A stretch of DNA of 64,000 bases from positions 62,001-126,000 of the forward strand of contig MEPB01000068.1 of the NCBI GenBank assembly GCA_001769385.1, read 5' to 3'. The position numbers were made by a program, and so were the translations under genes. Source of the DNA: Bacteroidetes bacterium RIFCSPLOWO2_12_FULL_35_15. GTDB taxonomy: Bacteria; Bacteroidota; Bacteroidia; 2-12-FULL-35-15. Below are positions 1 through 64,000 of the stretch, piece by piece; positions within the stretch are counted from its first letter, which is position 1; every line of letters starts with the position of its first letter. The notes beneath the pieces are model-generated. The model searched no databases. It had not been told where the DNA came from and was given only the letters and a program-made list of their open reading frames with translations.

Positions 1-1
1 T

Positions 2-481
2 GGGAATCCTGACTCCAAAAGTGCTATTATTTCAAAAGCTCCTGCAAATATTTATTTCGGTTATAATTCAAAAATTTTTATTGGTAAATCAATCAGTGTG
101 GGCCCTGGTGTAAATATCATCGCGAAGGATAATGCCACGCTATCAATTGGTGAAAACACCTATTTTACTTCAGACTCACATATTGAAGCGGTTAACTCTA
201 TTACTATAGGAAGTGATTGTGCCATCAGCTGGGGAGTAACAATAATTGACGATAATCATCATAAAGTAATTACTAAAATTCAAAGGGAAGAAATTGATAC
301 AGATTTAGTAATAGGAAATCATGTATGGATTGGATGCAATGTTACCATTTTAAAAGGGACTAAAATTGGCAACAATTGTATTGTGGCAGCAGGGAGTGTT
401 GTAAAAGGAATTTTTTCTGATAATACTTTAATTGCAGGTAATCCTGCAAAGGTGGTAAAAGAAGATGTAAATTGGAGTTAG
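2..481 (+). CDS. Hexapeptide-repeat acyltransferase, 5' end outside window
   Basis: The frame is open from base 2 to the TAA at 479-481, so the true start lies left of the window; an internal GTG at 98 is not a credible start because hexapeptide sequence continues upstream of it. The visible ~159 residues show left-handed beta-helix repeats (I-G-x-x patterns such as 'VIGNHVWIGCNVTILKG') and the typical C-terminal 'AAGSVVKG...GNPAKVVK' seen in WcaF/maltose O-acetyltransferase relatives. Such enzymes transfer acetyl groups from acetyl-CoA to sugars, with the active site between trimer subunits. It ends 3 bases before a glycosyltransferase, so a role in decorating a surface polysaccharide is inferred. 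The exact acceptor cannot be read from sequence. Confidence 0.85.
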   Translation, partial: GNPDSKSAIISKAPANIYFGYNSKIFIGKSISVGPGVNIIAKDNATLSIGENTYFTSDSHIEAVNSITIGSDCAISWGVTIIDDNHHKVITKIQREEIDTDLVIGNHVWIGCNVTILKGTKIGNNCIVAAGSVVKGIFSDNTLIAGNPAKVVKEDVNWS

Positions 482-484
482 AAA

Positions 485-1666
485 ATGACAAGAAGAAAAT
501 TGTTAATAGTATATACAAAAAGTACGTTAGAGCTTATTAATAGGCAATCAGCTTTAGGTTCATATATTTTTTGTTTAGCTGAAATTATACAAAAAAGTAA
601 TTTTTTAGTTTTTGTTAATGGAATTTCATTGGAGGAATTGAAAATTCAAAGTTCGAATCAGCATATAAACCCTACAATTCATAAAAATTACCTGTTTAAA
701 TTTATTCCTGTCTTCATTAAAGAATTTTTAAAGGATATTCTCGTCTTTAAAAAAATAAAAAACTTATCTCAAGTCATTAACAATTCCGGAAAATATGACT
801 GTGTATTAGAGTTCTACAATTATGCTTCTAATGTTGGATTATCAATTTCAAAAACACAAAAAATACCTCTTGTAATGGTTTATGATGCACCGGTGCTTGA
901 GGAACATGTTTTTTTTCATGGACCTAAATTTTTTTTTAAAAAAACTATTTTACTTCGGGAAAAGGAATCATTAATTAATGCAAACCATTTGATAGTTTAT
1001 TCTGATTCTGTAAAGAGATACATTAACAATCTTGTTGGAAAAGAACTCCACTTTTCTATTCATCAAAATGTTGATTTCACCCGGTTCCATTTTTTGGAAA
1101 AAAAGTTTTCCAATACTCCCATAAAAATTGGTTTTATTGGTTCTTTTCTTAAATGGCATAGAATTGATTTATTAATTTCAGCATTCCAAAAATTACGGAA
1201 AGATAATTATGAAGTTGAGCTTCTGCTTGTTGGGAATGGAATGGAATATGATAATATTTCACAGCTGGTAGAAAAATCGATGTTTAAAAAATTTATAAAA
1301 ATGCCCGGGTTTTTGGATGGAGAGGAATTGCTAAACATCAAAACTCAAATTCAAATAGGTGTAATGCCCGGTTCCAATTGGTATGGCGCTCCAAACAAAA
1401 TATTTGAATACGGTGCAGCAAAAGTTGCGGTTGTAGCCCCGGATACGGCAACGATTAAAGACTTGTTCGAAGATAATAAGGAATTACTTCTTTTTAAGCA
1501 GGATGACAAAAATGAACTTTTCTTAAAACTAAAAATAGTATGTGATGATATTTTTTTGAGAGAGAAATTAGCTTCCACATTACAAGAAACGATTAGAAAA
1601 AAATATTCTGAAAAAAATACAGCCGAATTTTACAATGAGGTTTTAAACAGTGTAATCTCACATTAA
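485..1666 (+). CDS. GT4-like glycosyltransferase
   Basis: A 393-residue protein with the two-Rossmann layout of GT-B enzymes. The C-terminal half carries a GT4-type donor-binding segment: 'IGFIGSFLKWHRIDLLI' opens the second domain and 'GAPNKIFEYGAAKVAVVA' near residues 298-315 corresponds to the E-x7-E region. The N-terminal acceptor domain is poorly conserved, as usual. It starts 3 bases after the preceding acyltransferase stop and is followed 11 bases later by another GT4 gene, so the genes are probably cotranscribed. Expected role: transfer of a nucleotide-activated sugar to a lipid-linked glycan at the cytoplasmic face of the inner membrane. Donor and linkage are unknown. Confidence 0.85.
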   Translation: MTRRKLLIVYTKSTLELINRQSALGSYIFCLAEIIQKSNFLVFVNGISLEELKIQSSNQHINPTIHKNYLFKFIPVFIKEFLKDILVFKKIKNLSQVINNSGKYDCVLEFYNYASNVGLSISKTQKIPLVMVYDAPVLEEHVFFHGPKFFFKKTILLREKESLINANHLIVYSDSVKRYINNLVGKELHFSIHQNVDFTRFHFLEKKFSNTPIKIGFIGSFLKWHRIDLLISAFQKLRKDNYEVELLLVGNGMEYDNISQLVEKSMFKKFIKMPGFLDGEELLNIKTQIQIGVMPGSNWYGAPNKIFEYGAAKVAVVAPDTATIKDLFEDNKELLLFKQDDKNELFLKLKIVCDDIFLREKLASTLQETIRKKYSEKNTAEFYNEVLNSVISH

Positions 1667-1677
1667 ACACTCAAAAA

Positions 1678-2817
1678 ATGCGTATAGCTTTATTAACAGA
1701 TGGAATTCATCCTTATGTAATTGGTGGTATGCAAATGCATTCATTTTATCTTGCCAAATACTTTGCTAAAGCAAAAATTGAAGTTGACTTATATCATCCG
1801 TTTATCAACATATCTGAAAAAGAATTTTTAGCTTGTTTTTTACCTGAAGAAGAAATATATATTCATCCCATATTTGTAGATTTCCCTAAAAAAAAATATT
1901 TTCCGGGACATTATATAGTTGAATCATATAAATACTCCCAAAACATATCTAATGAGTATTTTAGAAGAAATTCGCCTGACTTTATATATGCACAGGGATT
2001 TACGGGGTGGGAACTTCTAAAGAAGAAGAAAAAAAAACGAAATAATATATCACCTATTGGAGTTAACTTTCATGGCTTAAACATGTTTCAACCTTCATTT
2101 GGGTGGAAGACAAAATTAAACAATGTGTTTTTTAAACCAGCTGTAAAGTATAATTTATTAAACGCTGACTGTGTTTTTTCTCTTGGAACTAATTTAAGTA
2201 ATTTAATTTCTCACATTTCTAAAAATATTATTGAAATTCCAATTGGAATAGATAACACCTGGTTAGTAAATGAAGAAGAAATAACAAATAATGATATTGT
2301 TAATTTTATTTTTGTGGGTAGATATGATGTTGTTAAAGGGATTGATATACTTAATAACTCATTAAAAAAGTTAATTGCAAGTGATGCTTCCTTTATGTTT
2401 AATTTTGTTGGACCTTTTCCTGCGGAGGGTCAAATTAATGATAAAAGAGTAAAGTATTTTGGAGAAATTAAAAATAAAGCAGAGCTCAAAAATATTGTAA
2501 AAAAATCAGACGTTATAGTGTTAGCAAGCTATAGTGAAGGTATGCCTACTGTGATTATAGAAGCTATGGCTTGTGGCTTAGCTGTGTTATCAACCAATGT
2601 AGGTGTGATTGATGAATTAGTTGATGATGGTAATGGAATATTAATTATTCCCGGTGATAGTGACATACTTAAAAAGGCTTTATCTGATTTTATTAAAATA
2701 AGTCCTAAGAAGCTTTTAGAAATGAAATTAAATTCAAGGAAGAAAGTTGAATTAAATTTTCTTTGGGACAAAATAATAAGCAAAACAATTTATCAAATTG
2801 AAAAATTTATTTCGTAA
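1678..2817 (+). CDS. GT4 family glycosyltransferase
   Basis: A 379-residue GT-B glycosyltransferase. The N-terminus has the loop 'PYVIGGMQMHSFYLAKYFA' typical of GT4 enzymes, and the C-terminal domain has 'FVGRYDVVKGIDIL' and the diagnostic 'YSEGMPTVIIEAMACGLAV' with the E-x7-E donor-binding glutamates. Length matches the family. It lies between a GT4 gene (11-base gap) and an acyltransferase (24-base gap), all on the + strand, consistent with a polysaccharide operon. The family assignment is secure; the sugar specificity is not. Confidence 0.9.
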   Translation: MRIALLTDGIHPYVIGGMQMHSFYLAKYFAKAKIEVDLYHPFINISEKEFLACFLPEEEIYIHPIFVDFPKKKYFPGHYIVESYKYSQNISNEYFRRNSPDFIYAQGFTGWELLKKKKKKRNNISPIGVNFHGLNMFQPSFGWKTKLNNVFFKPAVKYNLLNADCVFSLGTNLSNLISHISKNIIEIPIGIDNTWLVNEEEITNNDIVNFIFVGRYDVVKGIDILNNSLKKLIASDASFMFNFVGPFPAEGQINDKRVKYFGEIKNKAELKNIVKKSDVIVLASYSEGMPTVIIEAMACGLAVLSTNVGVIDELVDDGNGILIIPGDSDILKKALSDFIKISPKKLLEMKLNSRKKVELNFLWDKIISKTIYQIEKFIS

Positions 2818-2841
2818 TATTTTAAGTTAGAGCTAAAAAAC

Positions 2842-3387
2842 ATGAAAGTAATTAGGATATTTAAACTTCTTTTAAGCATTTTAAAACTGAAATTTCATCA
2901 TGTAAATTTCAATCGTAAAATTCGTGAAAATGGAACTTACATTTATAATAAAGGGAAAATAACAATTGGCAAAAATGTTCATTTGCATTCTTTTCCTGAT
3001 GGCTCTTGCCATAAAACCGCATTAGCAACCTACTTCACTGATGCAATGATAGTAATAGGCGATAACTGTAATTTAAATGGCACTGCAATTCATTGTAATG
3101 AGAAAATCATTATTGGAAACAAATGCATGTTTGGACCGGGAACAATCATTGTTGACAATGATTCGCATAGGGTTGTGATTGACAATTTAGAAAGAAATCA
3201 AAAGCCAATAAGTAAGCCAATTGAAATTTGTGACAATGTTTGGATCGGCATGAATACTATTATTTTAAAAGGAGTTACTATTGGAGAGAATTCAATTGTT
3301 GCAGCCGGTTCTATTGTATTGAAGGATATTCCACCCAATAGTTTGTATGGAGGCCATCCGGCTGTATTTTTAAAGAAACTTAATTAA
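2842..3387 (+). CDS. Hexapeptide-repeat O-acetyltransferase
   Basis: A 181-residue protein with an N-terminal basic/hydrophobic segment followed by a left-handed beta-helix: repeated I-G-x-x-x motifs ('ITIGKNVHLH', 'IIIGNKCMFGPGTIIVDND', 'NVWIGMNTIILKGVTIGEN') and the terminal 'AAGSIVLKDIPPNSLYGGHP' loop. This is the layout of acetyltransferases of the LacA/WcaF/NodL type; the catalytic His is probably in 'NDSHRV'. It is a paralogue in fold of the partial gene at the left edge. It is last in the leading GT/acyltransferase run; a 112-base gap with a fresh promoter-like element separates it from the next gene. Confidence 0.87.
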   Translation: MKVIRIFKLLLSILKLKFHHVNFNRKIRENGTYIYNKGKITIGKNVHLHSFPDGSCHKTALATYFTDAMIVIGDNCNLNGTAIHCNEKIIIGNKCMFGPGTIIVDNDSHRVVIDNLERNQKPISKPIEICDNVWIGMNTIILKGVTIGENSIVAAGSIVLKDIPPNSLYGGHPAVFLKKLN

Positions 3388-3474
3388 TGATTTTGTGGAC
3401 TTTTTATTCAAATTAACAAAAACTATTATCCGAAAACTATTGGTACTCTTTTAACTTTTTCCACCAAAAAAATG

Positions 3475-3482
3475 TAGTTTTG
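3475..3482 (+). promoter_or_regulatory. Bacteroidetes -7 promoter element for the DUF4956 gene
   Basis: TAGTTTTG matches the Bacteroidetes -7 consensus TAnnTTTG and ends 17 bases before the ATG at 3500. I do not see a well-spaced -33 TTG, so this rests on the -7 box alone. It would make the DUF4956 gene the first of a separate transcription unit. Confidence 0.4.
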
Positions 3483-3499
3483 TATAAAATCAAAAATAT

Positions 3500-4183
3500 A
3501 TGAACGAACTAAAAGCCTTTATAGCAGATAATCTTTCCGGTTTTTCACCAAAAGCCATTCCCGGATTTATTTTTAGTTTTATGGTGTGTGCCGTATTATC
3601 CTTTATATTAGGACGATTGTACGTGAAATATGGTAATTCCTTATCAAACCGAAAATCATTTTCAAGAAATTTTATTGTATTGGCAATAACTACCATGTTC
3701 ATTATTTCAGTAGTAAAATCCTCTTTGGCATTGTCATTGGGTTTGGTTGGTGCCTTGTCAATTGTCCGTTTTCGGTCTGCTATCAAAGAACCTGAAGAAT
3801 TAACCTATTTGTTTTTAACTATTGCAATTGGCTTAGGTTGCGGAGCAGGATTGACCATTTTAACACTTATTGCTTTTATCGGATTTATGATCGTTATCTG
3901 GTTCAATAACCGATTCCAGAAAGATATTGAAACTCAAAATCTGTATCTGACTATTTCAAGTAATGCTCCTGCATCAATTGATCTGAAGAAAATCATTAAT
4001 GAATTAAAAAAACATTGTTCCTCTATAAAATTGAAACGCAGTGATGAAAACGCTTCTACAATGGAAGCATCATTTTATGTCGAATTTGAGGATATTGAAC
4101 AATTGGAAAATACAAAAAATGCTTTAAAAAACATTCACCCGTCCGTAGCAGTTACATTTATGGATAATACACGTGATCTATAA
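3500..4183 (+). CDS. DUF4956 domain membrane protein
   Basis: A 227-residue protein with three to four predicted membrane segments (about residues 21-42, 55-80, 100-140) and a soluble C-terminal tail of about 90 residues. The segment 'GLVGALSIVRFRSAIKEP' between membrane helices is the hallmark of DUF4956, a family repeatedly found beside VTC-domain and CotH genes; here the VTC gene follows at 4465 and CotH at 5858. Function is not established; a membrane partner of the VTC enzyme is an inference from that recurring neighbourhood. The tail ('LYLTISSNAPASIDLKKI...') looks like a small alpha/beta domain. Confidence 0.85.
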   Translation: MNELKAFIADNLSGFSPKAIPGFIFSFMVCAVLSFILGRLYVKYGNSLSNRKSFSRNFIVLAITTMFIISVVKSSLALSLGLVGALSIVRFRSAIKEPEELTYLFLTIAIGLGCGAGLTILTLIAFIGFMIVIWFNNRFQKDIETQNLYLTISSNAPASIDLKKIINELKKHCSSIKLKRSDENASTMEASFYVEFEDIEQLENTKNALKNIHPSVAVTFMDNTRDL

Positions 4184-4224
4184 TTCTTTGAAGAGCAGTT
4201 TAAATTTTTTGATGCTAATTGTTA

Positions 4225-4432
4225 TAGAAACCTCTCGCCTTTTTCACTCTTTCTCGACTCCGCTCGAAATAACATTGCTGGGGCAGGCGAAGGTGTCAAA
4301 TGTCGAAGTGAGGAGGTCATCCTGAGTTTGTCGAAGGAGTGGGAAAGCCCACGCAGATATTTCGACAGGCTCAATATGACTACACACGCTTCGGTTCTGT
4401 TTCGAGTCGAGAAACGAGAGAGGGATAAATAA
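4225..4432. repeat. Intergenic repeat block with long hairpin arms
   Basis: The gap 4184-4464 holds no gene but is rich in dyads. 'TTTCTCGACTC' near 4250 pairs with 'GAGTCGAGAAA' near 4404, and flanking 'CTCTCG'/'CGAGAG' bases extend the pairing, so about 200 bases lie between arms of an imperfect long hairpin. The middle carries 'GTCGAAGGAG' and 'CATCCTGAG' strings that recur in the R1 repeats at 5.2 kb (for example 'ATCCTGAGCGGAGTCGAAGG'). I read it as a diverged, compound member of the same class rather than a gene. Confidence 0.6.
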
Positions 4433-4464
4433 AATTATTTTAGTAAAATTAAAATAGCGATTTC

Positions 4465-5163
4465 ATGTCTCAATTAAATAATAATCAATCAGAGGAGTTG
4501 CGGCATGAACGCAAGTTTCTAATTACCGATTATTCAGCAGCTGAAGTAGAACAGATCATAAAATACAATCCAGCTTGTTTTACAGAGATATATCATCCGC
4601 GAACAGTAAATAATATTTATTTTGATAGCTTGGGTTTTGAAAGTTATTATGGAAATATTGAAGGAGACGCAGATCGCAGCAAAGCCCGTATTCGTTGGTA
4701 CGGGATTTTATTCGGAGAAATTGATCATGGTGTGCTTGAGTTTAAGATCAAAAAAGGCTTATTGGGAAAAAAAGATTATTATACGCTTGCTCCATTTACT
4801 TTAGATACAGATTTTTCGAAACAGCAAATAGTGAAGGCTCTGAGTAGGGATACAATTCCGAATCATATTCGCAATTCAGTTTTATCCATGCAGCCTTCCT
4901 TATTAAATTCATACTCCCGTAAATACTTTATTTCAGCAGATAAGCAATTCAGAATTACTATTGATAAAAATTTAACTTATTACAGGATATCCTATAACAA
5001 CACTACATTTTTGAATAAAGTTATTGATAATAAGTCGGTGGTGCTGGAATTAAAATATGATTCAATATTAGAGCCTGAAGCCAAAGAAATTGGAAATAAA
5101 TTCCCCTTTAAAATGACAAAAAATTCTAAGTATTTACAAGGGATAGAACGTGTTTTATTTTGA
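4465..5163 (+). CDS. VTC domain protein (polyphosphate polymerase-like)
   Basis: A 232-residue soluble protein. Early 'RHERKFLITDY', then 'VNNIYFDSL', 'KARIRWYG', 'GVLEFKIKKG' and a late 'VVLELKYD' give the alternating basic/acidic beta-strand pattern of the VTC/CYTH-type tunnel, in which conserved Arg/Lys bind phosphate chains and Glu residues bind metal. In yeast Vtc4 this fold makes polyphosphate from ATP; bacterial VTC proteins are mostly uncharacterised. It lies between DUF4956 and CotH genes, a combination recurrent in bacteria. Upstream and downstream are palindromic repeats. Family membership is fairly sure; the polyphosphate product is an inference. Confidence 0.82.
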   Translation: MSQLNNNQSEELRHERKFLITDYSAAEVEQIIKYNPACFTEIYHPRTVNNIYFDSLGFESYYGNIEGDADRSKARIRWYGILFGEIDHGVLEFKIKKGLLGKKDYYTLAPFTLDTDFSKQQIVKALSRDTIPNHIRNSVLSMQPSLLNSYSRKYFISADKQFRITIDKNLTYYRISYNNTTFLNKVIDNKSVVLELKYDSILEPEAKEIGNKFPFKMTKNSKYLQGIERVLF

Positions 5164-5186
5164 TGTTTCGATTGGCAAATAGAACT

Positions 5187-5839
5187 GTCATTTCGAACGG
5201 AATGCAATGAAGAGAGAAATCTGCTTATCGAGGTGAGATTTCTCCCAGAGTTTATCCTGAGCGGAGTCGAAGGAGTCGAAATGCCATTAATAACTGGCAT
5301 TTCGATCGGAATGTAATGAAGAGAGAAATCTCATTTCGCAAAGAAGAGATTTCTCCTTGGCAGTCGAAATGACATTAGGGGACTGTCATTTCGATCGGAA
5401 TTTAATGAAGAGAGAAATCTCATTTCACGAAGGAGAGATTTCTCCTTGGCAGTCGAAATGACATTAGGGGACTGTCATTTCGAACGGAATGCAATGAAGA
5501 GAGAAATCTGCTTATCGAGGTGAGATTTCTCCCAGAGTTTATCCTGAGCGGAGTCGAAGGTGTCGAAATGCCATTAATAACTGTCATTTCGATCGGAATG
5601 CAATGAAGAGAGAAATATCATTTCGCAAAGAAGAGATTTCTCCTTGGCAGTCGAAATGACATTAGGGGACTGTCATTTCGAACGGAATGCAATGAAGAGA
5701 AGAAATCTCATTTCGTGAAGGAGAGATTTCTCCTTGGCAGTCGAAATGACATTAGGGGACTGTCATTTCGAACGGAATGTAATGAAGAGAGAAATCTCAT
5801 TTCACGAAGAAAATTTTTCTCCTTGGCAGTCGAAATGAT
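5187..5839 (+). repeat. Tandem array of seven R1 palindromic repeats
   Basis: Seven units begin with GTCATTTCGA or a near variant at 5187, 5296, 5385, 5474, 5583, 5672 and 5762, with spacings 109, 89, 89, 109, 89 and 90 bases. Each unit has outer arms GTCATTTCGA ... TCGAAATGAC and inner arms GAGAGAAATCT ... AGATTTCTC around a short loop. The long units carry an extra 'CCTGAGCGGAGTCGAAGG' segment. The order long-short-short repeats twice (5187-5473 and 5474-5761), and equivalent units match closely, so a ~287-base triplet was duplicated. No coding frame here is credible. Confidence 0.9.
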
Positions 5840-5857
5840 ACACAATTACATTTTTAA

Positions 5858-7624
5858 ATGAAACCACTTTTAGAAACAAAAAAAAAATTATCACTAAAGC
5901 TAAAAGCGTTTATAACACTTTTTGTTGTTATTGTTGTTCTTGCATTTGTGTTTACGTTAAAATTTTCCGGTAATTCAAAAAAGGATTTTGCAAACCTACA
6001 TTATTCAAAAAATGTAATAGCTCCTATAAGCTCATCAGAAGGAGGGTTTTACAAAACAGCATTTACAATTAATCTATCTACTATTGATTTAAATACTCAA
6101 ATTTATTATACCCTTGATGGATCAGAACCTACACTGGCATCTACTTTATATTCAAAGCCAATTTTAATTGAAGACAGAACAGAGAATAAAAATTATTTAT
6201 CAGCTATACCTACTTCGCCACGCTGGAAACCACCAATTGGTACTATTTTTAAAGGAACAGTTTTACGTGCGATCGCAATTGATGGGGAAAACAAAAAAAG
6301 TGCAGAATTGATAAAAACATTTTTTGTAAATGAAAAAGGAAACCAACGTTATTCCTTGCCGGTTATCTCTATTACGGTGAATTCAAAAGAATTATTTGGT
6401 TATAACAGAGGTATTTATGTTCTAGGGAAAAGCTATTCAGATAAAGATAATTACATACGAAAAAATATTCCCTTGGATCTTCCCTGGTGGGAATATCCTT
6501 CCAATTACCTGATGCGTGGTGCAGATGCAGAAAGAGAAGCTCATATAGAGTTTTATGAACCCTCAGGTAAATTGGGCTTTGAATCAACAGTGGGTCTGAG
6601 AATACACGGAAACGCTACACGTGGGTATCCTCAAAAATCATTACGCGTTTGTTTCCGGGAAAAATACGGACAATCAGAATTGAATTATAATCTGTTCCCT
6701 GCAAATCCGGTAAAAAAATTCAGTTCTTTTATTTTGAGAAATTCAGGTAATGATTGGGACAAAACAATGTTTCGTGATGGATTCATGCAATCGCTGATGA
6801 AAAATTCTTCTATCGATATACAAGATTATCGTCCTTCTATTGTTTTTATCAATGCCGAATATTGGGGAATACATAATATCAGGGAACGTTTTGATGAGAA
6901 CTATTTAGCAAATAAATACAATTTAAGTCCAGATAGTGTTATTATTCTGGAGATGAGTGGGAAATTGGTCAGGGGACAAAAAGGGGAGGAGCAAAAGTTT
7001 ACAGAATTATTGAATTTCGTTTCGAAAAATGATCTTTCCATCCAGAAAAATTATGACTATGTAAGATCAAAAATGGAGATAGAAAGCTTTTCAGATTTTG
7101 TGATTGCAAATGTCTATTTCTGTAATAGTGATTGGCCAAATAATAATGTACGGTTTTGGAGATATAATTCGGAGTCGGTAGCAGATAGCCTAGTAAAAAA
7201 AGAGGGTAAATGGCGATGGATGTTGTATGATACAGACTGGGGTTTTGGATATAATGATTTGAGTTCACCAAAATCTAATTTACTCGAAAAAGCAACACGA
7301 GTGGGAAGCGTTGGGATCTTATTTAGTGAGTTACTAAAAAATAAAGAATTTGTTTCCCAATTTTTAGATCGTTTTCAGCACCATTTAAATACCAGTTTTT
7401 ATATCCCTTATGTTAATCAAAAGATCGATCAAATGAAGTATTCAATTTCTCCTGAAATCCAAGAACATATTGATCGTTGGAGAGGAATTGGTTCCTATGA
7501 AAAGTGGCTTTCTAATATTGGTGTTTTAAAGGACTTCGCAGAACAAAGGCCTTCATTTCAGGCAGATCAATTAAATACATTTTTTAATTTAAAAGGGAAG
7601 CAACAAATTATCATAAAAAAGTAG
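5858..7624 (+). CDS. CotH kinase family protein with chitobiase-C-like domain
   Basis: A 588-residue protein with a membrane anchor at about residues 15-37 (uncleaved signal likely), then a chitobiase/hexosaminidase C-terminal-like module marked by 'YYTLDGSEPTLASTLYSKPI' near residues 83-102, then a CotH domain from about 180 to 530. CotH features include 'RIHGNATRGYPQKSLRV', 'RNSGNDWDKTMFRDGF' and the metal-binding 'WMLYDTDWGFG' near residue 453. In Bacillus, CotH is an atypical kinase that phosphorylates spore-coat proteins; substrates in Bacteroidetes are not known. It follows the VTC gene across the repeat array, and a polymerase-like gene follows. The full Asp-x-Asp motif suggests an active enzyme. 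Confidence 0.88.
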   Translation: MKPLLETKKKLSLKLKAFITLFVVIVVLAFVFTLKFSGNSKKDFANLHYSKNVIAPISSSEGGFYKTAFTINLSTIDLNTQIYYTLDGSEPTLASTLYSKPILIEDRTENKNYLSAIPTSPRWKPPIGTIFKGTVLRAIAIDGENKKSAELIKTFFVNEKGNQRYSLPVISITVNSKELFGYNRGIYVLGKSYSDKDNYIRKNIPLDLPWWEYPSNYLMRGADAEREAHIEFYEPSGKLGFESTVGLRIHGNATRGYPQKSLRVCFREKYGQSELNYNLFPANPVKKFSSFILRNSGNDWDKTMFRDGFMQSLMKNSSIDIQDYRPSIVFINAEYWGIHNIRERFDENYLANKYNLSPDSVIILEMSGKLVRGQKGEEQKFTELLNFVSKNDLSIQKNYDYVRSKMEIESFSDFVIANVYFCNSDWPNNNVRFWRYNSESVADSLVKKEGKWRWMLYDTDWGFGYNDLSSPKSNLLEKATRVGSVGILFSELLKNKEFVSQFLDRFQHHLNTSFYIPYVNQKIDQMKYSISPEIQEHIDRWRGIGSYEKWLSNIGVLKDFAEQRPSFQADQLNTFFNLKGKQQIIIKK

Positions 7625-7671
7625 GGCAAAACTCTATTTTGCCGTATATTTGAAGGTAAATTATTTTTATT

Positions 7672-9012
7672 GTGGTAGCATATTACAAAGCAAACTTTCA
7701 ACTTTTTTCTATTTTTTTTATTTGGCTGATTATTGGAAAATATGCTCCGGTAATTTCCTATGCGGTGATCCCTATTACGATGTTTTTGATGTACAAAAAG
7801 GGAATGATAGAGGAATTATTGATCGGATATTTTTTCATACTTATTCTATCTGATAGTTTAGAGGATTCTTTGTTTTTTGCTAAAAATGTCAAAAATATTT
7901 ACATCAGTGTTTTGGCTGTTTTTTTCTTTTTTGACACCAAAAATTTCCAGCCCTTAAATAAGCTGTATAAACTGTATGTTCCTTTCTTTATTTTTGCACT
8001 TTTTACCATATCCATTAGTCTTTTTGAGCCATTTTTCTTTACCGGTTTTCAAAAAACCATTTCTTTTGCCATTTCATTAATGATCATCCCTAATTTTATT
8101 ACCAGGCTGTATAGAGAAGGAGGGGGATTGTTTTTAAAACGAATTGTTTTTTTTGCGGTCACAATTTTGATAATCGGTTTTATTCTGAAATATGTCGCTC
8201 ATGATTTTGCGTATTTAGAAAATGGACGATACCGTGGATTTTTGGGTAGTCCTAATGGTTTAGGAATATACAGTGTTTTAACGTTTATTATTTTTTTTGT
8301 TATCGATTATTTTTTTCCTTCCTTATTTACTAAACAGGAAAGAATTATTCTGATTGGGGCAATATTACTTTCCATCTTTCTTTCGGGATCCCGTAATAGC
8401 GTTTTTGCTATTCTTATATTTTATTTTTTTCAACGTTTTTTTAGTGTATCTCCCTTCTTGGGTTTTATTCTATTTCTTTTAACTTTATTCGTTTCGGAAC
8501 TAATTAGTACAAATCTCTCTTCTATATTAAATTCGATTGGGCTAGGGGAGTTTTTCAGAACAAAAACCTTGGAAGAAGGTAGCGGAAGATATATTGCATG
8601 GAACTTTGCATGGATTCACATTCAACAGAATTTTTTTATTGGGAAAGGTTTTGCCTACAACGAATTTTATATGCGCCAATATTACGCCTTGTTATCAAAG
8701 TTAGGACATCAGGGAGGGATACATAATTCTTTTTTAACATTTTGGATGGATCAGGGCTTGATAGGCTTATTAATATATTTGAGATCCTATATTTTAATGT
8801 TCATTAAATCCGCAAAACAAACTAAGTTCGCATATCCGATACTCTTTGCTCTCTCTTTTACGGCAATTTTTGAGTCATGGTTGGTAGCGTCATTGAGTCC
8901 GTTTGCATTTCTGGCGATTTTTATTTTTACGATCATTACAAGTGATGAAATTGTTCCACAAGAATATATGGTAAGTAAAGAACAAGCTCTAATTAAAGAA
9001 CCTGTTATATGA
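7672..9012 (+). CDS. O-antigen ligase/polymerase-like membrane protein
   Basis: A 446-residue polytopic protein with about eleven hydrophobic segments and the late periplasmic loop typical of Wzy/WaaL proteins: 'GSGRYIAWNFAWIHIQQ', 'IGKGFAYNEFY' and 'GGIHNSFLTFWMDQGLIG' (about residues 305-365). 'GRYRGFLGSPNGLGIYS' is the usual earlier conserved loop. The start is taken as the GTG at 7672, because no in-frame ATG precedes the first membrane helix. Its stop overlaps the next CotH gene by four bases (ATGA), implying translational coupling. Expected role: polymerising or ligating lipid-linked glycan at the periplasmic face. Confidence 0.85.
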   Translation: MVAYYKANFQLFSIFFIWLIIGKYAPVISYAVIPITMFLMYKKGMIEELLIGYFFILILSDSLEDSLFFAKNVKNIYISVLAVFFFFDTKNFQPLNKLYKLYVPFFIFALFTISISLFEPFFFTGFQKTISFAISLMIIPNFITRLYREGGGLFLKRIVFFAVTILIIGFILKYVAHDFAYLENGRYRGFLGSPNGLGIYSVLTFIIFFVIDYFFPSLFTKQERIILIGAILLSIFLSGSRNSVFAILIFYFFQRFFSVSPFLGFILFLLTLFVSELISTNLSSILNSIGLGEFFRTKTLEEGSGRYIAWNFAWIHIQQNFFIGKGFAYNEFYMRQYYALLSKLGHQGGIHNSFLTFWMDQGLIGLLIYLRSYILMFIKSAKQTKFAYPILFALSFTAIFESWLVASLSPFAFLAIFIFTIITSDEIVPQEYMVSKEQALIKEPVI

Positions 9013-11618
9013 AAATAAACGATTCTTATAAACATAAGTTTTCCAATAACACATCAAAAAATAGTTTTTTTGGAAAACATGTTTTTACAAAGCGAACTCT
9101 CTTTTTGACTATAAGTAGTGTAATTTTTGTTTTCGGTTACCTTGCATCCAATTTTATTAAAAAAAAGGGATATACCGGTTTATGGGATTTCACAACTACA
9201 ATTACGTCAAATTATGTTAAAGGATTAAGAGCCAATCCTGAAAATATTTCGATAGAGATAAAAGAAAAAGATTTTAAAAAGTTAGAAAAAAATAGAAAAC
9301 AAGCCCTTGAACGCGGTGTGATCATCAATGATCTGGATGGCGATTATGTATCAGCAACGATTGAATACAATGGAAAAAAGATAGATGTAAAATTGCGGTT
9401 GAAGGGTCATATGACGGATCATTTGCAAAAAGATAAATGGTCCTTTCGGGTAAAAGTAAAAGACAAGGATTCATTTATAGGGATGAAACGATTTAGTTTG
9501 CAACATCCGGGTACGCGGGGATATATTTACGAATGGATCTATCATCAACTGATGAAACAGGAAGGAATTATCGCCCTTCGTTATAAATTTATGAATGTAA
9601 CTGTCAACGGACGGGATTGGGGAATCTATTGTGTGGAAGAAAATTTCGATAAAGAATTGATAGAAAATAACAATCGAAAAGCAGGACCAATCATTCGTTT
9701 TAATCCGGATCTGTATTGGGTGGATAGATTAAATGAACTGGAAGGAGAAAAGCCGGTTGCTGAGTATGCTTCCTATTATTCTGCAAATGTAGAAGCTTAT
9801 CGTGAGGATAAGGTATTGGAAGATTCTACTCAAAAACAGTATTATTTGAAAGCAATTGCATTGATGGAAGGTTTTCGGAATCGAAAATTAAAGGCGGATG
9901 CTGTTTTTGATATTGAAAAATTGGCAAAATTTCATGCGATTATCGATCTGGTAGGTGGTCAGCACAGTATAGATTGGAGCGACATAAAGTATTATTATAA
10001 TCCGGTTTCTGCAAAATTAGAGCCGGTTGCTTATGAAAGTTTTACTGTATTTCCTTTTCGGGATATTTCCGGAAATTACAAATTTGTTATACCCGACAGT
10101 AATGAATACTATGAAGATCTGCATACCGCTCTGTTTAGTGATCCTGAATTCTTCAAGGCTTATATTGTAAATTTAGAAAGGATATCGGAATCCACTTATC
10201 TCGATAACTATTTTGATGATGTTAAAAAAGAATTGAATGAAAATCTGGCAATTCTTTACAAAGAATTTCCCTATAAAAAATTTGATAAACAAGGTTATTA
10301 TCAAAATCAAGTAATGATTAAAAAAATACTTAACGTACCTAAATCAATACATGCTTACTTCAGTAATTTTTCAAATGGAAGGATTACATTGCAAATAGGA
10401 GCAATAGAATCTTTGCCTGTTGAAATAAAATCTATTTTAATTGAGGGGAAATATTCATTTCCTTCTTCTCCAATAGTTTTAGCTGCAAAGCAACAAAATA
10501 GATATGTTAATTATAAGGAATATTCTTTCACATTGCCTGCTGGGATGGTTTGGAAGGATTCTTTACTTCAATACATCAAAATTAATTATTCTATTTTAGG
10601 ATATTCAGTTCAACAGGAATCAAAGGTATTTCCTTTCCCTCATACCGATACCGAATTTATTTCAACAGATCTGAAAAACAAACAAAGTACTATAAATGAA
10701 TTTTCATTTTTAATAGTAGATGAAAATACAAAATCAATATTTTTAAAATCCGGAAAACTGACCATTAGTAGCGATCTGATTATTCCTAAAGGATATAAAG
10801 TTTTTGCAAATTCAGGTGTTTCGATTGACGTTAAAAATTACGCAAAAATAATTTCATATTCAGCATTGTTTTTAACCGGAACAGAAGATGAACCATTTGT
10901 GATAGAATCAAGTGATTCAACATTTCAGGGAATCGAAATTATAGATGCTAGTAAATCGAAGTTTAGCTATGTTACTTTTAAGAACCTTCCAAAGATACAC
11001 GATGAACAATGGGCAAGAAGTGGTGCTCTGACATTTTATGAATCACCTGTTGAATTTAATAATTGTAGTTTTTATAATAGTAAGGCCGAAGATGCTGTAA
11101 ATTTAATTCGCTCAACATTTTCATTTAAAAAATGTTTGTTTCACAGCATGCATAATGATGCTATTGATATTGACTTTTCGGAAGGTGTAGTTTCGAATTG
11201 TGTGTTTGAAAACTGCGATGAAAACTCCTTGGATATCACAATGGGAAAAGTAAACGTTAATTCGATATACATAAATGGAGCTGGAAACAAGGGATTAAAT
11301 ATAAAAGCCGGAACACAGTTTAATGGTAATGATGTACGAATAAAAAACGCTAATATTGCTATTTCTGCTGAAGATCGGTCTTCTGTTGATTTGACTGATG
11401 TTAGTATTTCAGATTCTAAAATAGGCCTGGTTGCATATAAAAATAAACCGGGAGCCGGTCATCCAACAATAAGTGTGTCAGGATTGGTTTTGTCAAATGT
11501 AAAAAAGAACTACTTAAAAGAAAAAGAATCCACTATTAGTGCTAATGGGATCACCATTGGTGATGAAATGAATGACGTAGAAACACTACTTAAAGGTGAT
11601 AAAAAGAAACGTAAATAA
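9009..11618 (+). CDS. CotH-like domain fused to parallel beta-helix
   Basis: An 869-residue protein. One membrane helix lies near residues 32-50, then a CotH-like domain (about 75-430) with 'DVKLRLKGHMTDH', 'RFSLQHPGTRGYIYEW' and 'VNGRDWGIYCVEENFDKEL'. At the place where CotH proteins usually have an aromatic-Asp-x-Asp motif, this one reads 'EPVAYESFTVFPF' (near residue 339), so the metal-binding Asp pair appears lost. Residues ~560-840 form a right-handed beta-helix ('FNNCSFYNSKAEDAVNLI', 'CLFHSMHNDAIDIDFS'). The start overlaps the upstream gene by ATGA; the end overlaps the metallophosphoesterase by 23 bases. It could be a pseudokinase scaffold that binds glycan; this is inference. Confidence 0.82.
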   Translation: MKINDSYKHKFSNNTSKNSFFGKHVFTKRTLFLTISSVIFVFGYLASNFIKKKGYTGLWDFTTTITSNYVKGLRANPENISIEIKEKDFKKLEKNRKQALERGVIINDLDGDYVSATIEYNGKKIDVKLRLKGHMTDHLQKDKWSFRVKVKDKDSFIGMKRFSLQHPGTRGYIYEWIYHQLMKQEGIIALRYKFMNVTVNGRDWGIYCVEENFDKELIENNNRKAGPIIRFNPDLYWVDRLNELEGEKPVAEYASYYSANVEAYREDKVLEDSTQKQYYLKAIALMEGFRNRKLKADAVFDIEKLAKFHAIIDLVGGQHSIDWSDIKYYYNPVSAKLEPVAYESFTVFPFRDISGNYKFVIPDSNEYYEDLHTALFSDPEFFKAYIVNLERISESTYLDNYFDDVKKELNENLAILYKEFPYKKFDKQGYYQNQVMIKKILNVPKSIHAYFSNFSNGRITLQIGAIESLPVEIKSILIEGKYSFPSSPIVLAAKQQNRYVNYKEYSFTLPAGMVWKDSLLQYIKINYSILGYSVQQESKVFPFPHTDTEFISTDLKNKQSTINEFSFLIVDENTKSIFLKSGKLTISSDLIIPKGYKVFANSGVSIDVKNYAKIISYSALFLTGTEDEPFVIESSDSTFQGIEIIDASKSKFSYVTFKNLPKIHDEQWARSGALTFYESPVEFNNCSFYNSKAEDAVNLIRSTFSFKKCLFHSMHNDAIDIDFSEGVVSNCVFENCDENSLDITMGKVNVNSIYINGAGNKGLNIKAGTQFNGNDVRIKNANIAISAEDRSSVDLTDVSISDSKIGLVAYKNKPGAGHPTISVSGLVLSNVKKNYLKEKESTISANGITIGDEMNDVETLLKGDKKKRK

Positions 11619-12654
11619 AATAATTAATTTATCTTTTTGTGGTTTGATAAGCATTCAGTTATTATCAGCACAAATTATTTCTCCATTTAATAAAGTAATG
11701 GTGGCCGACACTTCCGGTAATTATTCCTTTATTGTGAGTGGCCATTTTCACGGAGCTTCCACGAATCTTTCCACCTATCCTGCTTCCACGTTATTAGCGA
11801 ATATAGATAACTTGAACTCTTTGAAGCCAAATTTTTTAATGAGTTTGGGGGATATGTTCCTGGATGTGAATGAAACCTATTTAGAACATTATAAAACATC
11901 GTTATTTGAAAAGTTAAAAATGCCATTGTTGAATGCTGTTGGTAACCATGATCTGTCAAATGGTAATATGTATGAAAAAGTATTTGGCCGGACATATTTT
12001 TCATTTACTGCTCAATCAGAATTATTTATTGTTCTGAATACGGAAATAAATGATGGAAGCATTAAAGGAGAGCAGCTCGAATTTTTAAAAGTTTGCTTAA
12101 ATAAAGCAAAGTCAGCTGATATAAAAAATATTTTTATTTTTTCTCATCGACCTATTTGGGCGGAGGGAAATCCTAAATATGATATGTTATTCGAAGGTAA
12201 CACGCATAGTCAGTTTGGTTCACCCAACTTCGAAAAAGAAATTCGTCCTCTACTCGAAAATATGACCTTACCAATTTTTTGGATTTCCGGATCGTTGGCA
12301 GGTGGACCGGCTTCATTTTTTTATGATAAAGATGAAAACGACTCTATAACATTTATGCAAACCGCAATTCGTGATTTGCCAAGGGATGCCGTCTTACAAA
12401 TAAATGTAAAAGATGGAAATGTTACGTTCAAAGGAGTTTCTTTAACAGGTCAGACACTCGAACCAATTGAAAACTACACGATTGATTATTGGAAAAAAAC
12501 GATTCCGCCCGAAGCCTCTTTTAATTACAGACTAATTCCTTTATTATTTATTCAAATGTTGAAGCATTACTTTTTTTGGATTGGTTTTGTATCTTCATTA
12601 ATTTTCTTTTTTGTTTTAAAATGGATCTTTAACAGATGGAAAAAAAGAAAATAG
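11596..12654 (+). CDS. Membrane-anchored metallophosphoesterase
   Basis: A 352-residue protein with an N-terminal signal-like segment (residues 9-25) and a C-terminal membrane helix (about 322-345). The calcineurin-like phosphoesterase fold is indicated by 'SGHFHG', 'LGDMFLD', 'AVGNHDLSNG' and 'IFSHRPIWAEGN', which supply the Asp, Asn and His metal ligands. The first motif reads 'SGHFHG' rather than the common 'DxH'. The start is the GTG at 11596 inside the preceding gene's end; the stop overlaps the next GT4 gene by 19 bases. Beside two CotH genes it is a candidate opposing phosphatase, or an enzyme acting on a phosphorylated glycan. Confidence 0.82.
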   Translation: MIKRNVNKIINLSFCGLISIQLLSAQIISPFNKVMVADTSGNYSFIVSGHFHGASTNLSTYPASTLLANIDNLNSLKPNFLMSLGDMFLDVNETYLEHYKTSLFEKLKMPLLNAVGNHDLSNGNMYEKVFGRTYFSFTAQSELFIVLNTEINDGSIKGEQLEFLKVCLNKAKSADIKNIFIFSHRPIWAEGNPKYDMLFEGNTHSQFGSPNFEKEIRPLLENMTLPIFWISGSLAGGPASFFYDKDENDSITFMQTAIRDLPRDAVLQINVKDGNVTFKGVSLTGQTLEPIENYTIDYWKKTIPPEASFNYRLIPLLFIQMLKHYFFWIGFVSSLIFFFVLKWIFNRWKKRK

Positions 12655-13682
12655 TTTTTCTTTATACCGAAATTGCTGATTATTTTTTAGCAGGATGTAA
12701 AGCATTAATCGAAAAAAATGCAGAAGTGCATATAATACGCTATCCTGTGAATAAAGAAGCGCCATTTCAATTCGATATTCCTGAAAAAATAAAAATTTAT
12801 GAACGGAATAATTACGATAAAAAAACTTTACTTTCTCTCGTTGAATCAATCAACCCGCAAATAATTGTATGCAGTGGTTGGGTTGACAAAAGCTATTTAA
12901 CTATATGTAAAGTTTTTAAGAAAAAAGCGATAACTGTTTTAACCCTAGATAATCATTGGAGAGGAGATATTAAACAACGTATCGCCTCCTTCATAAGCCC
13001 TTTTTATTTACTAAAACGATTTTCGAATTGTTGGGTGCCCGGTTCTTTGCAATTTGAATATGCACTAAAATTAGGTTTTAATAAAAAATCAATTTTATCA
13101 GGGTTTTATTCTTGCGATTTTGATATGTTTTATAAACAATACCTGGCAAATAAAGATGAAAAACAAAAATATTTTCCAAAACGTTTTATTTTTGTGGGTC
13201 GTTATTACGAATTTAAAGGCATCAAAGATCTTTGGCAGGCATTTATTGAGTTGCAGACAAAGGAACCAACAGAATGGGAGTTATGGTGCTTAGGAACAGG
13301 TGATATTGAACCCATTAAGCATGATAAGATAAAGCATTTCGGATTTGTTCAACCGAAAGATCTACCTGAATTTATAAAGGAAACAGGTGTTTTTGTCTTG
13401 CCTAGTCATTTTGAGCCCTGGGGCGTTGTGGTGCATGAATTTGCAGCTGCAGGTTTTCCTATCATTTGCAGTGATGAAGTTGGTGCAAGGGGAATATTTG
13501 TTGAAGAAAATGTGAATGGCTATATTTACAAAGCCGGTGATGTTGGAGAATTAAAAAAGCAATTGAAAAAGATGATGAGTTTAGGAGATCAAAAATTAAT
13601 TGAGATGGGGAAAAAAAGTATAGAGAAAGCAAAGCAAATTACTCCGGATAGTTGGGCAGATACGTTGATGAAATTGTTGTAA
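12636..13682 (+). CDS. GT4 family glycosyltransferase
   Basis: A 348-residue GT-B enzyme. The donor half shows 'RFIFVGRYYEFKGIKDLW', 'WELWCLGTGDIEP' and 'PSHFEPWGVVVHEFAAAGFPIICSDE' split across residues ~255-280, the classical GT4 E-x7-E region. It overlaps the upstream phosphoesterase by 19 bases, so it belongs to the same operon as the CotH and O-antigen-ligase genes. It is the last gene before the repeat cluster that carries the GIY-YIG gene. Substrate unknown. Confidence 0.9.
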   Translation: MEKKKIVFLYTEIADYFLAGCKALIEKNAEVHIIRYPVNKEAPFQFDIPEKIKIYERNNYDKKTLLSLVESINPQIIVCSGWVDKSYLTICKVFKKKAITVLTLDNHWRGDIKQRIASFISPFYLLKRFSNCWVPGSLQFEYALKLGFNKKSILSGFYSCDFDMFYKQYLANKDEKQKYFPKRFIFVGRYYEFKGIKDLWQAFIELQTKEPTEWELWCLGTGDIEPIKHDKIKHFGFVQPKDLPEFIKETGVFVLPSHFEPWGVVVHEFAAAGFPIICSDEVGARGIFVEENVNGYIYKAGDVGELKKQLKKMMSLGDQKLIEMGKKSIEKAKQITPDSWADTLMKLL

Positions 13683-13710
13683 TTTGTTTTGTCAAAAGAC
13701 AAATATGACT

Positions 13711-13980
13711 GTCATTTCGAACGAAATGAAATGAAGAGAGAAATCTGTTTATCGAGGTGAGATTTCTCCCGGTGGTCGAAATGACATTAGGGGTTGTCAT
13801 TTCGAAAGGAATGAAATGAAGAGCGAAATCTGTTTATCGAGATGAGATTTCTCCCGGAGTTTACCTGAGCGGAGTCGAAGGGGTCAAATGAGACGTACGA
13901 AGTCATTTCGACCGAAATGAAATGTAAAGAGAAATCTGTTTTGGAGAACGAAATGCAATGAAGAGAGAAATCTCATTTTA
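13711..13980 (+). repeat. R1 palindromic repeat cluster, left of GIY-YIG gene
   Basis: Complete R1 units begin at 13711 and 13796. They are followed by two left halves only: 13902 (GTCATTTCGACC... to about 13943) and 13946-13980 (GAACGAAATGCAATG..., lacking the first nine bases). The last half stops just before the GIY-YIG gene's leader. The matching right half appears on the other side of that gene at 14329-14351. The gap 13683-14004 contains nothing else. Confidence 0.85.
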
Positions 13981-14004
13981 GAGGAATCATAATTTAAAAT
14001 TAAA

Positions 14005-14325
14005 ATGAAACACCATAACTATTTTGTATATATTTTAACAAATAAAAACAAAACTGTTTTATACATTGGTGTTACGAATAACCTTGAAAGAAGAATATAC
14101 GAGCATGAAAGTAATAGTGGAAATAATTATAAATTTACCTCAAAATACAATTGCATAAATCTTATTTATCATGAAAGATTTGGTAATATAAATCAAGCAA
14201 TTGAAAGGGAGACAGAATTAAAAAAGTGGAGAAGAGAAAAGAAAAATGATTTGATAAATGCAGTTAATCCAAATTGGGATTTTCTAAATGAGGAAATTAA
14301 AGAAAGATTTTTTGAAAAGGTTTGA
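14005..14325 (+). CDS. Small GIY-YIG domain nuclease
   Basis: A 106-residue protein made almost entirely of one GIY-YIG domain: 'YFVYILTNKNKTVLYIGVT' supplies the two Y-x-x-(Y/I)-G strands at residues 6-24, then 'NLERRIYEHES' with the conserved Arg (R33), and a later 'AIERETELKKWRREKK' with the metal-binding Glu. Length fits the short UPF0213/URI-like class. Members cut DNA using one metal ion; this subgroup has no established role. It is alone on its transcript, with R1 repeats within 25 bases upstream and 4 bases downstream, and separates two polysaccharide gene blocks. That setting suggests a mobile or repeat-processing enzyme (inference). Confidence 0.85.
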   Translation: MKHHNYFVYILTNKNKTVLYIGVTNNLERRIYEHESNSGNNYKFTSKYNCINLIYHERFGNINQAIERETELKKWRREKKNDLINAVNPNWDFLNEEIKERFFEKV

Positions 14326-14328
14326 AAA

Positions 14329-14633
14329 TAAAATTTCTTTCTGATCGAAATGGTTAATTTTACTGTCATTTCGAACGGAACAAAGTGAAGAGAGAAATCT
14401 CATTTCACGAAGATGAGATTTCTCCCTCTGGTCGAAATGACATAAAGTACTGTCATTTCGAACGGAATGAAATGAAGAGAGAAATCTGTTTATCGAGGTG
14501 AGATTTCTCCCGGAGTTTACCTGAGCGGAGTCGAAGGGGTCGAAATGACATTAAAAACTGTCATTTCGAACGGAACAGAGTGAAGAGAGAAATCTCATTT
14601 AACGAAGAAAAGATTTCTTCCTTTGCTCGAAAT
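14329..14633 (+). repeat. R1 palindromic repeat cluster, right of GIY-YIG gene
   Basis: It begins with a right half only (14329-14351, 'AATTTCTTTCTGATCGAAATGG', pairing with the left half at 13946-13980), followed by full units starting at 14365, 14452 and 14560. The 14452 unit is the long form carrying 'CCTGAGCGGAGTCGAAGG'. The last unit ends about 25 bases before the asparagine synthase ATG, so the gap 14326-14660 is essentially all repeat. Confidence 0.85.
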
Positions 14634-14660
14634 GAACAGTTCTACTTGAAACAATAAATT

Positions 14661-16556
14661 ATGTGTGGCATAAACGGAATAGTAGGTTTTAATGATCTAA
14701 TCCTTGCAAAACAAAAAATAATTGCAATGAATAACCGTATGCGGCATCGTGGACCGGATGATGAGGGTGTATTTGTGGCTGATAAAATTGCATTAGGTCA
14801 TAGACGTCTTTCGATCATTGATCTTTCTGCTGCAGGACACCAACCCATGCAATCGCATGATGGAAGATATCAAATAGTTTATAATGGAGAGATCTATAAT
14901 TATAAAGAACTGAAATTTGAATTACAACGTGTTGTTTCCGGTTCAAACCAGCAAACTTATTTTTTTCAAACTAATACGGATACTGAAGTTATCATTGCTG
15001 CTTATGCTCGCTGGGGTTCCGACTGTGTCAATCATTTCAATGGTATGTTTGCTTTTGCCATCTGGGATGATCAGACCAAAGAATTATTTATTGCACGCGA
15101 TAGATTAGGGATAAAGCCATTGTATTATTGTTTTACGGATGGTGTATTTGCTTTTTCTTCTGAGCTGCGTTCGTTGTTAGCATGTGAACTAATTCCTAAA
15201 AAAATAGATGAAGATAGTTTAATTGATTATCTCCGCTATCAAACTGTTCATGCTCCCAATACTATTGTAAAAGGCATAAAAATGCTTATGCCCGGACATT
15301 TCATTGAAATGAAAAATGAGCAATTAACAATAAAAAATTATTGGTCCCTAACAAAAAACATTTCCAACGAATCGAATGATAAGAGTTATAATGATGTTTG
15401 TAAGGATGTGAATCAGCTATTAACAAAATCTGTTGAAAGACGTTTGATCGCTGATGTTCCATTTGGCGCATTTCTTTCAGGAGGAATAGATTCCAGTGCC
15501 ATAGTAGGATTGATGAGCAAAGTCTCGACTGAAAAAGTGAAGACCTTTTCAGTAACATTTGATGAAAGGGAATTTTCCGAAGCAAAATATGCACAACTGA
15601 TCGCTAAAAAATTTAATACAGATCATCATGAAATAAAATTGAAACCCTCTGATTTTATTGAGCAATTACCAAATGCCTTAAAAGCAATGGATCACCCAAG
15701 TGGTGATGGACCCAATACATTTATTGTTTCAAAAGCAACCAAAGAAGCAGGGATCACCATGGCATTATCAGGGTTAGGTGGCGATGAATTATTTGCAGGG
15801 TATGATGTTTTTAAAAAATCATTGGAATTAAATAAAAAAGCCTGGTTAAATCTGATTCCACAATTTATGCGTGGAGCAGGAGCTTCGATTTTACTTAAGG
15901 CAAAGCCAGGCGTTTCATCAGAAAAAATTGCAGAATTATTAAAACAAAATAAAATAAATTTCAATTCTTTTTATCCTATAACCCGTCAGGTACTTATGGA
16001 TAAACAAATTCTCGAAATAGTAAATGGTGAAACCTTAGTAGCCAATAAAGTGTCTGAAATAATTTCGGAAATACAACCAATATCCAACATCCAACAACTA
16101 ACATCCGTCAGTATTGCAGAAATATCTACCTATATGCAAAATGTGCTTTTGCGCGATGCTGATCAAATGAGTATGGCGCATGCATTAGAAGTTCGTGTCC
16201 CCTTTTTGGATCACACATTGGTTGAATATGTTTTAGGTGTTCCCGATAACTATAAAAGTACTGTTTCCCCTAAAAAATTATTAGTAGATGCATTAGGTGA
16301 GCTCTTACCTTCAGAAATTGTTAACCGACCAAAAATGGGTTTTACTTTTCCATGGAAAAATTGGATGAAAAACGAATTGAAAATCGTTTGCGAACAAAAA
16401 ATAGTATCATTATCCAAACGCAAATTATTTAATGAACAAGGTGTTACGAACTTATGGAACTCTTTTCTGAAAGATGATCCACGAATTACCTGGTCGCGAA
16501 TCTGGTATTTAGTTGTATTGGAAAATTGGATGCAGGAAAATGGAATTGAAAATTAA
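14661..16556 (+). CDS. asnB: Asparagine synthase (glutamine-hydrolysing)
   Basis: A 631-residue class II amidotransferase. The start 'MCGINGIVGF' places the nucleophilic Cys at position 2 after Met removal; 'RMRHRGPDDEG' and 'YNGEIYNYKEL' complete the glutaminase site. The synthetase half has the ATP pyrophosphatase loop 'SGGIDSSA' at residues 273-280 and 'ALSGLGGDELFAGYD'. Length matches the ~600-residue AsnB type. Genes of this type are common in surface polysaccharide loci, where they may amidate uronic acids rather than make free asparagine; location between GT genes makes that plausible here. The catalytic assignment is secure, the substrate is not. Confidence 0.92.
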   Translation: MCGINGIVGFNDLILAKQKIIAMNNRMRHRGPDDEGVFVADKIALGHRRLSIIDLSAAGHQPMQSHDGRYQIVYNGEIYNYKELKFELQRVVSGSNQQTYFFQTNTDTEVIIAAYARWGSDCVNHFNGMFAFAIWDDQTKELFIARDRLGIKPLYYCFTDGVFAFSSELRSLLACELIPKKIDEDSLIDYLRYQTVHAPNTIVKGIKMLMPGHFIEMKNEQLTIKNYWSLTKNISNESNDKSYNDVCKDVNQLLTKSVERRLIADVPFGAFLSGGIDSSAIVGLMSKVSTEKVKTFSVTFDEREFSEAKYAQLIAKKFNTDHHEIKLKPSDFIEQLPNALKAMDHPSGDGPNTFIVSKATKEAGITMALSGLGGDELFAGYDVFKKSLELNKKAWLNLIPQFMRGAGASILLKAKPGVSSEKIAELLKQNKINFNSFYPITRQVLMDKQILEIVNGETLVANKVSEIISEIQPISNIQQLTSVSIAEISTYMQNVLLRDADQMSMAHALEVRVPFLDHTLVEYVLGVPDNYKSTVSPKKLLVDALGELLPSEIVNRPKMGFTFPWKNWMKNELKIVCEQKIVSLSKRKLFNEQGVTNLWNSFLKDDPRITWSRIWYLVVLENWMQENGIEN

Positions 16557-16584
16557 TAACAAAAATGTTTATTAAAAACTATTT

Positions 16585-16618
16585 CCCTCCTATTTAAAGG
16601 AGGGGTTAGGGGTGGTCT
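16585..16618 (+). repeat. R3 GC-rich hairpin repeat abutting a start codon
   Basis: The hairpin CCCTCCT-ATTTAA-AGGAGGG (16585-16604) is followed by the R3 tail 'GGTTAGGGGTGGTCT', whose last base directly precedes the ATG at 16619. The same hairpin-plus-tail occurs at 27218, 48017, 60224 and 61676. Here it fills the whole gap between asnB and the next glycosyltransferase and supplies the purine-rich stretch where a ribosome-binding site would lie. Confidence 0.75.
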
Positions 16619-17761
16619 ATGACAAAAAAGAAAATTCTCATATTCATTGATTGGTATTTACCCGGTTACAAAGCAGGCGGACCGATTCAATCGGTTTCTA
16701 ATCTGGTAGAACATTTAAAAAATGAATTTGAGTTTTCTATTATTACACGGGATACGGATTATTGTGAAAGCAAGCCATATCCAAATGTAAAAAGTGATCA
16801 ATGGAACAAGTTACAAAACGGGGTTAACGTCTATTATTTTTCCAAAGATCAATTGACACGCTCAAATATTCGTGATCTTATCGATAAAACAGAATTTGAT
16901 GCAGTATATCTTAACGGCATTTATTCCCTTTACTTTACCTTGTTCCCGCTTTATTATTTGCGTAAAAAAAAGAAAAAACGTATTGTTATTGCTGCAAGAG
17001 GAATGTTTGCTGAAAGTGCATTAGGGGTAAAAAAAACAAAGAAACGAATATTTTTAAGCTGCATTAAGATATTAAAAATGTTTGACGATGTACTATTTCA
17101 TGCAACAACAGAAAATGAAAAAAATGAAATACAAAAAGTGCTTGAAAAAAAAACAAAAGTGAAAGTGGCCGGAAATCTTCCTCAAAAAGCAAATGTCGAA
17201 AATGTTCCGAAAAGAATAAAATCAAGAGATTTGGTAAGGCTCATCAATGTGGCTCGAATTGCACCAGAAAAAAACTTATTGTATGCTTTACAAGTTCTAA
17301 AAGGTGTGAAATCAAGTGTTGAATTTGATTTTTATGGGCCAATTTATAACCTGGAGTACTGGAAGGAATGTGAAAATGCAATTAACAAATTACCTTCCAA
17401 TATAAAAGTTTGTTATAAAGGCAGTATTGAACCTGAAAGGGTGTTAGATGTTATGAGGGATTATCATTTTATGTTTATGCCAACCCGGGGAGAAAATTTC
17501 GGACACATTATTTTGCAATCGTTAATGATCGGTTGTCCTGTAATAATTAGTGATCAAACTCCGTGGAAACAACTCTATGAAAAAAATATTGGATGGGATA
17601 TTTCGTTAGAAAACACCGAAGAGTTTGCTAAAACAATTGATTCATGTGTTCTGATGAACCAAACAGATTATGACCAAATGTCAAATTCGGCTTTTGATTA
17701 TGCTCAACAATATATTCATAACCCTGAAATTAGTGCACAAAATCGGGCTTTGTTCCTTTAG
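16619..17761 (+). CDS. GT4-like glycosyltransferase
   Basis: A 380-residue GT-B protein. 'GYKAGGPIQSVSNLVEHL' near residues 18-35 is the N-terminal GT4 loop; 'LVRLINVARIAPEKNLLYAL' starts the donor domain; 'PTRGENFGHIILQSLMIG' (about 293-310) is the variant E-x7-E region in which His/Gln replaces the second Glu environment. Such GENFGH-type enzymes are common in Bacteroidetes capsule loci. The start follows an R3 repeat with no spacer. It is followed 18 bases later by a WcaF-like acetyltransferase. Sugar specificity unknown. Confidence 0.87.
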   Translation: MTKKKILIFIDWYLPGYKAGGPIQSVSNLVEHLKNEFEFSIITRDTDYCESKPYPNVKSDQWNKLQNGVNVYYFSKDQLTRSNIRDLIDKTEFDAVYLNGIYSLYFTLFPLYYLRKKKKKRIVIAARGMFAESALGVKKTKKRIFLSCIKILKMFDDVLFHATTENEKNEIQKVLEKKTKVKVAGNLPQKANVENVPKRIKSRDLVRLINVARIAPEKNLLYALQVLKGVKSSVEFDFYGPIYNLEYWKECENAINKLPSNIKVCYKGSIEPERVLDVMRDYHFMFMPTRGENFGHIILQSLMIGCPVIISDQTPWKQLYEKNIGWDISLENTEEFAKTIDSCVLMNQTDYDQMSNSAFDYAQQYIHNPEISAQNRALFL

Positions 17762-17779
17762 GTTTAATAAATTTGTAAA

Positions 17780-18328
17780 ATGAATAAAACTAATTTAGCA
17801 AGATTCAATAATTCCTGGTACAATACGGGTGCAAACCCATTTAAGCGTTTGTGTTGGTATTTTGCAAATGCCGTTTGCTTTAATTCCTCTTTTCCAATTA
17901 ATAGGGTTAAGATTTTTTTATTGCGGATATATGGGGCAAAAATCGGTTCTGGTGTCATAATTAAACCTCATGTAAATATTAAATATCCCTGGAAGTTGAT
18001 AGTAGGAAAAAATGTTTGGATCGGAGAAAATGTTTGGATTGATAATTTGGAGCAAATAACTATCGGAGATAATGTATGTGTATCACAAGGAGCGATGTTG
18101 TTGTGTGGAAACCATGACTATACTAAAACAACATTCGATTTAATTGTCAGATCAATTGTTTTGGAAGAAGGTGTCTGGATTGGTGCAAAAGCAATTGTTT
18201 GCCCGGGTATAAAATGTTTTTCACATTCTGTTTTATCGGTTGCTTCTATTGCAACTTCTGATCTGGAAGCTTATTCAATTTATCAAGGGAATCCTGCTGT
18301 TAAGGTCAGAGAACGAATAATTCAATAA
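17780..18328 (+). CDS. WcaF-like colanic-acid-type acetyltransferase
   Basis: A 182-residue hexapeptide-repeat protein. The N-terminus ('NSWYNTGANPFKRLCWYF' and 'LRIYGAKIGSGVIIKPHVN') is that of the WcaF/putative colanic acid biosynthesis acetyltransferase group, followed by beta-helix turns ('GKNVWIGENVWIDN', 'EGVWIGAKAIVCPG') and the closing 'IYQGNPAVKVRERI'. The probable catalytic His lies in 'CGNHDYTKTTFD'. It is flanked by a GT4 gene and a GT2 gene whose ATG directly follows this stop codon (TAA-ATG, no gap), so the three form an operon. Expected to O-acetylate a sugar in the exopolysaccharide repeat unit. Confidence 0.88.
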   Translation: MNKTNLARFNNSWYNTGANPFKRLCWYFANAVCFNSSFPINRVKIFLLRIYGAKIGSGVIIKPHVNIKYPWKLIVGKNVWIGENVWIDNLEQITIGDNVCVSQGAMLLCGNHDYTKTTFDLIVRSIVLEEGVWIGAKAIVCPGIKCFSHSVLSVASIATSDLEAYSIYQGNPAVKVRERIIQ

Positions 18329-19075
18329 ATGCTCAAAGTTTCCATCATAACCGTTTGTTATAATAGTGCTGAAACTATTGAAAATACAATTCAATCTGTT
18401 CTTGAGCAAGATTATAAAAATATCGAATATATTATTATTGATGGGAAATCATCGGATACTACACTTCAGATAATTGATAAGTATAGTTCCCGTATTTCAA
18501 AAGTAATTTCTGAAAAAGACGATGGAATTTATTTTGCCATCAATAAGGGGATTGCGACTGCAACAGGTGATATCATTGGAATTCTTCATGCAGACGATTT
18601 TTATACGAATGAGCAGATCATTTCTAAGGTTGTAAATAAATTCCAGGAAAAGCATGTTGATACAGTTTATGGCAATCTGCAATATGTTGATAGAATAGAT
18701 ATTTCAAAAATAAAGCGTAATTGGATCTCAGGAGATTATAAAGAGGGATTGTTTTTGAAAGGATGGATGCCTCCTCATCCCACATTTTTTGTTCAAAAAA
18801 ACTGTTATGAGAAATACGGTGTTTTTAATACTTCCTTAAGATCAGCGTCAGATTATGAATTAATGTTACGTTTATTGCATAAGAACAAATGTTCAACTGT
18901 TTATATTCCCGAAGTGCTTGTTAAAATGAGGGTAGGAGGGAAGAGCAATGTCTCCTTACTAAATAGAATTAAAGCAAACAGGGAAGATAAAAAAGCCTGG
19001 TTATTGAATGATTTGAAACCTGGAATATTTACATTGTTTTTAAAGCCACTTTCCAAATTAAGACAATTTTTTTAA
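18329..19075 (+). CDS. GT2 family glycosyltransferase (WcaE-like)
   Basis: A 248-residue GT-A fold protein starting with 'KVSIITVCYNSAETIENTI', then 'IIIDGKSSDTTLQII', the D-x-D-like 'ILHADDFY' metal-binding site (about residue 92) and 'GWMPPHPTFFVQKNCYEKYG', which is typical of WcaE-like/PGL-type GT2 enzymes. No membrane segment. The ATG follows the acetyltransferase stop immediately. It is the last gene of the polysaccharide locus; R1 repeats follow directly. The family is certain; the linkage formed is unknown. Confidence 0.9.
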   Translation: MLKVSIITVCYNSAETIENTIQSVLEQDYKNIEYIIIDGKSSDTTLQIIDKYSSRISKVISEKDDGIYFAINKGIATATGDIIGILHADDFYTNEQIISKVVNKFQEKHVDTVYGNLQYVDRIDISKIKRNWISGDYKEGLFLKGWMPPHPTFFVQKNCYEKYGVFNTSLRSASDYELMLRLLHKNKCSTVYIPEVLVKMRVGGKSNVSLLNRIKANREDKKAWLLNDLKPGIFTLFLKPLSKLRQFF

Positions 19076-19078
19076 CGT

Positions 19079-19113
19079 TCATTGCGAGTGATAGCGAAGC
19101 AATCTCCCCAAAA
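19079..19113. repeat. R2 repeat fragment (CATTGCGAG...GCAATCT)
   Basis: 'CATTGCGAGTGATAGCGAAG' followed by 'CAATCTCC' resembles the second repeat class seen at 32,354 ('CGTCATAACGAGGAACGAAG' plus 'CAATC'). It directly follows the GT2 stop codon. Only one arm is recognisable here. Confidence 0.5.
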
Positions 19114-19120
19114 AGTCTTG

Positions 19121-19535
19121 TGTTTAAATTTCGAACACAATGAAATGTAGAAAGAAATCTGTTTATTGAACGCAATTGTCATTTCGAACGGAACGAAGAG
19201 AAGAGAGAAATCTGTTTATCGAGGTGAGATTCTTCATTTCATTCAGAATGACATTTAGGAAAGTCATTTGGAACGCAATGAAATGTAGAAAGAAATCTGC
19301 TTATCAAACACAACTGTCATTTCGAACGGAATGGAATGAAGAGAGAAATCTGCTTATCGGAGGAGAGATTCTTCCTTTCATTCAGAATAACATTTATGAA
19401 CTGTCATTTCGAACGGAATGGAATGAAGAGAGAAATCTGCTTATCGAGCTGAGATTTCTTCATTTCATTAAGAATGACATTTAGGAAAGTCATTTCGAAA
19501 GGAATGGAATGAAGAGAGAAATCGGCTTATCGAAA
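19121..19535 (+). repeat. R1 repeat cluster at end of polysaccharide locus
   Basis: Six units in the same orientation begin near 19128 (degenerate), 19178, 19263, 19316, 19403 and 19489. Several have lost the right outer arm and instead end 'TTCATTTCATTCAGAATGAC', so the outer palindrome is reformed as GTCATT ... AATGAC. Frames through the array translate to repeating 'FRTEWNEERNLL', a repeat artefact and not a protein. Confidence 0.85.
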
Positions 19536-19546
19536 AAAATAAAAAG

Positions 19547-19577
19547 AAAGGCTGCCTCGATTTCGAGGCAGCCTTTT
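19547..19577. terminator. Bidirectional intrinsic terminator
   Basis: AAAGGCTGCCTCG (19547-19559) pairs perfectly with CGAGGCAGCCTTT (19564-19576) around a four-base loop; T-rich sequence follows on the + strand and on the - strand. It lies between the + strand GT2/repeat region and the - strand gene ending at 19595, so it can stop both. Confidence 0.85.
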
Positions 19578-19594
19578 TATAAAGCAAATGAAAA

Positions 19595-21907
19595 TTATTT
19601 TTTTATTACTATTTTCTTTATCTGTACACCTGAATCTGTATCGCATAATGATAATTCGCAGAGTTTCTGTACACCTTGTGTGTTTTTTGCTTTAAGAATA
19701 TATTCTCCATTATTTAATTTTGATAGATCAATTATCGTTGCATTGTTTACAATTTTTTGGTTATAAACAAGTTGTCCCAATTGATTAAATATTTCAATTG
19801 TGCCCATGTTATATGGGGTTATAATGTTTATTATTCCGGAATTTGGATTAGGATATACATTGAATTCTTTATCATTAGAAACAGTTTCTGATTTCCTTTC
19901 TGTTATTTCTATTGCATTATTTCCTTCTTTCATTATTTCCGAATCATTATTTTCTGCAGTTGTTATTTCCATTTGTTTTCCGGCTGGAGTTGTAATTTGA
20001 CAGACTGTGGAAAAATTTCCCCATAAAGATCCGACTTTTGCTCTAACACGAACATCATATGTTTTGTTGTATTGAATTCCAATAATCCAACTTGGATTGA
20101 AAGCGCATTGCGAAGTATTTGTTTTAATATAACTAAAACTACCATTCACAAACTCCCATTCATAATTAATCGCTCCTGGAACAGCATCGCAATAGATTAA
20201 TTGATTTAGACTTGATAAAACACTACCACAATCTAAAGTTCTCACTTTAGTATCGGGAATGTTTTGAGGAGTGGTAATTTGACAAACAGTCGCAAAAGTT
20301 CCCCATAAAGATCCAACTTTTGCTCTAACACGGACATCATAAGTTTTGTTATATTCAATTCCAATAATCCATGTAGGATTGAAAGCACATTGCGAAGTAT
20401 TTGTTTTACTATAACTAAAACTACCATTCACAAATTCCCATTCATAATTAATCGCTCCGGGAACAGCATCACAATAGATTAATTGATTGAGACTTGATAA
20501 AACACTTCCACAATCCAAAGTTCGTACTTTTGTATTAGGTATGCTTGCAGGAGTTGTAATTTGACACATAACATTAAAATTCCCCCATTTAGTACCAACT
20601 TTAGCTCTCACTCTCACATCATAAGTTTTGTTGTATTCAATCCCTGAAATTAAAAAAAGAGCCATGGCATGATCACCATTACCTTTATTTTTTGTTTTGC
20701 TAAATCCGCTTGCAGTGTTTACAAACTCCCATTCGAAGTCTACAGCATTTTTAACACCATCACAGTATATTAATTGATTTAAAGTAACCAAAGTAATTCC
20801 ACAATCTAATGCTCTCACTTTTGTGTCGGGTGGACAACCGGTAGCATCCACTTGAATGCTTGAAGTATCAGAACTTGTACATCCATTTACATCTGTATAG
20901 GTATAGGTAATGAGGTGAATACCAACTCCAGCCAATCCAGGATTAAAATTTGTTCCTGTAACATTTGTTCCTGAATAAATACCACCAACAGGAGTCCCCC
21001 CAGATAGCGGGTACACTGCTGTTAAAATACACGTATTAGAGAAGGTAGCAAGATTAACAATTGGTAATGGATTTACGGTAATAGTAATTGTTGCAGTGTT
21101 GGAACATGAATTTGCATCTGTACCTGTAACCGTATAAGTTGTTGTAGAAGTCGGTACAAATGGAACACCATTGCTTACACCCCCTGACCAAACATACGAT
21201 GAAGCACCACTGCCACTCAATGTTGTACTGGCTCCTGCACAAAGTGTAGAAACAGTAGCACTCGCGGTAACTGCCGGTAATGGATTTACTGTAATTGTTA
21301 CTGAGTTTGATTTTGTACATCCTGTTGCTTCAATCGTTTCGGTTAATGTATAAGTTGTTGTTTCTGTCGGACTAACTGTTGGATTAGCTGATGTAGAAGT
21401 AAATCCTGCCGGGCTGGATACCCAGCTATACGTATTTCCTGCAACTGCTGTTGTTCCTAATACAGCATTATTTCCGATACAAATACCTGAAGAGGCTCCA
21501 GTAAAGGCTGCCGGTAATGGATTGATTATAAAAGAGATTGAATTTCCACTAACGACAACAGGAGTTGTTGAAACAACCCGGATCTTATATCCTGTTCCAG
21601 GTGCAGTATTTAGTGGTATTATGGAAGGAATGGGGAAGCCATTAGCAACCGTGGATGTTATAGATCCAATATTTACAGGGCTTCCCCAGCCACCTGATGC
21701 GTCACTCAATTGCGCAATAAATTGATTACCGGGAGTATAACTTCCCCCTTTAGTGAAAATAACACTTATAGAAGCTGCAGACCCGTAACACGCAACGCTT
21801 GGAGTTACTGAATTGACGGTGAGTGAAGTACCTGCACCAAAAGTGTAGCTTGTAACGAATAACATATATAATGTTAGAACCGTTATTTTTTGTAGTATTG
21901 TTTTCAT
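19595..21907 (-). CDS. Secreted T9SS protein with Ig-like modules and 94-residue repeats
   Basis: A 770-residue protein. A signal peptide covers residues 1-24. About residues 125-290 hold Ig/PKD-like modules separated by 'ITVNPLP' ('SYVWSGGVSNGVPFV', 'TTYTLTETIEATGCTKS'). Residues ~355-640 contain three copies of a 94-residue unit starting 'TKVRxLDCG', each with 'LNQLIYCD', 'EWEFVN', 'YNKTYDVRVRAKVG' and 'CQITTP'. The C-terminus has a T9SS type A sorting domain ('FNVYPNPNSGIINI' ... 'LNNGEYILKA') with an unusual ~20-residue extension containing two Cys. Expected to be exported and attached to or released from the cell surface. The third repeat is the most diverged. No enzymatic domain is visible. 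Confidence 0.85.
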   Translation of the reverse strand: MKTILQKITVLTLYMLFVTSYTFGAGTSLTVNSVTPSVACYGSAASISVIFTKGGSYTPGNQFIAQLSDASGGWGSPVNIGSITSTVANGFPIPSIIPLNTAPGTGYKIRVVSTTPVVVSGNSISFIINPLPAAFTGASSGICIGNNAVLGTTAVAGNTYSWVSSPAGFTSTSANPTVSPTETTTYTLTETIEATGCTKSNSVTITVNPLPAVTASATVSTLCAGASTTLSGSGASSYVWSGGVSNGVPFVPTSTTTYTVTGTDANSCSNTATITITVNPLPIVNLATFSNTCILTAVYPLSGGTPVGGIYSGTNVTGTNFNPGLAGVGIHLITYTYTDVNGCTSSDTSSIQVDATGCPPDTKVRALDCGITLVTLNQLIYCDGVKNAVDFEWEFVNTASGFSKTKNKGNGDHAMALFLISGIEYNKTYDVRVRAKVGTKWGNFNVMCQITTPASIPNTKVRTLDCGSVLSSLNQLIYCDAVPGAINYEWEFVNGSFSYSKTNTSQCAFNPTWIIGIEYNKTYDVRVRAKVGSLWGTFATVCQITTPQNIPDTKVRTLDCGSVLSSLNQLIYCDAVPGAINYEWEFVNGSFSYIKTNTSQCAFNPSWIIGIQYNKTYDVRVRAKVGSLWGNFSTVCQITTPAGKQMEITTAENNDSEIMKEGNNAIEITERKSETVSNDKEFNVYPNPNSGIINIITPYNMGTIEIFNQLGQLVYNQKIVNNATIIDLSKLNNGEYILKAKNTQGVQKLCELSLCDTDSGVQIKKIVIKK
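19989..20834 (-). repeat. In-gene tandem repeat, 282-base period, three copies
   Basis: The strings 'TTGTAATTTGACA' or close variants recur at 19989, 20271 and 20553, exactly 282 bases (94 codons) apart. The copies at 19989-20270 and 20271-20552 are near identical at the DNA level, pointing to recent duplication; the third is diverged. Confidence 0.85.
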
Positions 21908-21927
21908 GGCTTTATAGATTTATACCA

Positions 21928-21935
21928 CAAAAATA
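21928..21935 (-). promoter_or_regulatory. -7 promoter element (TATTTTTG) for the T9SS repeat protein
   Basis: On the - strand TATTTTTG fits TAnnTTTG and lies about 20 bases before the ATG at 21907. No -33 TTG occurs at the normal spacing, so support is partial. Confidence 0.35.
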
Positions 21936-22035
21936 GATTCACTTGCAAACTATAAAAATGGCAATCGTCAAGAGATCGTATGATTTTAATTACAATAGAA
22001 AAAGGGATGTGGAATTTTTTTTGTGATTTTAAAAC

Positions 22036-22107
22036 TGTTCATTTCGAACGGAATGAAATGAGGTGAGAAATCTGTTTATTGAGGATAAGATCCTGCTGGT
22101 CGAAATA
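22036..22107 (+). repeat. Single degenerate R1 repeat
   Basis: 'TTCATTTCGAACGGAATGAA' starts the unit, followed by 'GAGAAATCTGTTTATTGAGG' and a decayed right arm ending 'GGTCGAAATAAT'. It sits between the VTC relic and the upstream region of the T9SS gene; the rest of 21,936-22,150 shows nothing further. Confidence 0.7.
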
Positions 22108-22154
22108 ATAAAGATCAAAATTTTTGGTATCGAAATAAAGCGATTCGTAACGGC

Positions 22155-22333
22155 TTATTCTTTTCCTTTTACCTCCAACACCCGATAATCGTTTTTGATT
22201 TTTTTCGGAATATCAGGTAATTGATTGAGCCTGAAAACAAATTTAGTGTCTGTCCGGTCCATCAAAGCACATTATCCATTTCTTTTAGAGAAATAGTTTC
22301 AAAACCGGTTAATATATTTTTTATTCCGTTCAA
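22155..22333 (-). pseudogene. Relic of a VTC domain (polyphosphate polymerase-like) gene
   Basis: Directly after the stop of the 22,335 gene, the - strand reads 'GFETISLKEMDNVL' then TGA. In a shifted frame it continues 'MDRTDTKFVFRLNQLPDIP' and 'YRVLEVKGKE' to a TAA at 22157-22155. Joined, these match the first ~55 residues expected of the Bacteroidetes VTC-domain family (E-S-I-S-L-x-E-M, then R-x-D-T-K-F-V-F, then Y-R-V-L-E). The two pieces overlap at 22262, so a small indel broke the frame, and everything after the first strand pair is missing. The family match is from memory of the motif pattern. It is a different subgroup from the intact VTC gene at 4465. Confidence 0.65.
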
Positions 22334-22334
22334 T

Positions 22335-22904
22335 TTAATATTCGTAAGCGTATTTTTTTATAGAGATCAAATTCCCTTTTGAATCGGTAGTTTTTTTCTC
22401 AATTTTCATACTGTTTTTATCGTAAGTGTAAATTGACTTCTTAATGATATTGCCTTTATTATCAGTAGTTAACTCATATGTTTTTTCAGCTTTTGCATTA
22501 TAACCATATTGCGTTTTTTCGATCAACTGATCTTTCCCATCATAAACATATTCTACCGTTTTATCTTTATTGTTATTGTATTCAGTAAGTGTTTTCTTTT
22601 TAATATTTCCTTTTTCATCATAAATAATATCTTCAATTACATCATTGTTCTTATTGTATTTACGCGTTTCTTTTTTCTTGAATGTACCATCTTTATTATA
22701 TTCTACATCCTCCACTTCATTGCCTGAATTATCAAATTTTTGATACGTTTCATTGAATGTTTTTTCTTTCCCATCCACCATTTCAGTAATAGTAACTGTA
22801 GATGATTTAATTTTTAATTTTTTTACTTCTTTTTTACTTTGAGCAAAAGAGCTGTTACAAGAAAGTAGTAGCAGTACGAGGAAGAAAATGTTTTTAATTT
22901 TCAT
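22335..22904 (-). CDS. Secreted YD-repeat-like protein of unknown function
   Basis: A 189-residue protein with a signal peptide ending near 'SSFAQ' (residues 18-22); a Cys at residue 16 leaves a lipoprotein possible. The rest is a chain of short beta-hairpin units of about 18-22 residues ('YNKDGTFKKKETRKYNK', 'YDEKGNIKKKTLTEYNN', 'YDGKDQLIEKTQYGYNA', 'TDNKGNIIKKSIYTYDK'), resembling the MORN/YD-type repeats common in Bacteroidetes. Lys-rich. No catalytic motif. Its stop codon is one base from the VTC relic. Function unknown. Confidence 0.72.
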   Translation of the reverse strand: MKIKNIFFLVLLLLSCNSSFAQSKKEVKKLKIKSSTVTITEMVDGKEKTFNETYQKFDNSGNEVEDVEYNKDGTFKKKETRKYNKNNDVIEDIIYDEKGNIKKKTLTEYNNNKDKTVEYVYDGKDQLIEKTQYGYNAKAEKTYELTTDNKGNIIKKSIYTYDKNSMKIEKKTTDSKGNLISIKKYAYEY

Positions 22905-23040
22905 AAGATAATTTTAAAAAGTAGTTTTTAATTGTAAATTTCGAAAGTATCTGCATCAACAGTGTCTTTCTTTCTTTTTATTCATTTCAATATTTTTGAA
23001 AACACAATTTTGCACCATTTTGTTCATCAGATACTAACCT

Positions 23041-24567
23041 TCATTTTAAAATTTGAAGTTTTAGAAATTGGTCTTCATTTATTTTTAGAATGTAGAAACC
23101 TTCTGAGAACTCGGAAGTATTTATTTTTGCTGTTTTGTTTGTTGAAATGATTGTTTTTGTTTCCTGGCCGAAGGCATTAAAAATCGTAATCCTGTTTTCT
23201 TTTTCCTTTCCATTAAACTCAATTGTAACCAGGTTGCTTGCCGGATTTGGATATACATGTACAGCGTTTGAAAAAGGATGGTTCTCATCTATCGCAACAA
23301 AACAATTATTCAGTGCCAACTCAGTAATAAGTGAATTTCTGCGAGCTGTTATAAATGATTTTAAACCTAAAATTGTTCCGCCTCCCGGGGGTGGGCCAGT
23401 TGTTGTAATGTCTGTTGTGAGATTATCTTCAAATTGCTGATTGGAATAAAACTTTTTTGTATCAGCATATACTGCGATGCGTATGGCATTGGCAAGTGAA
23501 TCAATTTTCCCATCCAATGCAGCATTACTGAAGTCATAATTTAACCATTGGCAAATAGTATTTATAAATTCGGTTTTATAATTATTGTTTTGCAGCATTT
23601 TTTGCATTAAAGGTCTGCTGCCCGATGGAATTGAAACAAAAAACATACTTAGGTTTTTTAGTTGGGTACTTGTCATTCCCATATTAAAATTTCCGAATGA
23701 TTCATTCACATCCCATGCTACCCATTCAAATTTATTACTTAAGGTATCGTGGTAAATATAATAATTATGACCGCTGCCGATGTATGAATCAAGATTTGCA
23801 AAAATATTTATAGCCGCCCATTGTTTAACAAAACTACCGGTATTGAATATTGTTTCGAGTGAATCGGAAAAATAGGTTCCGGTATTATTGATTTTATTAA
23901 TAAAAGAAACCAGATCTGACCAATCATTTATGGTTTCATTCGTATGCAATTCGTATTTAGTGTAATAGGAAGAGGGAGTGCTATTGATCCATTTTAAATC
24001 ACCGGATGGATCGCCTTTAAACATATTCCCCTGTTTATTACCAAAGTGTTTATTAAGAAATTGTTTGGTATCAATTTCTTCAATAAACGTATATAATCCC
24101 CAATAGCTTCCATTTATGTAAACCTTTGTAAAAGCACATCTTGGAGCTCCTAAACCCTGTTCATTGTAAAAGTCACATGCCAGTTTTTCACGCAAAAAAG
24201 AAGGATCTTTAAACCCATTGTTTAGATTGAATTTTTTTAACCCATCAACGTTTTGTCCGGCAACATATTCATTCAGACTTATTTTAAATGATTTTTTATC
24301 GCTTGGATTATTATACGATGAATTGCCTTTGAATTTTATTCCAACATTCGAAATAACTGTTCCATCAATTTGTATATTTCCCGTTAAATATTGATCAAGC
24401 GGCATATATAATGTAAGAGAATCCCAATAGTTGGTTTGGCTGAAGGTCATGTATATTTCATGAACCTGAGGGGCTCCAAAAATAATATTGCCTTCAGTTT
24501 GTGCTAAAATAGGATTAGAAAGGATACTGAATAAAGCAAAAAAAGAGAGTCGCTTTTTTAGTTTCAT
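23041..24567 (-). CDS. CotH kinase family protein with T9SS sorting domain
   Basis: A 508-residue protein: signal peptide to about residue 22 ('NPILAQ'), CotH domain from about 30 to 400 with 'GIKFKGNSSYNNPSDKKSF', 'YINGSYWGLYTFIEEIDTKQ', 'GNMFKGDPSGDLKW' and 'WVAWDVNESFGNFN' at the metal-binding position, then a T9SS type A domain ('VHVYPNPASNLVTIEF' ... 'EGFYILKINEDQFLKL'). The W-D-x-N form replaces the second Asp of the usual D-x-D. This is the third CotH protein in the window and the only one carrying a sorting domain, so it probably acts outside the cell. A promoter is not obvious. Confidence 0.87.
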   Translation of the reverse strand: MKLKKRLSFFALFSILSNPILAQTEGNIIFGAPQVHEIYMTFSQTNYWDSLTLYMPLDQYLTGNIQIDGTVISNVGIKFKGNSSYNNPSDKKSFKISLNEYVAGQNVDGLKKFNLNNGFKDPSFLREKLACDFYNEQGLGAPRCAFTKVYINGSYWGLYTFIEEIDTKQFLNKHFGNKQGNMFKGDPSGDLKWINSTPSSYYTKYELHTNETINDWSDLVSFINKINNTGTYFSDSLETIFNTGSFVKQWAAINIFANLDSYIGSGHNYYIYHDTLSNKFEWVAWDVNESFGNFNMGMTSTQLKNLSMFFVSIPSGSRPLMQKMLQNNNYKTEFINTICQWLNYDFSNAALDGKIDSLANAIRIAVYADTKKFYSNQQFEDNLTTDITTTGPPPGGGTILGLKSFITARRNSLITELALNNCFVAIDENHPFSNAVHVYPNPASNLVTIEFNGKEKENRITIFNAFGQETKTIISTNKTAKINTSEFSEGFYILKINEDQFLKLQILK

Positions 24568-24675
24568 TGTCGGTTAGTTTAGTATAAAATTAGGAAATAA
24601 AAAGAACATAACCAGCTATAAATATGTCATGTATTTTGTTCTATTTGCTTAGTTTTAATTTGTATCCAATTTGTT

Positions 24676-26895
24676 TCAAAGCCTAACTCCAATAACACAC
24701 ACATCATCTACCTGTTCTAAATTTCCTTTCCAATTTAAGAAGGTGTCGTTAAGAGTTTCCTTTTGTTTTGCAACCGGTTTATTCTGTATCGAAAGGAGGA
24801 GTTCCTTCATTTGGCTATACTTAAATTTTTTTCCTTTTACACCACCAAATTGATCAGCATAACCATCTGTAAAAACATAAAATGAGGTTTCACCTTCCAT
24901 CTTGAAAAAATGATTGTTAAATGGTTGCATTTCATCATTGTAGCCAATACACTGTTTGTCGGGCTTTATTTCGGTTAGTTCACCTTTATTAATAATGTAT
25001 AAGGGGTTATTTGCACCGGCCCATTGTAACTCTTTCGTTTCGAGATCCAACCGGATAAGCGACATATCCATTCCGTCTTTTGTTTCATTATCACGTCCGG
25101 TTTGATTCAGTTCTTTTACCACTTTATCTCGTAATTGATTAAGAATTTCGGAAGGGGTAAGTAATTGATTACTTGCAGTAATTTCATTTAGAAATGCCAC
25201 TCCCAACATACTCATAAAGGCACCCGGAACTCCATGTCCTGTGCAATCAACAGCCGCCAGATAAAATTGTTTTCCTTTCTCAAGGGCCCAATAAAAATCA
25301 CCGCTAACAATGTCTTTGGGCTTAAATAAAATAAAGTGTTCCGGCAAATGTTTGCTTACATGTTCCTGCTCTTTCAACAACGCATCCTGAATCCTCTTGG
25401 CATAGTTAATTGAATCAATAATGTCTTTATTTTTTTCTTCTACAATTTCTTTCTGCTCTTCAATAATTTTTTTCTGCTCTTCTGTTTGTCTGTTTTTCTC
25501 TTCAATTAATTTTTTTTGTTTACGGGTGAAACGCAATGCCCTGAAAATAAATCCGGCAAAAATAAAAACCAAAAGCAAACCACCCGAAACAAAAAGTAAT
25601 ATCAGTTGTTGTTTTTTAGCATTAACTTCAGTAAGTACATCTTTCTTGTCCTGCTCTGCTTTGCTTTGTGCTTCTTTTTTCTCATATTCATAAGTCATTT
25701 CCTTCCGGGTGATCTCTTTATTTTTATCAGAACTAAAAAGAGAATCCTTTATAGCCACGGCTTCTTCATAATGTTCAAGCGCTATAGAATACTTGCCGGT
25801 TGCTTTAAATAAATTACTCAACGACAAATGACTTTCCCGGATATCATTCAATGAACCAAGTTCCTGGGCAATAACCAATGACCTGTTTAAATAATCTTCC
25901 GCTTCACTGTATTTTTTTGTTGCTGTATATAACATTCCAATATTTCGAAGCCCACTGGCAATTAAAACTTTTGATTCGATCTCTTCTCTGATTTTCAAGG
26001 ATCGTAAAAAATAAGTAAGTGCTTGTTCATAATCCTTTTGGGTATAATAGATACTTCCGATATTACCAAGATTTCGCGCAATTCCACCTTTGTTATTAAT
26101 TTCCTCGTTGATCTTTAATGCTTTTATATAAAAATCCAGTGCTTTTTTATTTTCCTTTTGTTCACCATAAACACCTCCCAGATTTCCAAGATGACGCGCA
26201 ACCCCGGTTTTATTACCCAGCTCTTCATCCATTTTTAATGCACGAAATAAGTAATCGAGTGTTTTCGGATAATTTTTAAGCATATAATACAAAGTGCCTA
26301 TATTGCCCAGGTCAGTAGCGATTTCATTTTTTCCTCCAATCTCTTCATCCAGCTTCAGGGCCTGTAAATAATATTCAAGAGCTTTTGGATAATTCCCTTG
26401 CTTACGATGTACAATTCCAATATTTCCAAGAGTGGTTGCCTTTTGCAATTTTATTCTTTTGATTTGAGTTTTATTGGAATTATCAGATGACAAAAGCTCC
26501 TCCCAGACATCAAGTGCTTTTGAGTAGTATTTCATGGAAAGTGCATACTCATCTTTGTCATCATTAAAGGAACCAATTTGATAATAAGAAATTCCGATGC
26601 CTATTTTTATTGCCTTGACCAATGATGGATCTTGATTATTGGCTAGTATATTTTCAGCCAGCAGAAGTGCTTCTTTGCTCAGTGATAATGCAGTATCTGA
26701 ATTATTGAAACTCAGTTGCCAGGCAAGTGCATTCAGGTAATTGACCTTTGATGTATCTTTTATTCCTGAAACAGCAGCAGAAGGATAGTTTTTTAAAAGT
26801 TTGGATAATGAATCAATTTTGTCTTGCTGAGCGAATGAATTTAAATGAAAAAAAATAAAAATTAAACATATAAAGTGTTTTTCAACTGCTTTCAT
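24676..26895 (-). CDS. TPR - transmembrane - SpoIIE-type PP2C phosphatase
   Basis: A 739-residue protein. The signal peptide (1-22) is followed by about seven TPR units to residue ~370 ('ALEYYLQALKLDEEIGGKNE', 'ALDFYIKALKINEEINNKGG'), a membrane helix near 430-455, a charged coiled coil ('EEKNRQTEEQKKIIEEQ') and a SpoIIE/PP2C domain (~525-739) with 'GDFYWAL', 'AAVDCTGHGVPGAFMSMLG', 'DGMDMSL' and 'VFTDGYADQFGG', supplying the metal-binding Asp residues. A sensor outside the membrane coupled to a Ser/Thr phosphatase inside is the expected layout. It is a paralogue of the protein at 30,071. A well-formed promoter lies upstream. Confidence 0.9.
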   Translation of the reverse strand: MKAVEKHFICLIFIFFHLNSFAQQDKIDSLSKLLKNYPSAAVSGIKDTSKVNYLNALAWQLSFNNSDTALSLSKEALLLAENILANNQDPSLVKAIKIGIGISYYQIGSFNDDKDEYALSMKYYSKALDVWEELLSSDNSNKTQIKRIKLQKATTLGNIGIVHRKQGNYPKALEYYLQALKLDEEIGGKNEIATDLGNIGTLYYMLKNYPKTLDYLFRALKMDEELGNKTGVARHLGNLGGVYGEQKENKKALDFYIKALKINEEINNKGGIARNLGNIGSIYYTQKDYEQALTYFLRSLKIREEIESKVLIASGLRNIGMLYTATKKYSEAEDYLNRSLVIAQELGSLNDIRESHLSLSNLFKATGKYSIALEHYEEAVAIKDSLFSSDKNKEITRKEMTYEYEKKEAQSKAEQDKKDVLTEVNAKKQQLILLFVSGGLLLVFIFAGFIFRALRFTRKQKKLIEEKNRQTEEQKKIIEEQKEIVEEKNKDIIDSINYAKRIQDALLKEQEHVSKHLPEHFILFKPKDIVSGDFYWALEKGKQFYLAAVDCTGHGVPGAFMSMLGVAFLNEITASNQLLTPSEILNQLRDKVVKELNQTGRDNETKDGMDMSLIRLDLETKELQWAGANNPLYIINKGELTEIKPDKQCIGYNDEMQPFNNHFFKMEGETSFYVFTDGYADQFGGVKGKKFKYSQMKELLLSIQNKPVAKQKETLNDTFLNWKGNLEQVDDVCVIGVRL

Positions 26896-26942
26896 ATACT
26901 ACTCCTGAAATATGGGGTTTTACTAATAATTGCGTTTCAGAA

Positions 26943-26973
26943 CAAATCTAACAAATAAATTGAATAATGACAA
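26943..26973 (-). promoter_or_regulatory. Promoter TTG-N20-TAGATTTG for TPR-SpoIIE gene
   Basis: On the - strand TTG (26973-26971), a 20-base spacer and TAGATTTG (26950-26943) match both Bacteroidetes promoter boxes. The predicted leader is about 40 bases and carries AGGAG just before the ATG at 26895. Confidence 0.65.
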
Positions 26974-27179
26974 TAAAGGCACTTTCTTCATCCGCAAAAA
27001 ATCATATTCTATTCTGGCTTTGAATTAACCTATACTTTATAAGTGGAAGGGTATAAGAATAAGTGATTAAGTTTCAGGTACAATGTGCAATCAACTTTAT
27101 AAATTTTTGGATGTCAGTAATGTGATTTTTTTGTTTTTTGGAGATCATGGGAATAAAAAATGCAGATTGATTCTTAAAT

Positions 27180-27288
27180 GTAATACCATTAGCTTATATA
27201 AAATATACCAATTATTTCCCTCTCTTTCGGAGAGGGATTAAGGGTGAGGTCAGAAAAAAAACTGTTTTATATAAGCTAATGGTATTAC
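27180..27288. repeat. 109-base MITE-like element with perfect 24-base inverted ends
   Basis: The 24 bases at 27180-27203 (starting GTAATACCATTAGC) are the exact reverse complement of 27265-27288. An R3 hairpin repeat fills the middle (27218-27251). The element is too short to code. I cannot see a clear target-site duplication at the ends. Size, perfect terminal inverted repeats and lack of genes are those of a miniature inverted-repeat element. Confidence 0.75.
27218..27251 (+). repeat. R3 GC-rich hairpin repeat nested in the MITE-like element
   Basis: CCCTCTC-TTTCG-GAGAGGG followed by the R3 tail 'ATTAAGGGTGAGGTC'. Same orientation as the other asymmetric R3 copies. Confidence 0.8.
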
Positions 27289-27431
27289 TATCAAATTCTG
27301 TCACCTGTTTTCGATACCTATTTAATAATCAAAACACTCGAATCGAGGACATTCAGCCGAACAGAGGTGTTAAAGTCCCTGCCAGCCTATAATCGGCAGG
27401 CTGTTTCGCCAACGTAGCCGTTTTTATATTT

Positions 27432-27445
27432 ATGACTTAAGTCAT
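27432..27445. promoter_or_regulatory. 14-base perfect palindrome, CRP/FNR-like operator candidate
   Basis: ATGACTTAAGTCAT is a perfect palindrome centred about 70 bases upstream of the PocR histidine kinase ATG. TGAC-N4-GTCA is the spacing of CRP/FNR-superfamily sites. The rest of 27,289-27,507 shows only a short GC dyad near 27,395-27,415 and no gene. Confidence 0.4.
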
Positions 27446-27507
27446 TGTATTATAATTAATTATGTGCTTTTTTTGCACTACTCTTTAAGCTATTCCTTGC
27501 AAAAAAA

Positions 27508-30018
27508 ATGGAAAACTTAAAACCAAATTCTGAAAAAATAAAACCATTAGGTATAAACACTATTTCAGATTTTTCTTTTTCTGATCTGCTTGATATTTCT
27601 GACTTGCAGCAATTAGTGAATCATCTTTCCGAATTAGCCGGTTGTCCGATCGGAATACTTGATATAGATAATACTATTTTAGCAAGTGCCGGATGGCAAA
27701 AAATATGCACTTGTTTTCATCGCATTCATCCCGAAACGAGTCGTAATTGCACAGAAAGCGATAATTTAATCAAAAAGAATCTGAAAACAAAAAGTCCCAT
27801 TGTATATAAATGCAAAAATGGATTATGGGATGTTGCTTACCCTGTTTTTATTGAAAAAAAACATGTTGCAAATATTTTCTTTGGACAATTCTTTTACGAT
27901 GATGAAAAAATTGATACGCATTATTTTGAACTTCAGGCCGAAAAATACAACTTCGACAAAACAGAATACTTGAACTGTTTAAATAAAGTTCCTGTCATTT
28001 CACGCAAAAGAGAAGAAATCTTAAAGAATTTTTCTATCACTTTAGCTCGAATGATCACTAAAGCGGGATATTCTAATTTAGTACTAAAAAAAGAAAAAAT
28101 AGAAGAACTCAGTTTAGCGAATGAAAAAATAAAAGAAAGTGAGTCGAAAATCAGAAAAATATTTGAACAAGCAGGCGTTGGTGTGCTGCAGGTGGATGCT
28201 TCAAGCGGACGGTTTTTAAAAATAAACCAGAAGTTCGCTGATATGCTTGGTTACAGAAGTGATGAGCTATTGCAGTTGACCTTAAAAGATATAACTCATC
28301 CTGATGACCACAAAAAAAATCTGGACCAAATAAACTTGTTAAAAAAAAAACAAGTCAAAGAATTTTCAATTGAAAAAAGATACATCCGAAAGGATGGAAC
28401 TATTCTTTGGGCAATACTCACAGTAACTGTCCTGAACGAAACAACCGATGGGAAATTAACAAATATCGGGATCGCTCAGGATATCACTGAACGAAAAAAA
28501 GCAGAGCAAGAATTAAAAGAAAGTGAAGAAAAGTTTAAAACTGTTTTTAATCAATCTCCAATCGGACTTGAGCTTTACAACATGGATGGGCAATTGTTAG
28601 ATTGCAATCCCGCCTGCCTTAATATGTTCGGGATCGATAATATACTTGAGGTAATCGGATTTAATCTTTTTGAAGATCCTAATCTAACGGAGCAACAAAA
28701 ATGTGATATCAAAATAGGTAAAAATGTTCTATTTGAAATTAAATTTGATTTTGATATTGTTAAAAAACTTAATCTTTATAATACTAGTAAATCGGGCCAT
28801 TGTTTTCTTAGCTGTTTTGCAACATCATTCAAAACCGAAGGAAACAATAAAACAGGAATTTTGCTTCATGTGATCGATATTACTCAACGCAAAAAAGCTG
28901 AAGTGGATTTAAAAGAAGAGAACGACCGATTCCATACTTCTATGAATGCAATGGATTCAATAGTATATGTTGCTGATCTGGAAAATCACCAGGTTTTATT
29001 TGCCAATAAATATGTTAAAGATCTATTTGGGGATATAGTCGGTAAAAAATGTTATTCAGCATTACAAGGAAAAAATGCACCCTGTGATTTTTGTACTAAT
29101 CATTTATTAATTGATGATAAGGGAAAGGCCAATCCCCCTTATGTTTGGGAATTTCAAAATTTAATTACCGGAAAATGGTACCAATGCCATGATCAGGCAA
29201 TACTATGGATAAACGGGAAACTTGTGCGGTTTGAAATGGCAACTGATATTTCTGTAAATAAAGAAAATGAACAAGCATTGAAGGAAAATGAAATCAAACT
29301 TCAGGAATTAAATTCAACCAAAGATAAATTCTTTTCTATCATCGGCCACGATTTAAAAAACCCATTTACAGTTTTGAAAAGTAGTTCCGAATTGCTTTCA
29401 GTCTATTTAGAAAAAAATGATCTTGCCAAAAGTAAAGCAAAAGCTGCAATGATCTCGAACGCGTCCAATCATGGTTATGCTTTATTGGAAAATCTGTTAG
29501 TATGGGCGAAATCACAAACAGGAGGACTAAAGTTTGAACCCCAAAAAATAAATTTTAATACAAGTGTCTCTAAAACCATCGGAGAAATAGAAGATCATGC
29601 ATTTGAAAAAAATATTGTAATAAAAAATGAAATACCGGAAGATTTGATTTTGGAAGCCGATGAAAATTTATTGTCCGTTGTTTTCCGTAATCTGATAACC
29701 AACGCTATTAAATTTACACACCGTGGAGGATCAATAACTATAACAGCAAAAACAGATAAGGATAATGTGGAAGTGGCCGTTATTGATACAGGTATTGGTA
29801 TTCCGAAAGAACATCAATACAAACTTTTCAGGTTAGATGTCAATTTTTCAAGAGTAGGAACAGCAAATGAAGAAAGTACAAGTTTAGGATTGATCCTTTG
29901 CAAAGAATTTATTGAAAAGCACAAAGGCAAAATCTGGGTGGAGAGTGAAGCAAATAAAGGAAGTGAGTTTAGATTTACCATACCTCATATCTGGCAGGAA
30001 AATAATCCATATTCTTAA
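27508..30018 (+). CDS. PocR-PAS-PAS-PAS sensor histidine kinase
   Basis: An 836-residue cytosolic kinase with no membrane helix. Residues ~20-190 form a PocR ligand-binding domain ('ISDLQQLVNHLSELAGCPIG', 'ICTCFHRIHPETSRNCTESD', 'FIEKKHVANIFFGQFFYDD'). PAS domains cover ~208-335, 340-470 and 480-590, each followed by 'DITERKKAE'-like linkers. HisKA has 'FFSIIGHDLKNPFTVLKSS' with acceptor H614; the ATPase has N-box 'NLITNAIKFTHRGG' and 'DTGIGIPKEHQY'. PocR domains bind small diffusible ligands, and the Cys cluster in this one could bind a metal or cofactor (inference). No response regulator is adjacent; two TPR-SpoIIE phosphatases flank it on the opposite strand. Confidence 0.9.
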   Translation: MENLKPNSEKIKPLGINTISDFSFSDLLDISDLQQLVNHLSELAGCPIGILDIDNTILASAGWQKICTCFHRIHPETSRNCTESDNLIKKNLKTKSPIVYKCKNGLWDVAYPVFIEKKHVANIFFGQFFYDDEKIDTHYFELQAEKYNFDKTEYLNCLNKVPVISRKREEILKNFSITLARMITKAGYSNLVLKKEKIEELSLANEKIKESESKIRKIFEQAGVGVLQVDASSGRFLKINQKFADMLGYRSDELLQLTLKDITHPDDHKKNLDQINLLKKKQVKEFSIEKRYIRKDGTILWAILTVTVLNETTDGKLTNIGIAQDITERKKAEQELKESEEKFKTVFNQSPIGLELYNMDGQLLDCNPACLNMFGIDNILEVIGFNLFEDPNLTEQQKCDIKIGKNVLFEIKFDFDIVKKLNLYNTSKSGHCFLSCFATSFKTEGNNKTGILLHVIDITQRKKAEVDLKEENDRFHTSMNAMDSIVYVADLENHQVLFANKYVKDLFGDIVGKKCYSALQGKNAPCDFCTNHLLIDDKGKANPPYVWEFQNLITGKWYQCHDQAILWINGKLVRFEMATDISVNKENEQALKENEIKLQELNSTKDKFFSIIGHDLKNPFTVLKSSSELLSVYLEKNDLAKSKAKAAMISNASNHGYALLENLLVWAKSQTGGLKFEPQKINFNTSVSKTIGEIEDHAFEKNIVIKNEIPEDLILEADENLLSVVFRNLITNAIKFTHRGGSITITAKTDKDNVEVAVIDTGIGIPKEHQYKLFRLDVNFSRVGTANEESTSLGLILCKEFIEKHKGKIWVESEANKGSEFRFTIPHIWQENNPYS

Positions 30019-30070
30019 ACATTTCTTTAACACTATATTCTTACTGTATTAAATTATCAAATGGTGTTTG

Positions 30071-32137
30071 TTAAATTTTAATTCCAATGACTAATATATC
30101 ATCCACCTGTTCAAGATCACCTTTCCAATCGTTTAAGGTTCTGCTTAGAATCTGCTGCTGTTGTTTCATAGATTTCTCCTGAATAGAAATGATCAACTCC
30201 TGCAAAGGTTTATACTTGAATTTTTTTCCTTTTGCACCACCAAACTGATCGGCAAAACCATCAGTAAAGATATATACAGTATCACCAGGGAACAACTCTA
30301 CTTCATGGTTATTGAACAAATGAAGTTCTTCTCCAACAAAAATTCCAATAGGAAATTTATCTCCTTTTATTTCTATTAGTTCAGGAATTTGTTTTGATCT
30401 TACTATCCATACCGGATTATTTGCACCAGCGAATTGAAGTGTAAACGAATTTGAATTGTTTTTTTTGAGTGAACAAAGAGCAATGTCCATCCCGTCTTTC
30501 ACGGCAGAATCTTCTTGAGTTTGTCGGAGTGTTTCACTCAATCCAATATTTAATTCATTTAATATATCAGAAGGTTTTATTTTATGATGTTCGTTCACGG
30601 CCTGATTCAAAAGGTTATGACCTACAATACTCATAAACGCTCCAGGGACACCATGCCCGGTGCAATCAACAGCAGCGAATAGGATTTGTGTTGAATTATT
30701 TATTTTCACTTCCTCTATCCAATAAAAATCACCACTTACAATATCTTTTGGTTTATAAAAAACAAAAGCATTATCCTTAAAAGTACTATTGAATGCTGCT
30801 GTTGGAAGAATCGCTTCCTGAAGGCGTTGTGCATAACGAATACTATCCTTAATATCCTTATGCTGATCTTCAATTATATTATATGCAGTTTCTATTTTTT
30901 TATTTTTTATCCCTAGCTCATTGTACACTTTTCGTTTTTGTATATAACCACGAATTGCTAGTATAGCCAGCAGTAATACCAAAAAGCCTCCAATTCCAAT
31001 CGACCAGCTAATTATCCGTTGTTGCGTTAATTCATCTTCCTTTATCTTTTTATCCTTTGTTAGCAGATCAATTTCTTTTGCTTTTTTTTCTGTTTCAAAA
31101 CGCGCCTGCATTTCAGCTATTTGTTTACTGTTTTCAGTATTGTAAATGGAATCATTCATTTTCTGATACAATTCAAAGTTGTCAAGCGCTTTTTTAAAAT
31201 TTCCCATTTTCTTGTATGAAGCCGAAATCCCTTTGTATGCTGCAAGAATTCGATCATTCGCTCCGATTTTTTTTGCTTGTTCCAATCCCCTGTTATAATA
31301 TTCTATCGCCTTTTCAGCGTTCCCGGTAGATCGATAAAAGTCACCAAGGTTGTTTAAAGCTAAAGCCATTCCATAAATATTTCCAATTTCACTATATTTA
31401 TCATATGCTTTATTAATATAAAATAATGCCTTTGAATAATCTTTTAAATTAAGATAACTATCAGCGATATTATTATAACAGGTGGCGACAGCTTCCTTAT
31501 TATCCATTTCCTCAAATAATTTTACTGCTTGAAAACAATATTCCAATGATTTTTTATAATCCTTTTTATCGCTAAAAACAGTTCCAATAGCTATTAAGGA
31601 AGATGCGATTCCTCTTTTGCTGTTAAGTTCCTTTGAGATCGCCAATGATTGTTTAAAATAGGTATAGGCTTTATCGGGTTCATGAAGATCAAGAAAAACA
31701 TTCCCGATCGAACCGGATGATGATAAAATACCTTTTTTATTTCCGAGGCTTTCTTGAATATTTAATGCTTTTATATAATAAAACAACGCAACCTTATACT
31801 CAGCGAGGTTATAATGTCCATTGCCAATATTATTCAGTGCTTTTGCTTCTAACTTTTTTAACTTTGTTTTTTCAGCGATCTTCAATGCTTCGCTGGCATA
31901 GTTTATTGATTTTGCGGGATCAATATCTACTATCTGCTCCGAAAGTTGATTTAAAACTTGTATTCTACTACTATCGATAGTTATGGAAGGCAATACTTTT
32001 TGAAGTGAATCTATTTCGTGCTGATCTTGTGCAAATGATTCAGACACGAAACTGAGCAAAAAGAATATAAGGCAGCAATATATTAGTTCATGCCTTGCGT
32101 TTTGAAATTTTTGAAAAAATTTCAATAATTGTTTCAT
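30071..32137 (-). CDS. TPR - transmembrane - SpoIIE-type PP2C phosphatase
   Basis: A 688-residue paralogue of the 24,676 protein with the same order: signal peptide (to ~36), six to seven TPR units (~55-320, 'ALFYYIKALNIQESLGNKKG'), membrane helix ('IGIGGFLVLLLAILAI', ~378-396), coiled coil, and SpoIIE domain with 'GDFYWIEEV', 'AAVDCTGHGVPGAFMSIVGH', 'DGMDIALC' and 'IFTDGFADQFGG'. The last ~200 residues are the most alike between the two. It has its own promoter (TTG-N21-TATATTTG), so the copies are separately expressed. A partner-switching or second-messenger output is possible; no anti-sigma partner gene is nearby. Confidence 0.9.
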   Translation of the reverse strand: MKQLLKFFQKFQNARHELIYCCLIFFLLSFVSESFAQDQHEIDSLQKVLPSITIDSSRIQVLNQLSEQIVDIDPAKSINYASEALKIAEKTKLKKLEAKALNNIGNGHYNLAEYKVALFYYIKALNIQESLGNKKGILSSSGSIGNVFLDLHEPDKAYTYFKQSLAISKELNSKRGIASSLIAIGTVFSDKKDYKKSLEYCFQAVKLFEEMDNKEAVATCYNNIADSYLNLKDYSKALFYINKAYDKYSEIGNIYGMALALNNLGDFYRSTGNAEKAIEYYNRGLEQAKKIGANDRILAAYKGISASYKKMGNFKKALDNFELYQKMNDSIYNTENSKQIAEMQARFETEKKAKEIDLLTKDKKIKEDELTQQRIISWSIGIGGFLVLLLAILAIRGYIQKRKVYNELGIKNKKIETAYNIIEDQHKDIKDSIRYAQRLQEAILPTAAFNSTFKDNAFVFYKPKDIVSGDFYWIEEVKINNSTQILFAAVDCTGHGVPGAFMSIVGHNLLNQAVNEHHKIKPSDILNELNIGLSETLRQTQEDSAVKDGMDIALCSLKKNNSNSFTLQFAGANNPVWIVRSKQIPELIEIKGDKFPIGIFVGEELHLFNNHEVELFPGDTVYIFTDGFADQFGGAKGKKFKYKPLQELIISIQEKSMKQQQQILSRTLNDWKGDLEQVDDILVIGIKI

Positions 32138-32167
32138 ATGGGCCGAATTGATTTCTTAGTTTCATTC

Positions 32168-32199
32168 CAAATATATGAATAAATCAATATTTACTTCAA
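32168..32199 (-). promoter_or_regulatory. Promoter TTG-N21-TATATTTG
   Basis: On the - strand TTG (32199-32197), a 21-base spacer and TATATTTG (32175-32168) match the Bacteroidetes consensus, about 30 bases before the ATG of the TPR-SpoIIE gene at 32137. Confidence 0.65.
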
Positions 32200-32353
32200 T
32201 TGAGGACATTAAATTACACCTTCTTTTTGTTGAGGATTAATTGAAGTAATTTGGAGCCATACCAATTGTTAAACATATTTATTGTTTCAGTTCCTTAGTT
32301 CAAACTATGCACTTTGAGAGCAAGACTTTCAGTTTCTACAAATATTAAATTTA

Positions 32354-32430
32354 CCGTCATAACGAGGAACGAAGCAATCCCAATTTATTAATGAGATTGC
32401 TTTTTCGCACCTCCTTCGCAGTAACGTGTA
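32354..32430 (+). repeat. R2 palindromic repeat
   Basis: 'CGTCATAACGAGGAACGAAG' and 'CAATC' on the left are partly mirrored by 'GAGATTGCTTTTTCGCACC' and 'TCGCAGTAACG' on the right, giving a decayed palindrome of about 75 bases. Within 32,138-32,537 the only other structures are the promoter above and the hairpin at 32,475. Confidence 0.6.
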
Positions 32431-32474
32431 ATTTTAGCATTTGTTAAAAAGAATTTCATTCTTTTATTTTAAAC

Positions 32475-32495
32475 CTCTGCACTTTCAGTGCAGAG
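32475..32495 (-). terminator. Hairpin downstream of the 1200-residue protein gene
   Basis: CTCTGCACT (32475-32483) pairs perfectly with AGTGCAGAG (32487-32495) with a three-base loop. It lies 43 bases beyond the - strand stop at 32538. The - strand T-tract is short (GTTT), while the + strand has a better one, so direction is not certain. Confidence 0.5.
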
Positions 32496-32537
32496 TGTTT
32501 TTTTACGTTTTTATAAATAATTTTAAAGATTTATCCA

Positions 32538-35500
32538 TTAATATTTTATTGATCTCAATGAAGTACTGTACTTATCAGATGAGATTTTTAAAATGTAAAC
32601 ACCTTTTGCAAGGTTTAGTTTAGCTGTGTTTATGTTAATGCTATGTTCTCCTGCAGAATAGATAGTACTGGTTAAAAGTATTTCTTTCCCAAGCACATCA
32701 ATAAGTGAAATGGTAATTTTTTGTTCCGTTTTTTGAGAAAAAAGCAGTGTTGCATTTTCATTAAAAGGATTCGGTTGAATTGAAAGAGTAATTGCATTTT
32801 CATTTTCGTTTATACCTGTTGTGGCATCCACCAGAATTCCGTCAGAACTGCAGATACTATTTAAGCCTGCACCATCCATTGCTTTAATACTAAAATAGTA
32901 CATCTGTCCAGGACTAAGTGTAAGCCCTGATCTGGTAACAGAAGTATTCAGTGTGTTATTTGTCCAGTTAACCACATCTGTTGCTCCGGAACTTGTTCCG
33001 ATTGCATACCAATAGTCTGCTATATCTGAATTAGGATCAAGGGAACTTGTCCAGTTTGCTGAAAGTGTATTAAGTGATGCAACAAGATCACTATCATTTC
33101 CGGTACCATCATTCACTGTTACGCAGGAAGGATCTGTCCAATCAATATTTACGGTATGATCAGCAATTGTTGACAAATTTCCGGATGCATCATTCACAAT
33201 AGATTTTATTATTCCTGAATAAGAGCTGGCGTTTTGATTCTGAAAGCGAATATCATTCGTAGCCGCAGCACCTACACTTACTGTAACAGAAGGCAGTCTG
33301 GAACGATATACTTTTAGATCGCTGATATTCGCTTTACAATTTCCGGTACGAAATGAAATATAATTACCGGGAGTAGTTAAAACGCTGGTATCTGTCCACG
33401 TGCCAAGAAATATATTGTCGCGATACACATCAACTTTTCCTGTGGTCCTGTCAAAAATAATTTTGTAATCGTTCCATTGACCAAGAGTAGTGGTCACATT
33501 ATTAATTGTTTTCGATAAAGTAAAAACATCATTTACTACTTTATAAAATTCAAGAGTACTTGTTTCCTGTCTGAAATAAATGAAATAAGAATTGCCTCTG
33601 TTCGGAAGCGCTCCATTATCACTAAAAAAATGAAAACCAAAGCGATGTTGGCTAGTGCCGAATGTGGTAGGGGATATCATTGCATTAAACTGATACAAAT
33701 AGCGATTCGATAAGTTCTGATTGAGTGCTGCATAGATATTGGAATTGCCTGCCGCTGAATCACTCTGAATTAAGTTTCCTGCAGAAACCTGAAAGATTCC
33801 GCTGCCTGCAAGGATAGACCATATGGAAGAATTGTAGGAATCAAAATTATCTGCAAAAAAACCATTCGTTGCATTTGCATGCCATTCGGAACCATTAAAG
33901 TCCTGTACCTGATAATAACTTTTTTCAATTCCGCTTCCACCGGAATTATCAGTATCGGTAAATGTTGTTGTGAAATTGGTTGTTTTCCAATTGTTAATGG
34001 AGGCGATAGAAGTGGTGGGTATTAGATTATCAACAGCAGTCATGTTTTTAAATTTCATAGCATCAAAGGCAATGTTTTGAGATGCTACATTGCTGGAGTC
34101 CCCTAAATAAACATATGCACTTTGTCCTGCTGCTAAACTGTATGTACCTAGCGATACCCATTGTCCGGTGCTTTGTGTTTGATCTATCACCACACTGGTT
34201 ACTCCACTTGAATGATAAATTTTATAGTTTGCATTCACAGCAGTACAACCGGTTCCCCCCGGGATAAAAGCAAGTATTTCATAATTACCTGCTGCTGAAA
34301 GGGTGGGGGTCCATGTAACATAACAAATATCCGGAATACCCGCTTCGGTTCCGGTGTACCAATAGTGATTGTCATAGCCTGCATTCAGGTCATGAAAATA
34401 CCGTTGATGAGATCCGTTTGCACTGTTATTCATATAAAATCCATGGTTATAATAAACATCATCGATCAGTGTATCGTTATAGGAAATTTCTGAACCTTCT
34501 GCAGTAACGGTCCATGCAACAGTATTCAGGTTTTGATAACCATTATTATAACCCGGCCAATCGTAGGAAGAATTTTGTCCGTACCAATTTGGCCATGCAC
34601 CATTATTTTTATTCCCATAAGGGTCATTAAAAACGATAGTATGTTGTCCGTTGATATATCCAACTGCAACAGTCAAATGCCCGGCAGTGGTGAGTAAATT
34701 ACATATCGGGAAAGGGAAACCGTTATTAATCTGTAATAACACTTTAGCATAATTATCAGCATCTTCCTGAGTAGAATTTAAGTAATGATCGCTAAGGTAT
34801 TGACGCATGTGGGAGTGAGGTGAGAAAGAACCGGTCCACATATAACAATAACCACCCCAGGCATTTTCTCCACCCCCGGTAGCAGAAACATCCTGATAAT
34901 AATATTGATTTAAAGTGTATTTATCAGCTACGTATGCTCCATAATTACTGGTGTGATTTCCTACTCCGTTACTTGTGGTGATGGGCCATTTAGGAACTCT
35001 GTTGTAATAGGCGATTGCCATAATGGCGGAGGTTGGTGCGCAAGAGCCGTAACCATAGTGCCATTCGGGAGTATCGTACACCTGGTTCACATATGGAACT
35101 GTACCTGGAACGTAAGTAAAAGATTGAACTGATTTTTGAAAACTCTGATTGCTTATGTTTAAAGGACCTGTAGCATTAAAAATCAGTTGATTGGACAATT
35201 TCCCATTAACTGTTAATGGTTGGCTTGTAACAGTTTTTTGATTTAAACTTTGATATATTATTTTATTTCCTGATTGGATGGCTGCTATTTCGAAATTATC
35301 TGAAGTGTTGCTGATATTAATTATTCCTGAACCATCAAACGTTGCAGTGTAAATATCAGAACCTACAAAACGGAAATTATTTGTTTCAATTTTTGTAAAA
35401 ATAATATGTTGTGAATCATTAACCCATGATGAGTACATCCCTTCTGCAATAAAAGTAGTTTTTTTGCTTTGCAGATCAAAAATATAAAGTTCACCTGAAA

Positions 35501-36140
35501 TGGATGAATACATTAGTTTAGAACCATCAGGCGACCATTGAGGATAAATGTTTCCTTTTTCACCTTTGGTGAATTTATATAAATTGTTGTTTGATAAATT
35601 CAATAAAAATAACTGGTCCTGATCATCGTTGTAACACACGAAATTTCCATTTGGTGATAGGGGGGCAATATTAACGTATTGACCCAAAGAATAACGGTTA
35701 CTAGTTATACCATCTTTAACAATCAAATCATTTCCAACCGTGAAAGCTGTTTTTCCATTTTGAGAGAAACTGACCTGTCCGCATAGGTCAACAGGAGGAT
35801 GTAATAAAATGATCTTTTTTGTTTGGATAGATAAAACGGCAGGAGCTTGTTTCCCATCTGTCTGGATATATTTAAAGCCAATACTTTTTTTATCAGGGGA
35901 TAAAGTCATATACCTTCCGCAACCCGGAGAACTAAAAAGAATAGTGTACTTTCCATCCTTAAAAAGATAAATGTTGGAAGCATAATTATCGGTTGCAACA
36001 ATTCCAACGGGTGTTTCCATAAAATTGATAAAATATCCATCTGTTTCTGCTTTATAAGCATCAAAAATTTTGTCTTGAGCATAAGTTAAATGCTGTCCCA
36101 CAAAAATAAACAGGACGAAAATGATCGTTTTAAATTTCAT
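32538..36140 (-). CDS. Large T9SS protein: propeller, C39-like protease, golvesin-like domains
   Basis: A 1200-residue secreted protein with a signal peptide to about residue 21. Residues ~25-320 show WD40/PD40-type blades ('GNIYPQWSPDGSKLMYSS', 'GMYSSWVNDSQHIIFT'). Residues ~345-550 match C39-like cysteine peptidases: 'HYGYGSCAPTSAIMAIAYY' with the catalytic Cys, 'TTAGHLTVAVGYING' with the His and 'TIVFNDPYGN' with the Asp. A golvesin-C-like module follows ('YEILAFIPGG', 'WVSLGTYSLAAGQSAYVYLG'), then a laminin-G-like region, an FN3-like region ('SGLTLSPGQMYYFSIKAMD') and a T9SS type A domain. It is probably a cell-surface or released protease-like protein; the real substrate is unknown. A proenzyme or peptide-binding role is possible. 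Confidence 0.82.
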   Translation of the reverse strand: MKFKTIIFVLFIFVGQHLTYAQDKIFDAYKAETDGYFINFMETPVGIVATDNYASNIYLFKDGKYTILFSSPGCGRYMTLSPDKKSIGFKYIQTDGKQAPAVLSIQTKKIILLHPPVDLCGQVSFSQNGKTAFTVGNDLIVKDGITSNRYSLGQYVNIAPLSPNGNFVCYNDDQDQLFLLNLSNNNLYKFTKGEKGNIYPQWSPDGSKLMYSSISGELYIFDLQSKKTTFIAEGMYSSWVNDSQHIIFTKIETNNFRFVGSDIYTATFDGSGIINISNTSDNFEIAAIQSGNKIIYQSLNQKTVTSQPLTVNGKLSNQLIFNATGPLNISNQSFQKSVQSFTYVPGTVPYVNQVYDTPEWHYGYGSCAPTSAIMAIAYYNRVPKWPITTSNGVGNHTSNYGAYVADKYTLNQYYYQDVSATGGGENAWGGYCYMWTGSFSPHSHMRQYLSDHYLNSTQEDADNYAKVLLQINNGFPFPICNLLTTAGHLTVAVGYINGQHTIVFNDPYGNKNNGAWPNWYGQNSSYDWPGYNNGYQNLNTVAWTVTAEGSEISYNDTLIDDVYYNHGFYMNNSANGSHQRYFHDLNAGYDNHYWYTGTEAGIPDICYVTWTPTLSAAGNYEILAFIPGGTGCTAVNANYKIYHSSGVTSVVIDQTQSTGQWVSLGTYSLAAGQSAYVYLGDSSNVASQNIAFDAMKFKNMTAVDNLIPTTSIASINNWKTTNFTTTFTDTDNSGGSGIEKSYYQVQDFNGSEWHANATNGFFADNFDSYNSSIWSILAGSGIFQVSAGNLIQSDSAAGNSNIYAALNQNLSNRYLYQFNAMISPTTFGTSQHRFGFHFFSDNGALPNRGNSYFIYFRQETSTLEFYKVVNDVFTLSKTINNVTTTLGQWNDYKIIFDRTTGKVDVYRDNIFLGTWTDTSVLTTPGNYISFRTGNCKANISDLKVYRSRLPSVTVSVGAAATNDIRFQNQNASSYSGIIKSIVNDASGNLSTIADHTVNIDWTDPSCVTVNDGTGNDSDLVASLNTLSANWTSSLDPNSDIADYWYAIGTSSGATDVVNWTNNTLNTSVTRSGLTLSPGQMYYFSIKAMDGAGLNSICSSDGILVDATTGINENENAITLSIQPNPFNENATLLFSQKTEQKITISLIDVLGKEILLTSTIYSAGEHSININTAKLNLAKGVYILKISSDKYSTSLRSIKY

Positions 36141-36246
36141 AAATTAAAGTATTTGGAGCGTTAATTTTGAAGATAACAGTAGTAAATATATGAAATATTT
36201 ATCCGAAAAGCACCGGTTTCAAAATTTTCAGATTTCAATTTGATGG

Positions 36247-36262
36247 AGTGACAGAAATCACT
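36247..36262. promoter_or_regulatory. CRP-like box AGTGA-N6-TCACT
   Basis: AGTGA-CAGAAA-TCACT is a symmetric site with the CRP spacing and ends 20 bases before the -33 TTG of the BON gene promoter, a usual activator position. It also fits TGAC-N4-RTCA, the pattern of the palindrome at 27,432. Confidence 0.4.
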
Positions 36263-36282
36263 TATTCGCTTAATCAGTATCA

Positions 36283-36313
36283 TTGAAAAAAAAAATCGAT
36301 AACACTTTCTTTG
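36283..36313 (+). promoter_or_regulatory. Promoter TTG-N20-TTTCTTTG for BON gene
   Basis: TTG at 36283-36285, 20 bases, then TTTCTTTG at 36306-36313 (one mismatch to TAnnTTTG), 39 bases before the ATG at 36353. Confidence 0.5.
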
Positions 36314-36352
36314 CTACCGATAATTTTTTATAAACTTAAAATTTAAACATTC

Positions 36353-37021
36353 ATGAAATCAGATTCAGAGATCCAAAAAAATGTAATGGAAGAGCTTAAT
36401 TGGGAACCCTTACTTAATGCCAGTGAAATTGGTGTAGCAGTTAAAAACGGAGTAGTAACACTTTCCGGGACAGTAAATACGTATAGCAAAAAACTTGCTG
36501 CTGAAGAAGCTGCAAAAAGAGTTTTAGGTGTTAAAGCTGTTGCCGAAGACCTTGAAGTTTTACTTGCTGTGCACGGTAAAAAAACAGATGCAGATATTGC
36601 ACAAGCCGTAATTAACGCTCTTAAATGGCATACTTCTATACCGGATGAGAAAATAAAAGTGAAAGTGGAAAACGGTTGGGTAACACTTGATGGAGAAGTG
36701 GAGTGGGAGTTTCAACGAAATTCAGCCAGAACTGCTGTCAAAAATCTGGCAGGTGTTGTAGGAATCTCTAATAACATTGCCATTGTTCCAACACTTAAAA
36801 TATCAGATGTAAAAAACAAAATTACATCCGCATTTCAGCGCAGTGCAACAATTGATGCAGAAAAAATAACTATCTCTTCCGAAGGAAGCAAAGTGATACT
36901 TACCGGAAAAGTTCGTTCCTATGTAGAAAAAAGAGATGCTGAAAAGGCAGCATGGCTTGCACCTGGTGTGAATAAGGTTGAAAACAAATTAGAGATTGAT
37001 GCAGAAGTATATGCCTTCTAA
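36353..37021 (+). CDS. Triple BON domain protein
   Basis: A 222-residue protein of three BON domains (~3-70, 77-147, 150-220), each with the alpha/beta pattern and the 'V-x-L-x-G-x-V' strand: 'NGVVTLSGTVNTYSKK', 'NGWVTLDGEVEWEFQR', 'GSKVILTGKVRSYVEK'. There is no signal peptide, so unlike OsmY it is probably cytoplasmic. Three-BON proteins in Bacteroidetes are usually stress-associated. A promoter, a CRP-like box and a downstream terminator make it a single-gene unit. The biochemical role is unknown; membrane or ligand binding is the general expectation for BON. Confidence 0.9.
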   Translation: MKSDSEIQKNVMEELNWEPLLNASEIGVAVKNGVVTLSGTVNTYSKKLAAEEAAKRVLGVKAVAEDLEVLLAVHGKKTDADIAQAVINALKWHTSIPDEKIKVKVENGWVTLDGEVEWEFQRNSARTAVKNLAGVVGISNNIAIVPTLKISDVKNKITSAFQRSATIDAEKITISSEGSKVILTGKVRSYVEKRDAEKAAWLAPGVNKVENKLEIDAEVYAF

Positions 37022-37064
37022 ATTTTAACAAAAAAGAGATCAATGTTACTTACATTAAATATAT

Positions 37065-37097
37065 AAAACCCAATCTTCAAAGGTTGGGTTTTGTTTT
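37065..37097 (+). terminator. Intrinsic terminator after the BON gene
   Basis: AAAACCCAA (37065-37073) pairs with TTGGGTTTT (37084-37092), followed by GTTTTT. Confidence 0.8.
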
Positions 37098-37126
37098 TCA
37101 ATTCTAAAAATTTAATAGTTTCTTCC

Positions 37127-37321
37127 ATGTTCGAAAATATTCTGCTTCCAAAAATTATTACAGTGATAAGTATATTAGCTGCTCTTTTTCTTTTTTTTAT
37201 AACTGTTATACTGTTTTTAGCTTCCTATATTGATGCTGTGTTTTATACTATCATTAAAACATGCCGCACATTTATTTGCCATTTTATAAAAAAAGAATTT
37301 AAGCTAATGTTTAAATTTTAA
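37127..37321 (+). CDS. Possible small membrane protein
   Basis: Starting at the ATG at 37127 this encodes 64 residues with one or two hydrophobic helices ('ITVISILAALFLFFITVILF', residues 11-30) and a basic Cys-containing tail. A longer version from 37091 is rejected because it would start inside the BON terminator. There is no family match that I recognise and no clear promoter; it could be a chance ORF in AT-rich DNA. Confidence 0.3.
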   Translation: MFENILLPKIITVISILAALFLFFITVILFLASYIDAVFYTIIKTCRTFICHFIKKEFKLMFKF

Positions 37322-37356
37322 TAAAAGAATCTGATTAGGAGTGTTTTTACCAATCT

Positions 37357-37536
37357 TTTCATTTCGACTCCTTCAACTCCGCTCAGGATAAACTCATGAA
37401 GAAATCTGTTCTTTGCAAAATGAGATTTCTCTCTTCATTTCATTGCGTTCGAAATGACAGTCCCTAAATGTCATTTCGACCAGAGGGAGAAATCTCTCCT
37501 TCGATTAACAGATTTCTCTCTTCATTTCATTCGACA
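37357..37536 (-). repeat. Two R1 repeats, inverted orientation
   Basis: Unit one (37357-37458) ends 'CATTGCGTTCGAAATGAC', the reverse complement of the usual left arm, and includes the long-form segment 'CTTCAACTCCGCTCAGG'. Unit two (37470-37536) is a short form that has lost its final arm ('CATTTCATTCGACAT'). These are the only clear R1 copies on the - strand and the last ones seen; none occur in 37.6-64.0 kb. Confidence 0.8.
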
Positions 37537-37663
37537 TATAATACATGTTGAGTAAAATTTAAACATGTCCTAGAATGCTTTTATTTTATACCCTTTCCAA
37601 CCATAAACCAAAATATATAAATACAGGGTAATTTTATTTTTTCTTTTGTAAACAAAAAATTCA

Positions 37664-37691
37664 TAAAAAAAGGCAGGTATTATCCTGCCTT
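37664..37691 (-). terminator. Minus-strand intrinsic terminator
   Basis: AAGGCAGG (37670-37677) pairs with CCTGCCTT (37684-37691); on the - strand the hairpin is followed by a T-run (37669-37664). No - strand protein gene precedes it, so it must end a short non-coding transcript if it is used. Confidence 0.7.
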
Positions 37692-37776
37692 CCGAAGAAT
37701 AGTTTTCATAACCTTTTTACAGGTTAATATTGTCTATTTTAATCGACTCTTGATCAGAAATAAATCTGTATCAAGA
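37668..37776 (-). ncRNA. Candidate small structured RNA
   Basis: Read on the - strand, a TACCTTTG box (37790-37783, fits TAnnTTTG) is followed within 10 bases by a hairpin TCTTGAT...ATCAAGA (37776-37748, extended by CAGA/TCTG with one bulge), a second hairpin TAACCT...AGGTTA (37726-37709) and the intrinsic terminator at 37691-37664. Promoter box, two stems and terminator in about 110 bases are the layout of a small RNA. No -33 box is seen and I recognise no RNA family. Confidence 0.4.
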
Positions 37777-37874
37777 CTGAAACAAAGGTAAACTGAATTC
37801 ATTTTAATTCTCTTGACCTTCATCAATAAAACGTAAGATAGATATCACTATTTTTTAAAATTACGTTTTGCTTT

Positions 37875-37905
37875 AAAAAAAAGCAGGTCCTTACGAACCT
37901 GCTTT
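37875..37905 (-). terminator. Second minus-strand intrinsic terminator
   Basis: AAAGCAGGT (37880-37888) pairs with ACCTGCTTT (37897-37905), with a T-run after it on the - strand. Its context ('CCGGAAAGCAGG' on the - strand) resembles that of the terminator at 37,664 ('TTCGGAAGGCAGG'). Confidence 0.7.
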
Positions 37906-39806
<1,901 letters not shown>

Positions 39807-39861
39807 TTTTTTAGTATGAAAGAATGGTTAGCAGATTACTCTATAGATTAAAAAAAAAGAT

Positions 39862-40368
39862 ATGACCACATTTATAGTAAGTACATTAATTAATCAACCG
39901 CTTGGTATTGTAACAAAAGCATTGGTGAATCCGGAGAATTTTTCTTATTGGACCACTGATTTGGTAAAGTTTGAAGTAATGAAAGGAACACCAGGGGAAG
40001 TTGGTGCAATTAATCATTTGCATTATTTGCAAAAAGGACGTTCCTATGTTATGGAAGATAAACTAATTTATTGTGAGCCCGGAAAAAAATATGTATCACA
40101 AGTTTCAGGGGATGCGCTAACTGCTATTGTAGAGACAGTGCTTCATCCCTTGGGAAATAAAACTGAAATGAAAGTAACATGGTCTGGAAAAGGGAAACTG
40201 TTTTTTTTGAAATTTTTGCTTCCATTACTACGCGGAAAGCTTATAAAACAATCGAAAGCAGAATTAGGGTCTTTTAAAAAATTAGTAGAAACTAAAGGAT
40301 ATGATTTTAAAAACTATGACCATGTTTCTAATAAAACAAGTTTAAAATTAGCTGACAAAATAAAATAA
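39862..40368 (+). CDS. SRPBCC/START-like protein in the ceramide operon
   Basis: A 168-residue protein with the helix-grip (SRPBCC) pattern: an N-terminal strand 'TFIVSTLINQPLGIVTKAL', the 'NPENFSYWTTDLVKFEV' loop, a run of strands ('EVGAINHLHYL', 'KTEMKVTWSGKG') and a long C-terminal helix ('GKLIKQSKAELGSFKKLVE'). The fold forms a hydrophobic cavity that binds lipids in START and polyketide cyclase members. It sits 55 bases after spt and 5 bases before the GNAT gene. A role in holding 3-ketosphinganine or ceramide is an attractive inference without direct support. No signal peptide. Confidence 0.75.
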   Translation: MTTFIVSTLINQPLGIVTKALVNPENFSYWTTDLVKFEVMKGTPGEVGAINHLHYLQKGRSYVMEDKLIYCEPGKKYVSQVSGDALTAIVETVLHPLGNKTEMKVTWSGKGKLFFLKFLLPLLRGKLIKQSKAELGSFKKLVETKGYDFKNYDHVSNKTSLKLADKIK

Positions 40369-40373
40369 ATTTC

Positions 40374-41501
40374 ATGATCCAGGTAAAAGAGGTTAAAACA
40401 AAAAAACAATTATCGGACTTTATTAAATTTCCTGATATTCTTTATTATAACAATAAATACAGGGTGCCACAATTACATTCGTATGAGAAATCTATCTTGA
40501 AACCTTCTAATAATCCTGCATTTGAATTTTGTGAGGCAAAATATTGGCTGGCTTATGATAACGATAATATTGTTGGCAGGATCGCTGGTATCATCAATAA
40601 AAAGGCCAATGAGGTCTGGAACGAAAAAATTGCACGGTTCGGCTGGATTGATTTTGTCAATAATAAAAATGTATCATATGCATTAATTAAAACAGTTGAA
40701 GATTGGGGCAAATTAAATGGAATGACAAAAATTCAAGGTCCGATGGGATTCACTGATATGGATCTGGAGGGAATGTTGGTGGAAGGTTTTGAGGAAGTAG
40801 GGACCCAAGCTGTGATCTACAACCATCCTTACTATCCTGATCATTTGGAATTAAATGGGTATTCGAAAGATGCGGATTGGGTACAATTTGAGATAAAAGT
40901 ACCTGATAAAGTACCTGACAAAGTAAAACGTGTTTCAGAGATTGTACAAAAGAAATATAATTTAAGACCATTAAAAGCAAAAAAGGCAAAAGACTTAATC
41001 CCTTATGCAAAAAAAATGTTTAACACGCTGAATACATCATTTAAAGACCTTTATGGTTTTGTGCCGCTGAATGAAAAACAAAAAGATTTTTATATTAAGC
41101 AATATTTCTCAATGGTCAACCCAAAATTTGCCAGCTTTGTACTCGATAAAAATGATGATGTAGTCGGCTTTGGGATTTCTTTTGCTTCCCTTTCCGAAGC
41201 AATGATAAAGGCAAAAGGGAAATTATTTCCAACTGGATTTTATCATATTTTAAAAGCAATGCGTAAAAACGATAAAGTGGATATGCTTTTACAAGGAGTG
41301 AAACCGGAGTACAAGAACAAAGGAGTGCCCGCTATTTTTTTTTCTGAAATGATGCAGGCCTATATTGATAGTGGTGTAAAAACAGCGGTTTCAAGTCACG
41401 CATTAGAAAATAATCAAAGTGCATTTTTAATGTTTAATGATTATGAATCCCGACAACATTTAAGACGAAGAAGCTACGCCAAACAATTAGATGCAAAATG
41501 A
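40374..41501 (+). CDS. bcerS: GNAT-fold protein, candidate bacterial ceramide synthase
   Basis: A 375-residue protein. Strands such as 'FEFCEAKYWLAYDNDNIVGR' and 'FASFVLDKNDDVVGFGISF' followed by 'GVKPEYKNKGVPAIFF' look like two GNAT-like half-domains; the second contains the degenerate acyl-CoA loop (K-x-x-G-V-P). In Caulobacter a GNAT-family enzyme (bCerS) acylates the sphingoid base, in a cluster with spt and cerR. This gene lies in the same setting, between spt and an epimerase-like reductase, with a 4-base overlap (ATGA) to the latter. Family membership is moderately sure; ceramide synthase activity is inferred from context and not shown. Confidence 0.68.
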   Translation: MIQVKEVKTKKQLSDFIKFPDILYYNNKYRVPQLHSYEKSILKPSNNPAFEFCEAKYWLAYDNDNIVGRIAGIINKKANEVWNEKIARFGWIDFVNNKNVSYALIKTVEDWGKLNGMTKIQGPMGFTDMDLEGMLVEGFEEVGTQAVIYNHPYYPDHLELNGYSKDADWVQFEIKVPDKVPDKVKRVSEIVQKKYNLRPLKAKKAKDLIPYAKKMFNTLNTSFKDLYGFVPLNEKQKDFYIKQYFSMVNPKFASFVLDKNDDVVGFGISFASLSEAMIKAKGKLFPTGFYHILKAMRKNDKVDMLLQGVKPEYKNKGVPAIFFSEMMQAYIDSGVKTAVSSHALENNQSAFLMFNDYESRQHLRRRSYAKQLDAK

Positions 41502-42493
41502 AAAAAGTACTTATAACAGGAGCAAGTGGATTCATAGGAAGTTTTTTGGTAGAAGAAGCTTTAAAAAGAAATTATGAGGTTTATGCAAGTATCAGAAAAA
41601 CAAGCAACACCGAATATCTTACTGATCCACGAATAAAATTTATTGAACTTGATTTTTCTGATAAGGATTCATTAAGTAAAAAAATATTCGGATTGCCTTA
41701 TTTTGATTATGTAATTCATAGTGCAGGACTTACAAAAGCTGTGCAAAAAAGCGACTACTTTTTAACTAATTTTCAGTACACAAAAAACATCATTAAGGTG
41801 TTGATAAGTCAAAAACGGATTCCCCAAAAATTTATTTATATGAGTAGCCTTGCCGCCTATGGCCCTGGGGACCCGATTTTACTTCAAGAAATTAAATCAT
41901 CCGACACACCAAATCCGGTTACTTCTTATGGAAAAAGTAAACTTGAATCCGAAAAATATTTATCTACATTGATTGATTTTCCATATGTGATCATAAGACC
42001 AACGGCTGTATATGGCCCAAGAGAAAAAGATCTGTACACCGTTTTTAAACTTATCAATAAAAATCTTGAACTATTTGTAGGTTCAAAAAAACAACATCTT
42101 TCATTTGTGTATGTAAAAGATCTTGTAAAAGTGGTGTTTCAGACAATGGAATCGAATATTGTAAATAAAGGATATTTTGTTTCGGATGGAAATGTGTATG
42201 ATGGTGAGATACTGGGAAATATTATAAAGGAGCAGCTCAATAAAAAAACTATCCGGATAAAAGTTCCTGTTGAAATGGCCAGATGGATAGCAATGATCAC
42301 AGAGGGAACAAAATATATAACCGGGAAACAACCCGTATTAAATCTTGAAAAGATAAAAGAGCTGGAATCTATAAATTGGAAATGCGATGTACAGCCACTT
42401 TTCGATGATTTTAATTTTAAACCGGAATATAATTTAAGCCAAGGCATAACTGAAACAATTCAGTGGTACAGGCAAGCAAACTGGTTAAAATAA
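41498..42493 (+). CDS. cerR: NAD-dependent epimerase/dehydratase, candidate ceramide reductase
   Basis: A 331-residue extended SDR protein. The Rossmann motif 'TGASGFIGSFLVEEA' is at residues 7-21, the catalytic Ser/Tyr/Lys are in 'MSSLAAYG' and 'TSYGKSKLE' (Y144, K148), and 'IIRPTAVYGPREKD' is typical of the extended family. It overlaps the GNAT-like gene by ATGA. In Caulobacter an SDR of this kind, CerR, reduces the 3-keto group in ceramide synthesis; the same gene set here supports that call. Generic sugar epimerase remains an alternative if context is ignored. It ends the operon. Confidence 0.72.
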   Translation: MKKVLITGASGFIGSFLVEEALKRNYEVYASIRKTSNTEYLTDPRIKFIELDFSDKDSLSKKIFGLPYFDYVIHSAGLTKAVQKSDYFLTNFQYTKNIIKVLISQKRIPQKFIYMSSLAAYGPGDPILLQEIKSSDTPNPVTSYGKSKLESEKYLSTLIDFPYVIIRPTAVYGPREKDLYTVFKLINKNLELFVGSKKQHLSFVYVKDLVKVVFQTMESNIVNKGYFVSDGNVYDGEILGNIIKEQLNKKTIRIKVPVEMARWIAMITEGTKYITGKQPVLNLEKIKELESINWKCDVQPLFDDFNFKPEYNLSQGITETIQWYRQANWLK

Positions 42494-42576
42494 ATTTGCA
42501 ATTATTTTTTTATGAATTCAATCAATTATTTTAATATCTAAACTCATTAACCAAAGGAATCTAAATTGAATTCATT

Positions 42577-43059
42577 ATGAACACACCAGAAAATTTTGAA
42601 ACAGGTTGTTGTCCACGGTTAAATGTTGATGCCTGGCAGGAAAAAGAAATTCATTTTGAAAATAAATTATTTCTTAAAGATCATGTAACCAGTATTTTTC
42701 ATATTCCCTTGAATTTCGGAAAGGTCATGGAAAGAGACATGGCCATGATTGAGAAAGCACATGCTCAATCAAAGGAGCAGATTGTTCTTACAGATGAAAA
42801 ATCTCCTTGGGGAGCGGATGTCTATATTGCGGTTGAAAAGGAAGTTCCAAAGGCAGAAATGAAAAAAATATCAGGTACTTTTTTAACCAAAGTATTTGAA
42901 GGACCTTATACTAAAATGGGTAAATATGTGGAGGAGATGGAGAGTTATGTGAAATCCAAAAATAAAGAAATAAAAAAACTGTATTTCTACTATGCCTATT
43001 GTCCAAGCTGTGCAAAAGCGTATGGAAAAAATTATATCGTTATTCTTGCTAAAGTATAG
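42577..43059 (+). CDS. Conserved protein of unknown function with Cys-rich ends
   Basis: A 160-residue soluble protein. It starts 'FETGCCPRLNVDAWQEKEIH' and ends 'YYAYCPSCAKAYGKNYIVIL', so a Cys pair near each end (C11/C12 and a C-x-x-C near 143-146) could bind a metal. The middle 'SGTFLTKVFEGPYTKMGKYV' recalls GyrI-like small-molecule-binding proteins, which have the 'F-x-G-x-Y-x-x-x-G' turn. I believe this is a widely conserved Bacteroidetes protein often labelled 'hydrolase' without evidence. It stands alone, 83 bases after the ceramide operon, and faces the convergent PAS gene. No function assigned. Confidence 0.7.
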   Translation: MNTPENFETGCCPRLNVDAWQEKEIHFENKLFLKDHVTSIFHIPLNFGKVMERDMAMIEKAHAQSKEQIVLTDEKSPWGADVYIAVEKEVPKAEMKKISGTFLTKVFEGPYTKMGKYVEEMESYVKSKNKEIKKLYFYYAYCPSCAKAYGKNYIVILAKV

Positions 43060-43088
43060 TTCTTACAAGTTAGAGCAACTGAAGAATA

Positions 43089-43115
43089 AAGTAAAATATC
43101 TAAAATATTTTACTT
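43089..43115. terminator. AT-rich dyad between convergent genes
   Basis: AAGTAAAATAT (43089-43099) pairs perfectly with ATATTTTACTT (43105-43115). The loop holds the - strand stop codon of the PAS gene (43102-43100). The stem has few G-C pairs, so termination would be weak. Confidence 0.4.
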
Positions 43116-44512
43116 AATTCTTCAATCTCAGTTGTTTTTTCAATGATCTCTTTAATAACGCTATCACACATCAATGAAGTTTTTTTGAGGTGATAAAATA
43201 TTTCAATATTTTTTGGGTCTTCCGGGTTTTCAAAATTAATAAGCTCTATTAAACCTAGTATGGAAGCTATCGGTGCCCTTACATGATGTGAATGTAAAAA
43301 TGCAATGTCGGAAAGCTTTTTAAAATGTTTTCTTTGTTGATTCTCAGCGTTTTTTCGTTCTGATATATCACGTATTATTCCGCAATAAAATTTTTCATTC
43401 CCGTTTTTCCAATGACTTAAAGATAGTTCTATTGGAAATTCTTTACCATTTTTTTTGAGTCCGAAAAGTTCCATTGTATTGTCTTTATCTGTATCCTGAT
43501 TTGTTAAAACATGATTTTTAAAGCCCTCCTGATGAGCCTGTCTAAACTTTTCCGGCATAAGGATAGTAAGTGGTTTCCCATAAACCTCATTTTCTGTGTA
43601 CCCGAATATTTTTTCTGCACAATGGTTCCAAAAAATAATTTCTCCTTTTTCATTTGCCAGAACAATTGAATCTTTAGCGGATTTTACAACCGATTTAAAT
43701 TTATTTTCCGTTTCAATTATTTCTTGTTGCGATTGTTTTCGTTCGGTGATATCCTGAATTGTACCCACCATTTTTATTGGATTGTCATTATTGTCGAATT
43801 CCAATTCGCCTATACCATGCACCCAAAGTTCTTCCTGTGTTTTTTGATTTATAATTTTATACTCCTTATCAAAGCGTTGTTTTTTGCCAATAACCTCTAA
43901 TTCCAAATATTCAAGTAGCATTTTTTTATGTTCCGGATGAATAATGGATTGCCAACATTCAACGGTATAACTCTCTGGTGCCGTAAGTCCAAAAATTCTT
44001 TTCAATTCATCAGAACCTTTCCAGGTTCCTGATTTTAGATCTGTAATATAACTTCCTATTTTTGAAACGCGTTGTGATTCGTTAAGAAAATGTTGGCTTT
44101 TTTGTAATTCACGTTCCACCTGTTTGCGTTCACTGATGTTCTGAGCTGAAACATAAATGATGTCAACATCTTTATGATCTCCATGAGAAACATTCACGAA
44201 CATATCAATTATTTTTCCCTCTTTACTTTTCCATTCCCGCTCCCCGGTATTTCGTTGTTTGGTTTGGATCACCAGATCAATAAATGAATCAATTGATTCT
44301 TTGGAGTGATTTATAAAATCATAAAGGGTAAGGTTTTCTCCTTCTTCCGGTAGATAACCAAGTAGCTTGTAAAATGAAGGGTTTGCAAAAATAATTTTTT
44401 TTGTTTTTGCATCTAAGCAATAGATACATAAATGCGAGTCATTTACAAATTTTTCTATGCTTTGTTCATTAAGATTATATATTTTATTTTTCATGCGAAA
44501 AAATTTATTCAA
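43100..44512 (-). CDS. PAS-PAS-PAS protein with HisKA-like end but no ATPase domain
   Basis: A 470-residue protein with three PAS/PAC modules (~15-140, 140-262, 265-390), each closed by 'ISERKQ', 'DITERKQSQ' or 'DISERKNAE'. The C-terminus has a HisKA-like dimerisation segment 'LHSHHVRAPIASILGLIEL' with a possible acceptor His (H409) in the H-x-V-R-x-P context, then a helix ending at residue 470. The HATPase domain is absent and no remnant follows, so it cannot autophosphorylate by itself. The gene is 8 bases after an HNH nuclease gene. It may dimerise with, or be phosphorylated by, another kinase, or act as a pure PAS sensor (inference). Confidence 0.82.
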   Translation of the reverse strand: MNKFFRMKNKIYNLNEQSIEKFVNDSHLCIYCLDAKTKKIIFANPSFYKLLGYLPEEGENLTLYDFINHSKESIDSFIDLVIQTKQRNTGEREWKSKEGKIIDMFVNVSHGDHKDVDIIYVSAQNISERKQVERELQKSQHFLNESQRVSKIGSYITDLKSGTWKGSDELKRIFGLTAPESYTVECWQSIIHPEHKKMLLEYLELEVIGKKQRFDKEYKIINQKTQEELWVHGIGELEFDNNDNPIKMVGTIQDITERKQSQQEIIETENKFKSVVKSAKDSIVLANEKGEIIFWNHCAEKIFGYTENEVYGKPLTILMPEKFRQAHQEGFKNHVLTNQDTDKDNTMELFGLKKNGKEFPIELSLSHWKNGNEKFYCGIIRDISERKNAENQQRKHFKKLSDIAFLHSHHVRAPIASILGLIELINFENPEDPKNIEIFYHLKKTSLMCDSVIKEIIEKTTEIEELSKIF

Positions 44513-44520
44513 AGCTATTG

Positions 44521-44910
44521 TTACAATTGTTTTTCTGTAAGTTCTTTTCGAGCTTTTAAATCATTCTGAATTATTATTTCAATTAATTGATTTCGATTTT
44601 CCATGCTGCTTAATAAACAGCTCCACGAAGGGTAATTGTCTTTTTTGTGCTTGTTATTCTCCCATTGCAAAGGTTGCAAATTAGTAAGATCATCTGTTCC
44701 ACCCAGGGATTTAGGTTTAATATGATCTATTTCCCAGGCCATTGATAATGAACCTTTCGTTACTCCATATAAATCTTTTTTTATCAGTGCTCCACACTTA
44801 TCTTTTCTGATCATTTGTGGATCAAAGTCAGAAACTATTTTACCTTTCTCCCAAGCTTTCTCAATTAGCTCAGGAGTAAATATTTTTTTATCTATTTGTC
44901 TATTTGTCAA
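44521..44910 (-). CDS. HNH endonuclease
   Basis: A 129-residue protein. The HNH core is 'WEIDHIKPKSLGGTDDLTNL' (first His and the Asn) followed by 'QPLQWENNKHKKDN' (last H/N). Upstream 'RKDKCGALIKKDLYG' gives a strand where other HNH proteins have a Cys-x-x-Cys zinc site, but only one Cys is present. It overlaps the upstream DUF3606-like ORF by 11 bases and precedes the PAS gene by 8, so the three are cotranscribed. Small stand-alone HNH genes of this kind are frequent in Bacteroidetes and have no established target. Confidence 0.82.
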   Translation of the reverse strand: MTNRQIDKKIFTPELIEKAWEKGKIVSDFDPQMIRKDKCGALIKKDLYGVTKGSLSMAWEIDHIKPKSLGGTDDLTNLQPLQWENNKHKKDNYPSWSCLLSSMENRNQLIEIIIQNDLKARKELTEKQL

Positions 44911-45091
44911 TGTTCTGTTTTTTTCGGTTTAAGTAAAGATAGGTGTCAACCAGTTTTGCAGCGTTCCCTATTGTTAATACAGCTTGTGTCAGGTCCTCTT
45001 CGGTGCAGCAAAGCAATTCACTCCAACATTTTAATTCCTGTTTATTTAAAATGTCAATACGCCCATTATTGATATTTAATTGTTCCTGCAT
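44900..45091 (-). CDS. Small DUF3606-like protein
   Basis: A 63-residue protein with 'IDILNKQELKCWSELLCCTE' and 'EDLTQAVLTIGNAAKLVDTY', the layout of DUF3606 ('...W...L.v....L..av...G.....V..yL'). Predicted all-helical, cytoplasmic. It is the first gene of a - strand operon with the HNH and PAS genes (11-base overlap with HNH). Function unknown. Confidence 0.62.
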   Translation of the reverse strand: MQEQLNINNGRIDILNKQELKCWSELLCCTEEDLTQAVLTIGNAAKLVDTYLYLNRKKQNIDK

Positions 45092-45144
45092 CTGTTCCGG
45101 ATTTTATGGTATAAAATTATTTCATTAAAACTTAGTGGTCAAGA

Positions 45145-45206
45145 GTAAAATTACCCTTTTTGTTTAGGGGGTAATTTTACCCCTTTATGGGGGTAAAATT
45201 ACCCCC
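45145..45206. promoter_or_regulatory. Cluster of TAAAATTACCCC dyads in a divergent promoter region
   Basis: GTAAAATTACCC (45145-45156), GGGGGTAATTTTACCCC (45167-45183) and GGGGGTAAAATTACCCCC (45189-45206) are three copies of one motif, the last two being dyads (arms GGGGTAA/TTACCCC) and complementary to one another. They lie between the divergent DUF3606 operon and the 45,343 gene. They could be operators for a dimeric regulator or an RNA switch of alternative stems. The rest of 45,092-45,342 holds only a -7 box at 45,299. Confidence 0.45.
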
Positions 45207-45298
45207 TTAAAATTTTTATAAATTTTATTACATATTGTAAATCAGCGCATTAATATTTTTTGATGTTTTAAAATACAGTCCGCTATTTTCTTCTTTAG

Positions 45299-45306
45299 TA
45301 TATTTG
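45299..45306 (+). promoter_or_regulatory. -7 element TATATTTG for the 45,343 gene
   Basis: A perfect TAnnTTTG, 36 bases before the chosen ATG. No TTG at the -33 spacing is seen. Confidence 0.45.
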
Positions 45307-45342
45307 AAAAAAATTATTGTTAAACAATTAAATATAAAAATT

Positions 45343-45654
45343 ATGAGTTTTACAGGAGAAGAAAATCACGAGATTTCATTAGAACAAGCTTCTACATGGA
45401 CAAAAGATTACAGGGATCTAGACCCTAGAGCCACTAAAGGACACTTTTTTGGAAAAAATGCAATCCAGAGCATTTTAGATCAAACAGATTGTGTTGGAAT
45501 CAGAATTTATTACGGTTTGGATGGTGATGGAGCAAAACAATTGATTATAGCCGGTGCAACAGCAAATGAAGATGATCTTTACGAAGGATTGCTGGCGGAA
45601 AGAAGTATGCCAACTCCTCCATTTGGAGGAGCAAATAATCCTTTGAACAGCTAG
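45343..45654 (+). CDS. Conserved small Bacteroidetes protein, unknown function
   Basis: A 103-residue protein starting at the ATG at 45343; a longer frame from 45304 is rejected because it would begin within the promoter box. The sequence is acidic, with 'NHEISLEQASTWTKDYRDLD', 'GHFFGKNAIQSILDQTDC' and 'VGIRIYYGLDGDGAKQLIIA'. I recall this type (short, 'HFFGK...I..IL.Q..C.GIRIYY') as a common Bacteroidetes hypothetical protein; no function is known to me. No signal peptide. It has its own -7 promoter box and an intrinsic terminator 24 bases after the stop, so it is monocistronic and probably well expressed. Confidence 0.75.
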   Translation: MSFTGEENHEISLEQASTWTKDYRDLDPRATKGHFFGKNAIQSILDQTDCVGIRIYYGLDGDGAKQLIIAGATANEDDLYEGLLAERSMPTPPFGGANNPLNS

Positions 45655-45677
45655 GCCAAAGAAAAAATCTTAATTTT

Positions 45678-45704
45678 AAGACGGCTATTGCCGTCTTTTT
45701 TTTT
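45678..45704 (+). terminator. Intrinsic terminator
   Basis: AAGACGGC (45678-45685), loop TATT, GCCGTCTT (45690-45697) and an unbroken T-run to 45704. The next gene's ATG follows only 4 bases later, which rules out the longer start at 45688. Confidence 0.9.
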
Positions 45705-45708
45705 ACAA

Positions 45709-46356
45709 ATGGATACTAAATTTTTAGATTGTTTCGGTTACATCTCAATTGCATTCTCAATAATTCCGTTATTGGTTGGATTTATTTGTATTAAAACAAT
45801 TAAGAGCTATTTAGTTCCATTGTTTTTAATTGTCTTTATTTCTGCATGTGTTGAAATAATTAGTCGAATTATCGCAAATATTTATGAGAACAATTTTCCA
45901 ATACTTCACATTTATACGGGCATAGAATTTTCGTTGATCTTTGTTTTTTATATGCTTTTTTATAAACAATATTATAAATTTAAAATTTTATATTTAATTC
46001 TTCCGGTGTTTTATGTGGTTACATACATCGATTATAAAGTAAACGGACTAAATGAAATGGATAGCTTTTCGGTTACAGTTGAGTCCGCCTTTTTTATTAT
46101 AACCTCCTTACTTTCTTTCTTCTTTATTATTCGGCATTTGATCTTTGAGAATATTTTAAATATGCCTTTTTTTTGGATAAATTCAGGGATCCTGATTTAT
46201 TTTTCAGGTAATATTTTATTATTTATTTTTAGTAATTCCTTTATCAAATCAGAAATAAAAACATTTTTAATATTATGGGCTATTATTCATTCTCTTTTAA
46301 ATATTATTTATAATAGTTTAATTTGTATTGGTTTCTCGAAATCCCGCATAAAATGA
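45709..46356 (+). CDS. Seven-helix membrane protein, putative sensor
   Basis: A 215-residue protein that is nearly all hydrophobic helices (about 7: residues 11-30, 36-57, 68-85, 92-108, 124-146, 155-176, 184-208) with short loops. No known enzyme motif. Its stop overlaps the start of a histidine kinase by four bases (ATGA), and a response regulator follows, a recurrent Bacteroidetes arrangement in which the membrane protein may sense a ligand for the kinase. That role is inferred from context only. It begins right after a terminator, so transcription must begin within it or read through. Confidence 0.75.
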   Translation: MDTKFLDCFGYISIAFSIIPLLVGFICIKTIKSYLVPLFLIVFISACVEIISRIIANIYENNFPILHIYTGIEFSLIFVFYMLFYKQYYKFKILYLILPVFYVVTYIDYKVNGLNEMDSFSVTVESAFFIITSLLSFFFIIRHLIFENILNMPFFWINSGILIYFSGNILLFIFSNSFIKSEIKTFLILWAIIHSLLNIIYNSLICIGFSKSRIK

Positions 46357-47153
46357 GTACAACGATATTATTAATTATAGGAACATTCGCAATTTTATTT
46401 TTAACCTTTTTTGTCATTTTTTTTGTTCTTATTCACCAAAAAAGAATGTTTGAAAACAGGGCCTTGATAATAAATAAAGAAAATATACATCAGAAAAAAT
46501 TAATAGATGCATCCATTGAAGTAGCGGAATTAGAGCGGGAAAAAATTGCCAAGGATATTCACGATGATGTAGGTTCTGTTTTGAATGTAATTAATTTACA
46601 TTTAAACAGAATATCACGTAGCGTGGATGATAAAGTATTAATGAAAGAGTTGATTCATGAAAGCAAGGACTTGCTGGAATCGTCAATCGAAACTATTCGA
46701 GGAATATCAAGAGATCTGATGCCGCCAATTTTAATTCGTTTGGGATACGAGAAAGGGATAGCTGAATTGTGCCGCCAGATAAAATTTTCAAATGCAATTG
46801 AAACAACCTTCATAACATCCGCACAGGAATTTGCTATCTCCAAAAGAGTTGAATTGCAATTGTACAGAATAGTACAGGAAGTCGTAAATAATATTATCAA
46901 ACACGCTAAAGCATCTGAGATAAAGATAACATTGCAAAGCAGTCCTTCCGTTTTTACAACAGAAATATTTCATGATGGAAAAGGTATCAGTTCAGAAATG
47001 ATCAACCAATTATCAGAAGGAAAGGGTGGAGTGGGACTAAGAAGCATTCAGAGCCGAGCGCAAATGATAAGTGCTACTGTTCAATATGTTACCATTAGTG
47101 AAAAGAGATCTTTAATTATTATAGAAGTTCCAACGTATGAAATTACCAATTAA
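46353..47153 (+). CDS. HPK7 (NarX/LiaS-type) sensor histidine kinase
   Basis: A 266-residue kinase with one membrane helix (residues 6-28) and a short coiled coil. The HisKA_3 region has 'EREKIAKDIHDDVGSVLNVI' with acceptor H70; the ATPase domain has 'LYRIVQEVVNNIIKHAKASE' (N-box) and 'EGKGGVGLRSIQSRAQM' (G-box). The start is taken at the ATG at 46353, which gives a 4-base overlap with the upstream gene; ten further codons upstream are in frame but lie within that gene. Overlaps the response regulator by 17 bases. There is no periplasmic sensor domain, so the upstream seven-helix protein is the likely input. Confidence 0.9.
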   Translation: MSTTILLIIGTFAILFLTFFVIFFVLIHQKRMFENRALIINKENIHQKKLIDASIEVAELEREKIAKDIHDDVGSVLNVINLHLNRISRSVDDKVLMKELIHESKDLLESSIETIRGISRDLMPPILIRLGYEKGIAELCRQIKFSNAIETTFITSAQEFAISKRVELQLYRIVQEVVNNIIKHAKASEIKITLQSSPSVFTTEIFHDGKGISSEMINQLSEGKGGVGLRSIQSRAQMISATVQYVTISEKRSLIIIEVPTYEITN

Positions 47154-47787
47154 ACTAGCAGTGGTGGATGATCACGACCTTTTTAGAAAAGGACTGATTG
47201 CTTTACTAAAAGATTTTCCGGAATTAGAAGTTGTGATGGAAGCTTCGAACGGTGAAGAGCTACTCGAGCAGCTAAAAAAGAAACGGGTAGATGTGATTCT
47301 AATGGATATACAAATGCCAAAAATGGATGGTATTGAAGCTACTGAGCGATTGCAAAATAAATATGCAAACACTAAAATAATAATATTAACGATGCATAAT
47401 GAGGAAGGCTTCATACATCACCTCATAAGTAAAGGGGCGCATGGTTTTCTTTTAAAGAATCAAGATATAGAAATAGTTGTTGATGCCATTTATGGAGTGC
47501 TGGAAAATGGATATTTTTTTAACGATCGGGTTTCAAGAGCAATGGTAAAAGGACTTGTTGAGAGTAATAAAATTCGTCCTGAATTTAATGAAGTAAGTTT
47601 AACAGAGCGGGAAATTGAAATTATTCGTTTGATCAGTAAAGAACTTACGAATAGGGAGATCGCAGAAAAGCTTATGCTAAGCGTCAGAACTGTTGACGGA
47701 TATAAGGAAAAAATATTCGAAAAAACAAAAACAAAAAACTCTATTGGAATTGTAATGTATGCAGTTAGGCACAATTTGCTGGGATAA
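47137..47787 (+). CDS. NarL/FixJ-family response regulator
   Basis: A 216-residue regulator. Receiver: acidic pair in 'LAVVDDHDLFRKG', phosphoacceptor D57 in 'VILMDIQMPKMDG', switch Thr in 'IILTMHNEEG' and Lys in 'GAHGFLLKNQD'. Output: LuxR-type helix-turn-helix 'LTEREIEIIRLISKELTNRE' with 'MLSVRTVDGYKEKIFEK'. It overlaps the kinase gene by 17 bases, so the pair is cognate. The regulon is unknown; the neighbouring copper operon starts only 315 bases downstream, but an R3 repeat lies between. Confidence 0.92.
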   Translation: MKLPIKLAVVDDHDLFRKGLIALLKDFPELEVVMEASNGEELLEQLKKKRVDVILMDIQMPKMDGIEATERLQNKYANTKIIILTMHNEEGFIHHLISKGAHGFLLKNQDIEIVVDAIYGVLENGYFFNDRVSRAMVKGLVESNKIRPEFNEVSLTEREIEIIRLISKELTNREIAEKLMLSVRTVDGYKEKIFEKTKTKNSIGIVMYAVRHNLLG

Positions 47788-48016
47788 AATAAGTTCCTTA
47801 CAAATTGTTTAAATTTATTTACAACCTGTCTTTTCGCATCAACCATTCTGTCTTTGATGGGGTACCGATTTCCACATATACTTCTCATTCAACTATTCAG
47901 CTATTCAAATATTGATATAGGTCATTATTCTATTTGATGATTGTCATTTTAGACTGCTCCTTTTCATTACAATTTTGTTTTCTAATATCAATTGAAATAT
48001 AAAATTGTCCAATCAT

Positions 48017-48055
48017 CCTCTCCTTTTTTCAAGGAGAGGGTTTGGCTGAGGTTTT
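48017..48055 (+). repeat. R3 GC-rich hairpin repeat
   Basis: CCTCTCCTT-TTTTC-AAGGAGAGG (48017-48039) followed by the tail 'GTTTGGCTGAGGTTTT'. It is the only structure recognised in the gap 47,788-48,102, between the NarL regulator and the ArsR gene; the rest is plain AT-rich DNA. Confidence 0.7.
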
Positions 48056-48102
48056 AAAAATGGACTATTTGATATTTCAATCGATTTCTAAATGAAAAAA
48101 GC

Positions 48103-48408
48103 ATGAAAAATTATATTGCTAAAAGCAGATACGATGTCATTGAATTGGCAGAAATGATAAAATCAATCGCTCATCCCGAACGATTACAAATTTTAAATTT
48201 TATGTGTAATTGCGGGAGTGATAAATTGAGTGTAAAAAACATTTATGAAACTTTGAAAATGGAACAACCAATTGTATCAAGGCATCTTGGCATAATGAAG
48301 AGAGCCGGTTTGTTGAAGAAAGAAGTGGATGGCAGAAGTACCTATTACCATCTTAATTTAGAAAATCCTGCTTGCTCCTACGCTCGAGAATGTTTGCTAA
48401 ATAATTAA
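48103..48408 (+). CDS. ArsR-family metal-responsive regulator
   Basis: A 101-residue winged-helix protein. 'SIAHPERLQILNFM' leads helix 3; the recognition helix lies in 'MEQPIVSRHLGIMKRAGLL' and the wing in 'KKEVDGRSTYYHLN'. Cys35 and Cys37 ('FMCNCGSD') occupy the position of the ArsR C-x-C inducer site, and Cys91 and Cys97 in the tail could complete a thiolate site. It starts a + strand run of copper/silver efflux genes (next gene 17 bases away), so it is probably the operon's own repressor, released by Cu(I) or Ag(I). Confidence 0.88.
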   Translation: MKNYIAKSRYDVIELAEMIKSIAHPERLQILNFMCNCGSDKLSVKNIYETLKMEQPIVSRHLGIMKRAGLLKKEVDGRSTYYHLNLENPACSYARECLLNN

Positions 48409-48425
48409 TATTTTATTAGAGGAAG

Positions 48426-49694
48426 ATGATTGAAAAAATAATATCAGGATCAATGCATAACAGGTTCTTTGTTTGGATCGGTGTTGTTATGATTATTATT
48501 GGCGGAGTTTATTCTATTTATGAAACTCCGGTTGATGCCATTCCCGATTTGTCCGAGAATCAGGTTATTGTTTATACAGAATGGATGGGCCGTAATCCGA
48601 AAATAATGGAGGACCAGATCACTTATCCGCTTGTTTCAAATTTGCAAGGTATTCCAAAAATAAAATCCATCCGTGCTTCATCCATGTTCGGGATGAGTTT
48701 CATTTTTGTGGTGTTCAAGGACGAGGCTGATATTTATTGGGCTCGTACACGAGTATTAGAACGATTGAACTACGCGCAAAAACAGTTGCCTGCCGGAATC
48801 ACTCCAACTCTTGGACCTGATGGAACAGGCGTTGGACATGTTTTTTGGTACACACTGGATGCACCGAATTATGATCTTGGTGAACTCCGCGCATTGCAAG
48901 ACTGGTATGTTAAATTTGCCTTACAGAATGTAGATGGCGTAAGCGAAGTAGCATCCTTCGGGGGATTTCAAAAACAATATCAAATTGCAATTAATCCTTA
49001 CAAGTTATTATACTTTGATGTTCCCCTGATGGATGTTACCCGTGCAGTTGCAGCGAATAACAAAGATGTAGGCGGAAGTTTGTTTGAGTTCAACTCGACC
49101 GGTTACATGATTCGGGGCTTGGGCTATATTGAAAATATAGAGGACATCAGGCAAATTGCTGTTGGCAATTACAAAAATATTTCAATAAAAATAAAAGACA
49201 TTGCAACGGTTCAGATGAGTAGCGATCTGCGATTGGGTATCACCGAAGAAAACGGCACAGGGGAAGTGGTTGGTGGGATCGTGGTATCACGCTATGGAGA
49301 GAATGCAAAAGATGTGATTGAACGCGTGAAAGAAAAAATAAAAGAGGTTGAAAAGGGACTGCCTGAAGGCGTGAAATTTAAAATTGCTTATGACAGAAGT
49401 GATTTGATAAATGAAACCATTGAGACACTGAAGGAATCTGTTTTGGAAGAAGTAATTGTGGTGAGTTGTGTTGTTCTGCTTTTTCTTTTTCACTTCGGCA
49501 GCGGCTTCGTGTGTATTCTGAATATAATTCTCTCTATGTTGATAGGGTTTATCCTGATGAAACTTTTTGGAGTTACGTCCAACATCATGTCGATGGGTGG
49601 AATTGCCCTTGCCGTAGGTGATTTGGTGGATTCAAGCATTGTGATGTCAGAAAATGCATACAGGCAACTGGCAAATCGTATTTTGAAGAAGTGA
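48426..49694 (+). pseudogene. cusA: CusA-type RND pump, N-terminal part, ended by in-frame TGA
   Basis: The first 422 residues of a heavy-metal efflux RND pump: TM1 with 'YETPVDAIPDLSENQVIVYT', the porter domain ('SMFGMSFIFVVFKDEADIYW'), then TM2-TM4 with 'GGIALAVGDLVDSSIVMSEN', which contains the TM4 proton-relay Asp. The frame stops at TGA (49692-49694) just after 'NAYRQLANRILKK'. The next two codons (F, V) and the following 640-residue frame continue in the same phase, so only one codon separates the halves and together they make a full-length (~1065 residue) pump. It may be a nonsense mutation, a sequencing error, readthrough or a split pump. Typed as pseudogene only because the full product needs the stop to be overcome. 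Confidence 0.8.
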
Positions 49695-49700
49695 TTTGTA

Positions 49701-51623
49701 ATGGAAAATAAAATAGGACATACTTCTGAAATACCGGAAGAGGAGCGAATAGAAATTATTCGCAAATCTACTGTTACTATCGGACGTGCTGTTTTCATGT
49801 CGATTCTGGTTACGCTTATTTCTTTTGCTCCTATTTTATTTCTCGAAGGCCAGGAAAAGAAACTCTTCACTCCATTAGTATTGACAAAAACATTCTGCAT
49901 GATCGGCTCAGCAATTGCGACCCTTTTTATTATACCGGTTGCTTTGCAAAGCTTTATGAAAGGGAAACTGCGCAGTGAAGATGCCAACCCTGTTTCCAAA
50001 TATCTCTCGAAGTTTTTTTCACCGATAACAAGATTTTGTCTTCGTTGGAAAAAAATGGTAATTCTTATAATTGCAGCTCTGGTTGTGGCAAGTATCCCGG
50101 TTGTTTTGAATACCGGGACTGAATTTATGCCTCCGCTGGATGAAGGTTCATTGCTGCTGATGCCGGTGACACTTCCCGATGTGTCCAATTCAGAGGCGAA
50201 AAGAATTTTACAGGTTCAGGACCGGATTATAAAAAGTTTTCCGGAAGTAGAAAATGTGTTGGGAAAAGCAGGTCGCGCCTATACTGCCACTGATAATGCT
50301 CCAATGAGCATGATTGAAACAATCATTATTCTGAAACCAAAATCGAAGTGGCGGGAAGGAATGACAAAAGAAAAACTCATCGATGAAATGAATAAAAAAG
50401 TTCAGGTTCCCGGTGTTACTATAGGATGGACACAACCCATCATTAATCGTATCAACATGCTTTCGACAGGAATAAGAACGGATGTAGGAATAAAAATTTA
50501 CGGACAAAATCTGGATAGTATTTATGACCTGTCACTGAAAGTTGAAAATGCACTGAAAGGAGTTGAAGGTCTTGCAGATTTATATGTAGAGCAGCTTACA
50601 GGAGGAAAATACCTGGATATAAAGATCGATCGAAAAGAAATTGCCCGCTATGGCTTGAGTGTGGATGATGTGAATATGATCATTGAAACGGCACTTGGCG
50701 GAATGATAATTACGAATACGGTTGAAGGCAGGGAGCGTTTTAATATTAGTATTCGCCTTGGACAGGATTTTCGGAATGATATTTCTGAAATAAAACGTAT
50801 TCCTGTTCAAACGCAACAATACGGTGCTATTCCCCTTTCCTCTGTCACTGATATTAAAATTACGGAAGGGCCTCCGATGATTAGCTCAGAGAATGCAATG
50901 TTACGTGGAACGGTGCTATTCAATATCAGAGGAAAGGATATGGGTAGCGTAGTGAAGGAAGCAAAAAAAAGAATTGATACCGAATTCAAAAAACTTCCGA
51001 AAGGATATTTTATTCAATGGAGCGGTCAGTATGAGAATCAGGTGAGGGCGCAAAAAAGATTAAGCCTCATTATTCCCATTGTGTTGCTGATTATGATTCT
51101 TGTTTTATATACCACCTTTCATTCGTTTCGTGAAGTGCTGATTATTTTTACAGGAATACCTGTTGCAATAATTGGCGGTATTCTTTCCCTTCATTTTTAC
51201 AATGTGAATATTTCGGTTGCGGTTGTTGTTGGTTTTATCTCTCTGCTTGGTGTTGCTGTGGAAACAGGTGTTTTAATTCTTGTTTATATGAACAACGAAT
51301 TAGCGATCTTAAAAGAAAGAGCTAAGTCGGAAAAGTTTTCTATTACCCCTTTGCATATTGAAGATGCCGTATTCAAAGGATCTGCATTACGTATCCGTCC
51401 CATACTGATGACCGTTATTGTTGATTTATTAGGGATGATTCCTGTTATAGCTGCAACCGGTGCAGGTAGCGATGTGATGCGCCCAATCACACTTCCCTTC
51501 GTATTTGGTTTGTTATTTTCTATTTTATACTCGCTTATTTTACTTCCGGCTGTTTTTGCCCTTATCAAAGAATATGAATTTAAAAGGAGCGGGACCCTAA
51601 CCTATGTTAATGCTAAAGATTAA
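49701..51623 (+). pseudogene. cusA: CusA-type RND pump, C-terminal part
   Basis: 640 residues, in the same frame as the preceding part. It begins in the cytoplasmic loop before TM5 ('IRKSTVTIGRAVFMSILVTL'), then TM5-6, the second porter domain with 'PLDEGSLLLMPVTLPDVSNS' and 'GWTQPIINRINMLSTGIRTD' (the CusA Met-containing central site), and TM7-12 ending 'LYSLILLPAVFALIKEYEF'. An ATG at 49701 follows the TGA by six bases, so reinitiation could give a separate C-terminal subunit. Neighbours are the ArsR regulator and CusC/CusB-like genes, as in Cu(I)/Ag(I) efflux operons. Substrate is inferred from the Met-rich partners. Confidence 0.82.
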
Positions 51624-51626
51624 AAA

Positions 51627-52109
51627 ATGAAAACTCGTACTAAAAGTATCATTATTCATTCAACGCCCGAAAAGGTATTCGCATATATGGATAGCCTCGG
51701 AAATACGGGAATGCACATGACCCAATCAAATATGCCGATGATGGGTGGAAAGCTGGAACTTAAGCAACTTTCTCAGAATTCAACCGGGCCTCATGCAAAA
51801 TTCCAATGGAAGGGAAATGTATTATGGATGAAACTTGATTTTACGGTTGAAGTAACAGAATGGGAAAAAAATAAAGTAAAAGTTTGGGAAACACTTGCTG
51901 AAGCAAAAATAATTATTCTTTCGTGGTATCGGATGCGTCTCCAGCTCACTCCAGTGAAGGAAGGAACTATGGCGGATTTGAGTATTTCCTTTACTACTCC
52001 TCAAACTGTTTTTGAAAAAATTCTTGCTTTCTTTTTAGCAGATTGGTATGCAAACTGGTGCTTGAAAAACATGTTGTATGATAGTAAAAAAGCGCTTGAA
52101 CAAAAATGA
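51627..52109 (+). CDS. Met-rich SRPBCC protein of the copper operon
   Basis: A 160-residue helix-grip (SRPBCC) protein: 'RTKSIIIHSTPEKVFAYMDS' at the start, strands 'AKFQWKGNVLWMKLDFTVEV' and 'YRMRLQLTPVKEGTMADLSI', and a C-terminal helix. The loop at residues 29-40 ('MHMTQSNMPMM') clusters Met29, Met31, Met36, Met38 and Met39 with His30, a soft-metal ligand set unusual for this fold. It starts 3 bases after the pump gene and overlaps the outer-membrane channel gene by 4. No signal peptide, so it would act in the cytoplasm, for example as a copper buffer or delivery protein; that is inference. Confidence 0.78.
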   Translation: MKTRTKSIIIHSTPEKVFAYMDSLGNTGMHMTQSNMPMMGGKLELKQLSQNSTGPHAKFQWKGNVLWMKLDFTVEVTEWEKNKVKVWETLAEAKIIILSWYRMRLQLTPVKEGTMADLSISFTTPQTVFEKILAFFLADWYANWCLKNMLYDSKKALEQK

Positions 52110-53371
52110 TAAAAAAAATAAATAGAAAATATTTTTTCTACCTGGCAATATCGTTTTTGCTTGTCAAATTCTCTTTTGCTCAGGATACGACTCATTTAAG
52201 TCTGTCAACAATATTTCAGAAAATAGAAAGCTCTTATCCGGAAATACAGATGTATGAAGCAAAAATAAAATCCATTCAGGCTCAATCAGAAGGAGCGAAA
52301 AGCTGGATGCCGCCAAGTGCTTCATTCGGAATTGATAGGTTCCCTTATGATTTTATGATGCTCAAATCAAAGGATGATCCAATGAATCAGGCAGGTTTTA
52401 TGTTTTCTGTGGAACAGATGATTCCTAATCCTACAAAACTAAGTTCAAAGCAAAACTATATCAATTCACTTTCAAGCGTTCAGCAAAATAATGCGGAGTG
52501 GACAAAAAATATTCTGAGAAGTCGTGCTAAGTTTTTCTATTACCAACGATATGTTGCTGAGAAAAAACTGAAAATAACAAAAGAGAATATGAACTTATTG
52601 AATCTTTTTATTGGCACAGCAGAAGAGCGTTACAAATACAACCAATCTGATTTAAATACGATCTACAAAGCCCAGGCAAAGCTCCAGGATTTGAAAAATA
52701 TGCAGAGCATGTTGTTATCTGAAATATCGGAAAGTAATATCGGTTTGAATATTTTGATGAACCGGGATCTCCAAATTTTATTCAGCATCGATACACTGAT
52801 TTTGCTTCACAACTATGAAAAGTTTACTATCGATACTTCGGCACTTAAACGAAATGACATCGCTTCTGTTGAAAGTTCTATTCAATCCATGAAACTTAAT
52901 CAAACATGGATGGGAAGTTCAAAAAAACCAGATTTTGGTATAAAAGTTCAACACATGCAAATGCTTGGAATGCCCAACCAGTTTTCGGTAATGGGAATGG
53001 TAACGATCCCTATTGTGCCCTGGTCAGCTAAGATGTATAAATCAGATATTAAATCAATGGGATTTGATATTGATGCCATGCAGAAAGAAAAAGAAACAAT
53101 GAAGTTGATGGCGATGCAAATGATCCGGGAAAAATTAATAATGCTGAAATATGAAAAAGAACAATTATTGAATTATGAAAATGAAATTATTCCTGCTTAT
53201 CAGAAAAATATGGAAGCAAGTTTGATTTCTTATAAACAAAATACAGGTAGTTTTTTCATTTTGCTTGATGCATGGGATATGATACTGATGAAACAAATGG
53301 AATATTTAAACAAACTGAATACCGTTCTTAAACTGGAAGCCGAATACGAATACGAAATTGAAAAGAAATGA
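52106..53371 (+). CDS. TolC/CusC-like outer membrane efflux protein
   Basis: A 421-residue protein with a signal peptide ending near 'KFSFAQ' (residue 26) and long amphipathic helices of the OEP/TolC fold ('IESSYPEIQMYEAKIKSIQA', 'FIGTAEERYKYNQSDLNTIY', 'MIREKLIMLKYEKEQLLNYE'). It is notably Met-rich in the second half ('VQHMQMLGMPNQFSVMGMV', 'DIDAMQKEKETMKLMAMQM'), consistent with Cu(I)/Ag(I) handling. The start overlaps the SRPBCC gene by 4 bases and the end overlaps the adaptor by 4. Expected role: outer-membrane channel of the CusABC-like complex. Confidence 0.87.
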   Translation: MIKKINRKYFFYLAISFLLVKFSFAQDTTHLSLSTIFQKIESSYPEIQMYEAKIKSIQAQSEGAKSWMPPSASFGIDRFPYDFMMLKSKDDPMNQAGFMFSVEQMIPNPTKLSSKQNYINSLSSVQQNNAEWTKNILRSRAKFFYYQRYVAEKKLKITKENMNLLNLFIGTAEERYKYNQSDLNTIYKAQAKLQDLKNMQSMLLSEISESNIGLNILMNRDLQILFSIDTLILLHNYEKFTIDTSALKRNDIASVESSIQSMKLNQTWMGSSKKPDFGIKVQHMQMLGMPNQFSVMGMVTIPIVPWSAKMYKSDIKSMGFDIDAMQKEKETMKLMAMQMIREKLIMLKYEKEQLLNYENEIIPAYQKNMEASLISYKQNTGSFFILLDAWDMILMKQMEYLNKLNTVLKLEAEYEYEIEKK

Positions 53372-54594
53372 TGAAACACTATATATCCACTCTGTTGGTT
53401 TTTTTATTAGCAACAAGTTGCGAAAATAAAACTATCGACCATTCTAAACACAACATGCATGATATGCATGATATGAAAGGAAAGGATACATCAACCGTGC
53501 ATCAGGATACAACTTCAATTGAAAGCTATTTGGATGAAGTAATTAATCCTGTAAATGAAGTGGTGATCTCCAATCAGGAAACGGTTAAACCAATAAAGAG
53601 AGAGTTCGGAAATACTATTTTCAATGATGGATACATTTCAGTTGACGAAAGAAGAAACAACAAAATTTCGGCAAGATTTGGAGGTAGAATTGAAAAACTT
53701 CATGTGAAATACAATTATCAGTATGTGAAGAAAGGAGAAAAAATTATGGAACTCTTTAGCCCCGAAATAATTACAATGGAGGAAGAGTACATTCATCATC
53801 TGATGACTTTTAGCGACAAAAATTTAATTCAGAAAACAAAAGAAAAATTAGTACTGCTTGGATTGTCTGAAAACGAAATCACAACAATTGAAAAAACAGG
53901 AAAGCCGCTTGAAGCAATTCCTATTTATAGTCCGTATGAAGGATATGTATTATTTGATACCGGTGAAAAAGAATTTAATACAAGTACGAAAGAGATGCCG
54001 AACGGAATGAATATGGGAGTTGAGTCAGATAAAAACAAATCTTCAATGCAAGCAACACCCACACAGATCAAGGAAGGAAGTTATGTAAAGGAGGGACAAC
54101 TATTATTTGTCGTGAATGATTTAAAAGTAGTATGGGCAATCATTGCTTTGAATACAAAAGATGAATCAGGATTAAAAATTAATTCGCCTGTGAGTATAGT
54201 TAGTGAACTGACAGATGATCCGGTTCATGGAATTATAAATTTCATTGAGCCTGGTTATAAAACAGGGCAAAAATTTACACAGGCGAGAATTTATCTGAAG
54301 AATGATAATCAACATTATAAAATCAATTCTCTTGTAACCATGCAAATTTCAGAAGAAGGAAAAGTCGTGAGTGTTCCTAACAGTTCGGTTTTAGATTTAG
54401 GGAAAAAAAAAATGGTTTGGATTAAATCCGGTGAGACAAAAGGAGGAAGTAAATTGTTTAAAGCAAGAAGTGTAATTGCCGGAAATGATAGAAATGGATT
54501 TACAGAAATAATTTCTGGAATTACTGAAAAGGATGAAATTGCAAAAGGCGCAGGATACCTTATTGACAGTGAAAGTTTAATTAAAGAAAAGTAA
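53368..54594 (+). CDS. cusB: CusB-like periplasmic adaptor lipoprotein
   Basis: A 408-residue RND adaptor. A lipobox gives Cys18 ('LLATSCEN'), followed by a His/Met-rich strip ('DHSKHNMHDMHDMKGKD') likely to bind copper. The core has barrel-sandwich and alpha-hairpin segments ('RFGGRIEKLHVKYNYQYVKK', 'LFSPEIITMEEEYIHHLM') and beta-barrel strands ('GQLLFVVNDLKVVWAIIAL'). Length and 'SPE(I/L)' motif match CusB. It overlaps cusC-like by 4 bases and is followed 1 base later by a second adaptor. It would bridge the pump and the outer-membrane channel and pass metal to the pump. Confidence 0.88.
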   Translation: MMKHYISTLLVFLLATSCENKTIDHSKHNMHDMHDMKGKDTSTVHQDTTSIESYLDEVINPVNEVVISNQETVKPIKREFGNTIFNDGYISVDERRNNKISARFGGRIEKLHVKYNYQYVKKGEKIMELFSPEIITMEEEYIHHLMTFSDKNLIQKTKEKLVLLGLSENEITTIEKTGKPLEAIPIYSPYEGYVLFDTGEKEFNTSTKEMPNGMNMGVESDKNKSSMQATPTQIKEGSYVKEGQLLFVVNDLKVVWAIIALNTKDESGLKINSPVSIVSELTDDPVHGIINFIEPGYKTGQKFTQARIYLKNDNQHYKINSLVTMQISEEGKVVSVPNSSVLDLGKKKMVWIKSGETKGGSKLFKARSVIAGNDRNGFTEIISGITEKDEIAKGAGYLIDSESLIKEK

Positions 54595-54595
54595 G

Positions 54596-55693
54596 ATGAA
54601 AGCAGTTAACATATTTTTATTTCTTACCGTTTCCTTTTTTTCTTGCGACAAAAAACCGAAAGAGAAACCAAATGAAATTGGTACTCAAGAAAACAATACT
54701 ATTATAGAGCTTTCAGCCCGTGAGCAAGGTTTAGTCAATCTTAATATTGAAACCGTAAGAAATAAAACTATTTTTGAAACAACAACCTTGCTTGGAAAAG
54801 CTACCGTTGATGAAAACAAAATCAGTATTATCAGTTCACGAATAAAAGGAAGAGTAGAAAGTCTGTTTGTCCGTACTACCGGAGAAGAAATAAAAAACGG
54901 AGAAGCATTGTATTCCATATACAGTGAAGAATTGTTAACTGATCAAAATGAATATCTTCTTGCCATTAAACAACGACCAGAATTTTCATCCGAAAAAAAT
55001 ATGGTAAATAAATTAACCGAGGCATCAAAAAAAAAATTACTTCTATGGGGTATGGGTGAAAACCAAATAAATAAACTTGAACAATCAAAATCACCATCTC
55101 CTTCAATTACTTTTTATAGTGATGTCAGTGGTTATTTAGCGGAACTGAATATTAGTGAAGGCGAGTATGTTGATATTGGAACAGCGCTTTTAAAAATTGC
55201 TCAAGCAAGTTCTGTTTGGGTGGAAGCACAGGCTTTTCCCAATGAAATTAACTATCTCTATCAAAACCCTGAAACCAATATTGAGTTTGAAGCATTGCCG
55301 AATGAAGTTTTCAAAGGTCGGATTGTTTTTAATTCTCCGGCATTTGAACAAAACTCTAAAATCAATTTTGTACGAATTGAGATCCAAAATATAAACAGAA
55401 CAATAAAGCCGGGAATGATGGCTTCAGTTGTCTTGAAAACAGATGCGAAAAAAACAGTAGTTATTCCTAAATCATCCATCACGCTTGGTGAAATGCCAAC
55501 CGTTTGGATTGAAAAAGAAAAAGGCAAATATGAAATGAGACGAATTCATACAGGGATCCAAACAAAAAATGAAATTGAAGTAATACATGGAATTGCTGAA
55601 GGTGAAAAAATTGTAACATCAGGGACGTATCTCATTAATAGTGCCTATATATTAACGAATGGAGCAAACTCAATGGAAGGAATGAAAATGTAA
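54596..55693 (+). CDS. Second RND periplasmic adaptor lipoprotein
   Basis: A 365-residue HlyD/CusB-type adaptor with lipobox Cys17 ('VSFFSCDKK'). Segments 'SSRIKGRVESLFVRTTGEEI', 'YSEELLTDQNEYLLAIKQRP' and 'FYSDVSGYLAELNISEGEYV' show the same domain order as the preceding gene but it lacks the His/Met-rich strip, so the two may have different roles (metal capture versus structural), or they alternate in a hexamer. Two adaptors per pump is common in Bacteroidetes heavy-metal operons. It starts 1 base after cusB. Confidence 0.87.
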   Translation: MKAVNIFLFLTVSFFSCDKKPKEKPNEIGTQENNTIIELSAREQGLVNLNIETVRNKTIFETTTLLGKATVDENKISIISSRIKGRVESLFVRTTGEEIKNGEALYSIYSEELLTDQNEYLLAIKQRPEFSSEKNMVNKLTEASKKKLLLWGMGENQINKLEQSKSPSPSITFYSDVSGYLAELNISEGEYVDIGTALLKIAQASSVWVEAQAFPNEINYLYQNPETNIEFEALPNEVFKGRIVFNSPAFEQNSKINFVRIEIQNINRTIKPGMMASVVLKTDAKKTVVIPKSSITLGEMPTVWIEKEKGKYEMRRIHTGIQTKNEIEVIHGIAEGEKIVTSGTYLINSAYILTNGANSMEGMKM

Positions 55694-55698
55694 ATCCT

Positions 55699-56544
55699 AT
55701 GGAAAATTTTATAATTACAAAGGCATCCGGAGAAAAAGTCACATACTCATCTCAAAAACTTCGCAAATCGCTGGAGCGTTCGGGTGCAAATACAGAAACA
55801 ATAAGTGCAATCATAAAAGAAGTTGAAAGTCGGCTTTATAACGGAATAACTTCGAAAAAAATTTATCGCATCGCATTCGAACTATTAAAAAAATATTCCA
55901 AGCCGGTTGCAGCAAAGTATAAACTGAAGCAGGCAATTATGGAACTGGGTCCTTCGGGTTATCCCTTTGAAAAATTTATTGCTGAAATCATGAAATATCA
56001 AGGCTTTCAAATTAAGGTCGGGAAAATTGTAAGCGGTAGTTGCGTAAATCACGAGATAGATGTAATAGCCGAAAAAGATGAAAAACATTTTATGGTGGAA
56101 TGTAAATACCACAACAGAAGGGGGACAATCTGTGACGTAAAAATTCCGCTATACATACAAGCTCGATTTAAAGATGTGGAACAAGAATGGAAAAATCTAC
56201 CGGGGCATGGAACAAAATTTCATCAAGGTTGGGTGGTCACCAATACACGGTTTTCGGATGATGCAATTCAATATGGAACCTGCGCGGGGCTTCACCTTGT
56301 CGGCTGGGATTTTCCAAAGCAGGGAAGTTTGAAAGAACAAATTGATGTTTCAGGTCTCTATCCAATAACTTGTCTCAACACTTTAACCTTAGGAGATAAA
56401 CAACAACTGCTTGATCATAAAATTGTTTTGTGCAAAGAGATTTGTGATAACCCAAACCTGCTTTCTGAAAATGGCATTAATGCTAAACGAATAGGTCCCA
56501 TTTTAAAAGAAGCGCAACTATTATGTGAAGGAGGAAAATTATGA
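55699..56544 (+). CDS. ATP-cone / Mrr-like nuclease fusion protein
   Basis: A 281-residue cytoplasmic protein. Residues 1-85 are an ATP-cone ('ITKASGEKVTYSSQKLRKSL' ... 'AAKYKLKQAIMELGP'), the nucleotide-sensing domain of ribonucleotide reductases and NrdR. Residues ~88-180 are a restriction-endonuclease-like fold: helix 'YPFEKFIAEIMKYQGFQIKV' followed by 'CVNHEIDVIAEKDEKHFMVE' and 'CKYH', giving the PD-(D/E)xK site D121, E134, K136. The last 100 residues are unassigned and carry several Cys. It lies 5 bases after the second adaptor and overlaps a small ORF by ATGA, inside the copper operon. Copper-responsive nucleic-acid cleavage is only a guess; domain calls are fairly firm. Confidence 0.83.
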   Translation: MENFIITKASGEKVTYSSQKLRKSLERSGANTETISAIIKEVESRLYNGITSKKIYRIAFELLKKYSKPVAAKYKLKQAIMELGPSGYPFEKFIAEIMKYQGFQIKVGKIVSGSCVNHEIDVIAEKDEKHFMVECKYHNRRGTICDVKIPLYIQARFKDVEQEWKNLPGHGTKFHQGWVVTNTRFSDDAIQYGTCAGLHLVGWDFPKQGSLKEQIDVSGLYPITCLNTLTLGDKQQLLDHKIVLCKEICDNPNLLSENGINAKRIGPILKEAQLLCEGGKL

Positions 56545-56666
56545 ATTTAATTATATTCCCAATCGAAAATCCTCATACACTTCACAAAAATGAATTTTGT
56601 GAAAGACTTGCTGTTATTAACAAGATGCTTCATTCCATTCATCATGACAAAACAACAAACACATAA
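56541..56666 (+). CDS. 41-residue His-rich ORF coupled to the nuclease gene
   Basis: The ATG overlaps the nuclease stop (ATGA) and is preceded by GGAGG at 6-7 bases, an unusually good ribosome-binding site for this genome. The peptide contains six His and one Cys ('ENPHTLHKNEFC', 'KMLHSIHHDK'), possible metal ligands. I recognise no family. It may be a real small protein or only a coupled leader. Confidence 0.4.
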   Translation: MNLIIFPIENPHTLHKNEFCERLAVINKMLHSIHHDKTTNT

Positions 56667-56742
56667 TTTCATAAATCTGTTTGTTGATGTTTTCGAGGCA
56701 TTATTAATCGAACTCAGGTTAAAAAGAATTTTGAAAAAATAA
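56644..56742 (+). CDS. 32-residue ORF before copB
   Basis: MTKQQTHNFINLFVDVFEAL plus a basic tail ending 'RLKRILKK' overlaps the previous small ORF by 23 bases and ends 11 bases before the ATPase ATG. It could form one amphipathic helix. There is no ribosome-binding site; support is only position. Confidence 0.2.
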   Translation: MTKQQTHNFINLFVDVFEALLIELRLKRILKK

Positions 56743-56753
56743 AAAACAGTATA

Positions 56754-58805
56754 ATGGAACACGTATCACACAATCAGAACGAAATGGATCATACTAAAAT
56801 GGATCATACATCCCACAGCAATCCTCCAATGGGGCACACAGGACATGATCATCACAAAATGATGGTTGATGATTTCAAAAAAAGATTTTATGTAACATTA
56901 ATTATTACTATTCCGGTGATGTTGCTTTCACCAATGATTCAGAAATGGTTTCATTTTAATTTTTCATTCGCAGGCTCCACCTATTTTCTCCTTGCACTTT
57001 CAACAATAATTTTCTTTTACGGTGGCTTACCATTTTTAAAAGGATTGATGGATGAATTAAAACAAAAAGCATTAGGTATGATGACTTTGATCGCTGTTGC
57101 CATTACAGCCTCATACACATACAGCGTTGCAACTGTTTTTGGTTTGCAGGGCATGGATTTTTTCTGGGAACTCTGCACACTCATTTTAATAATGTTATTA
57201 GGACATTGGATTGAAATGAAATCTGTAGCCGGTGCTTCACGCGAATTAGAATTATTGGTTCAGCTCATGCCATCCAAAGCACACATGCTAATGGGAGATA
57301 TAATGCACGAAGTAAAAACAGATTCACTCAAAGAAGGGGATTTGATTTTGATAAAGCCGGGAGAAAATGTTGCAGCTGACGGAATTATTTCAGAAGGAGA
57401 GAGTTATTTGAATGAATCCATGCTAACAGGTGAATCTGTTCCCGTAAAAAAACAAAAAGGAGAAAAAGTAATTGCCGGTTCGATTAACGGAAACGGTTCC
57501 CTGAAAGTAAAAGTAAGTCATGCTTCAAAAGATTCCTACTTATCAAGAGTGATCAAATTGGTGGACGATGCACAAAAAACAAAATCAAAAACTCAATTAC
57601 TTGCAGATAAAGCAGCGCGTATCCTTACCATCGTTGCATTGCTTGCCGGTTTTTCAACCTTCTTTTTTTGGTCGGTGATTGCAGATGAACCCTTGGTATT
57701 TGCGTTGGAAAGAATGGTAACGGTGATTGTGATTTGCTGTCCTCATGCATTAGGATTAGCTGTTCCTTTGGTTGTTTCTATTTCAACATCCCTCTCAGCA
57801 AAAAATGGTTTGCTTATTAAAAACAGAACAGCATTTGAGAATGCCAGAAAAATAACGACCATCATTTTTGATAAAACAGGAACACTGACTTTTGGAAAAT
57901 TTGAAGTCGTACGCATAGTTCCCATTTCCTTTGGAGATGGGGGAGGAGTGAAGTCAGATGAAAAAGAATTAATTTATCTCGCGGCAGCATTAGAACAAAA
58001 TTCCGAACATCCGATTGCAACAGGAATCATTGTAAAAGCAAAAGAGTTGGCAGTTAAAATTCCAACAGTAAATAATTTTAATGCCATTACCGGAAAAGGA
58101 ATAGAAGCTGAATTAGAAGGGAAAAATGTTAAAGTGGTAAGTCCGGGTTATCTGAAAGAAAATAAAATTGCATTGCCCGAAAATTATTCAAGCACCAAGG
58201 CAGAAACAATTGTGTTTATTATTCTAAATAATCAACTGACAGGATATATTGCCCTTGCGGATAAAATTCGTCCTGAAGCTTATGATGCAATTAATATACT
58301 TCATGAAAATGGAATCAAATCAATATTGCTCACCGGTGATAACCAAACAGTAGCAAAAAGTGTAAGTGAGGCATTAAAGATGGATGGATTCTTTGCTGAA
58401 GTATTACCCCATCAGAAATTAGAAAAAATAAAAGAGTTGCAGGGCAAAGGAGAATTTGTGGCCATGGCTGGTGATGGAGTGAACGATGCACCGGCATTAG
58501 CACAAGCAGATATTGGAATTGCAGTAGGAAGCGGAAGTGATATTGCAGCTGAAACAGCAGGAATTATTTTAGTGAACAGTAATCCTAAAGACATTACAAG
58601 TTTGATATTATTTGGCAAGGCAACCTACAAAAAAATGATCCAGAATTTAATTTGGGCAACCGGATACAATGTAATTGCATTACCATTAGCAGCAGGAGTT
58701 CTTTACAAATGGAACATCATGCTAAGTCCTGCAGCAGGAGCAGTGCTTATGAGTTTAAGCACTGTTATTGTTGCAATCAATGCGAAATTCCTTAACCTGA
58801 AATAG
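56754..58805 (+). CDS. copB: CopB-type (P1B-3, CPH) copper/silver P-type ATPase
   Basis: A 683-residue P1B ATPase. The N-terminal tail (residues 1-36) is His/Met-rich ('MDHTKMDHTSHSNPPMGHTG') instead of a CxxC heavy-metal domain. The actuator has 'STLTGES'-type 'ESMLTGESVPVKK'; the membrane site is 'VIVICCPHALGLAVPLV', a CPH motif that marks the CopB group (Cu(II)/Ag(I)) rather than CopA (CPC). Phosphorylation is at the Asp in 'FDKTGTLTFG', with hinge 'MAGDGVNDAPAL'. It is the last gene of the operon. It exports copper or silver from the cytoplasm to the periplasm, feeding the Cus-like system. Typing by motif is strong. Confidence 0.92.
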   Translation: MEHVSHNQNEMDHTKMDHTSHSNPPMGHTGHDHHKMMVDDFKKRFYVTLIITIPVMLLSPMIQKWFHFNFSFAGSTYFLLALSTIIFFYGGLPFLKGLMDELKQKALGMMTLIAVAITASYTYSVATVFGLQGMDFFWELCTLILIMLLGHWIEMKSVAGASRELELLVQLMPSKAHMLMGDIMHEVKTDSLKEGDLILIKPGENVAADGIISEGESYLNESMLTGESVPVKKQKGEKVIAGSINGNGSLKVKVSHASKDSYLSRVIKLVDDAQKTKSKTQLLADKAARILTIVALLAGFSTFFFWSVIADEPLVFALERMVTVIVICCPHALGLAVPLVVSISTSLSAKNGLLIKNRTAFENARKITTIIFDKTGTLTFGKFEVVRIVPISFGDGGGVKSDEKELIYLAAALEQNSEHPIATGIIVKAKELAVKIPTVNNFNAITGKGIEAELEGKNVKVVSPGYLKENKIALPENYSSTKAETIVFIILNNQLTGYIALADKIRPEAYDAINILHENGIKSILLTGDNQTVAKSVSEALKMDGFFAEVLPHQKLEKIKELQGKGEFVAMAGDGVNDAPALAQADIGIAVGSGSDIAAETAGIILVNSNPKDITSLILFGKATYKKMIQNLIWATGYNVIALPLAAGVLYKWNIMLSPAAGAVLMSLSTVIVAINAKFLNLK

Positions 58806-58847
58806 ATTTTTCACACATTTTATTTTAAATCTTTTTTATTTTACAAA

Positions 58848-60116
58848 CTAGTGATCATTTAATGGTAATCCTCTTCTTTGAAACTCTGTCCAGTTAAGGT
58901 ATTCAGCACCTTTGCGTTGTTCCACCATGGTAATGCAATCATTAACCGGACAAACAATTTTACATAAATTACAACCAACACATTCTTCTTCTTTTATCTT
59001 ATAAGTATTGTAAGGGTTGCCTTGTTCAATTGAAATCGCTTGGTGGGAAGTATCTTCACATGCGATGTAACACAAACCGCAATGAATACACTTTTCATTA
59101 TTTATATTTGCGACAATGTGAAAATTGATGTCCAGCTCTTCCCATTTGGATATTTTAGGAACTGATAAGCCAATAAAATCTTCAAGGTTTTTATATCCTT
59201 TTTCATCCATCCAATTATTTAATCCATCACACATATCCCTTATAATATTGAATCCGCTGATCATTACAGCGGTGCATACCTGAACATTACTTGCACCAAG
59301 CAACATAAATTCTGCTGCGTCTTTCCAGGTTGAAATGCCACCGATCCCAGAAATAGGGGTATTACGGGTTTTCTCATCCTGCGCAAGTGTTGTTAAAAAT
59401 TTTAACGCTATTGGTTTCACTGCTGGTCCGCAATATCCGCCAAAAGCTGATTGCCCACCAACGTTCGGACTTGGCACCAGTGTATCCAGATCAATTCCTG
59501 TAACAGATTGTATGGTGTTGATAAGAGAAAGCCCATTTGAGCCTGCTTCTATAACTGCTCTTCCTATTGGAACAACGGAGTGTACATTGGGGGTAAGTTT
59601 TGTGATAACAGGAATAGTTGCAACTTCCATCACCCATTCAACAACCATTTTTGCAATTTCTGGATCCTGGCCAACTGCCGCACCCATTCCTCTTTCAACC
59701 ATCCCATGCGGGCAGCCGAAGTTTAATTCTAATCCATGAGCCCCGGTATCCTGAGCTTTTTTAACCATTTCATGCCAGCTCTTTTTGTCATTATCAGCCA
59801 TCAGTGAAATAATCATTGCCCTGTCAGGAAATAATTTTAATACTTCTTTTATTTCTTTTAAATTTATTTCTAATGGTCGGTCAGAAATAAGTTCAATATT
59901 GTTAAATCCAACTACTTTTTTTCCGTTATAATTTAAAGAAGAGTATCTGGATGACACATTTTTAACCTGTGAACCAAGTGTTTTCCATACCACTCCGCCC
60001 CAACCGGCTTCAAATGCACGTATAACATTAATTTTTTTATCAGTTGGTGGAGCAGACGCTAACCAAAAAGGATTGGGTGATTTTATGCCTAAAAAATTGG
60101 ATTGTAAGTTTGCCAT
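58848..60116 (-). CDS. preA: NAD-dependent dihydropyrimidine dehydrogenase subunit PreA
   Basis: A 422-residue protein. Residues ~1-330 form a dihydroorotate-dehydrogenase-like FMN barrel ('NFLGIKSPNPFWLASAPPTD', 'GLELNFGCPHGMVERGMGAA', 'ISGIGGISTWKDAAEFMLLG'). The C-terminus has two 4Fe-4S clusters: 'CIHCGLCYIACEDTSHQAI' and 'CVGCNLCKIVCPVNDC'. This is the catalytic PreA subunit that reduces uracil/thymine to the dihydro form. It ends the - strand pyrimidine catabolism set with preT, a ureidopropionase and a dihydropyrimidinase upstream. Length agrees with E. coli PreA (411). Confidence 0.93.
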   Translation of the reverse strand: MANLQSNFLGIKSPNPFWLASAPPTDKKINVIRAFEAGWGGVVWKTLGSQVKNVSSRYSSLNYNGKKVVGFNNIELISDRPLEINLKEIKEVLKLFPDRAMIISLMADNDKKSWHEMVKKAQDTGAHGLELNFGCPHGMVERGMGAAVGQDPEIAKMVVEWVMEVATIPVITKLTPNVHSVVPIGRAVIEAGSNGLSLINTIQSVTGIDLDTLVPSPNVGGQSAFGGYCGPAVKPIALKFLTTLAQDEKTRNTPISGIGGISTWKDAAEFMLLGASNVQVCTAVMISGFNIIRDMCDGLNNWMDEKGYKNLEDFIGLSVPKISKWEELDINFHIVANINNEKCIHCGLCYIACEDTSHQAISIEQGNPYNTYKIKEEECVGCNLCKIVCPVNDCITMVEQRKGAEYLNWTEFQRRGLPLNDH

Positions 60117-60131
60117 GATTTTTTAATTTAC

Positions 60132-60174
60132 CTCACCCTTCATCCCTCTCCGAAGGAGAGGGATGAAGGGTGAG
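60132..60174. repeat. R3 symmetric hairpin between preT and preA
   Basis: A perfect 20-base inverted repeat (60132-60151 with 60155-60174) around the loop GAA: the R3 core with R3 tails on both sides ('CTCACCCTTCAT' and 'ATGAAGGGTGAG'). It lies 15 bases upstream of the preA ATG on the - strand, so in an mRNA it would form a very stable stem between preT and preA that could attenuate or stabilise the transcript. Confidence 0.85.
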
Positions 60175-60223
60175 TTGGTGAAAAATAATCTTTTTTGTTA
60201 ATGTCATTTATCTTTGAGTCCAG

Positions 60224-60260
60224 CCTCCTCTCCTTTGGAGAGGAGATTAAGAGGTGAGGT
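60224..60260 (+). repeat. R3 hairpin repeat containing the preT stop codon
   Basis: CTCCTCTCC-TTT-GGAGAGGAG (60225-60245) plus tail 'ATTAAGAGGTGAGGT'. On the - strand the tail supplies the last codons (L-T-S) and the TAA stop (60249-60247) of preT. Confidence 0.8.
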
Positions 60261-61587
60261 ATTCTAAAATCCCTTTTGCTCCGTCTTTTCCGGCCTGAAC
60301 AGCATCTACAACTTCTTTGCCTCCATTTACCGCATCGCCACCGGCAAAAACGCCTTTAAGGGTTGTTTCAGATTTTTTGTTTATTGAAATTTTTCCACTT
60401 TTATTTTCAAGCGATGATTTGCTTACAAGTTCTTCAAACGGGATCTGACCTGCTGCTTTTATTACCATATCTACATCAATAGTAAATGTTTCACCAGTAT
60501 CAACCGGAGCTCTTCGTCCAGAAGCATCGGGCTCCCCCAGTTTCATTTTGCTGCAAACTAATTTTTTTACTTTCCCATTTTCTCCTATTATTTCTTTCGG
60601 ATTTGCAAGCCAAACGATGGAACAACCATCAAGTTTTGCAAGATCCAATTCAACATCAGTACATGGTTTTTCATTTTCTGTTCTTCGGTAAATCATAGTT
60701 ACTTCTTTTGCACCAAGCCTTTTGGATTGTGTGGCAGCATCTATCGCGGTCATTCCCATTCCAATCACAGCAACTTTATCACCTACAGGAGTTTTTGAAA
60801 AATCAGTTGTGCGAAGGTTATAAATAAATGAAATCGCATCTTCAACACCTTCCAGTTCTTCACCCGGAATATCCAATCTGCGTGCTATTCCAACACCGAT
60901 TCCTAAAAACACAGCATCGTATTTTTGTTGCAGTTCAGGAAGTGTAATATCGGTGCCAAGTGCTTTTTTATAGTGAATATCAATGCCGCCTACCGAAAGA
61001 ATATAATCCACTTCATTTTTACAAAACTCAGGAGTAACCTTGTAGGCAGCCACTCCATAAGTCATGAGTCCTCCACCTTTTTCTTCTTTTTCGAAAATGG
61101 TAACATCAACTCCCTGAAGTGATAATGCATGTGCACAAGCCAATCCCGCAGGACCGGCTCCAACTACTGCTACTTTTTTTCCAATAGAAGGCTTACGATT
61201 AAATAATTTCCATTTTCCTGCAATTGCTTTTTCGGTTGAATAACGTTGAAGCTTAGCAATGGATATTGGTTTTTCCTGAAGCAAATTATAAACACAAGCG
61301 CCTTCGCAAAGTTTTTCTACCGGACAAACTTTTGAGCAAGCGCCACCCATAATGTTGGAAGAAAAAATTGTTTTTGCTGATCCTTTAATATTTCCGGAAG
61401 AAATTTGCTTGATAAACAAAGGAACGTCAATGCTTGTTGGACACAATTTTGTGCAAGGTGCATCATAGCAGGAAAGACATCTGTTAGCTTCAATCACAGC
61501 TCCTTCAATATGTTCAAAGGGAGGGTGAATATCTGAAAAATTATTTTCAAATTCTTGTGGAGACAAACGATTATTTTGAATGGACAT
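60247..61587 (-). CDS. preT: NAD-dependent dihydropyrimidine dehydrogenase subunit PreT
   Basis: A 446-residue glutamate-synthase-small-subunit-like protein. The N-terminal Fe-S region has 'CLSCYDAPCTKLCPTSIDVP' and 'CSKVCPVEKLCEGACVY'; the FAD site is 'VAVVGAGPAGLACAHAL'; the NAD(P) site is 'VAVIGMGMTAIDAATQSKRL'; the C-terminal 'GVFAGGDAVNGGKEVVDAVQ' closes the FAD domain. This is PreT, which passes electrons from NADH to PreA. Its last three codons and stop lie in an R3 repeat, so the C-terminus may have been remodelled by repeat insertion. Gap to preA is 130 bases, filled by two R3 copies. Confidence 0.92.
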   Translation of the reverse strand: MSIQNNRLSPQEFENNFSDIHPPFEHIEGAVIEANRCLSCYDAPCTKLCPTSIDVPLFIKQISSGNIKGSAKTIFSSNIMGGACSKVCPVEKLCEGACVYNLLQEKPISIAKLQRYSTEKAIAGKWKLFNRKPSIGKKVAVVGAGPAGLACAHALSLQGVDVTIFEKEEKGGGLMTYGVAAYKVTPEFCKNEVDYILSVGGIDIHYKKALGTDITLPELQQKYDAVFLGIGVGIARRLDIPGEELEGVEDAISFIYNLRTTDFSKTPVGDKVAVIGMGMTAIDAATQSKRLGAKEVTMIYRRTENEKPCTDVELDLAKLDGCSIVWLANPKEIIGENGKVKKLVCSKMKLGEPDASGRRAPVDTGETFTIDVDMVIKAAGQIPFEELVSKSSLENKSGKISINKKSETTLKGVFAGGDAVNGGKEVVDAVQAGKDGAKGILEYLTS

Positions 61588-61675
61588 TATTAGATATTAG
61601 TTATTGGTTATTAAGTTATCAGTTATTGGGGCATTAACTTTAATTACAGATTAAATTTTAGTGCTTCACCAATCG

Positions 61676-61710
61676 CCCCTCTCTTATGGAGAGGGATTAA
61701 GGAGTGAGGT
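61676..61710 (+). repeat. R3 hairpin repeat after the ureidopropionase gene
   Basis: CCCTCTC-TTATG-GAGAGGG core with tail 'ATTAAGGAGTGAGGTG', beginning 6 bases after the - strand stop at 61716 when read on that strand. It may act as a terminator or mRNA 3' stabiliser between the ureidopropionase gene and preT. Confidence 0.75.
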
Positions 61711-61715
61711 GTTTT

Positions 61716-62582
61716 TTATAGTTCAGTAATTTTTCCATAAGTTTCAGGTCTTCTGTCTCTGAAAAATTGCCAGGTTGATCTTACTTCATCAATCATGTCG
61801 AGATCAAAATCTGCAATTAACAGTTCATCATTATCTTCAGAAGCACAGGCAAATATTTGTCCGCGTGGATCAACAAAATAAGAACTACCATAAAATCTGC
61901 CAAGGTTCCATGGCTTTTCAATTCCAACTCTATTGATACATCCCATAAAATATCCGTTAGCAGCAGCATGTGCAGGTTGTTCTAGTTTCCACAGATACTG
62001 AGATAAACCGGCAACAGTAGCAGATGGATTATAAACTATTTCAGCACCATTTAATCCCAAACATCTTGCGCCATCAGGAAAATGTCTGTCGTAGCAAATA
62101 TAAACCCCTATTTTAGCATACTTTGTCTGAAACACCGGGTAACCAAGGTTTCCAGGTTTGAAGAAAAATTTCTCCCAAAATCCGGTTGTTTGAGGAATAT
62201 GATTTTTTCTGTATTTCCCAAGATACGTTCCATCAGCATCAATCACTGCGGCAGTATTATATAAAACGCCTGCTTGTTCCTTTTCATAAATAGGAACAAT
62301 AATTACCATATTGTATTTTTTTGCATAGGTCGCCATCAATTCTGTGGTTGGCCCGGGTACTGATTCTGCTGATTCATACCATTTTTTATCTTGTCCCGGA
62401 CAGAAATAAGGGGTGTTAAATATTTCCTGAAGGCATAAGATCTGAACTCCTTTTTTTCCTGCTTCTTCAATATATGGAATATGTTTTTGCACCATTGCAT
62501 TACAAATTTCCTGGATACTTCCTTCTCCTTCTGTTAGCGGCAGACTCATTTGTATAAGTCCTGATTTAATAATTCTTGACAT
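61716..62582 (-). CDS. Beta-ureidopropionase / nitrilase-superfamily amidohydrolase
   Basis: A 288-residue C-N hydrolase. The catalytic triad is visible: Glu in 'QILCLQEIFNTPYFC', Lys in 'LGKYRKNHIPQTTGFWEK' and Cys in 'IGVYICYDRHFPDGARC'. 'FFKPGNLGYPVFQTKYAKIG' and 'GRFYGSSYFVDPRGQIFA' match the N-carbamoyl-beta-alanine amidohydrolase branch. It converts N-carbamoyl-beta-alanine to beta-alanine, CO2 and ammonia, the last step of reductive pyrimidine breakdown. Position between the dihydropyrimidinase and preT supports that substrate over putrescine-type carbamoyl amides. Confidence 0.87.
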   Translation of the reverse strand: MSRIIKSGLIQMSLPLTEGEGSIQEICNAMVQKHIPYIEEAGKKGVQILCLQEIFNTPYFCPGQDKKWYESAESVPGPTTELMATYAKKYNMVIIVPIYEKEQAGVLYNTAAVIDADGTYLGKYRKNHIPQTTGFWEKFFFKPGNLGYPVFQTKYAKIGVYICYDRHFPDGARCLGLNGAEIVYNPSATVAGLSQYLWKLEQPAHAAANGYFMGCINRVGIEKPWNLGRFYGSSYFVDPRGQIFACASEDNDELLIADFDLDMIDEVRSTWQFFRDRRPETYGKITEL

Positions 62583-62686
62583 AGGTATTTAGTTTAGAGT
62601 TAATAATAGTTTGAACGCTGTTGATGCTGTTTTTTTATGGTTTAAATGATTTCTATTGTGTTTGATATTAAATTATATGCGTTCCA

Positions 62687-64000
62687 TTAAACTAAAGAAA
62701 ACTTATTTCTTTTAATGAACTTTCCATATCCTTTTTCAACTAATAGTTTATTGTTATCCACTGCCACTTTTCCTCTTAAAATAATTGTTTTGCATTTACC
62801 GGTTATTTCCCATCCTTCGTAACTTGAATAATCACAATTCATATGATGAGTTTTTGCGGAAATGGTATGTTTTTCATTCGGATCTAAAATCACGATATCG
62901 GCATCTGAACCAACAGCAATAGTGCCTTTTTGAGGATACATGCCAAAAATTTTAGCTGCATTGGTAGAACTAACTTCCACAAATTTGTTTAAACTTATTT
63001 TGTTTTTTAATACCCCTTCCGAAAATAATAATTCCATCCTGTTTTCTATTGCAGGAGATCCATTTGGAATTTTTGAAAAATCTTTTTCTCCCATTTTCTT
63101 TTGTTCCAACATGAATGGGCAATGATCTGTTGCAACTACTTGTACGCTTCCCTGATTGATTCCTGCCCAAAGACCTGCCTGATCTTTTTTCTCTCTTATA
63201 GGAGGACTCATTACCCACTTGGCTGACTCAAATCCTTTGTCATAAACTGACGCATCCAATACCAAATATTGAATACACGTTTCTACAAAAACTTTTTGAT
63301 TTCTTTTTGCGGCATCTCTGATATGATTAAGTGCATTCTCGCTGGTCATGTGAACAATATATGCAGGAACACCGGTATGATGCGCCATATCTGCAAAACG
63401 GTTTGAGGCTTCACTTTCTGTAATTTCGGGCTGTGATAAATAATGATATAAAGGAGAAAGTTTCCCTTCTGATTTATGTTTTGCAACCAGGTAATCGATC
63501 ATGTCGCCATTGGTGGCATGAGTGGTAACCATTCCTCCCTGTTTTTTTACTTCATTCATCAAGCCAACCATTTGCTTGTCATCGATCATTAAAGCTCCTT
63601 TGTAGGCCATAAAAGTTTTGAAAGAAGTGATGCCTTCTTTTTCAATCATATCTTTTATTTCGGATTTTGTTTCTTCGTTGAAATCAGTTACTGCCATGTG
63701 AAAAGAATAATCTCCAACAGCATTTCCATCTGAGCGGCCTTTCCATTCGTTGAGCGCAGAATACAATGATTTACCTTGTGTTTGAAGTACAAAATCTATT
63801 ACCATTGTTGTTCCACCAAACAGGGCAGCACTTGTTCCTGTTTCATAATTATCACTGGAGTATGTTCCCATAAAAGGCATGTCCAGATGAACATGTGGGT
63901 CAATTCCACCGGGTATTACAAATTTATTTTTTGCATCAATAACCTGGTCAGCTTTAATATCAAGGTTTGTACCTATGGTTGATATTTTATCGTTTTCAAT
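62687..64000 (-). CDS. hydA: Dihydropyrimidinase, 5' end outside window
   Basis: The frame continues without a stop from 63880 (an internal ATG) to the right edge, so the gene is cut by the window; the extra 40 codons encode 'FVIPGGIDPHVHLDMPFMG', the first metal-binding motif of cyclic amidohydrolases (H-x-H). Further on are the carboxylated lysine in 'SFKTFMAYKGALMIDD', His ligands in 'MVTTHATNGDMIDY' and 'AYIVHMTSENAL', and 'VVATDHCPFMLEQKK'. 437 residues are visible; about 20 are missing. It hydrolyses dihydrouracil/dihydrothymine to N-carbamoyl-beta-amino acids. It is probably the first visible gene of the - strand set; 104 bases separate it from the ureidopropionase. Confidence 0.92.
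   Translation of the reverse strand: MENDKISTIGTNLDIKADQVIDAKNKFVIPGGIDPHVHLDMPFMGTYSSDNYETGTSAALFGGTTMVIDFVLQTQGKSLYSALNEWKGRSDGNAVGDYSFHMAVTDFNEETKSEIKDMIEKEGITSFKTFMAYKGALMIDDKQMVGLMNEVKKQGGMVTTHATNGDMIDYLVAKHKSEGKLSPLYHYLSQPEITESEASNRFADMAHHTGVPAYIVHMTSENALNHIRDAAKRNQKVFVETCIQYLVLDASVYDKGFESAKWVMSPPIREKKDQAGLWAGINQGSVQVVATDHCPFMLEQKKMGEKDFSKIPNGSPAIENRMELLFSEGVLKNKISLNKFVEVSSTNAAKIFGMYPQKGTIAVGSDADIVILDPNEKHTISAKTHHMNCDYSSYEGWEITGKCKTIILRGKVAVDNNKLLVEKGYGKFIKRNKFSLV

Follow-up and report, generated by a model that had tools for sequence, protein, structure and literature searches.

A small gene set among palindromic repeats (R1) in the 64,000-nucleotide stretch of DNA analysed here (the window) probably encodes an Ssn-type, site-specific GIY-YIG nuclease that targets the R1 arms around it, with gene and palindrome together making up one selfish unit. 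In its cleanest form this arm-gene-arm unit is ~350–420 bp long.

The window comes from a draft genome of 5.39 Mb (G000:C68:62001-126000). Its open reading frame (ORF) at 14005-14325 on the forward strand, flanked by a glycosyltransferase gene (12636-13682) and by asnB (from 14661), matches the GIY-YIG domain (Pfam PF01541) at 63 bits. Across 42 GIY-YIG homologues, residues Y9, Y20, G22, H34, E69, and N88 are invariant and R30 nearly so, a pattern consistent with an active GIY-YIG centre. The AlphaFold model of the 106-residue protein (pLDDT 89) has UPF0213 (1zg2), Slx1, and the UvrC N-domain as its nearest solved folds. The protein has no separate DNA-binding domain, so specificity would have to come from the one domain present and its short C-terminal portion. 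The gene and the R1 features of the window are the following:

13711-13785, + strand: R1 unit, full hairpin (bulged left arm of 35 nt, right arm of ~25 nt)
13796-~13892, + strand: R1 unit whose right side contains a second repeat motif, CTGAGCGGAGTCGAAGG; right end degenerate or damaged
13902-13937, + strand: left half-unit GTCATTTCGACC...GAGAAATCT, the outer left arm of the gene-bearing unit
13946-13980, + strand: second left half-unit, adjoining the gene, outer end lost
14005-14325, + strand: GIY-YIG single-domain nuclease gene (106 aa), intact, active-site residues conserved
~14330-14353, + strand: right half-unit AAAATTTCTTTCTGATCGAAATGG, degenerate, where the gene-bearing unit closes
14365-14441, + strand: R1 unit, full hairpin, fold z-score −5.3
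14452-14549, + strand: R1 unit with CTGAGCGGAGTCGAAGG insertion
14560-14636, + strand: R1 unit, full hairpin
5187-5839, + strand: R1 tandem array of the same family, without a nuclease gene
19178-19540, + strand: R1 tandem array with diverged right arms, without a nuclease gene
37358-37518, no strand assigned: isolated R1-type hairpins without a nuclease gene

R1 takes the form GTCATTTCGA...GAGAAATCT / AGATTTCTC...TCGAAATGAC. A strict pattern for its left arm occurred 16 times in the window against 0.01 in shuffled sequences, and 58 times genome-wide against none for the reversed control. Folded as single-stranded DNA, two clean full units did better than their shuffles (z = −2.6 and −5.3); a search of the region against Rfam gave no family above threshold. 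The units are asymmetric, the left arm (~35 nt) holding an extra stretch of ~10 nt (AATGAAATGA) and the right arm measuring ~25 nt. Each hairpin therefore has a direction, and the R1 arrays of the window all share one orientation. In two units (13796-13892 and 14452-14549) the CTGAGCGGAGTCGAAGG motif lies within the right arm, which looks like the insertion of one repeat family into another.

A sequence-only reading of this DNA had placed the gene amid R1 units, with left halves on its left and a right half on its right; that layout is real, with coordinates correct to within a few bases. The same reading had put the gene in the loop position of a palindrome, an arrangement that cleaner relatives do show. 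In the window itself the nested unit is degenerate: the half-units adjoining the gene are worn and the right half bounding it is degenerate, so that the window alone is no proof of nesting, which was tested on relatives instead.

The 80 closest homologues were fetched from a genome collection, with 343 other ORFs at the same loci serving as controls. Most of these homologues belonged to Bacteroidota, and one each carried the label Ignavibacteria, Dadabacteria, or Nitrospiraceae (metagenome bins, so that these labels are less sure). R1 arms lay within 350 bp on both sides of 59 of the 80 homologues and 3 of the 343 controls; when an arm on any side was counted, the figures were 68/80 and 45/343. 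Arm density fell from 8.3 per kb beside the gene to 0.04 per kb at 3–4 kb and to none at 4–5 kb, and most of the 12 homologues without R1 arms carried related repeats with another core (for example GTCATTCTGA, GTCATCCCGA, or GTCATTCCCG). The comparison with other genes suggested by the sequence-only reading thus came out strongly in favour of a pairing. The orientation of the nearest arms gave only a moderate signal by itself (31 L-R, 16 R-L, 11 L-L, 11 R-R), and we therefore relied on inverted repeats spanning the gene. Perfect 16-nt repeats of this kind were found at 44 of 157 repeat-type GIY-YIG loci and at none of 433 control ORFs (Fisher p = 3e − 28); at 14 of 16 matches, the counts were 85/157 and 17/433.

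These counts bear on passive co-occurrence, in which small genes and repeats would simply accumulate in the same permissive intergenic regions. Both are indeed intergenic and turn over rapidly. However, other small ORFs at the same loci had arms on both sides in 1 of 96 cases and perfect spanning repeats in 0 of 160, and tRNA-linked and YazA-type GIY-YIG genes lack the pattern. The within-locus controls, for arm enrichment as for spanning repeats, refute this explanation, to which we assign almost no weight.

In 44 loci with anchored nested units, an arm starting GTC(A/G) stands upstream of the gene and its complement downstream; the gene splits the loop of the hairpin, and both arms persist. 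The cleanest units measure 353–423 bp in total and consist of arms, gene, and little else (L083 and L029 are good examples), and on sphingomonad plasmids (L152, L153) arms of 30–31 nt are 97–100% complementary. Compact units end in YGTC(A/G)...(T/C)GACR, the palindrome usually being one base longer, with a pyrimidine before GTC and a purine after GAC (complementary in 35/44). Terminal inverted repeats are thus present, as arms of ~20–30 nt. A search for target-site duplications in the 44 units gave no flank match of at least 4 nt, and shorter matches were about as frequent as in shuffles. A DDE transposon, insertion sequence, or MITE was rejected on this ground and because the only gene is the GIY-YIG gene, with no DDE transposase.

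Empty sites, which the sequence-only reading had proposed looking for, were found for complete arm-gene-arm units as well as for units without the gene. In the window's own genome, a 373-bp arm-gene-arm insert (L007) separates a GNAT gene from lysC; congeners G006 and G011 lack the insert and have only a few bases between these two genes. The unit at L124/L125 is missing in G037, G025, G006, G030, and G041, each with both flanking genes present. G038 carries a gene-less 100-bp unit that the corresponding site of G007 lacks, and at another site compared between these two genomes G007 has extra units in an array with a 59-nt period. Whether such differences reflect gain or loss we infer by parsimony only. 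Between L125 and L142, homology is confined to the element, arms included, and the flanks are not shared, which means that the unit occurs as one piece at two sites. At a site where two congeners share both flanks (L127, 1331-2060; L141, 1290-1860), the nuclease gene has opposite orientations in the two, having been inverted in place; the loci also differ in the number of flanking hairpins. The nuclease frame of L007 is broken, and the survey of the window's own genus yielded several broken copies with internal stops. Elsewhere in the same genome (L004, 1501-1730; G000:C37:236181-236399), a broken GIY-YIG gene is surrounded by several copies of a longer repeat, GTCAGTTCGAGTG...GTATCGAGAA; this seems to be a unit from a different family in decay.

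Within the window's own genus, where the protein query found matches in 27 of 36 genomes, the tree and the flanks together show separate nuclease clades, every one of them accompanied by a repeat of its own (GTCATTTCGA, GTCATTGCGA, GTCATCCCGTG, GTCATCCTGAACTTG, GTCAGTTCGA, GTCATTTCGAGTTTATCGAG). Over the whole tree the repeat label changes 41 times against 69.5 in shuffles (0 of 200 as low; uncorrected for closely related hosts), a clustering that near-copies favour. All seven genomes with a GTCATCCCGTG-type nuclease hold the GTCATCCCGTG repeat, in 3–103 copies, and none of the 25 genomes without this repeat has such a nuclease (Fisher p = 4e − 5). Similarly, genomes with an R1-type nuclease have more R1 arms (p = 2e − 5), and those with a GTCATTGCGA-type nuclease more GTCATTGCGA-type arms (p = 0.01). 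Several different nuclease/repeat pairs coexist in one genome.

Repeats also occur without their nuclease. In four genomes with the GTCATCCCGTG repeat (G003, G023, and G037 among them) no nuclease of that clade was found, and no small GIY-YIG gene was detected in G034 (27 R1 arms, 99% complete) or G036 (31 GTCATTGCGA-type arms, 98% complete), both members of the window's genus. We read such genomes as holding relics or as having lost their nucleases, and they are a real limit on the claim. The proposal that R1 is a non-autonomous family driven by GIY-YIG proteins, made in the sequence-only reading, accordingly draws support from the enrichment, the empty sites, and the clade-own repeats, and is weakened by G034 and G036, repeat-rich genomes of the kind that the same reading had named as counting against it.

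The same genomes fit a different account, in which the nuclease gene is a homing parasite that inserts into the loops of existing hairpins, while the palindromes have another origin or driver (a HUH/RAYT-type enzyme, or selection as terminators) and are not spread by the nuclease. Gene-less repeats far outnumber genes (135 R1 arms were counted in the window's own genome), and a sister clade located in or beside tRNA genes resembles target parasitism. We nevertheless consider this account unlikely, since the repeat type changes with the nuclease clade inside one genus, arms and gene are jointly absent at empty sites, and homology between copies at different sites extends over the arms.

If the nuclease instead acts on its own palindrome, as we favour, the gene-less hairpins would be the non-autonomous form of the arm-gene-arm unit. 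A repeat exposed as a single strand or hairpin, on the lagging strand or in incoming transforming DNA, would be recognised and nicked by the nuclease, and the nicked site would then undergo host repair or recombination templated by another repeat copy. Such templated repair could copy hairpins, turn a plain hairpin into a gene-bearing one, expand arrays, and reverse the gene between its arms. GIY-YIG enzymes are hydrolytic and are not known to have strand-transfer activity; because of this, the unit could spread only with the help of host repair. Copying by host repair would also explain the lack of duplications, the arrays, the inversion in place, and the position of genes in hairpin loops.

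Among the closest known systems is the Ssn family, reportedly named by Chenal, Veyrier, and colleagues in Nature Communications in 2025 and said to comprise site-specific GIY-YIG nucleases that cut single-stranded DNA. Its cognate repeat, NTS, is reported in hundreds of copies in Neisseria, where Ssn is said to modulate transformation, and homologues reportedly number in the thousands. The window gene resembles Ssn in encoding a small single-domain GIY-YIG protein with an intact active site and in having a cognate repeat whose many genomic copies lie around it or nearby. A relative in Neisseria gonorrhoeae, 42% identical to the window protein over 84 aa and possibly the published Ssn itself, lies within a dRS3/NIME array, with 10 exact dRS3 copies on one side and 6 on the other (16 in total). 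Ours differs in the R1 sequence and in its Bacteroidota host. On every feature compared, the window gene fits the Ssn family, and site-specific single-strand cleavage is predicted for its product.

Given Ssn, the pairing of nuclease and repeat is itself probably not new, and the statement in the sequence-only reading that no such pairing was established for GIY-YIG enzymes is probably out of date. Our literature search found no paper joining bacterial palindromes to GIY-YIG enzymes; the Ssn paper lay outside the material searched. That paper is not known to describe arm-gene-arm nesting, empty sites, in-place inversion, or clade-wise repeat change, and less seems to be known about the arm-gene-arm element, its mobility, and its many paired specificities.

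For the Neisseria Ssn/NTS pair, a role in host function has reportedly been described, and the pair studied here could likewise serve mainly the host, with the nuclease tuning DNA uptake or degrading incoming single-stranded DNA and the repeats kept as its sites. The gonococcal homologue within dRS3/NIME arrays and the invariant catalytic residues of the 42 homologues both suit this explanation. However, the patchy occurrence even in one genus (27/36 genomes with a match), the several broken copies, the L007 frame included, and the presence of several nuclease/repeat pairs per genome all resemble selfish turnover, which makes a mainly host-serving pair quite improbable.

Other comparisons concern architecture. 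As in REP/RAYT (TnpA-REP) and REPIN systems, short dispersed palindromes accompany one enzyme gene flanked by inverted copies, with tandem or inverted arrays; in contrast, the partner here is a hydrolytic GIY-YIG nuclease, whereas RAYT is a HUH (Y1) tyrosine transposase, and the 44 nested units start mostly with (T/C)GTC(A/G), without a fixed GTAG or CGTC tag. Absence of the gene at the corresponding site in relatives is a feature shared with free-standing homing endonucleases. Fungal mitochondria have double-hairpin elements and GIY-YIG mobile ORFs. They likewise combine mobile hairpins with GIY-YIG endonuclease genes, but these systems are organellar and their homing endonucleases larger and multi-domain. 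The housekeeping proteins UPF0213/YazA and YhbQ share their fold and size with the window protein (1zg2 and 1ywl are the nearest solved structures); unlike the window-type genes, which have variable neighbours, theirs form a separate clade, keep a vertical operon position, and lack flanking repeats.

The NIME/dRS3 repeats show the same architecture around the gonococcal GIY-YIG homologue; with their arms, GTCATTCCC...GGGAAT, they fall into the GTCAT-type series that includes the R1-like repeats, but with a different inner sequence. dRS3 is a long-known neisserial repeat, and the portions consulted of the two papers that define it (PMC2911385, PMC9778887) make no link between NIMEs and a nuclease.

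Such nuclease/repeat pairs are found in Bacteroidota, Pseudomonadota, Cyanobacteria, Ignavibacteria, and other groups. On plasmids and chromids, homologues have palindromic repeats on both sides in Rhizobium, Sinorhizobium, Shinella, Azospirillum, Novosphingobium, Sphingobium, Aeromonas, Planktothrix, and Spirosoma (Bacteroidota), and in the same set a Photobacterium homologue has them in its downstream flank. We tentatively raise the possibility that palindrome-borne GIY-YIG units, with neither a DDE/HUH enzyme nor target duplication, form a widespread, unrecognised class of mobile element, in which each nuclease clade would maintain its own dispersed GTCAT-type hairpins across several phyla; this could explain the origin of repeats familiar for many years, the neisserial dRS3/NIME arrays for example. 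In many bacteria, much of the intergenic DNA consists of short palindromic repeats, most families of which are without a known driver. If a 100-residue nuclease were that driver, the origin of many repeat families could be tested with one protein and one oligonucleotide, and the clade-by-clade pairing would offer a ready catalogue of nuclease/recognition-sequence pairs, useful for single-strand DNA tools.

A phage vehicle was rejected, as the only phage concerned was one Rhizobium phage, with two records and a weak match. On Azospirillum lipoferum plasmid AZO_p3 (L150, 2857-3475), a GIY-YIG unit interrupts the suf iron-sulfur operon at a point between sufB and sufC. The view of all small GIY-YIG genes as one thing was also rejected: the repeat-flanked group does not include the tRNA-linked and YazA-type genes, which are without spanning repeats, and a YazA-type gene of Bacillota (L154), in a housekeeping operon, had no flanking repeats. 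The tRNA-linked genes form a separate clade of small GIY-YIG proteins (~80–120 aa, 11 rows, support 97) adjoining tRNA genes for Ser, Met, Asn, Asp, Glu, Pro, and Ala, with members at L005 (1500-1850), L010 (1382-1693), L171, L172, L176, L178, L182, L184, and L268. Partial tRNA copies often stand on the other side of the gene, and the arrangement looks like homing into tRNA genes.
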